Assembly: GCF_900104265.1 (NCBI RefSeq) | Contig: NZ_FNJJ01000003.1 | Coordinates: 164,672 to 228,671, forward strand | DNA from: Ectopseudomonas guguanensis | GTDB lineage: Bacteria; Pseudomonadota; Gammaproteobacteria; Pseudomonadales; Pseudomonadaceae | DNA length: 64,000 nucleotides | Direction: 5' to 3' | Shown: positions 1 to 64,000 of the stretch, one piece after another | Layout: each line of letters begins with the position of its first letter | Numbering within the stretch: the stretch's first letter is position 1 | The notes under the pieces: model-generated | The model's input: only the letters and a program-made list of their open reading frames with translations | Databases searched by the model: none | Told to the model about the DNA's origin: nothing | Position numbers and translations under genes: made by a program

Positions 1-588
1 TTCGCCGATGGCAGCGCCTTGCGGCGGCATCATGCCGTGGCGTCCCTTGAGGATGGTGGTCTTGATGGTCTCCGGCTCGCCGCCCCAGCGCCAGCTGTTG
101 TCGGCCAGGTTGGGGAAGCCATAGCTGCCCTTGGCGTCGGAGCCGTGGCAGACCGAGCAGTTGGAGGCGAACAGGCGACCGCCCATTTTCAGCGCGCGCT
201 CGTCCTTGGCCACTTCCTCGATGGGCATGGCGGCGTACTTGGCGAAGATCGGGCCGTACAGCTCATCGGCACGATCCATCTCGCGCTGCCATTGGTTGAC
301 CTGGGTCCAGCCGTCCTCGTAGCCCGGCAGCAGGCCCTTGAAGTTGCCAAGGCCCGGATAGAGCAGCAGGTAGGCCGCGCCGAACACCAGGGTGCCGACG
401 AACAGCATGAACCACCACTTCGGCAGTGGGTTGTCGTACTCCTCGATGCCATCGAAGGCGTGACCCATGGTCTGCTCGGTCGGGTTCTTGTGCACTTCGC
501 TCTTGCGGGTGGCGAAGATCAGCCAGAACAGCGCGACCATCGTGCCGACGGTGAGCAGGGTGACGTAGATGCTCCAGAAGGCTGTCAT
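1..588 (-). CDS. ccoP: cbb3-type cytochrome c oxidase subunit III, CcoP (partial, C-terminus outside window)
   Basis: Diheme cytochrome c subunit of the high-affinity cbb3 oxidase in the inner membrane; it passes electrons from soluble cytochromes towards CcoO and CcoN. I translated it from the ATG at 588. There is an N-terminal helix (starting [12 protein letters not shown]), a second helix around residues 61-77, and the first heme site CSVCH at residues 144-148. The frame runs off the left edge after about 196 residues, so the second CXXCH is not visible. The ATG overlaps the ccoQ stop codon (ATGA), indicating translational coupling in a ccoNOQP operon. The 196 visible residues show no frameshift. 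Confidence 0.95.
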
Positions 589-761
589 GCTTCATTACTC
601 CAGACATCGGGCTTGTCGTCGGCGAACGGCAGGTTGGCCGCTGCGTCGAACGCTTCGCGGCGATCGCCGCTATAGGCCCAGAAGGTGACTGCGGTGAAGG
701 CGATCAGTACCAGTGCGGTACCCAAACCGCGCAACGTACCCACATCGATGAACTCGATCAT
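585..761 (-). CDS. ccoQ: cbb3-type oxidase small subunit CcoQ
   Basis: Small (58 aa) single-pass membrane subunit that stabilises the cbb3 oxidase. Residues about 12-30 form one hydrophobic helix ([20 protein letters not shown]), followed by a charged cytoplasmic tail. Start at 761 is 5 bp after the ccoO stop codon, and the stop overlaps the ccoP start by 4 bp. Identification rests on size, single helix and its place between ccoO and ccoP; this family has little sequence conservation. Confidence 0.93.
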
Positions 762-766
762 GGCGC

Positions 767-1375
767 TTACCTCCTGTTCTTCACGGCGGTGCCGAGCACC
801 TGCAGGTAGGCCACCAGGGCGTCCATCTCGGTCTTGCCCTTGACGGCGTCACCGGCTGCGGCGATGTCATCGTCGCTGTAGGGCACGCCGAGTGTGCGCA
901 GCGCGCTCATCTTCCTGGCGGTGTCCTTGCCGTCGAGGCTGTGCTCCACCAGCCAGGGGTAGGCGGGCATGATCGACTCGGGCACGACGTTGCGCGGGTT
1001 GTACAGGTGGGCGCGATGCCACTCGTCCGAGTAACGGCCGCCGACGCGGGCCAGGTCCGGGCCGGTACGCTTGGAGCCCCACAGGAAGGGGTGATCCCAG
1101 ACGCTTTCGCCGGCGACGGAGTAGTGGCCGTAACGCTCGGTCTCGGCGCGGAACGGGCGGATCATCTGCGAGTGGCAGCCGACGCAGCCCTCGCGGATGT
1201 AGATGTCGCGGCCTTCCAGTTGCAGCGCGTTGTACGGCTTGAGGCCATCGACCGGCTCGTTGGTGACGTCCTGGAAGAACAGCGGGACGATCTGGGTCAG
1301 GCCGCCGATGCTGACCGCGAGGATCATCACCAGCGCCATCAGGCCGATGTTCTTCTCGAGAATCTCGTGTTTCAT
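767..1375 (-). CDS. ccoO: cbb3-type cytochrome c oxidase subunit II, CcoO
   Basis: Monoheme cytochrome c subunit of the cbb3 oxidase, anchored in the inner membrane by one N-terminal helix (about residues 10-32) with the heme domain in the periplasm. The heme site is CVGCH at residues 64-68, followed by the conserved [18 protein letters not shown] stretch typical of CcoO/FixO. At 202 aa it is full length. Its ATG overlaps the ccoN stop by one base (TGATG), so translation follows directly from ccoN. Confidence 0.98.
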
Positions 1376-2814
1376 CAGTGGGCTCCTTCTACCGAGAACT
1401 GCGCAGCGGCTTCCATCTCGGTCGATTTGGCGCTACGTACGGTCAGCCAGACGTTCCAGGCCATCAGCAGCATGCCGGCGAAGAAGATGGCGCCGCCGAT
1501 CACCCGCACCACGAAGCCGACATGGCTGGCTTCCAGCGCTTCGACGAAGGAGTAGGTGAGGGTGCCGTCTTCGTTGACTGCGCGCCACATCAGGCCCTGA
1601 GTGATGCCGTTGACCCACATCGAGGCGATGTACAGCACGGTACCGATGGTGGCCAGCCAGAAGTGGCTGTTGATCAGGCCGATGCTGTGCATCTGCTCGC
1701 GGCCGAACACCTTGGGAATCAGGTGATACAGCGAGCCGATGGACACCATGGCAACCCAGCCGAGGGCGCCGGCGTGTACGTGACCGATGGTCCAGTCGGT
1801 ATAGTGGGACAGGGCGTTGACGGTCTTGATGGCCATCATCGGGCCTTCGAAGGTCGACATGCCATAGAACGCCAGGGAAACGACCAGGAAGCGCAGGATC
1901 GGGTCGGTGCGCAGTTTGTGCCAGGCACCGGAGAGGGTCATCATGCCGTTGATCATGCCGCCCCAGGAGGGCGCCAGGAGGATCAGCGACATCACCATGC
2001 CCAGGCTCTGCGCCCAATCCGGCAGGGCGGTGTAGTGCAGGTGGTGCGGGCCGGCCCAGATGTATACCGCGATTAGCGCCCAGAAGTGGACGATGGACAG
2101 GCGGTAGGAATAGACCGGGCGACCGGCCTGCTTGGGCACGAAGTAGTACATCATCCCCAGAAAGCCGGCGGTGAGGAAGAAGCCCACGGCGTTGTGGCCG
2201 TACCACCACTGGATCATCGCATCGGTCGCCCCCGCATAGAGCGAGTAGGACTTGGTCAGGGTGACCGGAATTTCCAGGTTGTTGACCACGTGCAGAATGG
2301 CCACGGTGAGGATGAACCCACCGAAGAACCAGTTGCCCACGTAGATGTGGCTGACCTTGCGCTGCATCACCGTGCCGAAGAAGACGATGGCGTAGGAGAC
2401 CCAGACGACGGTGATCAGGATATCGATCGGCCATTCCAGTTCGGCGTATTCCTTGGAGCTGGTCCAGCCCAGGGGCAGGGTGATGGCCGCGAGCAGAATC
2501 ACCAGTTGCCAGCCCCAGAAGGTGAAGGCAGCCAGCTTGGGCGCGAACAGCGTGGTCTGACTGGTGCGTTGCACCGCGTAATAGCTGGTGGCGAACAGGG
2601 CGCAGCCACCGAAGGCGAAGATCACCGCATTGGTGTGCAGCGGGCGCAGACGGCCGAAGCTGGTCCACGGCAGGTTCAGGTTCAGTTCAGGCCAGGCCAG
2701 CTGGGCAGCGATGAATACGCCGAGTCCCATGCCGACGATGCCCCAAACCACCGTCATAATGGCGAACTGGCGAACCACCCTGTAGTTGTAGGCGCAGCGG
2801 GTTGTTGTGTTCAT
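1375..2814 (-). CDS. ccoN: cbb3-type cytochrome c oxidase subunit I, CcoN
   Basis: Catalytic heme-copper subunit that reduces O2 to water and pumps protons; 479 aa with about 12 membrane helices. Visible ligand motifs: RPLHTNAV (low-spin heme His), [11 protein letters not shown] (CuB His with the downstream Tyr region), AGPHHLHY (paired His of the CuB site), and [14 protein letters not shown] (heme ligands). I chose the ATG at 2814 ([18 protein letters not shown]) because it gives the usual CcoN N-terminus; the frame stays open 39 codons further upstream without homology-like sequence. First gene of ccoNOQP. In P. aeruginosa two such operons lie in tandem and the upstream one is ANR-dependent; this copy is preceded by a non-cco gene and an ANR-like box, so it sits in the position of that upstream operon. 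Confidence 0.98.
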
Positions 2815-2915
2815 GTCTGGGTTTCCATCCACGGTTATGGCAGAGCGGCCGATAACCGTGGCGGCCGCAGGCATGAGCAAGCCACGGACACCACGGATAT
2901 CGACGCGAGGCAAGC

Positions 2916-3590
2916 ATGAGCAAAGGGCCATCTGGGTTTATTGACGCCGGTCAATGTGAGCAGGGGCTACCCTGGTTGTGGGACGAACCGCCGCAGGGGG
3001 CGCAGGCCACGCTGATCCTGGCCCATGGCGCGGGCGCGCCGATGGACAGTTCGTTCATGCAGGCCATGGCGCAGGGCCTGGCGGCACGTGGCGTGCGTTT
3101 GGTGCGCTTCGAGTTCGCCTACATGGCGCAGCGCCGCGTGGATGGGCGCAAGCGCCCGCCCAATCCGCAGGCGCAACTGCTGCAGCAATGGCGCGAGGTG
3201 CATGCCCAGGTGCGCCAACGGGTCGCAGGGCCGCTGGCCATCGGCGGCAAGTCCATGGGCGGGCGCATGGCCAGCCTGCTGGCCGACGAGCTGGGCGCCT
3301 CGGCGCTGATCTGTCTGGGCTACCCGTTCTATGCCGCCGGCAAGCCGGAGAAGCCGCGCGTCGCCCATCTCGCCGAGCTGCATACGCCGGCGCTGATCAT
3401 CCAGGGCGAGCGCGATGCCCTGGGCAATCGCGAGGCCGTCGCCGGCTACCACCTGTCAGCGGCTGTCACGCTGCACTGGCTGCAGGCGGCCGACCATGAT
3501 CTCAAGCCGCTCAAGGCTTCGGGCTTGACCCATGAACAGCACCTGGAGACGGCCGCCGAATCGATCACGGCGTTTCTTCGCGCGAACTGA
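2916..3590 (+). CDS. alpha/beta hydrolase of the KANL3/Tex30 (COG3571-like) type
   Basis: Predicted cytoplasmic hydrolase, 224 aa, substrate unknown. The alpha/beta fold shows as an ILAHGAGAP oxyanion-loop motif near residue 35, the nucleophile elbow GKSMGG (Ser about residue 111), an acid-containing strand [11 protein letters not shown] near residue 160, and a late His in AADHDLKPL. Start is the ATG at 2916; there is no other in-frame ATG before the HGAGAPM motif. It is divergent from ccoN, with 101 bp between the two start codons, and the ANR-like box lies inside its first codons. Its small size and motif set fit the predicted hydrolase family COG3571 (family assignment from memory). Confidence 0.88.
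2941..2954 (-). promoter_or_regulatory. ANR/FNR-type box upstream of ccoN
   Basis: TTGACGCCGGTCAA is a perfect palindrome matching the ANR/FNR consensus TTGAT-N4-ATCAA apart from the inner symmetric pair. It lies 127 bp upstream of the ccoN ATG. A class II arrangement (box centred at -41.5) would put the ccoN transcript start near 2906, with a weak -10 at 2913-2918 on the minus strand. The box lies within codons 9-13 of the divergent hydrolase gene. Confidence 0.6.
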
Positions 3591-3856
3591 CGCAACGCCA
3601 GGCCCGAGCGGGCGCCTCGGTAGCCAGGATGAAAGCCGTGCCTGCGGCATGGCCGCGCGCTTTCATTCGGATACCTTTTCATGAGCGGAGCGCACCGAAA
3701 AGCGGTTGCGCTCGACCGGGCGGTCACGCAATGTGACAGCTGAGTGTCCTGCGCCGCCACAGCAGTACCGTGGCGGGCTTCTTGAGGCGCTGTCCGAACG
3801 GGGCAGGCGAGGCTGCCACGCAATGGGGCGGCGGCTCATGACAGGAACATTGCAAG
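3591..3856. other. intergenic region without a supported gene
   Basis: No open frame here has credible coding features. The right-hand part becomes AT-rich and leads into the NtrC site and sigma-54 promoter of the next operon. I see no terminator with a clear T-tract after the hydrolase. Confidence 0.6.
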
Positions 3857-3871
3857 GCACCATTGTGGTGC
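3857..3871 (+). promoter_or_regulatory. NtrC-binding site (enhancer)
   Basis: GCACCATTGTGGTGC is a perfect palindrome (GCACCA-N3-TGGTGC) identical in its half-sites to the NtrC consensus. It is centred about 85 bp upstream of the predicted start of the sigma-54 promoter at 3924-3939, a usual enhancer distance. Seen directly; binding is inferred. Confidence 0.75.
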
Positions 3872-3923
3872 GCTTTGTTTGGGTGTTGTTGGTATGTAGT
3901 TGAAATTAAAGGATTAACTGCTC

Positions 3924-3939
3924 TGGCTCGGGGCTTGCA
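3924..3939 (+). promoter_or_regulatory. sigma-54 (RpoN) promoter
   Basis: TGGCTCGGGGCTTGCA matches the -24/-12 consensus TGGCACG-N4-TTGCA with one mismatch. The invariant GG (3925-3926) and GC (3937-3938) are separated by exactly 10 bases. Expected transcript start near 3949, 27 bases before the ATG of the ATP-grasp gene. Confidence 0.78.
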
Positions 3940-3975
3940 AAGCTGTCTGCAAGTCCGGGTGACAAGGAGTACGGC

Positions 3976-5385
3976 ATGGCCCGCACCTTTTATGACGAGA
4001 TGTACGACGCGAGCGGCGCTGTCCGCCCGCACTACCGCGAATTTGCCCGCTGGCTGGCAGAAACGCCGGACGATTTGCTGGCCCAGCGCCGACGAGAAGC
4101 CGACCTGCTGTTCCATCGCGCCGGCATCACCTTCACCCTCTACGGGGATGATCAGGGCACCGAACGGTTGATTCCCTTCGACATCATTCCCCGCGCCATT
4201 CCCGCCAGCGAATGGCGCATCGTCGAACGCGGCTGCATCCAGCGCGTGCAGGCGCTCAACCTGTTTCTCGCCGACCTCTATCACGACCAGCGCATCATCA
4301 AGGCAGGGATCATCCCGGCCGAGCAGGTGCTGGCCAACGAGGGCTACCAGATGGCCATGCAGGGCCTGGACCTGCACCGTGACATCTACGCCCACATCGC
4401 CGGGGTCGACCTGGTGCGTGACGGCGACGGCAGCTACTACGTGCTGGAAGACAACCTGCGCACCCCCAGCGGCGTCAGCTACATGCTCGAGGACCGCAAG
4501 ATGATGATGCGCCTGTTCCCCGAGCTGTTCGCCGCGCAGCGCGTGGCCCCGGTGGACCACTACCCGAATCTGCTGCTCGATGCGCTGAAGAGTTCCAGCC
4601 CGCTGGACAACCCCACGGTGGTGGTGTTGACGCCGGGGCGCTTCAACAGTGCCTACTTCGAGCACGCCTTCCTCGCTCGCGAGATGGGCGTGGAACTGGT
4701 GGAGGGCGCCGATCTGTTCGTGCGCGACGACAAGGTCTACATGCGCACCACCGCCGGCGCGCGCCAGGTGGACGTGATCTATCGGCGCCTCGATGACGCC
4801 TTTCTCGATCCGCTGGCCTTCAACCCCGAGTCGATGCTTGGCGTGGCTGGCCTGCTGTCGGCCTACCGCTCGCGCAACGTGGTGCTGGCCAACGCCATCG
4901 GCACCGGCGTGGCCGACGACAAGTCGGTCTACCCCTACGTCGGCGACATGATCCGCTTCTACCTGGACGAGGAGCCGATCCTCAAGAACGTACCGACCTG
5001 GCAGTGTCGCAAACCGGAGGAGCTGTCCCACGTGCTGGCCAACCTGTCCGAGCTGGTGGTCAAGGAAACCCAGGGTTCCGGCGGCTACGGCATGCTGGTC
5101 GGTCCGGCAGCGAGCAAGGCCGAGATCGAAGCCTTCCGCGAGCGGCTCAAGGCCAAGCCGGAGGCCTATATCGCCCAGCCAACGCTGAGCCTGTCGACCT
5201 GCCCGACCTTCGTCGAGCGCGGCATCGCCCCACGCCATATCGACCTGCGCCCGTTCGTTTTGACCGGCCGCGAAACCCGCCTGGTGCCCGGTGGCCTGAC
5301 GCGCGTGGCACTGCGCGAAGGCTCGCTGGTGGTCAACTCGTCGCAAGGCGGCGGGACCAAGGACACCTGGGTGGTGGAGGACTGA
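3976..5385 (+). CDS. circularly permuted ATP-grasp family protein (COG2308)
   Basis: Predicted ATP-dependent carboxylate-amine ligase, 469 aa, of the circularly permuted ATP-grasp type 2 family. Family features visible: the ARTFYDEMYD start; IVERGCIQRVQALNLFLADLYHDQ (about residues 78-101); the acidic YYVLEDNLRTPSGVSYML segment (about 155-172), where metal and ATP ligands are expected; the lysine/glycine stretch VVKETQGSGGYGM (about 363-375); and the C-terminal SQGGGTKDTWV. The family is predicted (Iyer and colleagues, 2009, from memory) to make peptide bonds in a small peptide or protein modification; no substrate is established. SD AAGGAG precedes the ATG. First gene of an operon with the alpha-E and transglutaminase genes; the NtrC/sigma-54 elements imply nitrogen control. 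Confidence 0.95.
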   Translation: MARTFYDEMYDASGAVRPHYREFARWLAETPDDLLAQRRREADLLFHRAGITFTLYGDDQGTERLIPFDIIPRAIPASEWRIVERGCIQRVQALNLFLADLYHDQRIIKAGIIPAEQVLANEGYQMAMQGLDLHRDIYAHIAGVDLVRDGDGSYYVLEDNLRTPSGVSYMLEDRKMMMRLFPELFAAQRVAPVDHYPNLLLDALKSSSPLDNPTVVVLTPGRFNSAYFEHAFLAREMGVELVEGADLFVRDDKVYMRTTAGARQVDVIYRRLDDAFLDPLAFNPESMLGVAGLLSAYRSRNVVLANAIGTGVADDKSVYPYVGDMIRFYLDEEPILKNVPTWQCRKPEELSHVLANLSELVVKETQGSGGYGMLVGPAASKAEIEAFRERLKAKPEAYIAQPTLSLSTCPTFVERGIAPRHIDLRPFVLTGRETRLVPGGLTRVALREGSLVVNSSQGGGTKDTWVVED

Positions 5386-5387
5386 TC

Positions 5388-6338
5388 ATGTTGAGTAGAA
5401 CCGCCTCCGATCTGTACTGGATGTCGCGCTACCTGGAACGTGCCGAGAACCTGGCGCGCATGCTCGACGTCAGCTATTCGCTGTCGTTGATGCCGCAGGA
5501 CGGACGTGGCGACGGCCTCGACGAACTGGCCATGCCGCTGCTGATCACCGGCACCCTGGACGACTACCTGGAGCGCCACGGTCCGCTGCACGCCGAGCGC
5601 ATGCTGCACTTCTTCGCCCTCGATGCGAGCAACCCGGGCAGCATCTACTGCTGCCTGCAGGCTGCACGCAGCAACGCCCATGCGGTGCGCGGGCGAATCA
5701 CCGCCGACATGTGGGAAAACATCAACGCCACCTGGCTGGAGATGCGCGGCATCGCCGAACAGGGCCTGGGGCGCTACGGCATCAGTCGCTTCTGCGAGTG
5801 GGTCAAGGAGCGTTCGCACCTGTTCCGCGGCGCCACCTTCGGCACCATCATGCGTGGCGAGGCCTATCGCTTCATTCGCCTGGGTACCTTCATCGAGCGC
5901 GCCGACAACACCCTGCGCCTGCTCGATGCGCGCTATGAAATGCTTGGCGAGGAGATCGACGAGCTGGAGGAGCGCACCGCGCGCAGCTATTACCAATGGA
6001 GTGCGCTGCTGCGGGCACTGTCTTCGTTCGAGGCCTTCGCCGAGATCTACCGCGGCTCGCCGCGCACGCGCAAGGTCGCCGAACTGCTGCTGCTGCGCCC
6101 GGACGTGCCGCGCTCGCTGCGCGCCTGCCTGGAAGAACTCAACCTGATGCTTGCCGGTCTACCCGGAGAGAACGGTCGCCCGGCGCAGCGCCTGGCCGCC
6201 GAGCTGGATGCGCGGCTGCGCTACACCAGCATCGATGAAGTGCTCGACGAAGGCCTGCACGCCTGGCTCACCGACTTCATCCTGCTGGTGCGCCAGCTGG
6301 GCAATACCATCCATACGTCCTACCTGGAGGTCGCATGA
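5388..6338 (+). CDS. alpha-E domain-containing protein (COG2307)
   Basis: Helical protein of the alpha-E family, 316 aa, almost always encoded beside a COG2308 ATP-grasp enzyme; its role is unknown and it is presumed to help the ligase or bind its product. The N-terminus MLSRTASDLYWMSRYLERAENLARMLD is characteristic. Further conserved helices include FCEWVKERSHLFRGATFGTI and AYRFIRLGTFIERADNTLRLLD. I start it at the ATG at 5388, 2 bp after the preceding stop, with GGAGG inside the end of the ATP-grasp gene; the frame is open further upstream only as a shadow of that gene. The stop overlaps the transglutaminase ATG (ATGA). Confidence 0.94.
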   Translation: MLSRTASDLYWMSRYLERAENLARMLDVSYSLSLMPQDGRGDGLDELAMPLLITGTLDDYLERHGPLHAERMLHFFALDASNPGSIYCCLQAARSNAHAVRGRITADMWENINATWLEMRGIAEQGLGRYGISRFCEWVKERSHLFRGATFGTIMRGEAYRFIRLGTFIERADNTLRLLDARYEMLGEEIDELEERTARSYYQWSALLRALSSFEAFAEIYRGSPRTRKVAELLLLRPDVPRSLRACLEELNLMLAGLPGENGRPAQRLAAELDARLRYTSIDEVLDEGLHAWLTDFILLVRQLGNTIHTSYLEVA

Positions 6339-7132
6339 GACTCTCGATCAGTCATGACACCACCTACCGTTACGATGATCAGGTACGCGCGAGCATCCAG
6401 TACCTGCGTCTGACCCCGCACGACAGCGAGCGCCAACAGGTGCTCAGCTGGCAGCTCGACCTGCCGCGCCCGGTGCACGCCCAGCTCGACCCCTACGGCA
6501 ACATCCTGCACGTGCTGACCCTGGACGAGCCGCACGAGTCCATCGTCATCGGCGCCCGTGGTCAGGTGGAAATCGACGAAACCTGCGAGGCCGAGCACGA
6601 GCGTCAGTCGGCGTTGCCATTCCTGCGTTTCACCCGCCTGACCCAGGCCGACGACGCCCTCCGCGCATTCGCCGCGCAGCAGAGCAAGGCGCGCACGGAT
6701 CGCACGGGCCTGATCGACCTGATGCACGCGCTCAACGAGCATATCGCCTACCAGCCCGGCAGCACCGAGGTGGACACCAGCGCCGCCGAGGCCTTCGCCG
6801 GCCGCCGTGGCGTGTGCCAGGACCATACCCATGCCTTCCTCGCCTGCGCGCGCAGCCTCGGCGTGCCGGCGCGCTACGTGTCCGGCTATCTGTTCAACGA
6901 CGGCGCCGAGCACCTGGCCAGCCATGCCTGGGCCGAGGCCTGGCTGGACGATGCCTGGTACAGCTTCGACGTGACCAACTGCCTGGCGCTCCCGCAGCGG
7001 CATTTGAAACTGGCGGTCGGTCTTGACTACCTCGACGCCTGCCCGGTGCGCGGCATGCGCCGAGGCGGTGGCTGCGAGCAGATGCACGCGCAGGTGCAGG
7101 TGGCGCCGCTGCTGCAGGTGCGCCAGCAGTGA
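6335..7132 (+). CDS. transglutaminase-like cysteine protease/transamidase family protein
   Basis: Bacterial transglutaminase-like protein, 265 aa, no signal peptide, so cytoplasmic. An N-terminal beta domain (about residues 1-85) precedes the catalytic core, where the papain-like triad is visible: Cys161 in RRGVCQDHTH, His197 in ASHAWAEAW, Asp212 in SFDVTN. Members of this set are thought to hydrolyse or transfer the peptide made by the partner ATP-grasp enzyme; that is inference from conserved neighbourhood. The ATG overlaps the alpha-E stop by 4 bp with GGAGG just upstream, so the three genes are translationally coupled. Confidence 0.94.
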   Translation: MRLSISHDTTYRYDDQVRASIQYLRLTPHDSERQQVLSWQLDLPRPVHAQLDPYGNILHVLTLDEPHESIVIGARGQVEIDETCEAEHERQSALPFLRFTRLTQADDALRAFAAQQSKARTDRTGLIDLMHALNEHIAYQPGSTEVDTSAAEAFAGRRGVCQDHTHAFLACARSLGVPARYVSGYLFNDGAEHLASHAWAEAWLDDAWYSFDVTNCLALPQRHLKLAVGLDYLDACPVRGMRRGGGCEQMHAQVQVAPLLQVRQQ

Positions 7133-7284
7133 GTCGCTCGGCGGGCGAGCGGGGCTGAACGAAGCCCGGCGGTTGCAAGTCTTCCCTGATATCGGCATGC
7201 GCCAGCATGATCGCGGCGCGCCAGACGAGGAGGCTCCGAGGGGTGATTGCCTGCCCCAGTCTGGCCTTCATCGTCTATCCGCGC

Positions 7285-7353
7285 GGGTAGGGTGCGCCGC
7301 GCGCACCATCCTCTTCATGCTGCCCGCGGTGCGCATGGTCTGGGCGCACCCGT
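7285..7353. repeat. palindromic interspersed repeat, type A (GTAGGGTGCGCC...)
   Basis: Contains GGGTAGGGTGCGCCGCGCGC and, 40 bases on, a partial inverted partner (GGTGCGCATGG...GGGCGCACCC). The same unit recurs at about 12678, 12762, 24286, 30745 and, inverted, 30864. It sits between two convergent genes, as REP-like elements usually do. Confidence 0.7.
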
Positions 7354-7368
7354 GACATCATCCGGCAT

Positions 7369-8178
7369 CTACTGACCTTCGCTGCGCTGCTCGCGGATCT
7401 CGGCCATGTGCGCCAGATAGCCGATCAGCTCGGACAGCTCCTGTTCGCTCAGCACCTGCTCGGTGAAGCCGGGCATGCGCCCCTGCGGCCAGCGCCGCAG
7501 GCTCTGCGGGTCGCGGATGTACTGGCGCAGGAAATCGCCTGTGAAGTACTCGGTCGGGTTGTGCGGGATGTTCAGGTCGGGGCCGAACTCGGAGTCACCC
7601 GCGCCATTGAGCCGATGGCAGGCCATGCAGTTCTTCTGATACAGCGCAAAGCCGGTACGGACTTCGGCGCTGGCGTCCGCTGCCGGCAGCAGGGCGGGGA
7701 AGCGCTGTTCGACCGCGGCGAGCTGGCGAATCCGGGCGACCTGGAATGGCCACTGCTCCGGGCCGATCTGGCTGGCCGCCGGATCGGTCCAGACCAGATA
7801 GAAGGGGCCGGCGCTGGGCTTGCCCTTGGCCAGCGGTGGCCAGGGATGCTGCGGGTCCTCGATGGCCAGCCAGGCCTTGGCACCCTCGCGCGCCAGCAGG
7901 GTGGCGGCCGGCAGCTCGGCGGCAAAACCGTCCAGGGCCACGGCCTGCAGGTGGTCACCCGCGCTGACGCCGTCCAGCAGGGCGCTTATGGGCACCGCGC
8001 GGTAGCGCATGGGCCGCTTGTAGCTCACGTCTTCGTCTATCTGGATGTCGCGTGCCTGCGGATGGCCGAGCAATTCGCTGCTGCTCCAGCTGCGTTGCCC
8101 GCCATTCAGTTGCACCTCGAGCTGCGCGGCCTGCGCCGTCCCGCTGATGACCAGCAGCGCAAGAAACAGTGCCTTCAC
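7369..8178 (-). CDS. periplasmic cytochrome c with N-terminal SUOX-like domain
   Basis: Exported monoheme cytochrome c, 269 aa, with a signal peptide cleaved after about residue 18 (GTAQAAQ). The C-terminal third is a class I cytochrome c: CMACH at residues 184-188, and the distal Met is probably in RMPGF near residue 240. The N-terminal domain (about 20-150; motifs PISALLDG, WLAIEDP, GPFYLVWTDP, EQWPFQVARI) resembles the small molybdopterin-oxidoreductase (SUOX) fold, but I see no clear cofactor cysteine, so it may only be a structural relative. Translation is coupled to the upstream rhodanese gene by a 4 bp overlap. Redox partner unknown. Confidence 0.85.
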   Translation of the reverse strand: MKALFLALLVISGTAQAAQLEVQLNGGQRSWSSSELLGHPQARDIQIDEDVSYKRPMRYRAVPISALLDGVSAGDHLQAVALDGFAAELPAATLLAREGAKAWLAIEDPQHPWPPLAKGKPSAGPFYLVWTDPAASQIGPEQWPFQVARIRQLAAVEQRFPALLPAADASAEVRTGFALYQKNCMACHRLNGAGDSEFGPDLNIPHNPTEYFTGDFLRQYIRDPQSLRRWPQGRMPGFTEQVLSEQELSELIGYLAHMAEIREQRSEGQ

Positions 8179-8534
8179 TGGTCGGCCTCCAGTAGAGGCA
8201 GCAGATCGTCATAGGCGCCGGCATTGATCACCTGGCGGTAACCCAGCTCTTCCAGGCTCTGCTTGGCCAGGCCCGAGCGGCGGCCGCTGCGGCAATAGAG
8301 CACCAGGGGGCGGTCCTTGTCCGGTGCGATGCTGGCGATCTGCGCAGCGATCTCGTCATGGCCGATGCGAATGGCGCCCGGCAGGGCGCCGGCGGAAAAC
8401 TCCTGCGCGCTGCGCACGTCGATCAGCAGGCTGTCGGCTCGTTGCAAACTGGCGAGGGCGGCGGCATGGTCCGCTTCTTCGGCTTGAGCGCCGAGCAGGG
8501 TGAGCAGACCGACCAGTAAGATGGCAACACGCAT
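8175..8534 (-). CDS. periplasmic rhodanese-like sulfurtransferase
   Basis: Single-domain rhodanese, 119 aa, with an N-terminal signal peptide (MRVAILLVGLLTLLGAQA). The active-site loop is CRSGRRS with the catalytic Cys at residue 81; family residues LIDVRSAQEF and GALPGAIRI are present. It resembles PspE-type periplasmic rhodaneses, which move sulfane sulfur to thiophilic acceptors. I chose the ATG at 8534 because it begins the signal peptide; the longer open frame upstream looks non-coding. First gene of a two-gene operon with the cytochrome c, suggesting a shared periplasmic sulfur or redox task (inference). Confidence 0.92.
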   Translation of the reverse strand: MRVAILLVGLLTLLGAQAEEADHAAALASLQRADSLLIDVRSAQEFSAGALPGAIRIGHDEIAAQIASIAPDKDRPLVLYCRSGRRSGLAKQSLEELGYRQVINAGAYDDLLPLLEADQ

Positions 8535-8669
8535 GTCAGGCTCCGGGAAAGGGACTATCACCCTATCTTTGCCCGAGCTCCGCGCGCCGTCCAGCAGGAT
8601 GCATGAGTGTGGCGCCCGCCCTGCGCAAGACGCACCACGGCGTCGCACAGCAGCGGGGTGGAGGGACGT

Positions 8670-8765
8670 TCAGCTGACCAGGCTGGTCAGGTTGGGAAGA
8701 ATCAGGATAACCGCCGTGGCGAAAAGGATGATTCCAGCCTGGCGGTACTTCGGCTGTTTGAACAT
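8670..8765 (-). CDS. possible 31-aa single-pass membrane protein
   Basis: A short frame starting MFKQPKYRQAG with a basic N-terminus followed by one hydrophobic segment of about 17 residues (IILFATAVILILPNL). The charge pattern predicts an N-in orientation. Upstream there is only a weak AAGG at a long spacing, and the gene stands alone. I do not recognise the family; the composition looks like a real membrane peptide, but a chance frame cannot be excluded. Confidence 0.35.
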   Translation of the reverse strand: MFKQPKYRQAGIILFATAVILILPNLTSLVS

Positions 8766-9216
8766 GGCCGCATGCCTTTTGTTGTTATGGGTGGCGTTGG
8801 GGCTGCCGTGCTGCCTGGCAGGCCTGCGTCACGCCTGGGCGTGGTTCTGATGCACCGCTCCGGCATGTCCCGGCAGCGGTTCCCGGTACCCCTTTGGTAG
8901 CGGGTACAGAATTAACTCTAGGGCTGGCATCACTATTCCTTTAGATGACTTGGTTGCTAATGGTTGGCGGTTAGGAACTTCGGGCTATGCATGGCCCATG
9001 GTTTTCCTGCAGCGAGGCTTGAGGCAGACAGCTTGCTTGGGCATCGCCGTTCTCCCGAGGGCGGTCGACCGTTCGTCTGAGCTCAGCGGTCAATGGTGCT
9101 GAGCGCTTAGGTCATTGAGCCCCGGCGCCTCGGCGCTATGGTAGGCAGGCTCAATAAGAACAGGCGCGGCCGGTCGGCAATGTTCCGCCAGCGCCGTATC
9201 AGTCTCCGAGGACGCC
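8766..9216. other. 451-bp intergenic region upstream of the thiolase gene
   Basis: No convincing gene. The part from about 8900 to 8980 is distinctly AT-richer than its surroundings and probably holds the promoter of the downstream beta-oxidation genes. A short inverted repeat (GTACC...GGTAC, about 8886-8906) has no T-tract. I could not identify an operator such as a FadR/PsrA site by eye. Confidence 0.4.
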
Positions 9217-10422
9217 ATGACCGAAGCCTATATTTTCGATTCGCTGCGTACGCCCCGTGGCAAGGGCAAGAAGGACGGCGCGCTGTACAGCGTCAAGCCG
9301 GTGCAACTGGTCGCCGGCCTGCTGAACGCCTTGCAGGCCCGCAACGACCTGGATACCAGCCAGGTGGACGACATCGTGCTGGGCTGCGTGACGCCCGTGG
9401 GCGATCAGGGCGCCGATATCGCCAAGACCGCCGCCATGGTCGCGGACTGGGATGTCAGCGTCGCCGGTGTGCAGCTCAACCGCTTCTGCGCCTCGGGCCT
9501 GGAGGCGGTGAACATGGGCGCCATGAAGGTGCGCTCCGGCTTCGAGGATCTGGTAGTGGTCGGTGGCGTGGAGTCCATGTCGCGCGTGCCCATGGGCTCT
9601 GACGGCGGCGCCTGGGTGATGGACCCGGCAACCAACATCCACAGCAATTTCGTCCCGCAGGGCATCGGTGCCGACCTGATCGCCACCCTGGAGGGTTTCA
9701 GTCGCGCCGATGTCGATGCCTTCGCCCTGCGCTCGCAGCAGAAGGCCGCACGTGCCAGCGCCGATGGTTCGTTCACCAGGTCGCTGGTGCCGGTGACCGA
9801 TCAGAACGGCATCTTGCTGCTGGATCATGACGAGTTCATTCGCGGCGACTCCACCCTCGAAGGTTTGGGCAAGCTCAAGCCGAGCTTCGAGATGATGGGG
9901 CAGATGGGCTTCGACGCCACCGCGCTGCGCGTCTACAGCCATGTCGAGCGCATCGACCATGTGCATACGCCGGGCAACAGCTCTGGCATCGTCGACGGCG
10001 CGGCGCTGATGCTGATCGGCTCCGAAGCCAAGGGCAAGGAGCTGGGCCTGAAGCCGCGCGCGCGCATCGTCGCCACCGCAGTGACCAGCACTGACCCGAC
10101 CATCATGCTCACCGGCCCGGCGCCGGCCACGCGCAAGGCGCTGGCCAAGGCAGGGCTGGCCATCGACGACATCGACCTGTTCGAGGTCAACGAGGCCTTC
10201 GCCTCGGTGGTGATGAAGTTCATGAAGGACATGGGCGTGAGCGAGGACAAGGTCAACGTCAATGGCGGTTCCATTGCCATGGGCCACCCGCTGGGCGCCA
10301 CCGGCTGCGCCATCCTCGGCACGCTGCTCGACGAGCTGGAGAAGCGCCAGCTGCGCTATGGCCTGGCTACCCTCTGCGTCGGCGGCGGCATGGGCATCGC
10401 CACTATCATCGAACGCATCTGA
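9217..10422 (+). CDS. acetyl-CoA C-acyltransferase (thiolase, FadA-like)
   Basis: Thiolase that splits 3-ketoacyl-CoA with CoA in beta-oxidation (or runs in reverse as acetyl-CoA acetyltransferase); 401 aa, cytoplasmic. The nucleophile Cys91 lies in [26 protein letters not shown] holds the conserved His, and LCVGGGMG near the C-terminus holds the second catalytic Cys. Length and motifs are standard for the family. SD GAGGA precedes the ATG. It is followed after 89 bp by the partner hydratase/dehydrogenase gene, resembling the P. aeruginosa PA1736/PA1737 pair (from memory). Chain-length preference cannot be read from sequence. Confidence 0.95.
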
Positions 10423-10423
10423 C

Positions 10424-10478
10424 CGTAGGGCGGGTGAAACCCGCCGTTCATGTGTTGGCGGGTTGCACCCGCCCTACG
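10424..10478. repeat. palindromic interspersed repeat, type D (GTAGGGCGGGTGAAACCCGCC)
   Basis: Composite palindrome: CGTAGGGCGGGTGAAACCCG at the left, and an imperfect inverted copy ending GCCCTACG at the right, with a smaller hairpin in each arm. It fills the gap between the thiolase and FadB-like genes, so it is probably transcribed within the operon and could affect mRNA stability (inference). Confidence 0.75.
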
Positions 10479-10511
10479 CAGCTCCCCATCCAAGGGAAGA
10501 GAAGATAAAAA

Positions 10512-12656
10512 ATGACTGACGCCATCCGTTACGAAAAGGGCCAGGACAATATCGTCGTCCTGACCATGGACATGCCCGGCCAGAGCGCCAACACCATGAA
10601 CGCGGTATACCGCGAGGCCATGGGCCAGATCGTCGATCGCCTGGAAGCGGAAAGGGACTCGCTTGCCGGGGTGATCGTCACCTCGGCGAAGAAGACCTTC
10701 TTCGCTGGTGGTGACCTCAATGAACTGATCAAGGTCACCCAGGCCGAGGCGCAGGGCTTCTACGAGATGATCCTGAGAATCAAGGGTCAGCTGCGCCGTC
10801 TGGAAACACTCGGCAAACCCGTGGTCGCCGCCATCAACGGCGCTGCGCTGGGCGGCGGCTGGGAAATCGCCCTGGCCTGCCACCACCGCATCGCGCTGAA
10901 CGAGAGCCACGTGCAGCTCGGCCTGCCGGAGGTCACCCTCGGCCTGCTGCCGGGCGGCGGCGGGGTGGTGCGCATGGTGCGCCTGCTTGGCCTGGAAAAG
11001 GCCCTACCGTACCTGGCCGAGGGCAAGAAGGTGCGCCCCGAGGCAGCGCTCAAGGCCGGGCTGATCCACGAGCTGGCCAGCGACCGCGAGGAGATGCTGG
11101 CCAAGGCCCGCGCCTGGATCGCCGCCAACCCGGCGGCCAAGCAGCCGTGGGACGTGCAGGGCTACAAGATTCCCGGCGGCACGCCCAGTTCGCCGAACGT
11201 GGCGCAGATGCTGGCCATCGCCCCGAGCGTGCTGCGCGACAAGACCAAGGGCTGCTTCCCGGCGCCGGAGAAGATCCTGTGCGCCGCCGTGGAAGGTGCG
11301 CAGGTCGACTTCGACACCGCGCAGATCATCGAGGCGCGCTACTTCACCGAGCTGACCTGCGGTCAGGTGGCGAAGAATATGATCGGCACCTTCTGGTTCC
11401 AGCTTAACGAGATCAACGCTGGCGGCTCGCGCCCGCAGGGCTACCCGAAAACCCAGACGAAGAAGGTCGGCGTGCTCGGTGCCGGCATGATGGGCGCCGG
11501 TATCGCCTACGTATCGGCAGCGGCCGGTATCGAAGTGGTGCTCAAGGATGTGTCCGTCGAAGCGGCGGAGAAGGGCAAGGCCTACTCGGCCAAGCTGCTG
11601 GACAAGAAAGTCGGCAAGGGCCATATGAGTGGCGAGCAACGCGACGCCTTCCTGGCGCGGATCAAGGCCACCGATAGCGAGGCAGACTTCGAGGGCTGCG
11701 ACCTGATCATCGAAGCGGTGTTCGAGGACCGTGCGCTCAAGGGCAAGGTCACCGCTGCCGCCGAGGCCGCGGCGCTGAGCGATGCGGTGATTGCCTCCAA
11801 CACCTCGACGCTGCCGATCACCGGTCTGGCGACTGCCGTGGCAAAACCGGAAAAATTCATCGGCCTGCATTTCTTCAGCCCGGTGGACAAGATGCCGCTG
11901 GTGGAGATCATCCGCGGCGAGAAGACCAGCGACGAGACACTGGCGCGTGGTTTCGATTACGTCATGCAGATCAGGAAGACGCCCATCATGGTCAACGACA
12001 GCCGCGGCTTCTTTACCTCGCGCGTCTTCGGCACCTTCACCAACGAAGGCCTGGCCATGCTCGGCGAAGGCGTCAGCGCCGCGATGATCGAGAACGAGGC
12101 GCGCAAGGCCGGCATGCCGGTCGGCCCGCTGGCGATCAGCGACGAAGTGTCCATGAGCCTGATGAACCATATCCGCCAGCAGACCATCAAGGACCTGGCC
12201 GCCGAGGGCAAATCCATCCCCGAGCATCCGGCCTTCGCTGTCATCGACCTGATGCTTAACGAGTACAAGCGTCCGGGTAAAGCGGCGGGCATGGGCTTCT
12301 ACGAGTATCCGGCCGGGGGCAAGAAGCACCTGTGGCCGGAGCTAAAGGCGCGTTTCGAAAAGGCCGATGCGCAGATCTCGCAGGAGGACGTGCGCGACCG
12401 CATTCTGTTCATCCAGGCCATCGAGACGGTGCGCTGCGTGGAAGAGGGCGTGCTGAAGTCGGTGGCCGACGCCAATATCGGCTCGATCTTCGGCATCGGC
12501 TTCGCCGCCTGGACCGGTGGCGCGTTGCAGTTCATCAACCAGTACGGGGTGAAAGACTTCGTCGCACGGGCCCAGTACCTGGCCGAGCAGTACGGCGAGC
12601 GTTTCCTGCCACCGGCGCTGCTGCTGGAAAAGGCGGCCAAGGGCGAAACTTTCTGA
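10512..12656 (+). CDS. bifunctional enoyl-CoA hydratase / 3-hydroxyacyl-CoA dehydrogenase (FadB/FadJ-like)
   Basis: Multifunctional beta-oxidation protein, 714 aa, alpha subunit partner of the preceding thiolase. Residues about 1-190 form the crotonase domain, with the oxyanion-hole segments KKTFFAGGDLNEL and GAALGGGWEIAL and the catalytic Glu region LPEVTLGLLPGGGG. From about residue 315 comes the NAD-binding Rossmann motif GVLGAGMMGAGIAY, then IEAVFED, the catalytic LHFFSPVDKMPLVE, and the C-terminal helical dehydrogenase domain (SRGFFTSRV, MPVGPLAISDEV). All active-site regions look intact. It follows the thiolase by 89 bp, with GGGAAGAGAAG upstream of the ATG. Confidence 0.95.
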   Translation: MTDAIRYEKGQDNIVVLTMDMPGQSANTMNAVYREAMGQIVDRLEAERDSLAGVIVTSAKKTFFAGGDLNELIKVTQAEAQGFYEMILRIKGQLRRLETLGKPVVAAINGAALGGGWEIALACHHRIALNESHVQLGLPEVTLGLLPGGGGVVRMVRLLGLEKALPYLAEGKKVRPEAALKAGLIHELASDREEMLAKARAWIAANPAAKQPWDVQGYKIPGGTPSSPNVAQMLAIAPSVLRDKTKGCFPAPEKILCAAVEGAQVDFDTAQIIEARYFTELTCGQVAKNMIGTFWFQLNEINAGGSRPQGYPKTQTKKVGVLGAGMMGAGIAYVSAAAGIEVVLKDVSVEAAEKGKAYSAKLLDKKVGKGHMSGEQRDAFLARIKATDSEADFEGCDLIIEAVFEDRALKGKVTAAAEAAALSDAVIASNTSTLPITGLATAVAKPEKFIGLHFFSPVDKMPLVEIIRGEKTSDETLARGFDYVMQIRKTPIMVNDSRGFFTSRVFGTFTNEGLAMLGEGVSAAMIENEARKAGMPVGPLAISDEVSMSLMNHIRQQTIKDLAAEGKSIPEHPAFAVIDLMLNEYKRPGKAAGMGFYEYPAGGKKHLWPELKARFEKADAQISQEDVRDRILFIQAIETVRCVEEGVLKSVADANIGSIFGIGFAAWTGGALQFINQYGVKDFVARAQYLAEQYGERFLPPALLLEKAAKGETF

Positions 12657-12675
12657 ACCCTCGGCTATGCGGTGA

Positions 12676-12820
12676 CCCGTAGGGTGCGCCGTGCGCACCG
12701 ACAGCGTACCGCCGGTCCTCCGCCGGACGATGGTCCGCTGACCATGCGGTGAACCGGCCCGTAAGGTGTGCCGTGCGCACCAAAAGGCGTACCGCCTGTC
12801 TTCCGGCGGGTACACGGCGG
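12676..12820. repeat. two tandem type A palindromic repeats
   Basis: Two copies of the type A unit (GTAGGGTGCGCCGTGCGCAC at about 12678, and the variant TAAGGTGTGCCGTGCGCACC at about 12762), about 84 bp apart, in the 173-bp gap downstream of the FadB-like gene. The intervening DNA is itself GC-rich and partly self-complementary (CCGGTCCTCCGCCGG). Confidence 0.7.
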
Positions 12821-12829
12821 TCCGGCTCT

Positions 12830-13030
12830 TCACGCCGCCTGGCACCAGCCCTGGCGAATGCACACGGCCTCATGAATCGCCAGCATCTCGCTGTGACGGG
12901 TCGGCATGCGCAGGGTCAGCATGCTGCCGTCGTCGAGTTGCAGGGCGGCTTCGCTCTCGAACTGCAGGCTGCCATCCTGCAGGTGGGCATAGGTGACGCC
13001 GTAGGCGTCAAGGCTGAGTTGGCTGTGCAT
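12830..13030 (-). CDS. hypothetical small protein, 66 aa
   Basis: Short protein starting MHSQLSLDAYGVTYAHLQDG, mostly beta-like and acidic in the middle (FESEAALQLDDGSMLTLRM), with two Cys near the C-terminus. No signal peptide or membrane helix. A good SD (AGGAGAG) lies 5-6 bases before the ATG and codon use fits the neighbours, so I accept it as a gene; I do not recognise a family. It lies 21 bp downstream of another small gene on the same strand. Confidence 0.65.
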   Translation of the reverse strand: MHSQLSLDAYGVTYAHLQDGSLQFESEAALQLDDGSMLTLRMPTRHSEMLAIHEAVCIRQGWCQAA

Positions 13031-13051
13031 GGCTGCTCTCCTGCGCTTGTG

Positions 13052-13165
13052 TCAGCTCGGACGAACGTCGCGGGCTGCGGGAGCAACCTGCTCGGTACGG
13101 GCCGGGGCGGCGGTCTGGAAGGCGGATGCAGCGGCAAAGCTGGCGAGTGCGGCGTAGATGCTCAT
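13052..13165 (-). CDS. hypothetical small protein, 37 aa
   Basis: Frame beginning MSIYAALASFAAASAFQTAA, an alanine-rich amphipathic or signal-like N-terminus, then a proline/arginine tail. A clear SD (AGAAGGAAA) precedes the ATG at a suitable distance, which is the main reason to list it. It lies 21 bp upstream of the 66-aa gene and probably shares its transcript. No function can be assigned. Confidence 0.5.
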   Translation of the reverse strand: MSIYAALASFAAASAFQTAAPARTEQVAPAARDVRPS

Positions 13166-13462
13166 GATCGATTTCCTTCTGTGCGATGTGGGCGACTGCC
13201 CGATGTGTCGATATTCGTCGCGCTCCGGTCGGCACAGAAGTGAAAGCGGTGCATGATAACTATCGAAGCGGCTGATGGCGCTTCGGTCCGGCATGGTTTC
13301 AATCCTGGTTGTCAAATTTAATTGACGACTGTTGACGGCGTTGCACAACGCCGGCAAGCGCAAATATCATGGAAAAACTGGCCGGCTATTTCTTTGTGCA
13401 GTTTCATGTGTTAAGTAAAACGCACAAATCACCTACCCTCCGTGTTCATCACAGGAAACCTC
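13166..13462. other. 297-bp divergent intergenic region with an inverted repeat
   Basis: Separates the two small minus-strand genes from the glutamine amidotransferase gene. It is AT-richer than the surroundings and holds TGTCAA-N6-TTGACG at 13310-13327, followed by another TTGACG at about 13332; this could be a regulator site. No gene seen. Confidence 0.45.
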
Positions 13463-14188
13463 ATGTCACTGCGTATCTGCATCCTGGAAACTGACATCCT
13501 TCGTCCCGAACTGGTCGACCAGTACCAGGGCTATGGCCGCATGTTCGAGCAGCTGTTCGCTCAACAGCCGGTAGCGGCGGAGTTCAGTGTCTACAACGTG
13601 GTGGAGGGGCATTACCCGCCCGATAGCGAGAAGTTCGATGCCTATCTGGTAACCGGCAGCAAGGCCGATTCCTTCGGCAGCGATCCCTGGATCCAGACGC
13701 TCAAGGAGTATCTGCTGGAGCGCTACAAGCGTGGCGACAAGCTACTGGGCATCTGCTTCGGTCACCAGCTGCTGGCCCTGCTGCTGGGTGGCAAGGCCGA
13801 GCGTGCCGAGCAGGGCTGGGGTGTGGGCGTACACAGCTACCGACTGGAGAACAAGCCCGAGTGGATGAGCCCGGCGCTGGACGAGCTGCAGTTGCTGATC
13901 AGTCACCAGGATCAGGTCACCCGCCTGCCGGAAAAGGCCACGCTGCTCGCCTCCAGCGACTTTTGCCCGATTGGCGCCTATCACATCGAGGATCAGGTGC
14001 TGTGCTTCCAGGGCCATCCGGAGTTCGTCCACGACTATTCGCGCGCGTTGCTCGACCTGCGTCAGCAGCATCTCGGCGAGGAGATTTACCAGCAGGGCGT
14101 GGACAGCCTCAAGCACTCGCAGCAGGGCAGTGCAGTGGCTGAGTGGATGATGCGCTTTGTCGCTCAAGGCAGGGAAAGCAAGGCCTGA
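13463..14188 (+). CDS. class I glutamine amidotransferase-like protein
   Basis: Stand-alone GATase1 domain, 241 aa, expected to hydrolyse glutamine or a gamma-glutamyl compound. The nucleophile Cys98 lies in KLLGICFGHQLLALLLGG, and the catalytic His is in FQGHPEF near residue 191 with the Glu two residues on. It has no synthetase domain, so the acceptor is unknown; related stand-alone proteins are annotated as GMP-synthase-like or gamma-glutamyl hydrolase-like. I start at MSLRICILETD (ATG 13463), behind ACAGGAAA; the frame also opens 21 bases upstream without an SD. An intrinsic terminator follows. Confidence 0.93.
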   Translation: MSLRICILETDILRPELVDQYQGYGRMFEQLFAQQPVAAEFSVYNVVEGHYPPDSEKFDAYLVTGSKADSFGSDPWIQTLKEYLLERYKRGDKLLGICFGHQLLALLLGGKAERAEQGWGVGVHSYRLENKPEWMSPALDELQLLISHQDQVTRLPEKATLLASSDFCPIGAYHIEDQVLCFQGHPEFVHDYSRALLDLRQQHLGEEIYQQGVDSLKHSQQGSAVAEWMMRFVAQGRESKA

Positions 14189-14203
14189 GCCTGATTCGGT
14201 CCA

Positions 14204-14233
14204 TGAAAAAGCCCGGTTTTCCGGGCTTTTTCA
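14204..14233 (+). terminator. intrinsic terminator (bidirectional)
   Basis: AAAAAGCCCGG-TTTT-CCGGGCTTTTT: a perfect stem with an A-run on one side and a T-run on the other. It ends the amidotransferase transcript and can also serve the converging small genes; the last bases overlap the stop codon of the 80-aa frame. Confidence 0.93.
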
Positions 14234-14473
14234 TGCCTGCTGGGTAAGCACGAAGTAGGGCGAAAGTCGCTTGCTCCTGTTCGGCGGCGGGCTGCTCAGC
14301 TGCCGCTTGAGGCTTTCGGCCAGATCCAGATGGTGAGTCAGCTTGTGGCTGCACTCGATATTGCGCGCCACGGCGCCAGCCGAGCTTTTGCCGATGCCGC
14401 CGAGTGCCAGCAGGGTTGTGAGCAGTGACAGGCTGGCGAGCATCAGCAGGCGGGTGCGTTGCGTTCTGATCAT
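14231..14473 (-). CDS. hypothetical exported or membrane-anchored small protein, 80 aa
   Basis: Begins MIRTQRTRLLMLASLSLLTTLL: basic residues then a hydrophobic stretch, a signal peptide or N-terminal anchor. The rest is polar (ARNIECSHKLTHHLDLAESL) with one Cys. Its ATG overlaps the stop of the upstream 68-aa frame (ATGA), which supports both being real and co-translated. I do not recognise a family. Confidence 0.65.
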   Translation of the reverse strand: MIRTQRTRLLMLASLSLLTTLLALGGIGKSSAGAVARNIECSHKLTHHLDLAESLKRQLSSPPPNRSKRLSPYFVLTQQA

Positions 14474-14676
14474 GGTCGACCACCCACCTGCGAGAGCGCG
14501 CCGAGCAGGGCCGGCAAGCGATTGCTCAGGCTGTGCAGTGGGCCGGGCTGCTCGATGGTCGGGGTGCTGGGCTGCAGGCTGGCGTAACTCACAACCAGCA
14601 CCGTGGAGGTGCTGATCAGGTATAGGCCGATGGCCGCGAGGGCGCCATTGCGGGCGGCTTGAGAGAGACGGGACAT
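14470..14676 (-). CDS. hypothetical small membrane protein, 68 aa
   Basis: Starts MSRLSQAARNGALAAIGLYL, with one predicted helix (about residues 12-32) and a proline-rich periplasmic tail. An AGGAG-like SD precedes the ATG. The stop overlaps the start of the 80-aa gene by 4 bp, so the two form a small operon that converges on the amidotransferase gene. Function unknown. Confidence 0.65.
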   Translation of the reverse strand: MSRLSQAARNGALAAIGLYLISTSTVLVVSYASLQPSTPTIEQPGPLHSLSNRLPALLGALSQVGGRP

Positions 14677-14821
14677 GTTCTGTGCTCCAGGTCAGGAGTG
14701 ACGATGGGCACAGAGTCGCTGAAGTCATTTCGATTGAATAATGGATGTTCTTCAGAGTAACTATCGACAGTTTTGATGGTTGACGCGGGTCGCCAATTGC
14801 CTCGGCATCCCGCTATCAACC

Positions 14822-15544
14822 TCACGCCCTGGCCAGCTCCTGATCCAGGCTGGCGATGCACTCGCTCATGGCCTGCTGGCAGCGCTCCATCAGCGCCGGC
14901 ATGTCGTCCAGGCTCAGGCCGGTCGTGGGGATCGCCGGCAGCGAGCGGATGAGAATGCGGCCGCTGTGCCAGCGGTTCAGGCGCATGGACTTGGCATAGT
15001 TGCTCACGCATACCGGGATGATCGGTACGCCGGCGGTGATCGCCATCTGAAACGCGCCTTTCTTGAACGGCAGCAGGCCGCGGCCGAGGTTGCGCGTGCC
15101 CTCGGGGAAGACCCAGATCGAGGTGTCGCGATGGCGCAGTGTCTCGGTGGTGGTGAGCATTGCGCGCTTGGCAGCAACCGCATTGCTGCGGTCGATCAGC
15201 ACGTTGCCGGCCAGCCAGTACAGCTGGCCGAAGAACGGCACCCATTTGAGGCTCTTCTTGCCGATGCTCACGGTGCGCTTCGGCACCACGCGGCCGAGTA
15301 CGTAGAGATCGAAGTTGGACTGGTGGTTGGCGATGATCACGCAGGAGCGCTGGTGCTCCAGCAGTGGGCGAACGTCGGCCTTCAGCTTCAGGCGCAGCAG
15401 GCACAGCGCGGGCAGCGAATAAAGGCGGGCGCAGAGGCGGCTGTTGTCGGGATTGAACGGACGGCACAGGCCGAGCAGCAAACCGGCCAGGCCGGCGATC
15501 ACGAAATGCACGCCCATCAGCAGCATGCGCAAAACGAAGAGCAT
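14822..15544 (-). CDS. plsC: 1-acyl-sn-glycerol-3-phosphate acyltransferase (PlsC family)
   Basis: Inner-membrane acyltransferase that converts lysophosphatidic acid to phosphatidic acid in phospholipid synthesis; 240 aa. Motif I NHQSNFD (HX4D) lies near residue 93, motif III FPEGTRNLGRG near residue 167 and motif IV PIIPV near residue 194. An N-terminal hydrophobic segment (about 1-27) anchors it. Pseudomonas usually has more than one PlsC-type enzyme, so it could act on other lysolipids; the exact acceptor is not shown by sequence. Confidence 0.93.
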   Translation of the reverse strand: MLFVLRMLLMGVHFVIAGLAGLLLGLCRPFNPDNSRLCARLYSLPALCLLRLKLKADVRPLLEHQRSCVIIANHQSNFDLYVLGRVVPKRTVSIGKKSLKWVPFFGQLYWLAGNVLIDRSNAVAAKRAMLTTTETLRHRDTSIWVFPEGTRNLGRGLLPFKKGAFQMAITAGVPIIPVCVSNYAKSMRLNRWHSGRILIRSLPAIPTTGLSLDDMPALMERCQQAMSECIASLDQELARA

Positions 15545-15677
15545 TGGGGGGAACCGTCAGAGGAGGGGCGCGCAGTGTACGGGCGTTCACTCTGCCGGGC
15601 AATTACCCGAAACGACCGCTTGCGTGGCCCAACGTCCCGAATTGTCGCAGATCTTGTCCGGTTCGCCGGCCAAACAG

Positions 15678-15701
15678 AAAGGGCGCCTTGCGGCGCCCTC
15701 T
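15678..15701 (-). terminator. intrinsic terminator of alaC
   Basis: On the minus strand AGGGCGCC-GCAA-GGCGCCCT is followed by TTCTGTTT; it lies just after the alaC stop codon. Confidence 0.8.
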
Positions 15702-15705
15702 GGCA

Positions 15706-16935
15706 TTACTCGCTCTCGGCCCTGGCCGGCTTGCCCGGCAGCAGCCCGTCGGCGCGGAACATCGCCCTGATGCCGCGCAGCGCCTGGCGCGTGCGGTCCT
15801 GATTCTCGATCAGGGCGAAGCGCACATGGTCGTCGCCGTAGTCGCCAAAACCCAGCCCGGGCGAGACGCAGACCTTGGCTTCTGCCAGCAGCTTCTTGGC
15901 GAACTCCAGCGAGCCCAGATGGGCGTAGGACTCGGGAATCTTGGCCCAGACGTACATGGAGGCCTTTGGCTTCTCCACCATCCAGCCAATCTCGTGCAGG
16001 CCCTTGACCAGCAGGTTGCGGCGCTGACGATACTGCTCAGCGATATCCAGCACGCACTGCTGGTCGCCTTCCAGCGCTGCGATGGCCGCCACCTGCAGCG
16101 GGGTGAAGGTGCCGTAGTCGTGGTAGCTCTTGATCCGCGCCAGGGCGCTGACCAGCTCGGGATTGCCGACCATGAAGCCGATGCGCCAGCCGGCCATGTT
16201 GTAGCTCTTGGACAGGGTGAAGAACTCCACCGCGATGTCCTTGGCGCCCGGCACCTGCATGATCGACGGTGCCTTCCAGCCGTCGTAGACGATGTCGGCG
16301 TAGGCCAGGTCGTGCACCACCAGCACGTCGTACTGCTTGGCCAGGGTCACCACGCGCTCGAAGAAGTCCAGCTCCACGCACTGCGCGGTGGGGTTGGAGG
16401 GGAAGCCGAGGATCATCATCTTCGGCTTGGGAATAGACTCGCGGATGGCGCGTTCCAGTTCGGCGAAGAAGTCCACGCCCGGCACCAGCGGCACGGAGCG
16501 AACCTGGGCGCCGGCGATCACCGCACCGTAGATATGGATCGGGTAACTGGGGTTGGGCACCAGCACGGTATCGCCATGATCCAGGGTGGCCAGCATCAGG
16601 TGCGCCAGGCCTTCCTTGGAACCGATGGTGACGATGGCTTCGCTTTCCGGATCGATCTCCACGTCGTAGCGGTCCTTGTACCAGCGCGAGATGGCGCGGC
16701 GCAGGCGCGGGATACCGCGGGAGGTGGAGTAGCCGTGGGTGTCTTCACGCTGGGCGACCTGCACGAGCTTCTCGACGATGTGCGGCGGGGTCGCACCGTC
16801 GGGGTTGCCCATGGAGAAGTCGATGATGTCCTCGCCGCGACGGCGCGCAGCCATCTTCAGTTCGGCGGTGATGTTGAAGACGTAGGGGGGAAGACGATCG
16901 ATGCGCGCAAAGCGACGCTTGGCGTTCTCAGCCAT
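15706..16935 (-). CDS. alaC: alanine transaminase AlaC (class I/II aminotransferase)
   Basis: PLP-dependent cytoplasmic aminotransferase making alanine from pyruvate and glutamate; 409 aa. The N-terminus [18 protein letters not shown] and [15 protein letters not shown] is typical of AlaC. The PLP lysine lies in [16 protein letters not shown] (about residue 238); NPSYP and GFPSNPTAQ are conserved substrate and cofactor segments. It is separated from the PL7 lyase gene upstream by a 152-bp gap with a large inverted repeat, so it probably has its own promoter. Substrate range could be broader than alanine. Confidence 0.93.
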
Positions 16936-17037
16936 GATTTCCTCGGGGATACGTGAGCGCCCGGAACCGTCCGAGCGACGTTGGCCGCATCTGGCGGCCT
17001 GGCGAGAAGATAAGCGCAGCGGGCAATTCTGTCGAGC

Positions 17038-17069
17038 GTTGTCTGAGCCCCTGGCAGGGCTCAGACAAC
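17038..17069. repeat. perfect 13-bp inverted repeat
   Basis: GTTGTCTGAGCCC - 6 base loop - GGGCTCAGACAAC. It lies downstream of the PL7 lyase gene on the minus strand. The stem is strong, but no T-run follows, so it is either a Rho-linked or mRNA 3'-end hairpin or a protein site in front of alaC. Confidence 0.7.
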
Positions 17070-17087
17070 CATCAATCGAGGCGAGCC

Positions 17088-18200
17088 TCAGGGATTGATG
17101 ACGATGGAGAACTTCTTGGAAACGGTGTTGCCGTTGGAGTCGCGAACTTGCGCGGTGAAGTCATCGGGAATCGACGTGGCATTCTGCGGTTCGCCGCTGA
17201 GCACGCCATCGCTGCTCAGGGTCAGGCCGGCCGGCGGGAAGCCGCTGACCAGTCGCCAGGTGGTGCCACCCACGCCGCCGCGCGATTCCAGCTGCACGGA
17301 GTAGGGGGTGCCGACCCTGGCCTGCGGCAATGCGGAGAGCTGGGTGATATGCAGCCTTGCAGCCGGGTGGCTGGTGGCCAGTCGATAGAACTTGACCCGC
17401 GCGCCATCTTCGCTGTTGTCGCTGCGGCTGTTCAGCAGAGCACCTGCCTTGAAGTAGAAGGTGCGGCTGTCCCAGGCCGGATCCAGCGGTACCTGGAGGA
17501 CCGGCGAGCCATTGATGGTGACGGCCACCTCGGCCACCCCGTCACGGTTGCGCGCCATGCCCAGGCGATAGACGAATGCCTGACCCAGCTTGACGCCCTC
17601 GACCAGGTTGTAGCGTTTGGCTTCCTCGTTGCCCTCCGGGCTCTGCTTGACCCTGGCGAAGAGGCGGCCGGTCTGGGCGTCCAGGTCGTACTGGTAGTAC
17701 AGGGTGACCAGCGGCATGGCCTCGTAGGCGTGAATCTGGCCAACGGCGACCAGGCCGTTGCCAACCGGCACCTGCAGAACGCGCAGGCGCGCGTCCAGGT
17801 GAGCGCGACCCTGATTGCTCCAGTTCACCGCGTTGGAGCTGGGGTCGATCATCTGCCGCAGTTCGGCACGGGCATAGTCGGCGCGCGCCGAGAGGGCACC
17901 GTTGGCCGGTGCCCAGAAGGTCATGGCGCCGTCGGTGTCGGTACGGAAGTAAGGCGAGGTGTAGCCCTGCGCGCCGTTTAGGCGGTCGGGATACAGGGTC
18001 TGAGCGCGGCCCTGGTTGCCGCCTTCTTCGTCCACCGGCAAGGTCAGCGACCAGTTCTCCAGGGCGAAGTTGCCGCCGGGAGCCAGCTCCGGGCGCAGTT
18101 CGGCATGGCTGGTGAAACTCAATAGTGAGCCCGTCACGGCAGCTCCGATCACGGCGGCGTAACTACGCTTGCTAGACGTTGCGACAAGATTGTTGTTCAT
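17088..18200 (-). CDS. exported polysaccharide lyase family 7 (alginate lyase-like) protein with C-terminal Ig-like domain
   Basis: Predicted secreted or periplasmic uronate-polysaccharide lyase, 370 aa. A signal peptide covers about residues 1-33 (ending SFTSHA). The PL7 jelly-roll signature appears as RAELRQM (about residue 110), GQIHA (about 156) and [10 protein letters not shown] (about 235), the three catalytic strands of alginate lyases. The final 90 residues look like a putative Ig/cadherin-like domain ([30 protein letters not shown]), perhaps for binding. I start at ATG 18200, behind AGGA at 9 bases, rather than seven codons upstream. It lies downstream of nasT; a similar lyase lies beside nasST in P. 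aeruginosa (PA1784, from memory). Alginate as substrate is inference. Confidence 0.88.
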
Positions 18201-18441
18201 CGTTGTTTTTCCTGAAGTCATGCTCTAGATGAAGGGTCTTTCCCTGGCAACAGCGATACGGGGCGGACCTGTCCATGGATAGGGTTCGCCGGGTGATCGA
18301 TAGCTCCCTGATTGCCCGTTGAACCTCAAACATGACCGGCGGCTGCATCGCCGAGTTCAGCTTCGTTTCATCCCTGCAGCACGCTTTCGGACGATCGGTT
18401 GCCTCTATGGTGGCTTGATGGCATCAAAATTGCCGGAGTGC

Positions 18442-19020
18442 TCACCCGCCCAGCATGTCGTGCATCGCGATGATCTGCTCGGCTACCTGGATCAGCTTCT
18501 GCTGACGGCTCATGGCTTGGCGGCGCATCAGGGTGTAGGCCTCCTCCTCGTTGCAGCTTTTCATCTTCATCAACAGGCCCTTGGCCAGCTCTACTCGCTT
18601 GCGCTCGGCCAACTGGGCATCACGTGCCTGGAGTTGGGCGCGTAGCGCCTGGTCGCTCTCGAAGCGGGCCATGGCCACGTCGAGAATCGGCTGCAGGCGC
18701 TGGGCGTGGATGCCCTCGACTATGTAGGCACTGACGCCGCTCTGGATCGCCTGGCGCATCACGCCGGGATCGTGCTCGTCGGTGAACATGACGATCGGGC
18801 GCGGCTGGTCGCGGCTGACCAGCACCACCTGTTCCATCACGTCGCGGCCGGGCGATTCGGTGTCGATCAGGATCACGTCGGGGCGCACCGCCTCGACGCG
18901 CTCGGGCAGGTCGATGGTCAGGCCGGACTCGTCGATCACCTCGAAACCGGCTTCGATCAGGGCGGCCTTGAGGCGGCCGACCTTCTTCGGGGTGTCGTTG
19001 ATCAAAAGGATACGCAGCAT
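18442..19020 (-). CDS. nasT: ANTAR-domain response regulator / antiterminator NasT
   Basis: Positive regulator of nitrate assimilation that binds leader RNA and prevents transcription termination; 192 aa, cytoplasmic. Residues about 1-120 form a receiver domain (RILLINDT; possible phospho-Asp in VILIDTES). Residues about 130-190 are the ANTAR RNA-binding domain: a coiled segment, then KRVELAKGLLMKMKSCNEEE and AYTLMRRQAMSRQQKLI. In the absence of nitrate or nitrite it is held by NasS (established for Azotobacter and Paracoccus systems). The start is 18 bp after the nasS stop, so the two are one operon; the matching RNA target is seen upstream of nasS itself. Confidence 0.96.
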   Translation of the reverse strand: MLRILLINDTPKKVGRLKAALIEAGFEVIDESGLTIDLPERVEAVRPDVILIDTESPGRDVMEQVVLVSRDQPRPIVMFTDEHDPGVMRQAIQSGVSAYIVEGIHAQRLQPILDVAMARFESDQALRAQLQARDAQLAERKRVELAKGLLMKMKSCNEEEAYTLMRRQAMSRQQKLIQVAEQIIAMHDMLGG

Positions 19021-19038
19021 CGATGGCCCTCCCGGCGG

Positions 19039-20250
19039 TTACAGGGCGACAGCCGGGCCGTCGGCCAGGGCGTGCAGGCGGAAGCTGCGGGCATAGGCGG
19101 CAGGGTCGCTGCCGTCCCAGCAGCTGCCGTCCTGCAGGATGGAGCTGCGCATTTCCCCCGGCACCGCGATGCCCAGGGCCGTGGCAGCCTCACGATACAG
19201 CGCCAGTTGCTGGACCTGGCGGGCCACGCCGAGGTAGTCGGGATCGCTGCGCAGCAGGCCCCAGCGGCGGAACTGGGTCATGAACCACATGCCATCGGAC
19301 AGATAGGGCTGGTTGACCAGGCCGCCGGCATGGAAGCGCAGTGGGTGTTCGTCCAGCCAGGCGTGGCCCAGGCCGTCCTGGTACTGGCCGAGAAAACGCG
19401 GGGTAATCGCCGAGAGTGGGGCGTCGACATAGTCGCTGCCGCTAAGCAGTTGCGCAGTGCTGCGCTTGTTCTCTTCGCTGTCGTCGATGAAGCGGGCCGC
19501 TTCGAGCACCGCCATGATCAGGGCGCGGGCGGTGTTGGGGTGCTGCTCGGCGAAGGCGCGGGTGCAACCCAGCACCTTTTCCGGGTGATCCGGCCAGATC
19601 GCCTGGATGGTGGTCAGGGTGCAGCCGAGCTGCTCATCGACGGCCTTGGCGGTCCACGGCTCGCCGACGCAGAAGCCGTCGATGCGCTCGGCCTTCAGGT
19701 GCTCGACCATCTGCGGTGGCGGCACCACCACGCTGTCGACATCGCGCAACGGGTGAATGCCCTGGCTGGCCAGCCAGTAGTAGAGCCACATCGCGTGAGT
19801 GCCGGTGGGGAAGGTCTGGGCGAAGGTGAGGCGCGCCTCATGTTGGTGCACGTATTGGCGCAGTGCTTCGCCACTGGTCACGCCAGCGGCCTGCAGGCTG
19901 TGCGAGAGGTTGATGCTCTGGCCGTTCTGGTTCAGACCCATGAGCACCGCCATGTCGGTGGCCGTGCCAACGCCGAGGCCCAGTTGTACGCCGTAGATCA
20001 GCCCGTAGAGGCTGTGCGCGGCGTCCAGCTCGCCGCTGAGCAGACGGTCACGCAGGCCGGCCCAGGAGCTCTGGCGATGCAGTCTGATGCTCAGCCCGTG
20101 CTTCTCGGCAAAGCCCTGAGTGGCAGCGACGATCACCGAAGCAGAGTCGCTCAGGGCCATGAAGCCAATGTTCAGCACGCTCTTTTCCGGGGCGTTGCTG
20201 CCCCAGGCCCAGGTCAGGGCGTCGTCGCGCGGGGTGTCGTGTTCGCTCAT
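19039..20250 (-). CDS. nasS: nitrate/nitrite sensor NasS (NrtA/CmpA-type binding protein)
   Basis: Cytoplasmic nitrate/nitrite-binding protein that sequesters NasT when ligand is absent; 403 aa. It has the periplasmic-binding-protein fold of NrtA (LNIGFMALSDSASVIVA near residue 26; LDAAHSLYGLIYG near 75; TFPTGTHAMWLYYWL near 145; GFCVGEPW near 193) but no signal peptide, which separates NasS from transporter NrtA. The operon has a sigma-54 promoter and a predicted NasT-responsive leader immediately upstream. The assimilatory genes nirBD/nasA are not in this window. Confidence 0.95.
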   Translation of the reverse strand: MSEHDTPRDDALTWAWGSNAPEKSVLNIGFMALSDSASVIVAATQGFAEKHGLSIRLHRQSSWAGLRDRLLSGELDAAHSLYGLIYGVQLGLGVGTATDMAVLMGLNQNGQSINLSHSLQAAGVTSGEALRQYVHQHEARLTFAQTFPTGTHAMWLYYWLASQGIHPLRDVDSVVVPPPQMVEHLKAERIDGFCVGEPWTAKAVDEQLGCTLTTIQAIWPDHPEKVLGCTRAFAEQHPNTARALIMAVLEAARFIDDSEENKRSTAQLLSGSDYVDAPLSAITPRFLGQYQDGLGHAWLDEHPLRFHAGGLVNQPYLSDGMWFMTQFRRWGLLRSDPDYLGVARQVQQLALYREAATALGIAVPGEMRSSILQDGSCWDGSDPAAYARSFRLHALADGPAVAL

Positions 20251-20301
20251 GCTGCATCCTTACCGTTCACGCAAAAGACTCGGGTCATGGACCGCGTCCA
20301 T

Positions 20302-20351
20302 AAAAAAACGTCGTACCAATCCCGGCCAGAGTGCCGTGACTGGATACGACG
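20302..20351 (-). terminator. conditional intrinsic terminator in the nasST leader
   Basis: Arms CGTCGTA and TACGACG, with an inner GC-rich hairpin, followed by seven T on the minus strand. Its 5' arm overlaps ANTAR hairpin 2, so formation should depend on NasT. Confidence 0.8.
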
Positions 20352-20390
20352 CCGTTGTCGCTCAAGCCGTTTCCGACGTTGGAAGGGCCT
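20302..20390 (-). promoter_or_regulatory. ANTAR (NasT-type) two-hairpin antitermination leader upstream of nasS
   Basis: Read on the minus strand from 20390 down. Hairpin 1 (20390-20364): outer arms AGGCC/GGCUU, a small internal loop, inner arms UUCC/GGAA and hexaloop AACGUC. A 2-nt linker follows. Hairpin 2 (20361-20346): arms GCGAC/GUCGU and hexaloop AACGGC. Both loops have A at position 1 and G at position 4, the ANTAR-binding signature. The 3' arm of hairpin 2 is also the 5' arm of an intrinsic terminator (arms 20351-20345 and 20315-20309, then seven U), so the structures are mutually exclusive. About 50 nt separate the terminator from the nasS ATG. Confidence 0.8.
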
Positions 20391-20405
20391 TTTGCAGTGA
20401 GGTGA

Positions 20406-20421
20406 AGCAAGGCATATGCCA
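20406..20421 (-). promoter_or_regulatory. sigma-54 (RpoN) promoter of nasST
   Basis: Minus strand TGGCATATGCCTTGCT matches TGGCACG-N4-TTGCT at every key position, with GG and GC 10 bases apart. The expected start near 20396 is only about 6 bases before ANTAR hairpin 1. I did not find a clear NtrC palindrome in the 230 bp upstream, which lie in the lipoprotein gene. Confidence 0.75.
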
Positions 20422-20436
20422 GTGCGCCTGCAGCTG

Positions 20437-20646
20437 TCAGCGCTCCAGCATCTGCTTCACGCTGCTTTGCGGAATCTGCTGCTTGCGGCCTTCGCTGTCG
20501 GTGAATTCGAGCATGCCGGTGTCCCTGTCCAGTTCCGGCTTGCCATCGCTGGTCAGCATCTGGCCATCGGTGGTGGTGATGATGTACTCGCTGCTGCAAC
20601 CGGCCAGGCCGAACAGGCACAGGGCGGCGATGATCCATGGCTTCAT
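20437..20646 (-). CDS. YgdI/YgdR family small lipoprotein
   Basis: Outer-membrane or periplasmic lipoprotein precursor of 69 aa. The signal peptide ends with the lipobox LAGC (Cys at residue 17), followed by SSEYIITTTDGQMLTSDGKPE, the SH3-like YgdI/YgdR domain. The ATG at 20646 starts the signal sequence, with AGGAG upstream. Function of the family is unknown. It stands alone between acnB and the nasST promoter; its own terminator is not obvious. Confidence 0.93.
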   Translation of the reverse strand: MKPWIIAALCLFGLAGCSSEYIITTTDGQMLTSDGKPELDRDTGMLEFTDSEGRKQQIPQSSVKQMLER

Positions 20647-20744
20647 GGCGTGCTCCTGAAGGTTATGGGGTGCTCCCATTTCAGAAGGTAGACGGCGGCG
20701 CAACGACTGCAAGGGGGCGGAAAAATCTCCGATGCCAGCACGCA

Positions 20745-20773
20745 TAAAAAAGCCCCGCACTGGGCGGGGCTCC
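20745..20773 (-). terminator. intrinsic terminator of acnB
   Basis: Minus strand AGCCCCGCCC-AGT-GCGGGGCTTTTTT, 17-45 bp after the acnB stop codon. Confidence 0.92.
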
Positions 20774-20789
20774 TTTTGCAACGCTGGGA

Positions 20790-23390
20790 TCAGGCCTGAA
20801 CGACCGGGATCTTGGCGTTGGCCGCGGCTTCACGGAAGTCGGCGATCTGGTCGAAGCTCAGGTAGCGGTAGATGTCGCCAGCCATGCTGTCGATATCCTT
20901 CGCGTAGGCCATGTACTCCTCGACGGTCGGCAGCTTGCCGAGAATCGAAGCGACCGCTGCCAGTTCGGCGGAGGCCAGGTACACGTTGGCGCCGTCGCCC
21001 AGACGGTTCGGGAAGTTACGGGTGGAGGTCGACACCACGGTGGAGTTGGCAGCTACACGTGCCTGGTTACCCATGCACAGCGAGCAGCCCGGCATCTCCA
21101 TGCGTGCACCGGCCTTGCCGTAGATGCCGTAGTAGCCTTCCTCGGTCAGCTGGTGGGCATCCATCTTGGTCGGCGGCGACAGCCACAGACGAGTCGGGAT
21201 ACCGCCCTTGACCTTGTCCAGCAGCTTGCCGGCAGCGCGGAAGTGGCCGATGTTGGTCATGCACGAACCGATGAACACTTCGTCGATCTTGTCGCCGGCC
21301 ACGGTGGACAGCAGACGTGCGTCGTCCGGGTCGTTCGGGGCGCACAGCACCGGCTCCTTGAGCTCGGCCAGGTCGATTTCGATGACTTCGGCGTACTCGG
21401 CGTCCTTGTCGGCTTCCATCAGCACCGGGTTGGCCAGCCAGGCTTCCATCGCCTGGGCACGACGCTCCAGGGTGCGGGCATCGCCGTAACCTTCGCTGAT
21501 CATCCAGCGCAGCAGGGTGATGTTGGACTGCAGGTATTCGGCGATGGCCGCTTCCGGCAGCTTGATGGTGCAGCCGGCAGCCGAACGCTCGGCGGAGGCG
21601 TCGGACAGCTCGAATGCCTGCTCGACGGTCAGGTTGTCCAGGCCTTCGATCTCGAGGATGCGGCCGGAGAAGATGTTCTTCTTGCCTTTCTTCTCGACGG
21701 TCAGCAGGCCCTTCTGGATGGCGTAGTAGGGGATGGCGTGGACCAGGTCACGCAGGGTGATACCCGGTTGCATCTTGCCCTTGAAGCGCACCAGAACCGA
21801 TTCCGGCATGTCCAGCGGCATCACGCCGGTGGCGGCGGCAAAGGCCACCAGGCCGGAGCCGGCCGGGAAGGAAATGCCGATCGGGAAGCGGGTGTGCGAG
21901 TCGCCACCGGTGCCGACGGTGTCGGGCAGCAGCATGCGGTTCAGCCAGCTGTGAATGATGCCGTCGCCCGGACGCAGGGATACGCCGCCACGGGTGCGGA
22001 TGAAATCCGGCAGGGTGTGGTGGGTGGTGACGTCGATCGGCTTCGGATAAGCAGCGGTGTGGCAGAAGGACTGCATCACCAGGTCGGCGGAGAAGCCCAG
22101 GCACGCCAGGTCCTTCAGCTCGTCGCGGGTCATCGGGCCGGTGGTGTCCTGGGAACCGACGGTGGTCATCTTCGGTTCGCAGTAGGTGCCCGGACGCACG
22201 CCTTCGACGCCGCAGGCCTTGCCGACCATCTTCTGCGCCAGGGTGAAGCCCTTGCCGCTGTCAGCCGGCTGCTCCGGCTTCTTGAACAGGTCGGAGGAGC
22301 CCAGGCCCAGCTCGGCACGCGCCTTCTCGGTCAGGCCACGGCCGACGATCAGCGGGATACGGCCGCCAGCGCGGACTTCGTCGAGCAGCACCGGGGTCTT
22401 CAGTTCGAAGGTGGTGATGACTTCGTCGGTGCCGTGCTTGCAGACCTTGCCGGCGTACGGGTAGACGTCGATCACGTCGCCCATGTTGATGTTCGACACG
22501 TCGAACTCGATCGGCAGGGCGCCGGCGTCTTCCATGGTGTTGTAGAAGATCGGGGCGATCTTGGTGCCGAAGCAGAAGCCGCCAGCGCGCTTGTTCGGAA
22601 CGTAGGGGATGTCATCGCCGAAGAACCACAGCACCGAGTTGGTGGCGGACTTGCGGGAAGAGCCGGTACCGACCACGTCACCCACGTAGGCGACCGGGAA
22701 GCCCTTGGCCTTGATCTCTTCGATCTGCTTCAGCGGGCCGATGGCGCCTTGCTGCTCCGGCACGATGCCGTCGCGAGCCATTTTCAGCATGGCCAGGGCG
22801 TGCAGCGGGATGTCAGGGCGCGACCAGGCGTCCGGGGCAGGGGACAGGTCGTCGGTGTTGGTTTCGCCAGGCACCTTGAACACGGCCAGGCTGTACTTCT
22901 CGGCGATGGCCGGCTTGGCGGTGAACCACTCGCCATCGGCCCAGGACTGCAGCACGGCCTTGGCGTTGGCATTGCCAGCCTTGGCTTTCTCGGCGACGTC
23001 GTGGAAGGCGTCGAACATCAGCAGGGTGTGCTTGAGTTGCTCGGCGGCAACGGCGCCAAGGGTGGCGTCGTCCAGCAGTTCGACCAGGGTGGCGATGTTG
23101 TAGCCGCCCTGCATGGTGCCCAGCAGCTCGACGGCGCGTTGCTTGCTGATCAGCGGGGAAGTGGCTTCGCCCTTGGCGATGGCAGAGAGGAAACCGGCCT
23201 TGACGTAGGCGGCTTCGTCGACGCCTGGCGGTACACGGTTGGTGATCAGGTCTACGAGGAATTCTTCTTCGCCAGCCGGCGGGTTTTTCAGCAGCTCGAC
23301 CAGGCCTGCGGTTTGTTCGGCGTTCAGCGGCTGGGGCACGATACCCTGAGCGGCACGCTCTGCTACGTGTTTGCGATAGGCTTCAAGCAC
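20790..23390 (-). CDS. acnB: aconitate hydratase B (2-methylisocitrate dehydratase)
   Basis: 4Fe-4S TCA-cycle enzyme interconverting citrate and isocitrate; also hydrates 2-methylaconitate; 866 aa. Order of domains: helical AcnB HEAT-like region (about 1-160), swivel domain (about 170-380), then the iron-sulfur catalytic domains. Cluster cysteines lie in [11 protein letters not shown] (near residue 710) and [13 protein letters not shown] (near 770). I chose the GTG at 23390 (giving [16 protein letters not shown]) because TGAGGG precedes it and the N-terminus then matches AcnB proteins; an ATG nine codons upstream adds residues without homology. A strong terminator follows. Confidence 0.97.
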
Positions 23391-23794
23391 AGTTATTACC
23401 CTCATCAGTGGTCCCAAAGGGTTGTCCGGGACGCGATCCAGAAACCCATGAACCAGGCGCCTTTCGACTTTATGAGCCGATCAGCCGAGGTTTCACGAGT
23501 CTCTTGTAGAAGCTGCTTTCAAAGTTTTACGCCGGCAGGACGGTTTCTGATGAGGGCGGGCGCAGAGACTCGGGGGGACTCCAAGTGGCTGCGCCGCCAT
23601 CGTACCTGCAGGATCGACTGTGCTCGTGACGCTTTGAAAACAGCTTCCAACGGACATTGGCGCCGTAAAAGGCGGGCCGATTCTAATGGAAAGCGCGGAT
23701 AAAGTTAAGCCGATGTCCCCGCATCCGCGGGGGTGATAAGGATTAGACAAAGGGCTAAGATGCCAGGCCGTGTTGCCGTTTATGTTGTTTCGCC
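23391..23794. other. 404-bp divergent intergenic region upstream of acnB, with a long-range inverted repeat
   Basis: Contains GAAGCTGCTTTCAAAG (23509-23524) and its inverted copy CTTTGAAAACAGCTTC (23632-23647), 15 of 16 complementary and about 107 bp apart, plus a small CCCCGC..GCGGGG hairpin near 23717-23734. No gene seen. It probably holds the acnB promoter and the promoter of the DUF1289 gene. Confidence 0.6.
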
Positions 23795-24271
23795 ATGTCC
23801 AATCAGCGCATCAAGACGCCCTGCGTAGGCCTTTGCTCGACCGTTTACGGCGATGTCGTGTGCCGCGGTTGCAAGCGCTTCCACCATGAGGTGATCAACT
23901 GGAACAGCTACAACGAGGATGAGAAGCGCGCCGTCTGGACACGCCTGGAAGTGCTGCTGGTGCAGGTAATGACGGCCAAGGTCGAGGTGTTCGACGAGCA
24001 GCGTCTGCGTGCTCAGCTGGAACAGCGGCAGATTCGCTTCGTGCCGCAGCAGTCGCCGTACTGCTGGGCCTATCAGCTGATCGCGCGGGGCGCGCGGGTG
24101 ATCAATCAGCTGGAAGCCTACGGCATGGTGCTGCTGCCGGAATTCCGCAACTGGGCGCTGCCCGAGTTGCGCGATGCCATCGACAGGGAGTTCTTCCTGC
24201 TCTCCGAGGCGCACTACGAGCGCTATATCGCGCCGAAATTCTTGCGCGAGGGGCTGGAGCTGCGCGTGTAA
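23795..24271 (+). CDS. DUF1289 domain-containing protein
   Basis: 158-aa cytoplasmic protein. The N-terminus KTPCVGLCSTVYGDVVCRGCKR carries the four-cysteine DUF1289 motif (C10, C14, C23, C26), probably a metal or Fe-S site. The remainder (about 40-158) is a helical region with no motif known to me (QQSPYCWAYQLIARGARVINQLEAYG). The arrangement is the longer Pseudomonas form of the family. Function unknown. It is divergent from acnB; a type A palindromic repeat follows it. Confidence 0.88.
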   Translation: MSNQRIKTPCVGLCSTVYGDVVCRGCKRFHHEVINWNSYNEDEKRAVWTRLEVLLVQVMTAKVEVFDEQRLRAQLEQRQIRFVPQQSPYCWAYQLIARGARVINQLEAYGMVLLPEFRNWALPELRDAIDREFFLLSEAHYERYIAPKFLREGLELRV

Positions 24272-24283
24272 GAGGCGATGGCC

Positions 24284-24365
24284 GGTAGGGTGCGCTGCGC
24301 GCACCGCTCCCGGGATCGGTTTCAGGACCTCGTCAACCGCTGGTGCACGCGGCGCAACCTACGCC
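24284..24365. repeat. type A palindromic interspersed repeat
   Basis: GGTAGGGTGCGCTGCGCGCA at the left; a degenerate inverted arm (GGTGCACGCGGCGCAACCTA) near 24340-24360. It fills the gap between the convergent DUF1289 and usp genes. Confidence 0.65.
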
Positions 24366-25229
24366 CTAGCGTTGGGCGACGAGTTCTTCCAGGTGGGCGA
24401 TGATCTCGTCCGGCTTGAGCACCAGCACGTCGCTTTCCAGAGCATCGAGTATGACCTCGGCGGTATTGCCGATCAGGGCGCCGGAAAGTCCGGTGCGCGC
24501 CACGGTGCCGATCACCGTGACCGCGGCATCGAGCTGGTGTGCCACCTGCGGAATCACCACGTCAGCCGGGCCCTCGAGTACATGCAGGCGCTCGTCACTG
24601 ATGTCGTACTCGGCCTGGAAGCTGCGGCACTGTTCGCGGTAGCGCGCCTCGATGGTTTCCTTGAGCTGGAAAGTGGGGTCGGCTGCCGAGAGCATCGGCG
24701 TAGGGTGTGCGGTAGTCACGTGCAGCGTGCCCTTGGCCAGGCCGGCGATATCGTAGCCATGGCTGATGATGCCGGCATGCAGGGTGCGATGCTCGCCATC
24801 GGCATTGCCGACGTCCACTGCGGCGAGGATGTTGCCGCCGGTCCAGGGGCGTTCGGTCTTGACCATCAGCACCGGGCCTGGGCAATAGCGCAGCAACTTC
24901 CAGTCCTCGGGGGTGAGGATGGCTTTCTTCAGCGGGTTGTCCGGCAGGTGCTGCTTGATCACCAGGCCGCAGCCCTCGGCCTGCTGCACGGCGATGATGG
25001 TCTGGTGCTGATTGTCATGCCAGGACTGCTGGGTGGAGACGCTGAAGCCTTCCCCGGCGAGGCTGCTGCTGAGATCGTTGAGCCACGCGCTGTGGTCACC
25101 TTTCTTGTCGCATACCAGCAGGTGCAGGTGCGACTGGGTGACTCCAGCTATCAGTTTTGCCCGCTTCAGCGCGAGGCCTTCGGGGTGCTGGGGTTCCATC
25201 ACCACCAGAATGCTACGGATCGCTTGCAT
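24366..25229 (-). CDS. uspL: universal stress protein (tandem Usp domains, UspL-like)
   Basis: Cytoplasmic stress protein of 287 aa with two Usp domains in tandem (about residues 1-140 and 150-287; second domain ends VIGTVARTGLSGALIGNTAEVILD, the nucleotide-loop G-rich motif). Such proteins support survival under anaerobic energy stress in P. aeruginosa. The ATG at 25229 (MQAIRSILVVMEPQ) has GGAGAC upstream; the frame is open far upstream but without homology. An ANR box at -41.5 from a plausible start fits PA1789 (uspL), which I recall as ANR-dependent. Symbol assigned from synteny and domain structure. Confidence 0.9.
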   Translation of the reverse strand: MQAIRSILVVMEPQHPEGLALKRAKLIAGVTQSHLHLLVCDKKGDHSAWLNDLSSSLAGEGFSVSTQQSWHDNQHQTIIAVQQAEGCGLVIKQHLPDNPLKKAILTPEDWKLLRYCPGPVLMVKTERPWTGGNILAAVDVGNADGEHRTLHAGIISHGYDIAGLAKGTLHVTTAHPTPMLSAADPTFQLKETIEARYREQCRSFQAEYDISDERLHVLEGPADVVIPQVAHQLDAAVTVIGTVARTGLSGALIGNTAEVILDALESDVLVLKPDEIIAHLEELVAQR

Positions 25230-25292
25230 GGTCGTCTCCCTGAGAGTGAATAGCGCATATCCAACTATAGGTGCGTCATCGCCGGCAGCTTC

Positions 25293-25306
25293 TTGACCTG
25301 TATCAA
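25293..25306 (-). promoter_or_regulatory. ANR/FNR box of uspL
   Basis: TTGACCTGTATCAA matches TTGAT-N4-ATCAA with one mismatch. A TATAGT -10 on the minus strand at 25264-25269 places the start near 25258, exactly -41.5 from the box centre, a classic class II ANR promoter. Confidence 0.8.
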
Positions 25307-25386
25307 CGGCGTGCTGGTCGTGCGGCCTGTCACTCGTATAATGGCCCGCCATTTCCAACCTCGCCAGCACCGAGAGCGCTTCAAAT

Positions 25387-26040
25387 ATGATGTCGAATGC
25401 CCAGCATGTTCCGAGTAATGGTGAGGAACCTGTAACGATTCTACAGGAAATTCTCGAGTTTCTCGGCGGTGTTGCGACCCCCGACGCCTGGCTGGAAGAG
25501 GCCCTGCGCCAGCAGGAAATCCTTCTGCTCGACCACCGCAACCTGGAATACAAGGCGGCGCAGACCGCCCTTAGCCTCATGGGGCGCTACCTGACCAAGA
25601 CCGAATTGACCGCGAGAATGTCGCGTTTGGCCCGTGAGGAGCTGGTGCATTTCGAACAGGTGAGCAAGATCATCCGCGCGCGTGGCATCGAAGTGCGCCA
25701 TGTTTCCGCGTCGCGCTACGCGGCCGGGCTGCGAGCACTGCTGCGTGGCGGGGAAGTGGAGCGGCTAGTGGACGTGCTGGTGGTGGGCGCCTTTATCGAG
25801 GCGCGTTCCTGCGAGCGCTTCGCCGCATTGGTGCCGCGTCTGGATGCCGAGCTGGCCAAGTTCTACGCCGGATTGCTCGAGAGCGAAGGGCGCCACTACC
25901 GCGGCTATCTCAAGCTCGCCTATCTGTATGGCGACGCGGCGGACGTGGATGCGCGTATCGAGGTGGTGCGGGCGGTGGAACGGGAACTGATCACCTTGCC
26001 GGACGAGCAGTTCCGCTTTCATAGCGGTGTACCTGCGTAA
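25387..26040 (+). CDS. miaE: tRNA-(ms2io6A) hydroxylase MiaE
   Basis: Ferritin-like diiron monooxygenase that hydroxylates the isopentenyl group of ms2i6A37 in tRNA; 217 aa, helical, cytoplasmic. Diiron ligands appear as the AREELVHFEQV (ExxH) motif near residue 86 and the later LLESEGRHYRGY motif near residue 163, with FIEARSCERF between. Two adjacent ATG codons (25387, 25390) could start it; the SD is weak at both. A TATAAT -10 lies at 25337-25342. Monocistronic and followed by palindromic repeats. Confidence 0.94.
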   Translation: MMSNAQHVPSNGEEPVTILQEILEFLGGVATPDAWLEEALRQQEILLLDHRNLEYKAAQTALSLMGRYLTKTELTARMSRLAREELVHFEQVSKIIRARGIEVRHVSASRYAAGLRALLRGGEVERLVDVLVVGAFIEARSCERFAALVPRLDAELAKFYAGLLESEGRHYRGYLKLAYLYGDAADVDARIEVVRAVERELITLPDEQFRFHSGVPA

Positions 26041-26069
26041 AGCAGCCGCTAGGCGATTGCGCAATAACT

Positions 26070-26131
26070 GTAGGAGCGGCTTCAGCCGCGAAAGCCACTA
26101 TCTCCGCGTTCGCGGCTGAAGCCGCTCCTAC
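26070..26131. repeat. palindromic interspersed repeat, type C (GGAGCGGCTTCAGCCGCGA)
   Basis: GTAGGAGCGGCTTCAGCCGC facing its inverted copy GCGGCTGAAGCCGCTCCTAC with about 18 bp between. This is the REP unit I know from P. putida; another copy is at 41540-41603. Confidence 0.85.
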
Positions 26132-26169
26132 CTACAAAGTCAGGTCGAGTCGAACAGGGTGCGGCTTTC

Positions 26170-26230
26170 GTAGCCCGGATGAAATCCGGGGAGCAGCTCC
26201 GAAAATCCCCCGGATTTCATCCGGGCTACG
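26170..26230. repeat. palindromic interspersed repeat, type B (GTAGCCCGGATGAAATCCGGG)
   Basis: GTAGCCCGGATGAAATCCGG and its inverted copy CCGGATTTCATCCGGGCTAC flank a short AGCAGCTCC spacer. It lies immediately before the lpxH stop codon; the right arm reaches within 2 bp of it. Confidence 0.85.
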
Positions 26231-26231
26231 G

Positions 26232-26960
26232 TCAGGCTGGCGTCAGCTCGAACGGCGCCTGATTGAACCCCTCTGCATCGACCTGCAGCGCCCAGCCCTG
26301 GCGATCCCAGTCCCCCAGCACGATGCGCCGTGCCGGTTGGCCGCCCACGGTCAGCTCATGCAGCGCCGGCCGATGGGTATGACCATGGATCAGCGTACGC
26401 ACACCGTACTCGCCCATCACCCTGACCACTTCCTCGGGCGTGACATCGACGATCTCGCTGGCCTTCATCCGTGTTTGCGCGCGGCTTTCGTTGCGCAGCT
26501 TGCGCGCCAGCTTCTGCCGGGTGGCGAGCGGCAGGTTGTGCAGGATCAGCAGCGACAGCGGATTGCGCAGCCAGCGGCGCAGCTTCATGTAGCCGACATC
26601 GAGGGTGCACAGACTGTCGCCGTGCATCAGCAGCACCGGCTCGCCGCCCATCTGCACCTTGTGTGGGTCGCTCAGCAAAGTGCAGCCCGCCTCGCGGCAG
26701 AAGCGCTTGCCGATAAGAAAGTCGCGATTGCCGTGCATCAGGTGAATGCGCGTACCGCTGTCGCTCAGCGTGCGCAGCGCGCCGGCGATCTCGTGCTGGA
26801 AGGGCGTCATGCCGTCGTCGCCGATCCAGACTTCGAAGAAGTCGCCGAGGATGTACAGCGCCTCGGCCTGGCGCGCGCGGGTGGCGAGAAAATGCAGAAA
26901 CGCCCGGGTAATGTCCGGGCGTTTCTCTTCGAGGTGCAGATCGGAGATCAGCAGGATCAT
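26232..26960 (-). CDS. lpxH: UDP-2,3-diacylglucosamine diphosphatase LpxH
   Basis: Lipid A pathway enzyme that hydrolyses UDP-2,3-diacylglucosamine to lipid X plus UMP at the inner face of the membrane; 242 aa. Metallophosphoesterase motifs in order: SDLHL (residue 6), [11 protein letters not shown] (about 39), GNRDF (about 77), HGDSLCT (about 113), HGHTHRP (about 194). All metal ligands are present. It follows ppiB by 4 bp, so the two form an operon. Confidence 0.97.
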
Positions 26961-26964
26961 CGAC

Positions 26965-27462
26965 TTACTCGGCTACGATTTCGGCCTTCTCGATGACCAC
27001 GTCATCCACCGGCACGTCCTGGTGGCCGGCCTTCATGGTGGTGGCCACGCCCTTGATCTTCTCGACCACGTCCATGCCTTCTACCACTTCACCGAACACG
27101 GCGTAGCCCCAGCCCTGAACGGTCGGCGCGCTGTGGTTGAGGAAGCTGTTGTCGGCGACGTTGATGAAGAACTGCGCGCTGGCCGAATGCGGTTCCATGG
27201 TGCGAGCCATGGCGATGGTGCCGACCTTGTTGGCCACGCCATTGTTGGCTTCGTTCTTGATCGGTGCGCGGGTCGGCTTCTGCTTCATGCCCGGCTCGAA
27301 TCCGCCGCCCTGGATCATGAAGTTGCCGATCACACGGTGGAAGATGGTGCCGTCGTAATGGCCTTCCTTCACGTATTGCTCGAAGTTGGCCACGGTTTCC
27401 GGGGCCTTGTCGGCGAACAGGTTCAGGGTGATGACGCCGTGGTTGGTGTGCAGTTTGATCAT
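26965..27462 (-). CDS. ppiB: peptidyl-prolyl cis-trans isomerase B (cyclophilin)
   Basis: Cytoplasmic cyclophilin of 165 aa catalysing proline isomerisation. Conserved active-site stretches [15 protein letters not shown] (Arg and Gln of the catalytic face) and [17 protein letters not shown] are present; [13 protein letters not shown] follows. No signal peptide. The start MIKLHTNHG is standard. It is transcribed divergently from glnS and leads into lpxH. Confidence 0.97.
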
Positions 27463-27513
27463 GATCGTATCCGTGATGAGGCAGATTCGAGCCAGTGGCC
27501 CGGGATGAACAGC

Positions 27514-27542
27514 CCTGACAGGGTGGCATGCACCCTGTCAGG
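27514..27542. repeat. 12-bp inverted repeat between ppiB and glnS
   Basis: CCTGACAGGGTG - 5 base loop - CACCCTGTCAGG, followed 5 bp later by another TGACAGG. It sits in the 157-bp divergent promoter region and could be an operator or a leader hairpin. Confidence 0.6.
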
Positions 27543-27619
27543 GGCTTGACAGGTTGGTTATGATACGGACTTTGCCCGAGGCGGCCTACCCGTGCCGCGC
27601 CAGTATTGTTAAGGACACC

Positions 27620-29284
27620 ATGAGCAAGCCCACCGTCGAAAAAGCTGCCAACTTCCTGCGTCCCATCGTTCAGGCCGATCTGGACAGCGGCAAGCACGCC
27701 AAGATCGTGACCCGCTTTCCGCCGGAGCCCAACGGCTACCTGCACATTGGCCACGCCAAGAGCATCTGCCTGAACTTCGGCCTGGCCGAAGAGTTCGGTG
27801 GCCAGTGCAACCTGCGTTTCGACGACACCAACCCGGCCAAGGAAGACCAGGAATACATCGACGCGATCAAGGCCGACGTCGAGTGGCTGGGCTTCAAGTG
27901 GGCGGGTGAGGAACGCTACGCCTCCAACTACTTCGATCAGTTGCATGCCTGGGCTGTCGAGCTGATCAAGGCCGGCAAGGCCTTCGTCTGCGATCTGAAT
28001 GCCGAAGAGATGCGCGAGTATCGCGGCAACCTGACCGAGCCGGGCAGGAACAGCCCGTTCCGTGATCGCAGCGTCGAGGAAAACCTCGACCTGTTTGCCC
28101 GCATGAAGGCCGGCGAGTTCCCCGATGGTGCCCGCTCGCTGCGCGCGAAGATCGACATGGCCTCGCCGAACATCAACCTGCGCGACCCGATCCTCTATCG
28201 CATCCGCCACGCCCGTCACCACCAGACCGGTGACAAGTGGTGCATCTACCCGAGCTACGACTTCACCCACGGTCAGTCGGACGCCATCGAGGGCATTACC
28301 CACTCGATCTGCACCCTGGAGTTCGAGGATCACCGCCCGCTGTACGAGTGGTTCCTGGAGAATCTGCCGGTGCCGGCGCAGCCGCGTCAGTACGAATTCG
28401 CCCGGCTGAACCTGAACTACACCATCACCAGCAAGCGCAAGCTCAAGCAACTGGTTGATGAAGGTCACGTCAAGGGTTGGGATGATCCGCGCATGTCGAC
28501 GCTGTCCGGCTACCGTCGTCGCGGCTACACCCCGGCCTCGATCCGCGCGTTCTGTGACATGATCGGCGTCAACCGCGCCGGTGGCCTGGTGGACATCGGC
28601 ATGCTCGAGTTCGCCATTCGTGACGATCTGGACGCCAACGCCGCGCGCGCCATGTGCGTACTCAAGCCGCTGAAGGTGGTGATCACCAACTACCCGGAGG
28701 GCAAGGTCGAGAACCTCGAGCTGCCACGCCATCCCAAGCAGGACATGGGTGTACGCGTGCTGCCGTTCTCCCGCGAGATCTACATCGACGCCAGCGACTT
28801 CGAGGAAACCCCGCCGGACGGCTTCAAGCGCCTGATCCCCGGTGGCGAAGTGCGCCTGCGCGGCAGCTACGTGATCCGTGCCGATGAGGCGATCAAGGAT
28901 GCCACCGGCAATATCGTCGAGCTGCGCTGCAGCTACGACGAGAACACCCTGGGCAAGAACCCGGAGGGCCGCAAGGTCAAGGGCGTGATCCACTGGGTGC
29001 CGGCCGCGGAAAGCGTCGAATGCGAAGTGCGCCTGTACGACCGTCTGTTCAAGTCGCCCAATCCGGAGAAGAGCGAAGAGGGCGGCAGCTTCCTCGACAA
29101 CATCAACCCCGAATCGCTGGTGGTGCTCACCGGTTGCCGCGCCGAACCCTCGCTGGCCAAGGCTGGCGCTGACGACCGCTTCCAGTTCGAGCGCGAAGGC
29201 TACTTCTGCCTCGACAAGGATTCGACCGCCGACGCGCTGGTGTTCAACCGTACCGTCACGCTGCGCGATTCGTGGGGGCAGTAA
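27620..29284 (+). CDS. glnS: glutaminyl-tRNA synthetase
   Basis: Class I aminoacyl-tRNA synthetase charging tRNA-Gln; 554 aa. The HIGH motif is in [16 protein letters not shown] (about residue 42), and the second signature is TSKRKLKQL (about 271, the MSK-type loop). The C-terminal beta-barrel anticodon-binding domains cover about 340-554. I use the ATG at 27620 ([15 protein letters not shown]), behind AAGGACACC; an upstream in-frame start would add 22 unlikely residues. The stop overlaps the cysS start by one base (TAATG). Confidence 0.97.
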
Positions 29285-30669
29285 TGGCACTGTCGATCTA
29301 CAACACGCTGAGCAAGGTCAAGGAACCGTTCAAGCCGCTGATCGGCAATCAGGTGCGCATGTACGTGTGCGGCATGACCGTCTATGACTTCTGCCATATC
29401 GGTCACGCCCGCGTGATGGTTGCCTTCGACGTGGTCACCCGCTGGCTGCGCCAGCGCGGCTACGACGTGACCTATGTGCGCAACATCACCGACATCGACG
29501 ACAAGATCATCAAGCGCGCCAATGAGAACGGCGAGCCGTTCGAGGCGCTGGTCGAGCGCATGATCGCGGCGATGCACGAGGACGAAGCACGCCTCAACGT
29601 GCTGCGCCCGGACATCGAACCGCGCGCCACCGGTCATATCGCCGGCATGCATCAGATGATCCAGACCCTGATCGACAAGGGTTATGCCTACGCGCCGGGC
29701 AATGGCGACGTGTATTACCGCGTCACCAAGTTCGAAACCTACGGCAAGCTGTCACGGCGCAAGATCGACGAACTGAAGATCGGCGCGCGCATCGAAGTGG
29801 ACGAGATCAAGGAAGACCCGCTGGACTTCGTGCTGTGGAAGGGCGCCAAGCCGGGTGAGCCGAGCTGGGATTCGCCCTGGGGCAAGGGCCGGCCGGGCTG
29901 GCACATCGAGTGCTCGGTGATGTCCACCTGCTGCCTGGGCGAGACCTTCGACATCCACGGCGGCGGCCCGGACCTGGTGTTCCCGCACCACGAGAACGAG
30001 ATCGCGCAGAGCGAGGCGGCCACCGGCAAGCAGTACGCCAACGCCTGGATGCACGCCGGCGCGGTGCGCGTGGACGGCGAGAAGATGTCCAAGAGCCTGG
30101 GCAACTTCTTCACCATCCGTGAAGTGCTGGAAAAGTACCACCCCGAGGTGGTGCGCTACCTGCTGGTGTCCAGCCACTACCGCAGCCCGATCAACTACTC
30201 CGAAGAGAGCCTCAAGGAAGCCAAGGGCGCCCTGGAGCGTTTCTACAACGGCCTGAAAGGTTTGCCGGAAGCAGCGCCTGCCGGTGGCGAGAAGTATGTG
30301 GAGCGCTTCGGCGCGGCGATGGATGACGATTTCAACTCGCCGGAAGCCTGCGCCGTGCTGTTCGAGATGATCCGCGAGGTCAACCGCCTGCGTGAATCGG
30401 ACGTTCAAGCCGCCGCCGGCCTGGCTGCCCAGCTCAAGCAGCTGGCCAGCGTGCTCGGCGTGCTGCAGCTGGAACCGGATGCCTTCCTGCAGGCCGGCGC
30501 CGCCGGCAAGGTGGACGCCGCCGAAGTCGAAGCCCTGATCGCCGCGCGTCTGCAGGCTCGCGCCGACAAGAACTGGGCGGAAAGTGACCGCATCCGCGAC
30601 CAGCTCACCGCCATGGGCGTGGTGCTGGAAGACGGCAAGGGTGGCACCACCTGGCGTCTGGCCGAATAA
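29284..30669 (+). CDS. cysS: cysteinyl-tRNA synthetase
   Basis: Class I synthetase charging tRNA-Cys; 461 aa. The N-terminal [16 protein letters not shown] leads to [16 protein letters not shown] (first Zn Cys and HIGH motif, about residues 28-43); GWHIECSVM (second Zn Cys near 209) and [10 protein letters not shown] (Zn His and Glu near 234-238) complete the zinc site; KMSKS is at about 266-270. The ATG overlaps the glnS stop (TAATG), so glnS-cysS is a two-gene operon ended by a strong terminator. Confidence 0.97.
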
Positions 30670-30683
30670 GCCTCATGCTAAAC

Positions 30684-30719
30684 GACGAAGGCCGCTTTTC
30701 AGTGGCCTTCGTCATTTTA
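30684..30719 (+). terminator. intrinsic terminator of glnS-cysS
   Basis: GACGAAGGCC - 10 base loop - GGCCTTCGTC followed by ATTTTAT, 15 bp after the cysS stop. Confidence 0.88.
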
Positions 30720-30744
30720 TGGAGGTTATTTTCGGGCTTGCGGG

Positions 30745-30886
30745 CGTAGGGTGCGCCGTGCGCACCACCGGTCTGCAAGCGGCGCAGATCCGTAGCCCGG
30801 ATGAAATCCAGGGGAGCCCTGCATGGCTCGGATTGCATCCGGCTACGCCCGATCAGGGGCATCGGTGCGCACGGCGCACCCTACGG
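30745..30886. repeat. nested palindromic repeats: type A outside, type B inside
   Basis: A type A unit (GTAGGGTGCGCCGTGCGCAC, 30746) and its inverted copy (30864-30885, ending GCGCACCCTACG) flank a degenerate type B palindrome (GTAGCCCGGATGAAATCC at 30792, with partner GGATTGCATCCGGCTAC ending near 30846). The block lies between the cysS terminator and the ampC stop codon. Confidence 0.8.
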
Positions 30887-32023
30887 TTATGGCTCGATCG
30901 CGTCGAGCAACTGCAACGCCAGGCGTATGCGCTCGGCATTGGGGTAGTTGCGGTTGGCGAGTATCACCAGGCCGGTATCGCGCGCCGGCAGCAGCAAAAT
31001 GTAGGCGCCGAAACCGTTGGTCGAGCCGGTCTTGTTCAGCAGCAGGTCACCTGCGGCTGGCTTGGGCACGCTGAAGCGTTCGACCGGCTGGGGTTGCAGC
31101 GCCATTTCTGCAGAGTTGCCCGCTTGCAGCTTCGCCAGGCTGATGGGGTAGGCATAGCGCTCCCAGCCCAGGCCCTGCGTCATGTCACCGACCTGATAGT
31201 AACCGCGATGGATGGAGCTGATGGCCTGGCGCAGCGGTGCGGGCAGCTTGTCCGGGTGCAGGTTGGCCTCGATGAAGCGCAGCATGTCGGCAGCAGTGGA
31301 CTTCAAACCATAGGCTTCGGCGTCCAGTGCGCCTGGGGTTACCCGCACGGCCTTGTCGTCGCGGTAGCCCCAGGCATAGCGCGCCATCTGCTCGGCCGGT
31401 ATCTGCACATAGCTTTCCTGCATGCCCAGTTGCGGTAGCAGGTCCTGCTCCATCAGTTCCTGAAACGGCTTGGCCAGACTGGCGGCGGCCAGGTGACCGA
31501 ACAGGCCGATACTGGGGTTGGAATACAGTCGTTGCGTGCCGGGCGGGTAGACCGCCTGCCAGTTGTGGTAGTAATCGAGCATCTGTCGTTCGTTACCGAC
31601 TGCATCCGGAAACTGCAGTGGCAGGCCGCCAGGGGTGTAGGTGGCCAGGTCTAGCAGGCTGATGTGATCGAACGCGCTGCCCTGCAGTGCTGGCAGGTAC
31701 TGGCTGGCGTTGTCGCTGAGGTTTAGCGTGCCGCGCGCTTCGGCGTAGGCGCCGAGGGTGGCGGTGAAGAGTTTGCTGATCGAGCCGAGTTCGAACAGGG
31801 TGTGGCGATCCACGGCCTGGCCGCTTTCACGCGAGGCGATGCCGTACTCGAAGAAGTGCTGCTGGCCCTTGTGGCTGATGGCGATGGCCATGCCGGGGAT
31901 GGCATAGGTCTGCATCATCGGTTCCACGGCGGCATCGACTGCCTGGCGCAGCTCGGCGAAGGCCGATTGGCTGCCCAGGCAAAGGCCGAGCGCGAGGAGC
32001 AGAGGGCGAAGGGATGGGCGCAT
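30887..32023 (-). CDS. ampC: class C beta-lactamase (AmpC/PDC family)
   Basis: Periplasmic serine beta-lactamase, 378 aa, hydrolysing cephalosporins. The signal peptide ends at about residue 23 (SQSAFA). Catalytic motifs: S81-I-S-K84 (SxxK), YSN in QRLYSNPSIG (about residue 170), and KTG in LLNKTGSTNGFGAY (about 335). Length and the C-terminal VILANRNYPNAERI are as in Pseudomonas-derived cephalosporinases. SD AAGGA precedes the ATG. Unlike P. aeruginosa there is no divergent ampR next to it; instead an Lrp-type regulator gene ends 12 bp upstream on the same strand, so the two may be co-transcribed. Inducibility cannot be judged from sequence. Confidence 0.95.
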   Translation of the reverse strand: MRPSLRPLLLALGLCLGSQSAFAELRQAVDAAVEPMMQTYAIPGMAIAISHKGQQHFFEYGIASRESGQAVDRHTLFELGSISKLFTATLGAYAEARGTLNLSDNASQYLPALQGSAFDHISLLDLATYTPGGLPLQFPDAVGNERQMLDYYHNWQAVYPPGTQRLYSNPSIGLFGHLAAASLAKPFQELMEQDLLPQLGMQESYVQIPAEQMARYAWGYRDDKAVRVTPGALDAEAYGLKSTAADMLRFIEANLHPDKLPAPLRQAISSIHRGYYQVGDMTQGLGWERYAYPISLAKLQAGNSAEMALQPQPVERFSVPKPAAGDLLLNKTGSTNGFGAYILLLPARDTGLVILANRNYPNAERIRLALQLLDAIEP

Positions 32024-32035
32024 GATCGTTCCTTG

Positions 32036-32473
32036 TCAGTTCATCGGGGGCAGGCGGCGGGGCACCGAGGTCTTCTTGACGATGGCGGTGTTGGTTTCGG
32101 CATGGCTGTTGATGCGGTCGAGCACCTCGTCCAGTTGTTCCATCGAGCGCACGTACAGGCGAGCGATGAAGCAGTCCTCGCCGGTGACCTTGTCGCATTC
32201 GGTGAACTCGGGGGTGGCCTGAATCAGTCGCTCCACTTCATGCAGCTTGCCGGGCAGCGGCCGCACGCGAACGATGGCCTGCAACTGATAGCCGAAATGG
32301 CGCGGATCGATCTCCACCGTATAACCCTTGAGCACGCCGCGTTCTTCCAGACGCCGCAGGCGCTCGGCCACGCTGGGTGAGGACAGGCCACTGATCTGCG
32401 CCAGGGCCTTCAGGGAGCGCCGCGAGTCTTCCATCAGGGCGGCGATCAGGGTCTGGTCGATTTCATCGGTCAT
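32036..32473 (-). CDS. Lrp/AsnC family transcriptional regulator
   Basis: Amino-acid-responsive DNA-binding protein, 145 aa. A winged helix-turn-helix lies at residues about 5-55 (RRSLKALAQISGLSSPSVAERLRRLEERG), followed by the AsnC ligand-binding (RAM) domain, about 65-140 (VRVRPLPGKLHEVERLI, CDKVTGEDCFIARLYV). I choose ATG 32473 because GAGG precedes it at the right distance; an in-frame start six codons upstream lacks an SD. It is divergent from an EamA exporter gene, 133 bp between starts, suggesting control of that exporter (a frequent pairing), and ampC follows 12 bp downstream. Confidence 0.93.
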   Translation of the reverse strand: MTDEIDQTLIAALMEDSRRSLKALAQISGLSSPSVAERLRRLEERGVLKGYTVEIDPRHFGYQLQAIVRVRPLPGKLHEVERLIQATPEFTECDKVTGEDCFIARLYVRSMEQLDEVLDRINSHAETNTAIVKKTSVPRRLPPMN

Positions 32474-32606
32474 AGGGACCTCGTTAGGCAAAAGCCGGAA
32501 TCTGCCATCGTAAAAAAGGCATGAGGCAGATTTTGCCTCAGATTCGCCATGGAGAGGAAAATTGCACCTTCGGATAATGGAGGCCTGTCAACGCGAGGAT
32601 CGAACC

Positions 32607-33503
32607 GTGGACAACAAGCTCAAGCGTGGCTCGCTGGAAATGATCGCCGCGATGCTGATTTCCGGCACCATCGGCTGGTTCGTGCTGGCCTCCGGCCAGG
32701 CGGTGGTGGACGTGGTGTTCTGGCGCTGCCTGATCGGCGGCGCCGCATTGTTGCTGGTCTGCGCTGTGCTCGGCCTGCTGCGCGCCGAGCTGCTGGGACG
32801 GCGCGTATTGCTGCTGGCGGTGCTCAGCGGTGTGGCCATCGTCGGCAACTGGCTGCTGCTGTTCGCCTCCTACGCGCAGGCATCCATCGCCGTCAGTACA
32901 GTGGTGTACAACGTCCAGCCGTTCATGCTGGTGGGGCTGGCGGCGCTGTTTCTCGGCGAGCGCATCACCTGGCTCAAGCTCGGTTGGCTGGCGCTGGCCT
33001 TCATCGGCATGCTGGCCATCGTCGGTGCCCATGGTCGTGGTGCGGTGGCTGGTGGCAACTATCTATTGGGCATCGCCCTGGCGCTGGGTGCGGCGCTGCT
33101 CTATGCGGTCGCGGCGTTGATCGTCAAACGCCTCAGCGCTACGCCGCCGCATCTGATCGCGCTGATTCAACTGCTGACCGGCGTTCTATTGCTGGCGCCC
33201 CTGGCTGGGCATCAGCTGCCCCAGGGCGAGGTGGCCTGGGCCAGCCTGATGACCCTGGGCGTGGTGCATACCGGGCTGATGTACATGCTGCTCTACGGCG
33301 CCATCCAGAAACTGCCGACGGCGCTGACCGGCGCACTGTCGTTCATCTACCCGGTGGCGGCGATCTTCGTCGACTGGCTGGCCTTCGATCACTGGCTCAG
33401 CCCGCTGCAGTGGCTCGGCGTGGCGGCCATCCTGCTGGCCGCGGCGGGCATGCAGCAGGGCTGGCGCTTCGGCCTGCAGGCGCGGCCTACCGTCAGGGCC
33501 TGA
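32607..33503 (+). CDS. EamA/DMT-family transporter
   Basis: Inner-membrane drug/metabolite exporter, 298 aa, with ten hydrophobic helices in two EamA repeats (about residues 5-135 and 150-290; QASIAVSTVVYNVQPFMLVGLAALFLGE marks the first repeat, and ALTGALSFIYPVAAIFVDWLAF the second). I start it at the GTG at 32607 because GAGGA lies 8 bases upstream; an ATG 15 codons earlier has no SD. Divergent from an Lrp-type regulator, so amino acid or related metabolite export is likely, but the substrate is unknown. The last 11 bp overlap the convergent sigma-54 activator gene. Confidence 0.92.
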   Translation: MDNKLKRGSLEMIAAMLISGTIGWFVLASGQAVVDVVFWRCLIGGAALLLVCAVLGLLRAELLGRRVLLLAVLSGVAIVGNWLLLFASYAQASIAVSTVVYNVQPFMLVGLAALFLGERITWLKLGWLALAFIGMLAIVGAHGRGAVAGGNYLLGIALALGAALLYAVAALIVKRLSATPPHLIALIQLLTGVLLLAPLAGHQLPQGEVAWASLMTLGVVHTGLMYMLLYGAIQKLPTALTGALSFIYPVAAIFVDWLAFDHWLSPLQWLGVAAILLAAAGMQQGWRFGLQARPTVRA

Positions 33504-35328
33504 CGCCCTGTTCGCGCAGGCGCTTGTACAGCGTATTACGGCTCAGGCCGAGGTGGCGGGCCAGGTAGGAAATGTTGCCGCCGCAGGCCTGGTACTGGCT
33601 GGCCAGGTCGCTGGCGTCGATCTCGGCCGGGGCTTGCACAGGGGCGTCCGTTGGCAGGTCGAGAAAGAAATCGTCCGGCAGGTGTTCGGCGCGGATAGGC
33701 TGCTCATCGGCCATCACCAGGGCCACGCGCAGCACGCTGCTGAGCTGGCGCAGATTGCCCGGCCAGGGGTGGCGCTCGAACAGTTCCACTACCTCACGGC
33801 TGAGCCCGGCCCACTGCCTGGGCTCGCGATGTTGCTCCCATAGCCGCTGGAACAGCGCCTGCTTGTCGCCGCGCTCGCGCAGCGGTGGCAGCTCCAGGTT
33901 GAGGCCACTGATGCGGTAGTAGAGGTCGGCGCGGAACTGGCCGCTGTCGACGTCCAGGCGCAGTGGGCGGTTGGTGGCGGAGACCAGGCGCACGTCCACT
34001 GGATGCAGCTCGCTGCTGCCCAGTGGCTGCACGCAGCGCTCCTGCAGCACGCGCAGCAGGCGGGCCTGCACGCGCAGCGGCATATCGCCGATCTCGTCGA
34101 GAAACAGCGTGCCCTTGTGCGCCTTGCGGATCAGCCCGATGTGGCCCTTCTGGCTGGCGCCGGTAAAGGCGCCTTTTTCGTAGCCGAACAGCTCCGACTC
34201 CACCAACTCCGCCGGAATGGCCGCGCAGTTGACCGCGATGAAGGGCTGGCTGGCGCGTGAGCTGGCGTGATGCAGAGCCTTGACGAAGACCTCCTTGCCA
34301 GCGCCGGTTTCACCCTGCACCAGGATCGGGATGTCCTTTTCCAGCAACCGCTCGGCCAGGCGGATGGCCTTGTCCATCCGCGCGTCACCCAGGCTCAGCG
34401 CACGCAGCGGCGGCTCCTCGGGTACGGGCGCGGGGCCCTGCGGACGGAAATCGCGGGCCTGTATCGGCGCCGGCCGGGCAGGGCGGCGCACCCGCGCGTG
34501 AAAGCGAAAATGGCCGCTGGTGCGCAGGCTGAATGGCTGGCCGTCCGGCTGGTTGAGCAGTTGCTGCAGCGGCACGTCGAACAACTGCTCGATGGTGCCG
34601 TAGGTCAGCGACTGGCCAAGCAGGTTGTCGGCGCGGCGGTTGGCCGAGACCACATGGCCGCGTTCGTCGAACACCACCAGGCCGGCCCAGGGGCTGTCGA
34701 GGTTGTCCAGGCTGGTGTTGAAGCTGAGCAGGTGATACTGGTCGGCGAACAGCTTGAGGATCAGGCGATTCTCCACCGACTGGCTCATCATCTTGACCAT
34801 GCCCAGGGTGTGCGCCGGCGGCAGGTAGCTGTCGCTGGACACGTCGAGCACGGCGATCATGCGCCTTTGCTCGTCGAAGATCGGCGAGGCCGAGCCGGTC
34901 ATGAAACGGTTGGCCTTGAGGAAGTGCTCGTCGTGCTGGATATGCACGGCCTGGCCGCAACTGAGCGCGGTGCCGATGGCGTTGGTGCCGGTGTAGCGCT
35001 CCAGCCAGCTGGCCCCGGCGACGAAGCCGGCGGCCTGGCGCGTCTCGATGAAACGCTGGTCGCCCCAGGATTGCAGCAGCCGACCCTGCTCGTCGGCGAG
35101 CATGATCAGGCAGTTGGAGTTGGCGAGGATGGTGCCGTAGTAGGGCAGCACTTCCTGATGGGTGGTCTGCACCAGCGCCTGGCGGCTTTCCAGTAGGGCC
35201 GAGAGTTCGCCGGGGGCCGGCGGGTCGAAGCGCGGCGTGCTCTGGTGGGTCAGGCCATAGTCACGACAACGCGACCAGGACTCCTGGATGATGGTGTCGT
35301 GTGCCGGGGCACGGGCAGCTTCTGTCAT
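33493..35328 (-). CDS. sigma-54-dependent transcriptional activator, AcoR/DhaR type (GAF-PAS-AAA+-Fis)
   Basis: Enhancer-binding protein of 611 aa. Residues about 70-190 form a GAF-type sensor (LERYTGTNAIGTALSCGQAV), about 225-290 a PAS-like domain (GLVVFDERGHVVSANRRADNLLG), about 330-550 the AAA+ domain with Walker A GETGAGKE, the sigma-54 contact loop GAFTGA and Walker B GTLFLDEIGD, and the C-terminus is a Fis-type HTH (GGNISYLARHLGLSRNTLYKRLR). The GAFTGA loop is intact, so it should activate RpoN promoters. I start at ATG 35328 (MTEAARAPA). It is divergent from the glpS-type operon, which has a sigma-54 promoter; DhaR-like proteins respond to polyol-derived signals, so glycerol or a related compound is the likely inducer (inference). 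Confidence 0.94.
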   Translation of the reverse strand: MTEAARAPAHDTIIQESWSRCRDYGLTHQSTPRFDPPAPGELSALLESRQALVQTTHQEVLPYYGTILANSNCLIMLADEQGRLLQSWGDQRFIETRQAAGFVAGASWLERYTGTNAIGTALSCGQAVHIQHDEHFLKANRFMTGSASPIFDEQRRMIAVLDVSSDSYLPPAHTLGMVKMMSQSVENRLILKLFADQYHLLSFNTSLDNLDSPWAGLVVFDERGHVVSANRRADNLLGQSLTYGTIEQLFDVPLQQLLNQPDGQPFSLRTSGHFRFHARVRRPARPAPIQARDFRPQGPAPVPEEPPLRALSLGDARMDKAIRLAERLLEKDIPILVQGETGAGKEVFVKALHHASSRASQPFIAVNCAAIPAELVESELFGYEKGAFTGASQKGHIGLIRKAHKGTLFLDEIGDMPLRVQARLLRVLQERCVQPLGSSELHPVDVRLVSATNRPLRLDVDSGQFRADLYYRISGLNLELPPLRERGDKQALFQRLWEQHREPRQWAGLSREVVELFERHPWPGNLRQLSSVLRVALVMADEQPIRAEHLPDDFFLDLPTDAPVQAPAEIDASDLASQYQACGGNISYLARHLGLSRNTLYKRLREQGVRP

Positions 35329-35390
35329 GGTGCGATCTCTTCTTGTCGATTCGCGATCTGTGTCGCGATTGGTCCAGTCTCGTTCATGAC

Positions 35391-35458
35391 TGTTCAATGT
35401 CAACGAACGAATTGTTCAGTTGTTCACATCTGACTGTTCAAAAGTGTTCAGTCGAACA
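35391..35458. promoter_or_regulatory. cluster of TGTTCA repeats, probable activator-binding region
   Basis: TGTTCA occurs at 35391, 35413, 35421, 35435 and 35445; the last forms a perfect palindrome TGTTCAGTCGAACA (35445-35458). The cluster is centred roughly 130 bp upstream of the predicted sigma-54 start, where an enhancer is expected, and it also abuts the activator gene, allowing autoregulation. Confidence 0.6.
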
Positions 35459-35527
35459 TCGCCAGGCAATCCGATCTCGCGCTTTTTTCTCTTGAATATC
35501 AGTTGGATATTCCGATTTCAGGCGGTC

Positions 35528-35543
35528 TGGCACGCTTGTCGCT
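35528..35543 (+). promoter_or_regulatory. sigma-54 (RpoN) promoter of the glpSTPQUV-type operon
   Basis: TGGCACGCTTGTCGCT matches TGGCACG-N4-TTGCT with one mismatch; GG (35529-35530) and GC (35541-35542) are 10 bases apart. The expected start near 35554 leaves a leader of about 35 nt before the glpS ATG at 35589. Confidence 0.82.
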
Positions 35544-35588
35544 GTAGGTGTTCGAAACCGAATGGCACGACAAGAAAAAGGACAGGCC

Positions 35589-36682
<1,094 letters not shown>

Positions 36683-36683
<1 letters not shown>

Positions 36684-37776
36684 TGGCCGAGATTCGTCTG
36701 CACAACCTGGCGCACAGCTACAGCGGCACGCCGAAAGCGCCGGAAGACTACGCGATTCGCGAGATGAACCATGTCTGGCAGCAGGGCGGCGCCTACGCGC
36801 TGCTGGGGCCGTCGGGCTGCGGCAAGTCGACGTTGCTCAACATCATCTCCGGCCTGCTCAGCCCGTCGCAGGGCGAGGTGCAGTTCGACGGCAAAGCGGT
36901 CAACACGCTGTCGCCGCAGCAGCGCAACATCGCCCAGGTTTTCCAGTTTCCGGTGGTCTACGACACCATGACGGTGTTCGACAACCTGGCCTTCCCGCTG
37001 CGCAACCAGGGCATGGACGAAGCGCGGGTGATGAGCAAGGTGCACGAGATCGCCGAGGTGCTGGAGCTGCACCCGCTGCTGCACAAGAAGGCGCGCAACC
37101 TCACCGCCGACGAGAAGCAGAAGGTCTCCATGGGCCGCGGGCTGGTGCGTGACGACGTCTCGGCGATTCTCTTCGACGAACCGCTGACGGTGATCGACCC
37201 GCACCTGAAGTGGAAGCTGCGGCGCAAGCTCAAGCAGATCCACGAGCAGTTCAACATCACCATGGTCTACGTCACCCACGATCAGCTGGAGGCCTCTACC
37301 TTCGCCGACAAGATCGCGGTGATGTACGGCGGGCAGATCGTCCAGTTCGGCACGCCGCGCGAGCTGTTCGAACGCCCCGGGCACACCTTCGTCGGCTACT
37401 TCATTGGCAGCCCCGGCATGAACCTGATCGACGTGCAGCGCTGCGAGGGCGGGGTGCGGTTCGCCGGGACGGTCCTGCCGCTGTCCGACGCGCTCAACCA
37501 GCGCCTCGCCGAACTGGACGGCAAGCGCCTGCAGGCGGGCATCCGCCCCGAGTTCGTGCACATCTGGGACGGCGCCTATGAAGACGCGCTGTGCGCCCGC
37601 GTGCTGCACGTCGAGGACCTCGGCACCTACAAGATCCTCACCTTCGACCTCGACGGTCAGGTGCTCAAGGCGCGCCTGCAGGAAGACCAGCCGGTGCCGC
37701 GCGAGCAGGTCTACCTGAGCTTCCCGGCGCAGTGGCTGATGCTCTATGCCGACGACTACCTGGTGGAGGTGACGCC

Positions 37777-37780
<4 letters not shown>
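36683..37780 (+). CDS. glpT: ABC importer ATP-binding protein, GlpT-like
   Basis: Second, non-identical ATPase of the importer, 365 aa, with the same MalK-like layout. Walker A GPSGCGKST, Walker B AILFDEP and the switch His (VTHDQLEA) are canonical, but the ABC signature is degenerate: LTADEKQKV replaces LSGGQ. This is the mirror image of the defect in GlpS, so the heterodimer would have one canonical ATP site (GlpT Walker plus GlpS signature) and one degenerate site. Overlaps glpS by 1 bp and glpP by 4 bp. Not related to the GlpT glycerol-phosphate antiporter of E. coli despite the symbol. Confidence 0.9.
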
Positions 37781-38640
<860 letters not shown>

Positions 38641-38648
38641 GGCCGACC

Positions 38649-39449
<801 letters not shown>

Positions 39450-39461
39450 GGGAGGTTCGTC

Positions 39462-39734
39462 ATGAGCTGGATGGCCTGGACTCTACCGACCGCGCTGTTC
39501 TTCGCCGGCATCGCCGTGCTGCTGGCCGGCATGACGCTGGTCGAGCTGCGCTGGCCGTGCGTCGAGCGCAAGGGTTTTCTGCCGATCACCACCACCCGGG
39601 GTGATCGGTTGTTCATCGGTCTGCTCGGCAGCGCCTACCTGCACCTGCTGGTGATAGGCGTGACCGACTGGAGCGTGTGGATAGCCTCGCTGCTATCGCT
39701 GTTGTGGTTGTGCGCAGTCATGCGCTGGGGCTGA
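39462..39734 (+). CDS. glpU: DUF2160 small membrane protein, GlpU-like
   Basis: 90-aa integral membrane protein with three or four short hydrophobic segments (MAWTLPTALFFAGIAVLLAGM; GLLGSAYLHLLVIGVTDWS; IASLLSLLWLCAVM), the DUF2160 type encoded only with this class of transporter. Its role is unknown; it may be an accessory channel subunit. GGAGG precedes the ATG, 12 bp after glpQ. Confidence 0.88.
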   Translation: MSWMAWTLPTALFFAGIAVLLAGMTLVELRWPCVERKGFLPITTTRGDRLFIGLLGSAYLHLLVIGVTDWSVWIASLLSLLWLCAVMRWG

Positions 39735-39785
39735 GCCGGGCTGCCGCCGGTATGCCTCTCCCCAAATCCTGAGATGGAGGTCTCT

Positions 39786-41528
<1,743 letters not shown>

Positions 41529-41539
41529 AGAAAGAACGC

Positions 41540-41603
41540 AGTCGCGGCTGAAGCCCCTCCCACGAGGGGCTTCCTTCCCTGTGGGAGCGGCTTCAGCCGC
41601 GAT
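41540..41603. repeat. palindromic interspersed repeat, type C
   Basis: Left arm GTCGCGGCTGAAGCCCCTCC and right arm GGAGCGGCTTCAGCCGCGA with CCCACGAGGGG between; same unit as at 26070-26131. It lies between glpV and the terminator. Confidence 0.85.
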
Positions 41604-41632
41604 AAAAAACGGCACCCTAGGGTGCCGTTTTT
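41604..41632. terminator. bidirectional intrinsic terminator between glpV and folD
   Basis: AAAAAACGGCACCC-TA-GGGTGCCGTTTTT, perfect stem with A- and T-runs on the two sides; serves the convergent glp operon and folD. Confidence 0.95.
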
Positions 41633-41648
41633 CATTCAGCCGTACCGC

Positions 41649-42503
41649 TTATTTATGCAGATGTTCGGCCGCGTGCAGGGTGTTTTCCAAGAGGCCTGCG
41701 CGGGTCATCGGGCCGACGCCGCCCGGCACCGGGGTGATCCAGCCGGCGCGGGGCAGGGCGGTCTCGTACACCACGTCGCCGACCAGCTTGCCGTCTTCCT
41801 GGCGGTTGATGCCGACGTCGATGACGATGGCGCCTTCCTTGATCCACTCGCCCTTGACCAGGCCCGGCTTGCCGGCCGCGACCACGACGATGTCGGCCTG
41901 GCCGACATGGCCCGCCAGATCCTTGGTGAAACGGTGGGTGACGGTCACGGTGCAGCCGGCCAGCAGCAGCTCCATGGCCATTGGCCGGCCGACGATATTG
42001 GAGGCGCCCACGACTACGGCATGCATGCCGTACAGATCGGCGCCGGTGCTTTCCAGCAGGGTCATGATGCCCTTCGGCGTGCACGGGCGCAGCAGCGGCA
42101 TGCGCTGGGCCAGGCGGCCGATATTGTAGGGGTGGAAGCCGTCCACATCCTTATCCGGGCGAATACGCTCGAGCAGCAGGGAGGAGTCCAGATGTTCGGG
42201 CAGCGGCAGCTGCACCAGGATGCCGTCGATGGTCGGGTCTTCGTTGAGCTCGTCGATCAAGGCGAGCAGATCGGCCTGGCTGGTCTCGGCCGGCAGGTCG
42301 TAGGCGCGGGAGAGGAAGCCGACTTCTTCGCAATCCTTGCGTTTATGTGACACATAGACCTGGGAGGCGGGATCGGTACCGACCAGGATCACGGCCAGGC
42401 CTGGCGCGCGAAGGCCTTGCTGGCGGCGTTCGGCGACACGTTGGGCAATCTGCTGGCGGAGGCTGGCGGCGATCGCCTTGCCGTCGATCAGTTGTGCGGT
42501 CAT
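41649..42503 (-). CDS. folD: bifunctional methylenetetrahydrofolate dehydrogenase / methenyltetrahydrofolate cyclohydrolase
   Basis: One-carbon metabolism enzyme, 284 aa, cytoplasmic. The catalytic Lys region [14 protein letters not shown] (about residues 50-63), the substrate-binding [12 protein letters not shown] (about 94), and the NADP Rossmann motif [17 protein letters not shown] (about 165) are intact; the C-terminal [13 protein letters not shown]-type signature reads [15 protein letters not shown]. The start [16 protein letters not shown] is standard. Monocistronic, divergent from the tRNA-tig region. Confidence 0.97.
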
Positions 42504-42634
42504 TGCGCTGGTTAACCATTAATAAGGATGAAAAAAGGACGCGCATTCTCGCATGGGTGCTCACTTGGGCAAAGGCGCCTGCCGTCGATTTCGCGTAACT
42601 CCTTTATATCGCTGAACTTTTTTGAAAATTTATG

Positions 42635-42661
42635 TTGACGGGGTTAGGGGGCGTCTATAAC
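42635..42661 (+). promoter_or_regulatory. sigma-70 promoter of the tRNA cluster
   Basis: TTGACG - 15 bp - TATAAC followed by a GC-rich CGCCCCGC discriminator, as is common for growth-rate-controlled stable RNA promoters. It leaves a leader of about 105 nt before tRNA-Arg. The 15-bp spacer is short. Confidence 0.6.
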
Positions 42662-42772
42662 ATTCGCCCCGCTTCTCAGGAACAGCCACTCGCTGGGTGA
42701 GACGGCAAAAGCCAAGCCCTCGTGGCAAGGCCGGAGTCGAAAGCTTGTAAGTCTGCGCTAGCGGATGGATAA

Positions 42773-42849
42773 GCGCCCGTAGCTCAGCTGGATAGAGCAT
42801 CCGCCTTCTAAGCGGATGGTCGCAGGTTCGAGTCCTGCCGGGTGCGCCA
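42773..42849 (+). tRNA. tRNA-Arg (anticodon UCU)
   Basis: 77 nt including an encoded CCA. Acceptor GCGCCCG pairs with CGGGTGC (one G-U); anticodon stem TCCGC/GCGGA encloses loop CTTCTAA with anticodon TCT; the T arm has GGTTCGAGTCC. Cloverleaf complete. Confidence 0.97.
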
Positions 42850-42887
42850 TTTGGCGGTCAGGCAATTTGAGTAAGCAATGCAATATG

Positions 42888-42963
42888 GTGGGCGTAGCTC
42901 AGTTGGTAGAGCACAGGATTGTGGCTCCTGGTGTCGTGGGTTCGATTCCCATCGTCCACCCCA
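42888..42963 (+). tRNA. tRNA-His (anticodon GUG)
   Basis: 76 nt with encoded CCA. Acceptor GTGGGCG/CGTCCAC; anticodon stem CAGGA/TCCTG with loop TTGTGGC (GTG). The preceding base 42887 is G and the discriminator is C, giving the extra G-1:C73 pair needed by HisRS. Confidence 0.97.
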
Positions 42964-42971
42964 TATTCCAG

Positions 42972-42999
42972 AACGCCAGGCCCAAAGCCTGGCGTTTTT
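42972..42999 (+). terminator. intrinsic terminator between tRNA-His and tRNA-Leu
   Basis: AACGCCAGGC-CCAAA-GCCTGGCGTTTTTG: strong stem plus T-run, directly followed by tRNA-Leu 20 bases later. It should reduce expression of tRNA-Leu from the upstream promoter. Confidence 0.85.
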
Positions 43000-43018
43000 G
43001 TTTTAAGCTTCAAACCAC

Positions 43019-43103
43019 GCGGACGTGGTGAAATTGGTAGACACACCAGATTTAGGTTCTGGCGCCGCAAGGTGTGAGAGTTCGAGTCTCTCCGTCCGCA
43101 CCA
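43019..43103 (+). tRNA. tRNA-Leu (anticodon UAG)
   Basis: 85 nt with encoded CCA and a long class II variable arm. Acceptor GCGGACG/CGTCCGC; anticodon stem CCAGA/TCTGG with loop TTTAGGT (TAG). Lies 126 bp upstream of tig. Confidence 0.97.
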
Positions 43104-43229
43104 TCTTACAAATCCCCCCGATTGCCGCCTGCTTCTAGGGTGACTTCTTCATATTGACCCTCTAGAATGCTTGGCCTTGAATTCGGGGCCGGTTCGAGCC
43201 GGCTTATGTCTGTGCAACGAGGAATATCC

Positions 43230-44540
43230 ATGCAAGTTTCTGTTGAAAGCACTTCTGCTCTTGAGCGCCGCATGACCGTCGGCGTCCCCGTCGAGCGCAT
43301 CGAGACTGAAGTCAACAAGCGTCTGCAGCAGACTGCCCGTCGTGCCAAGGTCCCTGGCTTCCGTCCTGGCAAGGTGCCGATGAGCGTCATCCGTCAGCGT
43401 TACGAAGACGCCGCTCGTCAGGAAGCGCTGGGCGACCTGATCCAGGCTACCTTCTACGAAGCCGTGGTCGAGCAGAAGCTGAATCCGGCCGGTGCTCCGG
43501 CTGTCGAGCCGAAGTCCTTCGAAAAGGGCAAGGACCTGGAGTACGTCGCCACTTTCGAAGTATTCCCCGAGTTCGAGGTCACCGGCTTCGACTCCATCGC
43601 CATCGAGCGTCTGCAGGCTGAAGTGGCCGACAGCGACGTCGACAACATGCTGGACATCCTGCGCAAGCAGAACACCCGTTTCGAGGCGGTCGAGCGCGCT
43701 GCCGAGAATGGCGACCAGTTGAACATCGATTTCATCGGCAAGATCGACGGCGAAGCCTTCGCTGGCGGCAGCGCCAAGGGCACCCAGCTGGTACTGGGCT
43801 CCGGCCGCATGATCCCGGGCTTCGAAGATGCCCTGGTTGGCGTCAAGGCTGGCGAAGAGCGCGTGATCAACCCGACCTTCCCCGAGGACTACCAGAATCT
43901 CGACCTGGCCGGCAAAACCGCCGAGTTCACCGTTACCGTGAACAGCGTTTCCGCGCCGCAGCTGCCTGAGCTGAACGACGAATTCTTCGCTCTGTTCGGC
44001 ATCAAGGAAGGCGGTCTGGAAGGCTTCCGCGCCGAAGTTCGCAAGAACATGGAGCGCGAACTGCGTCAGGCCATCAAGTCCAAGGTCAAGAACCAGGTAA
44101 TGGACGGCCTGCTGGCTGCCAACCCGGTCGAAGTGCCCAAGGCGCTGATCGGCAACGAAGTGAATCGTCTGCGCGTGCAGGCCGTTCAGCAGTTCGGTGG
44201 CAACATCAAGCCCGATCAACTGCCGGCCGAGCTGTTCGAAGAGCAGGCCAAGCGCCGCGTCGTACTGGGCCTGATCGTCGCCGAGGTGGTCAAGCAGTTC
44301 GAGCTGAAGCCTGACGAAGCCCGCGTTCGCGAGCTGATCGAGGAAATGGCTTCGGCTTACCAGGAGCCCGAGCAGGTCGTGGCCTGGTACTACAAGAACG
44401 ACCAGCAGATGAACGAAGTGCGTTCGGTTGTACTGGAAGAGCAAGTTGTAGATACTGTTCTGCAGAAGGCCAACGTGACCGATAAAGCGGTTTCCTACGA
44501 AGACGCAGTCAAGCCGGCGGAAGCTCCTAAAGCCGACTGA
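43230..44540 (+). CDS. tig: trigger factor (ribosome-associated chaperone)
   Basis: Chaperone and peptidyl-prolyl isomerase that binds nascent chains at the ribosome exit; 436 aa. The ribosome-binding signature [20 protein letters not shown] lies at about residues 44-63; the FKBP domain (about 160-245; [27 protein letters not shown]) and the C-terminal helical chaperone arms follow. I use ATG 43230 ([14 protein letters not shown]), behind CGAGGAA; the frame opens 21 codons earlier without homology. First of tig-clpP-clpX-lon-hupB-ppiD, a protein-quality block. Confidence 0.97.
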
Positions 44541-44569
44541 TCTGGCAACCTCGTTCGAGTACACCACCA

Positions 44570-44595
44570 TAAGCCAGCCTCAGTGCTGGCTTATG
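44570..44595 (+). other. hairpin between tig and clpP
   Basis: ATAAGCCAGC - 6 base loop - GCTGGCTTAT, with no T-run. It could attenuate or process the tig-clpP transcript. Confidence 0.5.
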
Positions 44596-44634
44596 CGTAT
44601 TTGAGACATGACTATTAGGGAGTGAGCGCAAGAC

Positions 44635-45276
44635 ATGTCCCGCAATCCTTTTATGCAAAACATGCCTGAAATCCAGGCCGCTGGCGGCCTGGTGCCGATG
44701 GTCATCGAGCAGTCCGCTCGTGGCGAGCGTGCCTATGACATCTACTCGCGCCTGCTCAAGGAGCGTGTGATCTTCCTGGTCGGCCAGGTCGAGGACTACA
44801 TGGCCAACCTGATCTGCGCCCAGTTGCTGTTCCTGGAAGCGGAGAACCCGGACAAGGACATCCACCTGTACATCAACTCCCCGGGTGGTTCGGTGACTGC
44901 CGGCATGGCGATCTACGACACCATGCAGTTCATCAAGGCGGACGTGTCCACCACCTGCATCGGTCAGGCCTGCAGCATGGGTGCCTTCCTGCTGGCTGGC
45001 GGCGCCAAGGGCAAGCGTTTCTGCCTGCCGAACTCGCGCGTGATGATTCACCAACCGCTGGGCGGCTTCCAGGGCCAGGCCTCGGACATCGAGATCCATG
45101 CCAAGGAAATCCTCTTCATCCGTGAGCGTCTGAACGAACTGCTGGCTCATCACACCGGTCAGAGCCTGGAAACCATCGAGCGCGATACCAACCGCGACAA
45201 TTTCATGAGCGCTTCGCGCGCCGTGGAGTACGGCATCGTCGATGCCGTGCACGAAAAGCGTCAAATGCCGGTCTAG
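44635..45276 (+). CDS. clpP: ATP-dependent Clp protease proteolytic subunit
   Basis: Serine protease that forms the 14-mer chamber of ClpXP/ClpAP; 213 aa including a short N-terminal propeptide. The catalytic triad is visible: Ser114 in [11 protein letters not shown], His139 in [11 protein letters not shown], Asp188 in ERDTNRDNF. The SD GGGAG precedes the ATG. It lies 94 bp after tig and 107 bp before clpX, which has its own heat-shock-type promoter. Confidence 0.98.
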
Positions 45277-45321
45277 ATGAGGCGCCGGCTGCGGGCATCC
45301 TTCACTGACGCGACCTGCGCC

Positions 45322-45350
45322 CTTGAAAATGCCCGCATTTGCCTTCATCT
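45322..45350 (+). promoter_or_regulatory. sigma-32 (RpoH) type promoter of clpX
   Basis: CTTGAAA - 14 bp - CTTCATCT, compared with the heat-shock consensus CTTGAAA and CCCCATNT. The -35 is perfect, the -10 matches six of eight. It lies 34 bp before the clpX ATG. Confidence 0.65.
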
Positions 45351-45383
45351 TGTGTTTCAAGCCTACCGTATTGGATTGATCGA

Positions 45384-46664
45384 ATGACTGACACCCGTAA
45401 CGGTGAGGACAACGGCAAACTGCTTTATTGCTCCTTCTGCGGCAAAAGCCAGCATGAAGTGCGCAAGTTGATCGCCGGTCCTTCCGTCTTCATCTGCGAC
45501 GAATGCGTCGACCTGTGCAACGACATCATCCGCGAGGAGGTGCAGGAAGCCCAGGCCGAGAGCAACGCGCACAAACTCCCGGCACCCAAGGAAATCAGCG
45601 CCATCCTCGATCAGTACGTCATCGGCCAGGAGCGCGCCAAGAAGGTGCTGTCGGTAGCGGTGTACAACCACTACAAGCGTCTCAACCAGCGCGACAAGAA
45701 AGATGACGTCGAGCTGGGCAAGAGCAATATCCTGCTGATCGGTCCGACCGGTTCGGGCAAGACGCTGCTGGCCGAAACGCTTGCGCGCCTGCTCAACGTA
45801 CCGTTCACCATCGCCGATGCCACCACCCTGACCGAAGCCGGTTACGTGGGTGAGGACGTCGAGAACATCATCCAGAAGCTGCTGCAGAAGTGCGATTACG
45901 ATGTCGAGAAGGCCCAGATGGGTATCGTCTACATCGACGAAATCGACAAGATCTCGCGCAAATCCGACAACCCGTCGATTACCCGTGACGTCTCGGGCGA
46001 GGGCGTGCAGCAGGCGCTGCTCAAGCTGATCGAGGGTACCGTGGCCTCGGTTCCGCCGCAGGGCGGACGCAAGCATCCGCAGCAGGAGTTCCTGCAGGTC
46101 GATACGCGCAACATCCTGTTCATCTGTGGCGGCGCGTTCGCCGGCCTGGAGAAAGTCATCCAGGCGCGCTCGACCAAGGGCGGCATCGGTTTCGGTGCGG
46201 AAGTGCGCAGCAAGCAGGAAGGCAAGAAGATCGGCGAGTCCCTGCGTGAAGTGGAGCCGGATGATCTGGTCAAGTTCGGTCTGATCCCCGAGTTCGTCGG
46301 TCGTCTGCCGGTGATCGCGACCCTGGAGGAGCTGGACGAGGCTGCGCTGGTGCAGATTCTTACCGAGCCGAAGAACGCGCTGACCAAGCAGTACGCCAAG
46401 CTGTTCGAAATGGAAGGCGTGGATCTGGAGTTCCGCTCCGATGCGCTGAAATCCGTGGCGCAGAAGGCGTTGGAGCGCAAGACCGGCGCCCGCGGCCTGC
46501 GTTCGATCCTCGAGGGCATTCTGCTCGACACCATGTACGAAATCCCGTCCCAGCAGGACGTGAGCAAGGTGGTGATCGACGAGAGCGTCATCGAAGGTTC
46601 GTCCAAGCCGCTGCTGATCTACGAAAACAGCGAGCCGCCGGCGAAGGCCGCGCCAGACGCCTGA
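45384..46664 (+). CDS. clpX: ATP-dependent Clp protease ATP-binding subunit
   Basis: AAA+ unfoldase that feeds substrates to ClpP; 426 aa. The N-terminal zinc domain shows [15 protein letters not shown] and [11 protein letters not shown] (four Cys). Walker A is GPTGSGKT (near residue 117), Walker [11 protein letters not shown] (near 182), sensor and arginine-finger segments follow ([12 protein letters not shown] near 304), and the IGF-like ClpP-docking loop lies in [11 protein letters not shown] choose ATG 45384 ([12 protein letters not shown]); the in-frame start 15 codons earlier lies within the predicted promoter region. Confidence 0.98.
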
Positions 46665-46685
46665 CGGCTGTTACACGATGCAAAC

Positions 46686-46711
46686 AAGGGGCCCTTTGGG
46701 CCCCTTCGCTT
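46686..46711 (+). terminator. intrinsic terminator of clpX
   Basis: AAGGGGCCC-TTTG-GGCCCCTT followed by CGCTTTT, 20 bp after the clpX stop; separates clpX from lon. Confidence 0.88.
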
Positions 46712-46725
46712 TTCTGGACATTGCG

Positions 46726-46754
46726 CTTGTTTTTTACGGGAGCTACCCCCATCT
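46726..46754 (+). promoter_or_regulatory. sigma-32 (RpoH) type promoter of lon
   Basis: CTTGTTT - 14 bp - CCCCATCT. The -10 is a perfect heat-shock match; the -35 keeps CTTG. The spacer length equals that of the clpX site. About 50 bp before the lon ATG. Confidence 0.7.
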
Positions 46755-46813
46755 TAAAAGCCAAGGGTAATCCCGCCTGTTTACGGCCTTATGGCCGCCG
46801 CTGAGCCGAAATC

Positions 46814-49210
<2,397 letters not shown>

Positions 49211-49223
49211 CCGGGGGGCTTCC

Positions 49224-49253
49224 TTGACACAATTTTTGAGCCCTTGTTATAAA
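49224..49253 (+). promoter_or_regulatory. sigma-70 promoter of hupB
   Basis: TTGACA - 18 bp - TATAAA: perfect -35 and a strong -10, placed in the lon-hupB gap about 90 bp before the hupB GTG. Confidence 0.8.
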
Positions 49254-49345
49254 GCGGCTCTTATTGTGTCGGCAGGCCATCCAGCACCCGCTTTGCTTAC
49301 ACTAAAAATCAAGAAACAAACTCAACAGAAATAAGGGGACTTAGA

Positions 49346-49618
49346 GTGAACAAGTCGGAACTGATCGATGCCATCGCTGCATCTGCTGATATCCCGAAAG
49401 CTGTTGCTGGCCGCGCGCTGGATGCAGTGATTGAATCCGTCACTGGCGCCCTGAAGGCTGGTGATTCCGTCGTACTGGTTGGCTTCGGCACCTTCGCTGT
49501 CAAAGAGCGTGCTGCTCGCACTGGCCGCAACCCGCAGACCGGCAAGCCGATCAGCATCGCTGCTGCCAAGATCCCGGGCTTCAAAGCTGGCAAGGCTCTG
49601 AAAGACGCCGTCAACTAA
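49346..49618 (+). CDS. hupB: DNA-binding protein HU-beta
   Basis: Nucleoid protein of 90 aa that binds and bends DNA as a dimer. The sequence [28 protein letters not shown], the beta-arm [21 protein letters not shown] with the intercalating Pro, and the C-terminal [12 protein letters not shown] are typical. It starts with GTG, with AAGGGG upstream. Follows lon as in most Pseudomonas and enterics. Confidence 0.98.
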
Positions 49619-49723
49619 GCGTCTTCCGGGCTTGCCTCGCCGTCAGGCACTGTCTGGCGGCTGTTAGGAGGCGGGGCAGGGAGTCGGAGACTTTTCTGCA
49701 CTGGCTGCTTAACGCGTTACGAG

Positions 49724-49751
49724 AAGGCGCATCCAAGGATGCGCCTTTCTT
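49724..49751 (+). terminator. intrinsic terminator after hupB
   Basis: AAGGCGCATCC-AA-GGATGCGCCTT followed by TCTTCT; about 105 bp after the hupB stop and 60 bp before ppiD. Confidence 0.85.
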
Positions 49752-49812
49752 CTATCTGGACATTACCCACACTGCGCGGCTGGTGACTCTGTACAGTCGT
49801 TCTGGGGGAAGC

Positions 49813-51660
49813 ATGCTGCAAGACATCAGGGACAATTCACGCGGTTGGATTGCCAAAACCATCATCGGCCTCATCGTCATGCTGATGGCCTTTACCGGTT
49901 TCGAAGCCATCGTCACGGGTACCAGCAACCGCAACAATGCGGCTGACGTGAACGGTGACACCATTACCCTCAACGAGCTCAACCAGGCCGTTGAAATGCA
50001 GCGTCGTCAGCTGCTGCAGCAACTGGGGCGCGATTTCGATGCCTCGCTGCTCGACGACAGGCTGCTGCGCGAGGCCTCGCTCAAGGGGCTGATCGAGCGC
50101 AAGCTGCTGCTGCAGGCAGCGGGCGACGCTCGTTTCGCCTTCTCGCAAGGCTCGCTGGATCAGGTGATCCTGCAGACTCCCGAATTCCAGGTGGACGGCC
50201 GCTTCGATGCTGCGCGCTTCGATCAGGTCATTCGCCAGATGGGCTACACCCGTCTGCAGTTCCGCCAGATGCTGGAAGAGGAAATGCTGATCGGCCAACT
50301 GCGTGCCGGTATCGGCGCCAGCAGCTTCGTCACCGAGCAGGAGGCGCGTGCGTTCGCCAACCTCGAGCGTCAGACCCGCGATTTCGCCAGCCTCACCATC
50401 AAGGCCGACCCGGCTGCGATCGAGCTGAGCGACAGCGATGTCCAGGCTTACTACGACGAGCATGCCAGCGAATTCTTGAGCCCCGAGCAGGTGGTGCTGG
50501 AGTACGTGCAACTGGACAAGGACAGCTTCTTCGATCAGGTCGAAGTCAGCGATGAAGACCTCAAGCCGCTATACGAGAGCGAAATCGCCAACCTGGCCGA
50601 GCAGCGTCAGGCTGCTCACATTCTGATCGAAGGTGATGACGAAGCTGCGCGCAACAAGATCGAGGAGATCAAGAAGCGTGTCGACGCGGGCGAAGATTTC
50701 GCCGCGCTGGCCAAGGAGTTCTCGCAGGATCCGGGTTCGGCCGTCGAGGGTGGCGACCTGGGTTACGCCGGCCCCGGTGTTTACGATCCGGCCTTCGAGG
50801 AGGCGCTGTATGCGCTGCAGCAGGACCAGGTCTCCGAGCCGGTGAAGACCGAGTTCGGCTGGCACCTGATCAAGCTGCTGGGTGTTCAGGCACCGGAAGT
50901 GCCGAGCTTCGACAGTCTCAAGGACAAGCTGGCGCGTGACTTCAAGGCGCAGCAGGTCGAGCAGCGTTTCGTCGAGGCGACCAAACAGCTGGAAGACGCA
51001 GCCTTCGAAGCATCGGATCTGGCTCAGCCGGCTCAAGAGCTGGGCCTTGAAGTCAAGGTCAGCGAAGCCTTCGGTCGTGAGGGCGGCGCTACCGGTATAA
51101 CCGCCAATCGTCAGGTGCTGCAGGCTGCCTTCAGCCCCGAGGTTCTGGAAGACGGCACCAACAGCTCGACCATCGAACTGGACCCGAGCACCGTGGTGGT
51201 CGTGCGTGTGAAAGAGCACAACAAGCCCGAGCAGTTGCCGCTGGAGCAGGTTGCCGAGAGCATTCGCGGTCATCTGCTGCAGGAACGCGCCGCTGCTTCC
51301 GCCAAGGCTGAGGGGCAGAAGCAGCTGGCTGCCGCCGAGGCAGGCGAGGCCGTTGCGGCCGACTGGCAGGTTCAGGAAGCGGCCACTCGCAGCCAGGAGG
51401 GTGTAGAGCCCAAGGTGCTGCAGGCGCTGTTCCGCATGCCCAAACCAGCCCAGGCAGGCGAGCCGACCTTCGCCGGCGTGACGCTGAACAATGGCGACTA
51501 TGTCGTGCTGCGTCTCGATGGCGTCAATGCGCCGCAAGAGGCGCTGGCTGAGGAGGAGCTTGCCATGTACCGCAACTTCCTGGCCTCGCGCGCCGGTCAG
51601 CAGGACTTCGCGGCGCTGCGCAAGCAGCTGGAAGCCAAGGCCGATATCGAGCGGTTCTGA
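49813..51660 (+). CDS. ppiD: periplasmic folding chaperone PpiD (SurA N-domain/parvulin)
   Basis: Membrane-anchored periplasmic chaperone acting near the Sec translocon; 615 aa. One helix near the N-terminus (about residues 14-32, TIIGLIVMLMAFTGFEAIV), then a SurA-like domain (about 40-250), a parvulin domain (about 260-360; RQAAHILIEGD, AALAKEFSQDPGSAVEGGDLGY, TEFGWHLIKLL) and a long C-terminal region. I use ATG 49813 (MLQDIRDNSRGW), behind GGGGGAA. A perfect 15-bp-stem terminator follows. Confidence 0.96.
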   Translation: MLQDIRDNSRGWIAKTIIGLIVMLMAFTGFEAIVTGTSNRNNAADVNGDTITLNELNQAVEMQRRQLLQQLGRDFDASLLDDRLLREASLKGLIERKLLLQAAGDARFAFSQGSLDQVILQTPEFQVDGRFDAARFDQVIRQMGYTRLQFRQMLEEEMLIGQLRAGIGASSFVTEQEARAFANLERQTRDFASLTIKADPAAIELSDSDVQAYYDEHASEFLSPEQVVLEYVQLDKDSFFDQVEVSDEDLKPLYESEIANLAEQRQAAHILIEGDDEAARNKIEEIKKRVDAGEDFAALAKEFSQDPGSAVEGGDLGYAGPGVYDPAFEEALYALQQDQVSEPVKTEFGWHLIKLLGVQAPEVPSFDSLKDKLARDFKAQQVEQRFVEATKQLEDAAFEASDLAQPAQELGLEVKVSEAFGREGGATGITANRQVLQAAFSPEVLEDGTNSSTIELDPSTVVVVRVKEHNKPEQLPLEQVAESIRGHLLQERAAASAKAEGQKQLAAAEAGEAVAADWQVQEAATRSQEGVEPKVLQALFRMPKPAQAGEPTFAGVTLNNGDYVVLRLDGVNAPQEALAEEELAMYRNFLASRAGQQDFAALRKQLEAKADIERF

Positions 51661-51672
51661 TCGCCGTACGCT

Positions 51673-51710
51673 ACGACAAAGCCCCGCCTGGCGCGGGGCT
51701 TTGTCGTTTC
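51673..51710 (+). terminator. intrinsic terminator of ppiD (convergent with the PLD gene)
   Basis: ACGACAAAGCCCCGC - 5 base loop - GCGGGGCTTTGTCGT, perfect 15-bp arms, then TTC; 12 bp after the ppiD stop. Confidence 0.9.
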
Positions 51711-51714
51711 TGGG

Positions 51715-53262
51715 TCAGAGCAACCATTCGATGGGCAGCCAGGAGAGCAGGTGAATGCCCAGGCGTTTGAGCAGGCCCGTGCCGGGCTCGCTATCGAAGC
51801 GGCGTTGCTCGCCGTCCACGCGCTGCAGCCAGTAGATTCGGCCGCGTTCGTCGAGCCGTGGCTCATAGGCATTGGCCGGAATATCGGTCTCGAATGCCTG
51901 GCCGATGGCTGCTGCCAGCACCGGGCTTTCGATGAGAAAGCCCATCTCCGTGTTGAGGCTGGCCGAGCGTGGGTCGAAGTTGAATGAGCCGATGAACACG
52001 CGCTGGCCATCGAGGGCAAAGGTCTTGGCGTGCAGGCTCGAACCGGAGCTGCCAAATGGCCCGGCTTTTTCCCGGTGGCCTTCGTCCTCTGCGCCCAGGC
52101 GCATTTCATAGAGTTTGACGCCACCCTCGAGCAGGGCGCGGCGGCGTTTGGCGTAGCCGGCATGCACGGGCGTCACGTCCGTCGCTTCCAGGGCATTGGT
52201 GAGAATGTGCACTTCGATGCCGCGTCGCACCAGACCGGTGAAGAGGTCGACGCCAGTCTGCGTGGGGACGAAGTAGGGGGAGACCAGGTCGACACGCGAC
52301 TCGGGTATGTCGAGCATCTCGCCCAGGCGGCTGATCAGCAGCTGGCCGTCACTGGCGTTACCCAGCCCCTTGGCCGGATCGTCGCTGACCAGCGTGGTTT
52401 CGCTCCATTCGAAGCTCAGGCGCTTGTCCAGCAGGCGCTGGATGAACTCGCTTTCCTGCAGGGCCTTGACGTAACCGCTGGCGGCCGGCGAGGCGGACAG
52501 GTCGGCCGCCAGGTCGTGCAGGTGCAGCGGGGCGTTCCGGCCGCGCGGCACGATCCGTTCCAGTGGATAGCTCGAATCGCTGGCCCAGTAGCGATCGAAA
52601 TCGGCAGAGGTGTCGGCCACGATCGGGCCGATGGCCATAACGTCGAGGTCGGCAAACAGTACGCCTTCACTGGCATCGAAGTATTCGTCGCCGATATTGC
52701 GCCCGCCGATGATGGTGGCCTGGTTGTCCACCGTGAAGGACTTGTTGTGCATGCGCCGGTTGGCGCGAGGAAAGTGGGTCAGATAACCCAGCACCTTGGC
52801 CTTGCGCAGGGAGAAGGGATTGAACAGGCGTACTTCGAGGTTGGGGTGTTGGTCGAGCGTGCTGAGGATCTGGTCGAGGCCGGCGATGCCGTTGTCGTCC
52901 AGCAGCAGGCGGACGCGAACGCCTCGTTCGGCGGCCCTGAGTAGGGCGTCGAGCAGCAGGGTGCCGGTGATGTCGTTACGCCAGATGTAGTACTGCACAT
53001 CGACGCTGCGCTCGGCCGCTTCGACCATGAGCATGCGCGCGGCGAAGGCATCGCGGGCAGCCGCCAGTGTCAGGATGCCGGACAGGCCGGGGTGGGCATC
53101 GCGTTCGCTGCCCAGGGCTTGCCCCAGTGTGGTATCGGCTGTTTCGGCCTGGGTGAAGGCCTGGCTTTCGCTGCGGCCATCCAGTGGCGGCAGGGCACAG
53201 CCGAGCACGAGGCTGCATAGCGCGCAGATCAGGCAGGCTCGCCATTTGTTTGTCGGGATCAT
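51715..53262 (-). CDS. phospholipase D family lipoprotein
   Basis: Exported lipoprotein of 515 aa with two PLD domains. The signal peptide carries a lipobox (SLVLGC, Cys about residue 20). HKD motif 1 is HNKSFTVDNQ (about residue 170) and motif 2 HAKTFALDGQ (about 400), each followed by the IIGGRNIGDEYF / FIGSFNFDPRS type stretch. This matches the cardiolipin-synthase-like or YmdC-type phospholipase D group, but the substrate is unproven. I start at ATG 53262 (MIPTNKWRACLIC), where the signal peptide begins; the upstream open frame is unlikely coding. Convergent with ppiD. Confidence 0.9.
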   Translation of the reverse strand: MIPTNKWRACLICALCSLVLGCALPPLDGRSESQAFTQAETADTTLGQALGSERDAHPGLSGILTLAAARDAFAARMLMVEAAERSVDVQYYIWRNDITGTLLLDALLRAAERGVRVRLLLDDNGIAGLDQILSTLDQHPNLEVRLFNPFSLRKAKVLGYLTHFPRANRRMHNKSFTVDNQATIIGGRNIGDEYFDASEGVLFADLDVMAIGPIVADTSADFDRYWASDSSYPLERIVPRGRNAPLHLHDLAADLSASPAASGYVKALQESEFIQRLLDKRLSFEWSETTLVSDDPAKGLGNASDGQLLISRLGEMLDIPESRVDLVSPYFVPTQTGVDLFTGLVRRGIEVHILTNALEATDVTPVHAGYAKRRRALLEGGVKLYEMRLGAEDEGHREKAGPFGSSGSSLHAKTFALDGQRVFIGSFNFDPRSASLNTEMGFLIESPVLAAAIGQAFETDIPANAYEPRLDERGRIYWLQRVDGEQRRFDSEPGTGLLKRLGIHLLSWLPIEWLL

Positions 53263-53370
53263 TGATCCATCTCGATTCCAGGCTTCCCTGCTAGGACAAC
53301 GCCAAGGTTGAAGCGTGCCGAGTAATGCTGGCGTTTCGGTCCGTCGAATGCCGAGCAAAGCCGGAAACGA

Positions 53371-53403
53371 CAACGCCGCACTTCCGAGGAAGCTGCGGCG
53401 TTG
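53371..53403 (-). terminator. strong hairpin downstream of fabI
   Basis: CAACGCCGCA...TGCGGCGTTG with a second CTTCC-GA-GGAAG stem inside. On the minus strand only a weak T-run follows, so it is a probable but not certain terminator of the npp-fabI operon. Confidence 0.65.
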
Positions 53404-53483
53404 TGGTTCAGCCACGACCAAGCCGTGCTGGAGGTGCCGGGCATCGCCAGCTGTTCTGCTTGCGATGCCCGGCTGAGCGCAAC

Positions 53484-54278
53484 TCAGTCTTCCATGGCGC
53501 CCATGGCGGTGGTGTTGAAGCCGCCGTCGACGTAGAGAATTTCGCCGCTGATGCCCGAGGCCAGGTCGGAGCAGAGGAAGGCGCCGGCATTGCCGACTTC
53601 CTCGATGGTGACGTTGCGACGCAGCGGGGTCTGTTTCTCGTTGGCCGCCAGCATCTTGCGGAAGCTGGCGATGCCGCTGGCAGCCAGGGTTCGGATCGGG
53701 CCGGCGGAAATGGCGTTGACGCGGGTGCCTTCCGGGCCGAGGCTGCCGGCCAGGTAGCGCACGCCGGCTTCCAGGCTGGCCTTGGCCATGCCCATCACGT
53801 TGTAGTTGGGCATGGTGCGCTCGGCACCCAGGTAGGAGAGGGTGAGCAGGCTGCCGTTGCGGCCCTTCATCATCTCGCGGCCGGCCTTGGCCAGGGCGAC
53901 GAAACTGTAGGCGCTGATGTCGTGGGCGATCTTGAAGCCTTCACGGGTGGTGACTTCGGTGAAGTCGCCATTGAGCTGGTCGCCCGGAGCGAAGCCGACC
54001 GAGTGGACGATGCAGTCCAGACCGTCCCACTTCTTGCTCAGCGCGTCGAATACTGCGGCGATTTCCTCGTCGCTGGCCACATCGCAGGGGAAGCACAGGT
54101 CGGCGCTGGAGCCCCAGCCGGCGGCGAACTCTTCGACGCGGCCCTTGAGCTTCTCGTTCTGGTAGGTGAAAGCCAGCTCGGCACCTTCGCGGTGCATGGC
54201 GGCGGCGATACCCGAGGCGATGGACAGTTTGCTGGCAACGCCAACGATGAGTACGCGCTTACCGGTTAGAAAACCCAT
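53484..54278 (-). CDS. fabI: enoyl-[acyl-carrier-protein] reductase (NADH) FabI
   Basis: Last reductive step of fatty acid elongation; 264 aa, SDR fold. Cofactor motif [16 protein letters not shown] (residues 13-28); catalytic Tyr149, Tyr159 and Lys166 in the Y-x6-K arrangement ([21 protein letters not shown] region). FabI is the triclosan target; nothing in the visible active site is unusual. SD GAGGAA. It starts 28 bp after the importer ATPase gene and is probably co-transcribed with it. Confidence 0.97.
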
Positions 54279-54306
54279 TGTGCTATTCCTCTTCCTGTTT
54301 CAAGGA

Positions 54307-55920
54307 TCAGTGAGCCGTTGCCGGGGCCATGAAGGCGGCTTCCAGCAACTGCTGCGTATAAGGGTGTTGCGGTGCGCTGAAGATCGACTCGGCAGACCCC
54401 TGTTCCACCACCTGGCCCTGCTTGACCACCATCAACTGGTGGCTCAGCGCTCTGACTACCGCCAGGTCGTGGCTGATAAACAGATAGGTCAGGTTGTACT
54501 TGGCCTGCAAACCGCGCAACAACTCCACCACCTGACGCTGCACCGTGCGGTCGAGCGCCGAGGTGGGCTCGTCGAGCAGGATCAGCGCCGGTTTCAACAC
54601 CAGTGCCCGGGCAATGGCAATCCGCTGCCGTTGCCCGCCGGAAAACTCGTGGGGGTAGCGATGCCGCGTCTGCGGGTCCAGCCCTACCTCCAAAAGCGCG
54701 TCGATGATGGCCTGTTCCTGCTCCGCCTCGTTGCCCATACCGTGAATGCGCAGGCCCTCCCCGACGATCTGCGCCACCGACATGCGGGGGCTCAGGCTGC
54801 CGAAGGGGTCCTGAAACACCACCTGCATCTGCCGACGCAGCGGGCGTACTTCCTGCTGGCTCAGGCCCTGCAACTGCTGGCCCTGGAAGCGGATATCGCC
54901 GCGGCTGGCGAGCAGCCGCAGAATGGCCATGCCCAGGGTGGACTTGCCGGAACCACTTTCGCCGACGATGCCCAGGGTCTGACCCTGAGGCAGGCTGAAG
55001 TTGATGCCGTCCACCGCTTTGACATGATCCACCGTCCGGCGCAGCAGGCCCTTCTTGATCGGGAACCATACGCGCAGGTCGTCCACTTCCAGCAACGGCT
55101 GGCCTGCGGGGTTGGCCGCAGGGTCGCCGCTGGGCTCGGCGCCGAGCAGTTCCCGGGTATAGGGATGCTGCGGTGCCTGGAACAATTCTTCACACGACGC
55201 CTGTTCGACGATGCGACCGCGCTGCATGACACATACGCGATGGGCAATTCTGCGCACCAGGTTGAGATCGTGGCTGATCAGCAGCAATGACATGCCCAGG
55301 CGCGCCTGCAGATCCTTGAGCAGTTCGAGGATTTTCAGCTGCACGGTGACGTCCAGCGCGGTGGTGGGCTCGTCGGCGATCAGCAGCTCGGGCTCGTTGG
55401 CCAGGGCCATGGCGATCATCACCCGCTGCCGCTGGCCGCCCGACAGTTCGTGCGGGTAGGCCTTCAGGCGCTTCTTCGGCTCGGGGATGCCGACCAGCTC
55501 CAGCAGCTCCAAGGTGCGCGCGCTGGCAGCCTTGCCGCGCAAGCCCTTGTGCAGGGCGAGCACCTCGTTGATCTGCTTCTCGATGGTATGCAGCGGGTTG
55601 AGCGAGGTCATCGGCTCCTGGAAGACCATGGCGATGCGGTTGCCACGGATGCCGCGCAGGCGACCTTCGCCGAGCTTGAGCAGGTCCTGGCCGGCATACT
55701 CGATGCTGCCGGCCGGATGACGTGCGAGCGGGTAGGGCAGAAGGCGCAGGATCGAGTGCGCGGTGACCGACTTGCCCGAGCCGCTTTCGCCGACCAGGGC
55801 CAGGGTCTCGCCTTTGCGGATATCGAAGCTCACGCCCTCGACCACGCGCTGGCATTGCTCGCCCATGACGAACTCGACGGCCAGGTCGCGTACTTGCAGC
55901 AGGGTTTCGTTCTGGCTCAT
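54307..55920 (-). CDS. nppD: ABC importer ATP-binding protein, NppD/YejF-like (two fused ATPase domains)
   Basis: Fused double ATPase of a peptide/nucleoside-peptide importer, 537 aa. Domain 1: Walker A GESGSGKS (near 41), signature [12 protein letters not shown], Walker B LLIADEP. Domain 2: Walker A GESGSGKS (near 325), signature [12 protein letters not shown], Walker B LILLDEP; oligopeptide-type C-terminal extensions follow each. I start at ATG 55920 ([13 protein letters not shown]), 1 bp after nppC. In P. aeruginosa the matching operon (PA1807-1811) was described as nppA1A2BCD and takes up peptidyl nucleosides (from memory); E. coli YejABEF takes up microcin C. Confidence 0.93.
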
Positions 55921-55921
55921 G

Positions 55922-56941
55922 TCATTTCCTCGGGTCGAAGGCATCGCGGGCGGCTTCGCCGATAAACACCAGCAGGCTCAGCATGATCGCCAGCACGGCG
56001 AAGGCGCTGATGCCCAGCCAGGGCGCCTGCAGGTTGCTCTTGCCCTGCGCGACCAGCTCACCGAGCGACGGCGCGCCAGGCGGCAGGCCGAAGCCGAGGA
56101 AGTCCAGGGCGGTGAGGGTGCCGATGGCGCCGGTGAGGATGAAGGGCATGAAGGTCATGGTCGAGACCATGGCGTTGGGCAGGATGTGGCGGAACATGAT
56201 GGCGCCGTTGCCCATGCCCAGCGCCCGCGCCGCGCGCACGTATTCCAGGTTACGCCCGCGGAGGAATTCGGCGCGCACCACGTCCACCAGGCTCATCCAG
56301 GAGAACAGCAGCATGATGCCCAGCAGCCACCAGAAGTTCGGCTGCACGAAGCTGGCCAGGATGATCAGCAGGTAGAGCACCGGCAGGCCCGACCAGATTT
56401 CCAGGAAGCGCTGGCCGAGCAGGTCGACCCAGCCGCCATAGAAGCCCTGCAGGGCGCCGGCGATCACGCCGATCACCGAACTGGCCAGGGTCAGGGTCAG
56501 GGCGAACAGCACCGAGATGCGAAAGCCGTAGATCACCCGTGCCAGCACGTCGCGGCCCTGATCGTCGGTGCCCAGCCAGTTCTGTGCCGAGGGCGGGGCG
56601 GGGGCCGGCACTTCCAGGTCGTAGTTGATGCTCGAATAGCTGAAGGGAATCGGCGGCCAGATCATCCAGCCGTCCTTCTCCGCGATCAGCTCCTGGATAT
56701 AGGGGCTCTTGTAGTTGGCCTGCAGCGGGAACTCGCCGCCGAACACCGTCTCCGGGTAGCGCTTGAGTACCGGGAAATACCACTGGCCGTCGTAACGCAC
56801 CGCCAATGGCTTGTCATTGGCGATCAGCTCGGCGCCGAGGCTTAGGCCGAACAGGATGAGAAACAGCCATAGCGACCACCAGCCGCGCTTGTGCGCCTTG
56901 AAACGATCGAAACGGCGCTGGTTGAGAGGGGAGAGTTTCAT
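55922..56941 (-). CDS. nppC: ABC importer permease, NppC/YejE-like
   Basis: Inner-membrane permease of 339 aa, DppC/OppC type with a large periplasmic insert after helix 1 that YejE proteins share (about 50-130; GQWYFPVLKRYPETVFGGEFPLQANYK). The EAA loop is EYVRAARALGMGNGAIMFRHILPNA. ATG 56941 lies 2 bp after the nppB stop; an in-frame TTG just upstream is less likely. Works with NppB. Confidence 0.94.
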   Translation of the reverse strand: MKLSPLNQRRFDRFKAHKRGWWSLWLFLILFGLSLGAELIANDKPLAVRYDGQWYFPVLKRYPETVFGGEFPLQANYKSPYIQELIAEKDGWMIWPPIPFSYSSINYDLEVPAPAPPSAQNWLGTDDQGRDVLARVIYGFRISVLFALTLTLASSVIGVIAGALQGFYGGWVDLLGQRFLEIWSGLPVLYLLIILASFVQPNFWWLLGIMLLFSWMSLVDVVRAEFLRGRNLEYVRAARALGMGNGAIMFRHILPNAMVSTMTFMPFILTGAIGTLTALDFLGFGLPPGAPSLGELVAQGKSNLQAPWLGISAFAVLAIMLSLLVFIGEAARDAFDPRK

Positions 56942-56943
56942 GC

Positions 56944-58017
56944 TCAACCCTCCCGGCTTTCGAAGTCGATGCGTGGATCGACCAGGGTATAGGTGATGTC
57001 ACCGATCAATTTCACGACCAGCCCCAGCAAGGTGAAGATGAAGAGGGTGCCGAACACCACCGGATAGTCACGGTTGATCGCTGCCTCGAAGCTCATCAGG
57101 CCCAGGCCGTCGAGGGAGAAGATCACCTCGATCAGCAGGGAGCCGGTGAAGAATATGCCGATGAAGGCAGCGGGGAAGCCGGCGATGATCAGCAGCATGG
57201 CGTTGCGGAAGACGTGGCCGTAGAGCACGCGATTGTTGGTCAGGCCCTTGGCGCGGGCGGTGATCACGTACTGCTTGTTGATCTCGTCGAGGAAGCTGTT
57301 CTTGGTCAGCAGGGTCAGTGTGGCGAAGTTGCCGATGACCAGCGCGGTGACCGGCAGCACCAGGTGCCAGAGGTAGTCGAGAATCTTGCCGCCGAGGCTG
57401 AGCTCGTCGAAGTTGTTCGAGGTCAGCCCGCGCAGGGGGAACCAGTCCCAGTAGCTGCCGCCGGCGAACAGCACGATCAGCAGGATGGCGAAGAGGAAGG
57501 CCGGGATGGCGTAACCGATGATGATCGCCGAACTGGTCCAGACGTCGAAGGCGCTGCCGTGGCGGGTGGCCTTGGCGATGCCCAGGGGAATGGACACCAG
57601 ATACATGATCAGGGTGCTCCACAGGCCGAGCGAGATCGATACCGGCATCTTCTCGATGATCAGATCGATCACCTGGGCATCGCGGAAGAAGCTGGAGCCG
57701 AAGTCCAGCTGCGCGTAGTTCTTGAGCATGATCCAGAAGCGTTCCGGCGCCGACTTGTCGAAGCCGTACATCTTCTCGATTTCCTCGATCAGCTTGGGGT
57801 CGAGGCCCTGGGCGCCGCGATAGTTGGAGCCGGCCACCGAAACCTCGGCGCCGCCGCCGGCGATGCGGCTGGTGGCACCGTCGAAGCCTTCGAGCTTGGC
57901 GATCATCTGCTCCACCGGGCCGCCGGGCGCGGCCTGGATGATGATGAAGTTGATGACCAGGATGCCGAACAGGGTCGGGATGATCAGCAGCAGGCGACGG
58001 AGGATATAGGCCAGCAT
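56944..58017 (-). CDS. nppB: ABC importer permease, NppB/YejB-like
   Basis: DppB/OppB-type permease, 357 aa, starting [24 protein letters not shown], with the YejB-type insert at about residues 45-90. EAA loop: [25 protein letters not shown]. The ATG overlaps the nppA2 stop by one base (TAATG), so the operon is tightly coupled. Confidence 0.95.
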
Positions 58018-59876
58018 TATGGCTTCGCCTCTTCGGTGGCCTGCTCGGCGGCTTGCTGCTGCGCCTTGCTCGGCTGCTCCAGGCCCGGGCGTACCCACCA
58101 GGTGTGCAGGCCGATATCGTACAGCGGCGTCACCTTCGGATGCTCGAAACGGTTCCAGTAGGCCACGCGCCAGGTCTTGATGTGCCAGTTGGGGATCACG
58201 TAGTAACCCCACAGCAGCACGCGGTCCAGTGCGCGGGTATGGGCGATCAGGTTCTGTCGCGAGTCGGCGTTGATCAGCCCTTCGACGATCTGGTCGATGG
58301 CCGGGTCCTTGAGGCCGATGTAGTTGCGGCTGCCGGGATTGTCGGCGCTGGAGGAGTGCCAGTACTCGCGCTGCTCGTTGCCTGGCGAGTTGGACTGGCC
58401 GAAGCCGCCGACGATCATGTCGAAGTCGCGCGAGCGCAGGCGGTTGATGTACTGCGAAACGTCGACGCGACGGATCACCATGTCGATGCCCAGATCGGCC
58501 AGGTTGCGCTTGAATGGCAGCAGAACGCGTTCGAACTCGGTCTGCGCCAGGAGGAATTCGAAGCTCACCGGCTGGCCATTGGCGTCGAGCATGCGATCAC
58601 CCTCGATGCGCCAGCCGGCCTGCTGCAGCAGCTGATAGGCACGGCGCTGCTGCTCGCGGATGATGCCGCTGCCGTCGGTCACCGGCACGCGGAACTCTTC
58701 GCTGAACACCTCGGCCGGAATCTTGCCGCGCAGCGGCTCGAGAATCGCCAGCTCGTCTTCGCCGGGCAGCCCGCGCGAGCCCAGTTCGGAATTGTCGAAG
58801 TAGCTGCGGGTGCGGAAGTAGGCGCCGTTGAACAGGCGCTTGTTGGCCCATTCGAAGTCGTACAGCAGACCCAGGGCCTCTCGCACGCGGCGGTCCTGGA
58901 ACTGCGGGCGGCGGGTATTGAAGATGAAACCCTGCATGCCGGTCGGGTTGCGGTTCTGGATCTCTTCCTTGATCAGCTGGCCATTGGCGACTGCCGGAGT
59001 GTTGTAGGCGGTAGCCCAGTTCTTCGCGCTGGTTTCCAGCCAGTAGTCGAACTGGCCGGCCTTCAGTGCTTCCAGGGCCACGGTGTTATCGCGGTAGTAG
59101 TCGATCTGAATGGTGTCGAAGTTGTAGAAGCCGCGGCTGACCGGCAGGTCCTTGGCCCACCAGTCCTTGACCCGCTCGTAGCGGATGCTGCGTCCGGCCT
59201 GGACGCGCCCCACCTGGTACGGGCCGCTGCCCAGCGGTACCTCGAGATTGCCCTTGGTGAAGTCGCGCTCGGCCCACCAGTGCTTGGGCAGCACCGGCAG
59301 CTGGCCGACGATCAGCGGCAGCTCGCGATTGCCCGCGTGCTTGAACACGAAGCGCACGCTGTGCGGGGATTCCACTTCCACCTGATCGACGTCGGCGTAG
59401 TAGCCGCGGTACATGGGCGCGCCTTTTTTCATCAGGGTGTCGAAGGTGAACTTGACGTCTTCGGCGGTGATCGGCGTGCCGTCGTGAAAGCGTGCTTCCT
59501 TGCGCAGCAGGAAGCGCACCCAGGCATTGTCGGGCGCCTTCTCGATCTTTTCCGCTACCAGGCCGTAGGCGGTGAAGGGCTCGTCCATGCTCTGCACGGT
59601 GAGAGTGTCGTAGATCAGGCCGATGTCGTCGGCGGCGACGCCCTTGCTGATGAAGGGGTTGAGGCTGTCGAAGCCGCCGAACCCCGCTTCGCGGAATGTG
59701 CCGCCCTTGGGCGCGTCGGGGTTGGTGTATTCGAAGTGGGTGAAGTCGGCGGGGTATTTGGGCGGCTCGTCGTAGAGCGTGACGGCATGTTTGGGGGCGG
59801 CGAGGGCGAGGCCGGCCAGACCGAGCAGAATGAGGCTGCTACCGTGGAGCAGGAAACTGCGCAGCGGGTGGGTCAT
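58017..59876 (-). CDS. nppA2: ABC importer substrate-binding protein, NppA2/YejA-like
   Basis: Periplasmic oligopeptide-type (SBP_bac_5) binding protein, 619 aa. The signal peptide ends near residue 26 (LAGLALA). Typical segments: [50 protein letters not shown] and LGSGPYQV. It is a clear paralogue of the upstream nppA1 (same order of motifs, e.g. [16 protein letters not shown] against ERVKDWWGKDLPVNRG). Real start ATG 59876, overlapping nppA1 by 4 bp; the very long open frame upstream is a shadow of nppA1. Confidence 0.93.
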
Positions 59877-61702
59877 CGAGCGTTCTCCGTGGGCTTCAGC
59901 CACCAGGTGCGCAGGCCCAGGGTATAGGGCGGCGTGGTGACGAAGGCGAACCGGTTGCGGTACGCCAGGCGGTGATAATTGATGTACCAGTTGGGAATGC
60001 TGTAGTGCTGCCAGAGCAGGATCCGGTCCAGGGCGCGGGCGGCGGCGATCTGTTCGTCGCGGGTCTGCGCCGAGAGCAGCTTGTCGATCATCTCGTCGAC
60101 CACCGGATCGTTGACGCCTGCGTAGTTCCTGCCGCCCCTGACATTGACCTGGCTGGAATGGAAATACAGCGACTGTTCCAGGCCTGGGCTGAGGGTTTGC
60201 GGCAGGGTCAGCAGGATCATGTCGTAGTCGAACTGGTCGAGGCGTTGCTTGTATTGCGCGCGGTCGACGGTGCGCAGGTTGGCGCTGATGCCGACGCTGG
60301 CGAGGTTGGCGACATAGGGCTGGAGAATGCGTTCGAGGCTGGGATTGACCAGCATGATCTCGAACTCCAGGCGTTGCCCGCGCGCATTGCGCAGCTCCTG
60401 GCCGGCGGGCTTCCAGCCGGCATCGGCCAATAGACCGAGGGCACGGCGCAAGGTTTCCCGGGGGATGCCGCGGCCATCGGTAAGCGGTTGTGTCGGAGGC
60501 TCGGTGAACAGCTGAGCGGGCAGCTTGTCGCGGTGCGGCGAAAGCAGCAGCCACTCGGCGCCCTCCGGCTTGCCGGTAGCCGAGAATTCGCTGTTGGGGT
60601 AGTAGCTGGCGGCGCGCACGTAGGCGTTGTTGAACAGGGTGCGGTTGGTCCATTCGAAATCGAACATCAGCCCCAGCGCTTCGCGCACGCGGCGGTCGCT
60701 GAACAGGGCGCGGCGGGTGTTCATGAACAGCGCCTGGGTCTGGGTCGGAATCTGGTGCGGTATCTCGGCGCGCACCACGTCGCCGCGGGTCACGGCCGGG
60801 AAGCGATAGCCGTTGCTCCAGTTCTTCGCCTGGTTCTCGATGTAGAAGTCGAATTCGCCGGCCTTGAAGGCTTCGAAGGCGACATGGTTGTCGCGGTAGA
60901 ACTCCACCTCGACGCGGTCGAAATTGTACTTGCCGCGATTGACCGGCAGGTCCTTGCCCCACCAGTCCTTGACCCGCTCGAATACCAGGCGCCGGCCCGG
61001 CACCACCTGGACGATGCGATAGGGGCCGCTGCCCAGCGGCGCCTCGAAGGTGGTGCTCTTGAAATCGCGGTCTTTCCAGTAGTGCTGCGGCAGCACCGGC
61101 AGTTCGCCCAGGCGCAGGATCAGCAGCGGGTTGCCGGCACGCTTGAAGACGAAGCGGATGCGGTGCCGACCGAGAATATCGACGCGCTTCACTTCCTGCA
61201 GGTTGGTGCGGTACTGCGGATGGCCGTCATGGCGCAGCAGGCGATAGGAGAAGGCAACATCGTAGGCGGTGATCGGCTTGCCATCGTGAAAGCGGGCTTC
61301 CGGGCGCAGGTTGAACACCACCCAGCTGCGGTCTTCGCTGTACTCGACGCTCCTGGCGATCAGGCCGTAGCTGGAAGCCGGCTCGTCGCCCGACGGATCG
61401 TAGGCGCCGGTGCCAACCATCAGCGGCTCGTTCAGCTCATTGGCGCCGTATTGCAGGAAATGCGCGGTCGAGATCGGGCTGCTGCCCTTGAGCGTGTAGG
61501 GGTTGAGCGTATCGAAGGTGCCGGAAGCCATGATGCGCAGGGTGCCGCCTTTGGGCGCATCGGGGTTGACCCAGTCGAAATGACTGAAGCTGGCAGGGTA
61601 CTTGAGTGTCCCGAACTGGGCGTAGCCGTGGCTCTCGCTGATAGTCGCAGAGGCGGGAAAGCTCAAGGCCAGGCTGAGGAACAGCAGGAGGAGGGGACGC
61701 AT
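59873..61702 (-). CDS. nppA1: ABC importer substrate-binding protein, NppA1/YejA-like
   Basis: First gene of the importer operon, 609 aa. Signal peptide MRPLLLLFLSLALSFPASA. SBP_bac_5 fold with [54 protein letters not shown] and LGSGPYRI. Two paralogous binding proteins per importer suggest a split or broadened ligand range. I start at ATG 61702, with GAGGAGGAG-like SD upstream; a longer in-frame opening lacks signal-peptide character. Divergent from the HDOD gene with 147 bp between starts. Confidence 0.93.
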   Translation of the reverse strand: MRPLLLLFLSLALSFPASATISESHGYAQFGTLKYPASFSHFDWVNPDAPKGGTLRIMASGTFDTLNPYTLKGSSPISTAHFLQYGANELNEPLMVGTGAYDPSGDEPASSYGLIARSVEYSEDRSWVVFNLRPEARFHDGKPITAYDVAFSYRLLRHDGHPQYRTNLQEVKRVDILGRHRIRFVFKRAGNPLLILRLGELPVLPQHYWKDRDFKSTTFEAPLGSGPYRIVQVVPGRRLVFERVKDWWGKDLPVNRGKYNFDRVEVEFYRDNHVAFEAFKAGEFDFYIENQAKNWSNGYRFPAVTRGDVVRAEIPHQIPTQTQALFMNTRRALFSDRRVREALGLMFDFEWTNRTLFNNAYVRAASYYPNSEFSATGKPEGAEWLLLSPHRDKLPAQLFTEPPTQPLTDGRGIPRETLRRALGLLADAGWKPAGQELRNARGQRLEFEIMLVNPSLERILQPYVANLASVGISANLRTVDRAQYKQRLDQFDYDMILLTLPQTLSPGLEQSLYFHSSQVNVRGGRNYAGVNDPVVDEMIDKLLSAQTRDEQIAAARALDRILLWQHYSIPNWYINYHRLAYRNRFAFVTTPPYTLGLRTWWLKPTENAR

Positions 61703-61849
61703 CGGGCGTGAGATCCGATCCTTGGCGGCGTTTGGGCTTCTGGGGCCGTACAGTAACAGCTTGTCTGGGCAGGAAAAAGAGCGCCGTGCCGGGCAAGCAG
61801 TGACGGCACTTTGGCATACACTTCCAGTACACATCACGAGGGTACAAAT

Positions 61850-63292
61850 TTGTCGGAACGTAGCCATGGTCTGCAGTCATGGATCGATCGCCTGAACCAA
61901 GCCGAACTGCCCGCGCTGGCTGCCGTGGTGCAGGATCTGCAGCGCCTGGCGCAGCAGGATTCTGCCTCGGTGCAGCAGCTGGCCGACGTGTTGCTGCGCG
62001 ATGCGGCGCTGACCAGCAAGGTGTTGCGGGTCGGCAACAGCGTCTACTACAACCCGTCCCAGGAAACCATCAAGACCATCTCGCGGGCCATCGTGCTGAT
62101 CGGCTTCGACAACGTGCGCCTGATCGGGCTGTCGGTCAGCCTGATCGACGGCCTGCTCACCCGCGCTCCGCGCGAGCAGTTGCAGGAGTTGCTCGCACGC
62201 TCCTTCCACGCCGCCGTGCAGGCGCGCAACATCGCCGGCTACGTACTCTCCAAGCATGCCGAGGAGGTGTTCATCGCCGCGCTGCTTCATCATCTCGGCG
62301 AGTTGGCCTTCTGGGGCTGCGGCGGCGAGCAGGCGGACGAGTTGGCCGCGGCCCTGGCGCAGCCGGGTTTCGAGACCGAGGAGGCGGTGCGCGAGGTGCT
62401 TGGCACCAGCTTCCGCCAGCTCACCCAGGGCCTGCTGAAGAGCTGGAACCTGGGCGAGACCGCCAGCCTGGCCCATGCCGGCGCCAGTCAGCATGACCCG
62501 GCGGCATACGCCGTGCAGTTGGGCGTGCGCATCAGCGAGGCCGCACTGCAGGGCTGGGAGTCGCCGGAGATGGAGGCGGTACTGGCGAAGATGGCCGCGT
62601 TCGTCGATCTCAGTCCCGAGGAGGCGCTGCAGCAGGTGCTGGCCAGCGCTGACGAGGCGGTCAAGGTGGCCTCGACGTTCGGCGCCAGCAAGCTGTGCCG
62701 GCTGATTCCCAATACCGATCCCGAGCAGATTCGCCTGCAGCAGGAGGAGCGCAAGGCGCGCCTGCTGCAGCCGGATCTGCTGGTGATGCAGCAGGCGTTG
62801 CAGGATCTCGGCCTGATGGTCAGTGCCAGGGCCGATGTCGGGCTGGTGCTCGATACCCTGCTCAAGGGACTGCACCGTGGCGCCGGGCTGGAGCGGGTGA
62901 TGCTCGCGGTGCTGGCCGATGGGCAAAGCCGCTTTCGCGCCAAGCGCGTGATCGGCGACAAGAGCGAGCAGTGGCTGCAGGATTTCGTCTTGCCGGCCGA
63001 GCAGGCCGAGCAGCCACACATCTTCAGCTATGCGCTGCGCAATCGTGAGGCGATCTGGATGGGGGTGCCGGCCAGCTATAACCTTGCCGAGCTGGTGACC
63101 CAGCCGATTCGCCGCAGTCTGGGCAGTGGCATGTTCTTCATCGCTCCGATCGTTGCGGGCTCCCGCGAGATCGGTGTGCTCTACGCCGACAGCCGGCTGT
63201 CCGGGCGGGCCCTGCGGCATGAGCAGTTCGTGGCCTTTCAGCGCTTCACCCAGCTGACGGGGCGCTGCCTGGAGGCCATCAGCAAGCGCTGA
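61850..63292 (+). CDS. HDOD domain-containing protein with C-terminal GAF-like region
   Basis: Signal-transduction protein of 480 aa. The HDOD domain (about residues 10-210) shows LADVLLRDAALTSKVLRVGNSVYYN and FIAALLHHLGELAF, a degenerate HD domain without the full metal set. The C-terminal part (about 320-480; VGLVLDTLLKGLHRGAGLERVMLAVL, MFFIAPIVAGSREIGVLYADSR) looks like a GAF domain. I choose the TTG at 61850 because GAGGG lies 7 bases upstream; another TTG 13 codons earlier has no SD. Function unknown; HDOD proteins often tie into cyclic-di-GMP or stress control. Convergent with mltD. Confidence 0.88.
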   Translation: MSERSHGLQSWIDRLNQAELPALAAVVQDLQRLAQQDSASVQQLADVLLRDAALTSKVLRVGNSVYYNPSQETIKTISRAIVLIGFDNVRLIGLSVSLIDGLLTRAPREQLQELLARSFHAAVQARNIAGYVLSKHAEEVFIAALLHHLGELAFWGCGGEQADELAAALAQPGFETEEAVREVLGTSFRQLTQGLLKSWNLGETASLAHAGASQHDPAAYAVQLGVRISEAALQGWESPEMEAVLAKMAAFVDLSPEEALQQVLASADEAVKVASTFGASKLCRLIPNTDPEQIRLQQEERKARLLQPDLLVMQQALQDLGLMVSARADVGLVLDTLLKGLHRGAGLERVMLAVLADGQSRFRAKRVIGDKSEQWLQDFVLPAEQAEQPHIFSYALRNREAIWMGVPASYNLAELVTQPIRRSLGSGMFFIAPIVAGSREIGVLYADSRLSGRALRHEQFVAFQRFTQLTGRCLEAISKR

Positions 63293-64000
63293 TCAGGGTA
63301 GATAAAGCGTCAGCATCTGCCCGGGACGCAGCGTGCTGCTGCGCGGGTTCCAGGCCTGCAGGCGTTTGAGTTCGATCTTGAAGCGTTTGGCGATCTCGTA
63401 CAGCGAGTCGCCCTGCTGCACGCGATAGTAGGTGGCCTTGTCCCGAGAGCCGGAGGTGCTGCGGCGCGTGTTGTCGGCTACCTGAGGGGCGCTTTCGGCG
63501 CCGGCCAGGTTGAGCAGCTGGCCGACCTGCAACTGATTGCCTTGCAGCTTGTTCCAGCGTTTCAGGTCATGTACCGCCACCTGGTTGGCACGGGCGATCT
63601 GCCAGAGATTGTCGCCATCCTTTACCCGGTAGGTGCGGTTGGCAGTGCTCTGCGCGGTGCTGCGCTGCTGATATAGCGGCTCGCTCGGCGCTGTGCCTGG
63701 CTTGGCCGGTATGGTCAGCACCTGGCCGATGCTCAGGTTGTTGCTGCTCAGGCGATTGACGTCCCTGAGCATGTTCACCGACAGATGATGACGGTTGGCG
63801 ATGGCATGCAGGCTGTCGCCGGAGCGCACGGTGTAGCTCTGCCAGTCGACCATTTCCTGCGGTTTCATCAGGGCCAGGTTGGCGCTCAGCAGCTCGGCCT
63901 TCTCGGTCGGGACCAGCAGGTGCTGCGGGCCGTCGAGGGTGATGCCGCGTGTATAGGCGGGGTTGAGCTGCAGCAGCTCCTGTTCATCCAGATCGGCCAG
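63293..64000 (-). CDS. mltD: membrane-bound lytic murein transglycosylase D (partial, C-terminal LysM region)
   Basis: C-terminal part of MltD, a peptidoglycan lytic transglycosylase; the catalytic SLT domain is to the right of the window. The 235 residues visible run in frame from the edge: a linker (LNPAYTRGITLDGPQHLLVPTEKAELL), then three LysM peptidoglycan-binding repeats: SYTVRSGDSLHAIANRHHLSV, TYRVKDGDNLWQIARANQVAV and YYRVQQGDSLYEIAKRFKIEL. Three LysM repeats fit Pseudomonas MltD. The stop is adjacent to that of the HDOD gene (convergent, no gap). Confidence 0.93.
   Translation of the reverse strand: MADLDEQELLQLNPAYTRGITLDGPQHLLVPTEKAELLSANLALMKPQEMVDWQSYTVRSGDSLHAIANRHHLSVNMLRDVNRLSSNNLSIGQVLTIPAKPGTAPSEPLYQQRSTAQSTANRTYRVKDGDNLWQIARANQVAVHDLKRWNKLQGNQLQVGQLLNLAGAESAPQVADNTRRSTSGSRDKATYYRVQQGDSLYEIAKRFKIELKRLQAWNPRSSTLRPGQMLTLYLP

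Follow-up and report, generated by a model that had tools for sequence, protein, structure and literature searches.

What controls the production of the sensor and antiterminator that respond to nitrate in Ectopseudomonas guguanensis? In the stretch of DNA analysed here (the window, 64 kb), a short segment on the minus strand (20302-20421) lies ahead of the NasS/NasT operon, and we consider it highly probable that this segment is a NasT-responsive ANTAR attenuator. The anatomy of the element, its conservation, its covariation and its co-occurrence with NasT and with the leaders of nas target genes were all directly observed. The relevant features are as follows:

20406-20421, minus strand: sigma-54 (-24/-12) box TGGCATATGCCTTGCT, a perfect match
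20364-20390, minus strand: hairpin 1 (P1), hexaloop AACGUC at 20375-20380; from the fold and from pair changes on both sides
20346-20361, minus strand: hairpin 2 (P2, the antiterminator), hexaloop AACGGC at 20351-20356; from the fold and a near-invariant core, GAC-[A/G]NNGNN-GTC
20302-20353, minus strand: intrinsic terminator ending in U7 (20302-20308); from the fold and its overlap with hairpin 2 in 61/61 parsed leaders
19039-20250, minus strand: nasS, nitrate/nitrite-binding sensor; PF13379 (NMT1_2), 299 bits; closest solved chain NrtA 2g29
18442-19020, minus strand: nasT, receiver-ANTAR antiterminator; PF03861 and PF00072; closest solved chain EutV 6wsh, E 3e-20

The first-pass annotation had described a near-perfect -24/-12 element, two hexaloops each with A at position 1 and G at position 4 (A1/G4), and a hairpin-2 3' arm (20346-20350) that doubles as the 5' arm of a terminator ending in seven U. 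All of these were found at the positions given, and the promoter element is in fact a perfect match. TGGCATATGCCTTGCT is the sole perfect -24/-12 match in the window, against a chance expectation of 0.24. Taking the C of TTGC as -12 places the putative +1 near 20395, and the predicted terminated RNA is 94 nt long (20395-20302). Loop-2 bases 4-6 come first in the 5' arm of the terminator and the hairpin-2 3' arm follows, which makes GUCGU (20350-20346) common to both structures; since the terminator starts in loop 2 and runs through this arm, the two states are mutually exclusive. The full 94-nt RNA folds into hairpin 1 plus the long terminator (-40.8 kcal/mol, z -4.3), and the terminator half folded alone reaches -28.8 kcal/mol (z -6.3). 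When the 3' half of the terminator is removed, hairpins 1 and 2 form with the predicted loops AACGUC and AACGGC, at a z of -0.8 that is no better than shuffles. A simple terminator scan detected no terminator at the leader, because its stem and loop rules are unsuited to a long interrupted stem; folding and conservation were used instead. No sigma-70 promoter was found between the terminator and nasS, and the best candidate for an NtrC enhancer site upstream in the window scored 7/12, which is chance level, with nothing above shuffled sequence. A small perfect inverted repeat (ATGGAC-GCG-GTCCAT; 20286-20301, minus strand) sits between the U-run of the terminator and nasS.

Domain matches and closest solved chains agree with the earlier identification of the downstream genes as those of NasS and the ANTAR protein NasT. 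NasS is 63% identical to NrtA in this genome and the two are not separable by score, therefore adjacency to NasT was used as the criterion; here an NMT1/NrtA-like sensor indeed adjoins a receiver-ANTAR protein. NasT is the sole ANTAR match detected in the genome. Reading the list of EutV contacts against the alignment, with the chain numbering shifted by 2, NasT retains the equivalents of Arg142, Lys143, Lys149, Glu160, Tyr164, Arg168 and Met172, and differs from EutV at Lys147, Asn173 and Arg175. Immediately 3' of nasT lies a gene for a Polysaccharide-lyase-7-type alginate lyase (17088-18221, minus strand).

If the leader matters to the cell, how widely is it kept? We parsed the DNA upstream of nasS from 90 loci of the Pseudomonadaceae, and 61 of them pass a strict rule that asks for the box, both hairpins and the terminator. 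The -24/-12 box is conserved upstream of nasS across the family, and in every one of the 61 parsed leaders hairpin 2 and the terminator overlap, which had been proposed beforehand as something relatives should share. A1 is kept in loop 1 of 59/61 leaders and in loop 2 of 54/61; G4 occurs in all of them, the search itself having been biased towards G or A at this position. Several more loci (L011, L014, L034, L066, L087, L091 and L097) carry hairpin 2 and the terminator with an altered hairpin 1, the close relatives L011, L013 and L014 being altered there, and position 1 of hexaloop 2 is G rather than A in L042, L045, L059, L070, L074 and L077. Full dual-hexaloop function may thus vary among leaders. 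In L063 the element is strongly degraded and the terminator retained. Three genomes of one genus, g12 (G146, G101 and G094), have two full NasS-like genes each, with their own leaders (L042/L060, L059/L064 and L051/L070, respectively), and many P. fluorescens-type loci have one leader before nasS and a second directly 3' of nasT.

Compensatory change had been anticipated in both hairpins, and this held for hairpin 1 but not for hairpin 2. Across 54 leaders, 8/9 pairs of hairpin 1 have changed on both sides with A1/G4 kept, giving 84 double-change cells where shuffles give 32 (sd 5); pairing stands at 79.6% and falls to 37-55% when the arms are slid. Hairpin 2 hardly varies and does not covary across leaders, because its 3' arm must also form the terminator stem. 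Beyond hairpin 2 that stem does covary, at positions 8, 9, 10, 12 and 13: the pairs at position 8 are T-A, C-G and A-T, and the others are similar.

Searches with RNA models were consistent with this picture. The Rfam family RF03032 (narK RNA) matches the window at 20346-20420 with 36.8 bits, below its curated gathering cut-off of 43.2 (E 5.5e-6 over a 141-nt stretch, 4.7e-5 over the whole genome), while the nasST leader of P. alcaligenes exceeds that cut-off with 46.9 bits. A covariance-model search of the leader had been suggested in the first-pass annotation, and we built two models: R1 from 54 nasS leaders, the window sequence included, and R2, held out, from 31 leaders with the window's genus excluded. 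R2 recovers the window leader at 56.2 bits (E about 1e-14, the E-values of both models being rough owing to a short calibration), and its next-best site in the 64 kb scores 11 bits. Taken together, the initial observation is confirmed and strengthened. In the whole genome R1 finds the leaders of nasST (64.5 bits), narK (49.1 bits) and nrtA (42.3 bits), the gene after each site being assigned by comparison, and the next site scores 16. A fourth leader, before nirB (L100:5979-6117, minus strand), matches Rfam P11 (RF00625) with 146.5 bits, and the narK leader (L100:9461-9532, minus strand) matches Rfam narK RNA with 71.9 bits. Both of these Rfam matches resemble NasT/ANTAR leaders behind sigma-54 boxes, on which the Rfam names are silent. 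The structural nas genes are on contig C16 and nasST on contig C8.

Outside the family, 40 NasT loci in the class were considered. A clear dual-hexaloop leader precedes nasT only in L140; in most loci the leader lies 3' of nasT/nasS, before nrtA, narK or nirB. Two other gammaproteobacteria, L133 (about 2540-2780) and L153 (about 2163-2239), have a single A1/G4 hexaloop hairpin before nasT, followed directly by T5 in L153.

Within the Pseudomonadaceae the leader (at least 27 bits) is present in 65/79 named loci with upstream DNA, and absent from Stutzerimonas, the P. putida group, P. psychrophila, P. fontis, P. sagittaria and Pseudomonas sp. Irchel 3E20. Most leaderless loci retain the -24/-12 box, nearer to the start codon. 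On a NasS tree the distribution needs 7 changes when L236, which comes without upstream DNA and was removed from the loss count, is left out, and 8 with it; well-supported branches require at least 4. The tree by itself cannot distinguish gain from loss, and we infer losses from the wide scatter of leader-bearing rows, homologous in sequence, over all main groups. The leader would then be old in the Pseudomonadaceae and would have been lost about seven times, mostly with the promoter kept. One genome, which we take to be P. aeruginosa-like on the strength of a 98% LasR match, holds the box and an A1/G4 remnant of hairpin 1, with no hairpin 2 and no U-run.

These patterns also bear on other explanations of the element. 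The segment could be an attenuator that limits nasST, also where transcription runs in from the lipoprotein gene upstream, without responding to NasT or no longer doing so, the hexaloops being left over from the duplication of a nas leader. The stem core of hairpin 1 in the window has 4 bp only, plus a mismatched extension; L011, L013 and L014 have changed in hairpin 1 while hairpin 2 and the terminator persist; and the decayed element of the P. aeruginosa-like genome would fit as well. However, hairpin 1 keeps A1/G4 and its pairing across genera despite sequence change, whereas a relic would not covary, and lineages that dispense with the control have mostly lost the entire element. We therefore regard this explanation as unlikely. 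Alternatively, the terminated 94-nt RNA might act mainly in trans as a NasT sponge, as EutX and Rli55 do for EutV. RNAs with hexaloops are able to tie up an ANTAR protein (PMC8934654, citing the EutX and Rli55 work), and the 94-nt RNA would be abundant at low nitrogen. Nevertheless, termination locks hexaloop 2 into the terminator and leaves one hexaloop free, and in the loci examined the element is directly upstream of a nas gene and never alone, making a sponge very improbable. Finally, a chance resemblance in an ordinary sigma-54 5' UTR with a terminator could account for the perfect box, expected 0.24 times per window-sized stretch, but is refuted, to the point of being negligible, by the held-out covariance model, the covariation and the 61 parsed leaders.

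How, then, would a NasT-responsive leader work? For the nasST leader of E. guguanensis we infer NasT binding, readthrough, nitrate response and NtrC dependence from related systems. Nitrate or nitrite dissociates NasS-NasT, and NasT binds the nasA leader RNA (PMC3795266). Hexaloops are the binding sites of ANTAR dimers, whose binding stabilises hairpin 2, with G4 stacking on Tyr164 of EutV (PMC3369931; PMC8934654). In P. aeruginosa ntrBC mutants nasS and nasT are about 80- to 120-fold down (PMC7214821), and in P. stutzeri both genes depend on NtrC (PMC8443478), which fits a sigma-54 promoter; the lineages of these studies still have the -24/-12 box. Sigma-54 promoters before NasT-type genes had been predicted earlier (PMC12316311). 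When nitrogen is limiting, sigma-54 RNA polymerase would start near 20395, presumably under activation by NtrC. Without nitrate, NasS would hold NasT; the terminator would form, using the hairpin-2 3' arm, and end the transcript at 20302 after about 94 nt. In the presence of nitrate or nitrite, NasT would be freed and would bind hexaloop 1 and then hexaloop 2; hairpin 2 would be stabilised, the terminator would lose its 5' arm and the polymerase would read into nasS-nasT. Given the NtrC dependence in relatives and the nitrate response of NasS-NasT, we expect both low nitrogen and nitrate to gate the operon. The sensor operon would sit under the same AND gate as its targets (low nitrogen plus nitrate present), with feedback on itself in addition.

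This feedback logic, carried over from the known chemistry of NasS and NasT (PMC3795266), suggests that nasST most likely boosts its own expression in the presence of nitrate. NasS would rise together with NasT, and the net feedback could therefore be amplifying, neutral or damping; a requirement of NasT for its own readthrough also implies a basal leak. Several lineages manage without the leader, which counts against this reading. A bolder version, in which the leader is a positive-feedback nitrate switch with memory, is a tentative idea that we think rather doubtful. Threshold or bistable nitrate induction would be conceivable because NasT would promote its own readthrough together with that of its inhibitor NasS. 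If this bolder version were true, Stutzerimonas, the P. putida group and the P. aeruginosa line would offer natural experiments in which the feedback was removed, through repeated clean loss of the attenuator with the promoter kept.

The NasT/ANTAR leaders of nirB, narK/nasA and nasAB in Pseudomonas, Azotobacter and Paracoccus and the NasR leader of Klebsiella nasF have the same two A1/G4 hexaloops and, as here, a second hairpin overlapping an intrinsic terminator. The regulator is the same for the NasT leaders, and those of narK and nrtA in this genome share box and loops with nasST. Those known leaders control transport or reductase genes, whereas the nasST leader controls the sensor/antiterminator operon. 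The model of RF03032 comprises the sigma-54 box and hexaloops 1 and 2, to which the window matches end to end (with 36.8 bits, under the cut-off); narK gives the family its name, and its model leaves the terminator outside. RF00625 (P11), the nirB leader here, likewise has a sigma-54 box, hexaloop hairpins and a terminator, but is longer, has an extra hairpin between the loops and is filed as an sRNA. In Enterococcus eut, the antiterminator gene lies downstream of the leader it acts on. The amiECBRS operon of P. aeruginosa has the same arrangement (gene order PMC3369936). In both of these the regulator is part of the target operon, whereas nasST is a two-gene sensor operon with its own dedicated leader and with the structural genes on another contig. 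The nasTS operon of Paracoccus is also nitrogen-controlled, but its reported control is an NtrC site and the hairpins lie between nasS and nasA (PMC5424462). We found no description of a leader ahead of a nasS-nasT operon in the literature searched; an earlier account may exist, for example in the Azotobacter nasST work. We regard nasST as a new target for a switch of known type, which here occupies an uncommon place in the circuit.

The entries filed in Rfam as 'narK RNA' and 'P11' are seen here to carry the features of NasT-type leaders. For the Pseudomonadaceae, the leader represents a conserved and apparently undescribed layer of Pseudomonas nitrate control, in which full production of the sensor would need nitrate. 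Well-studied P. aeruginosa-like and P. putida-group bacteria are without an intact leader, and results obtained with them should therefore not be extrapolated to P. fluorescens-type species.
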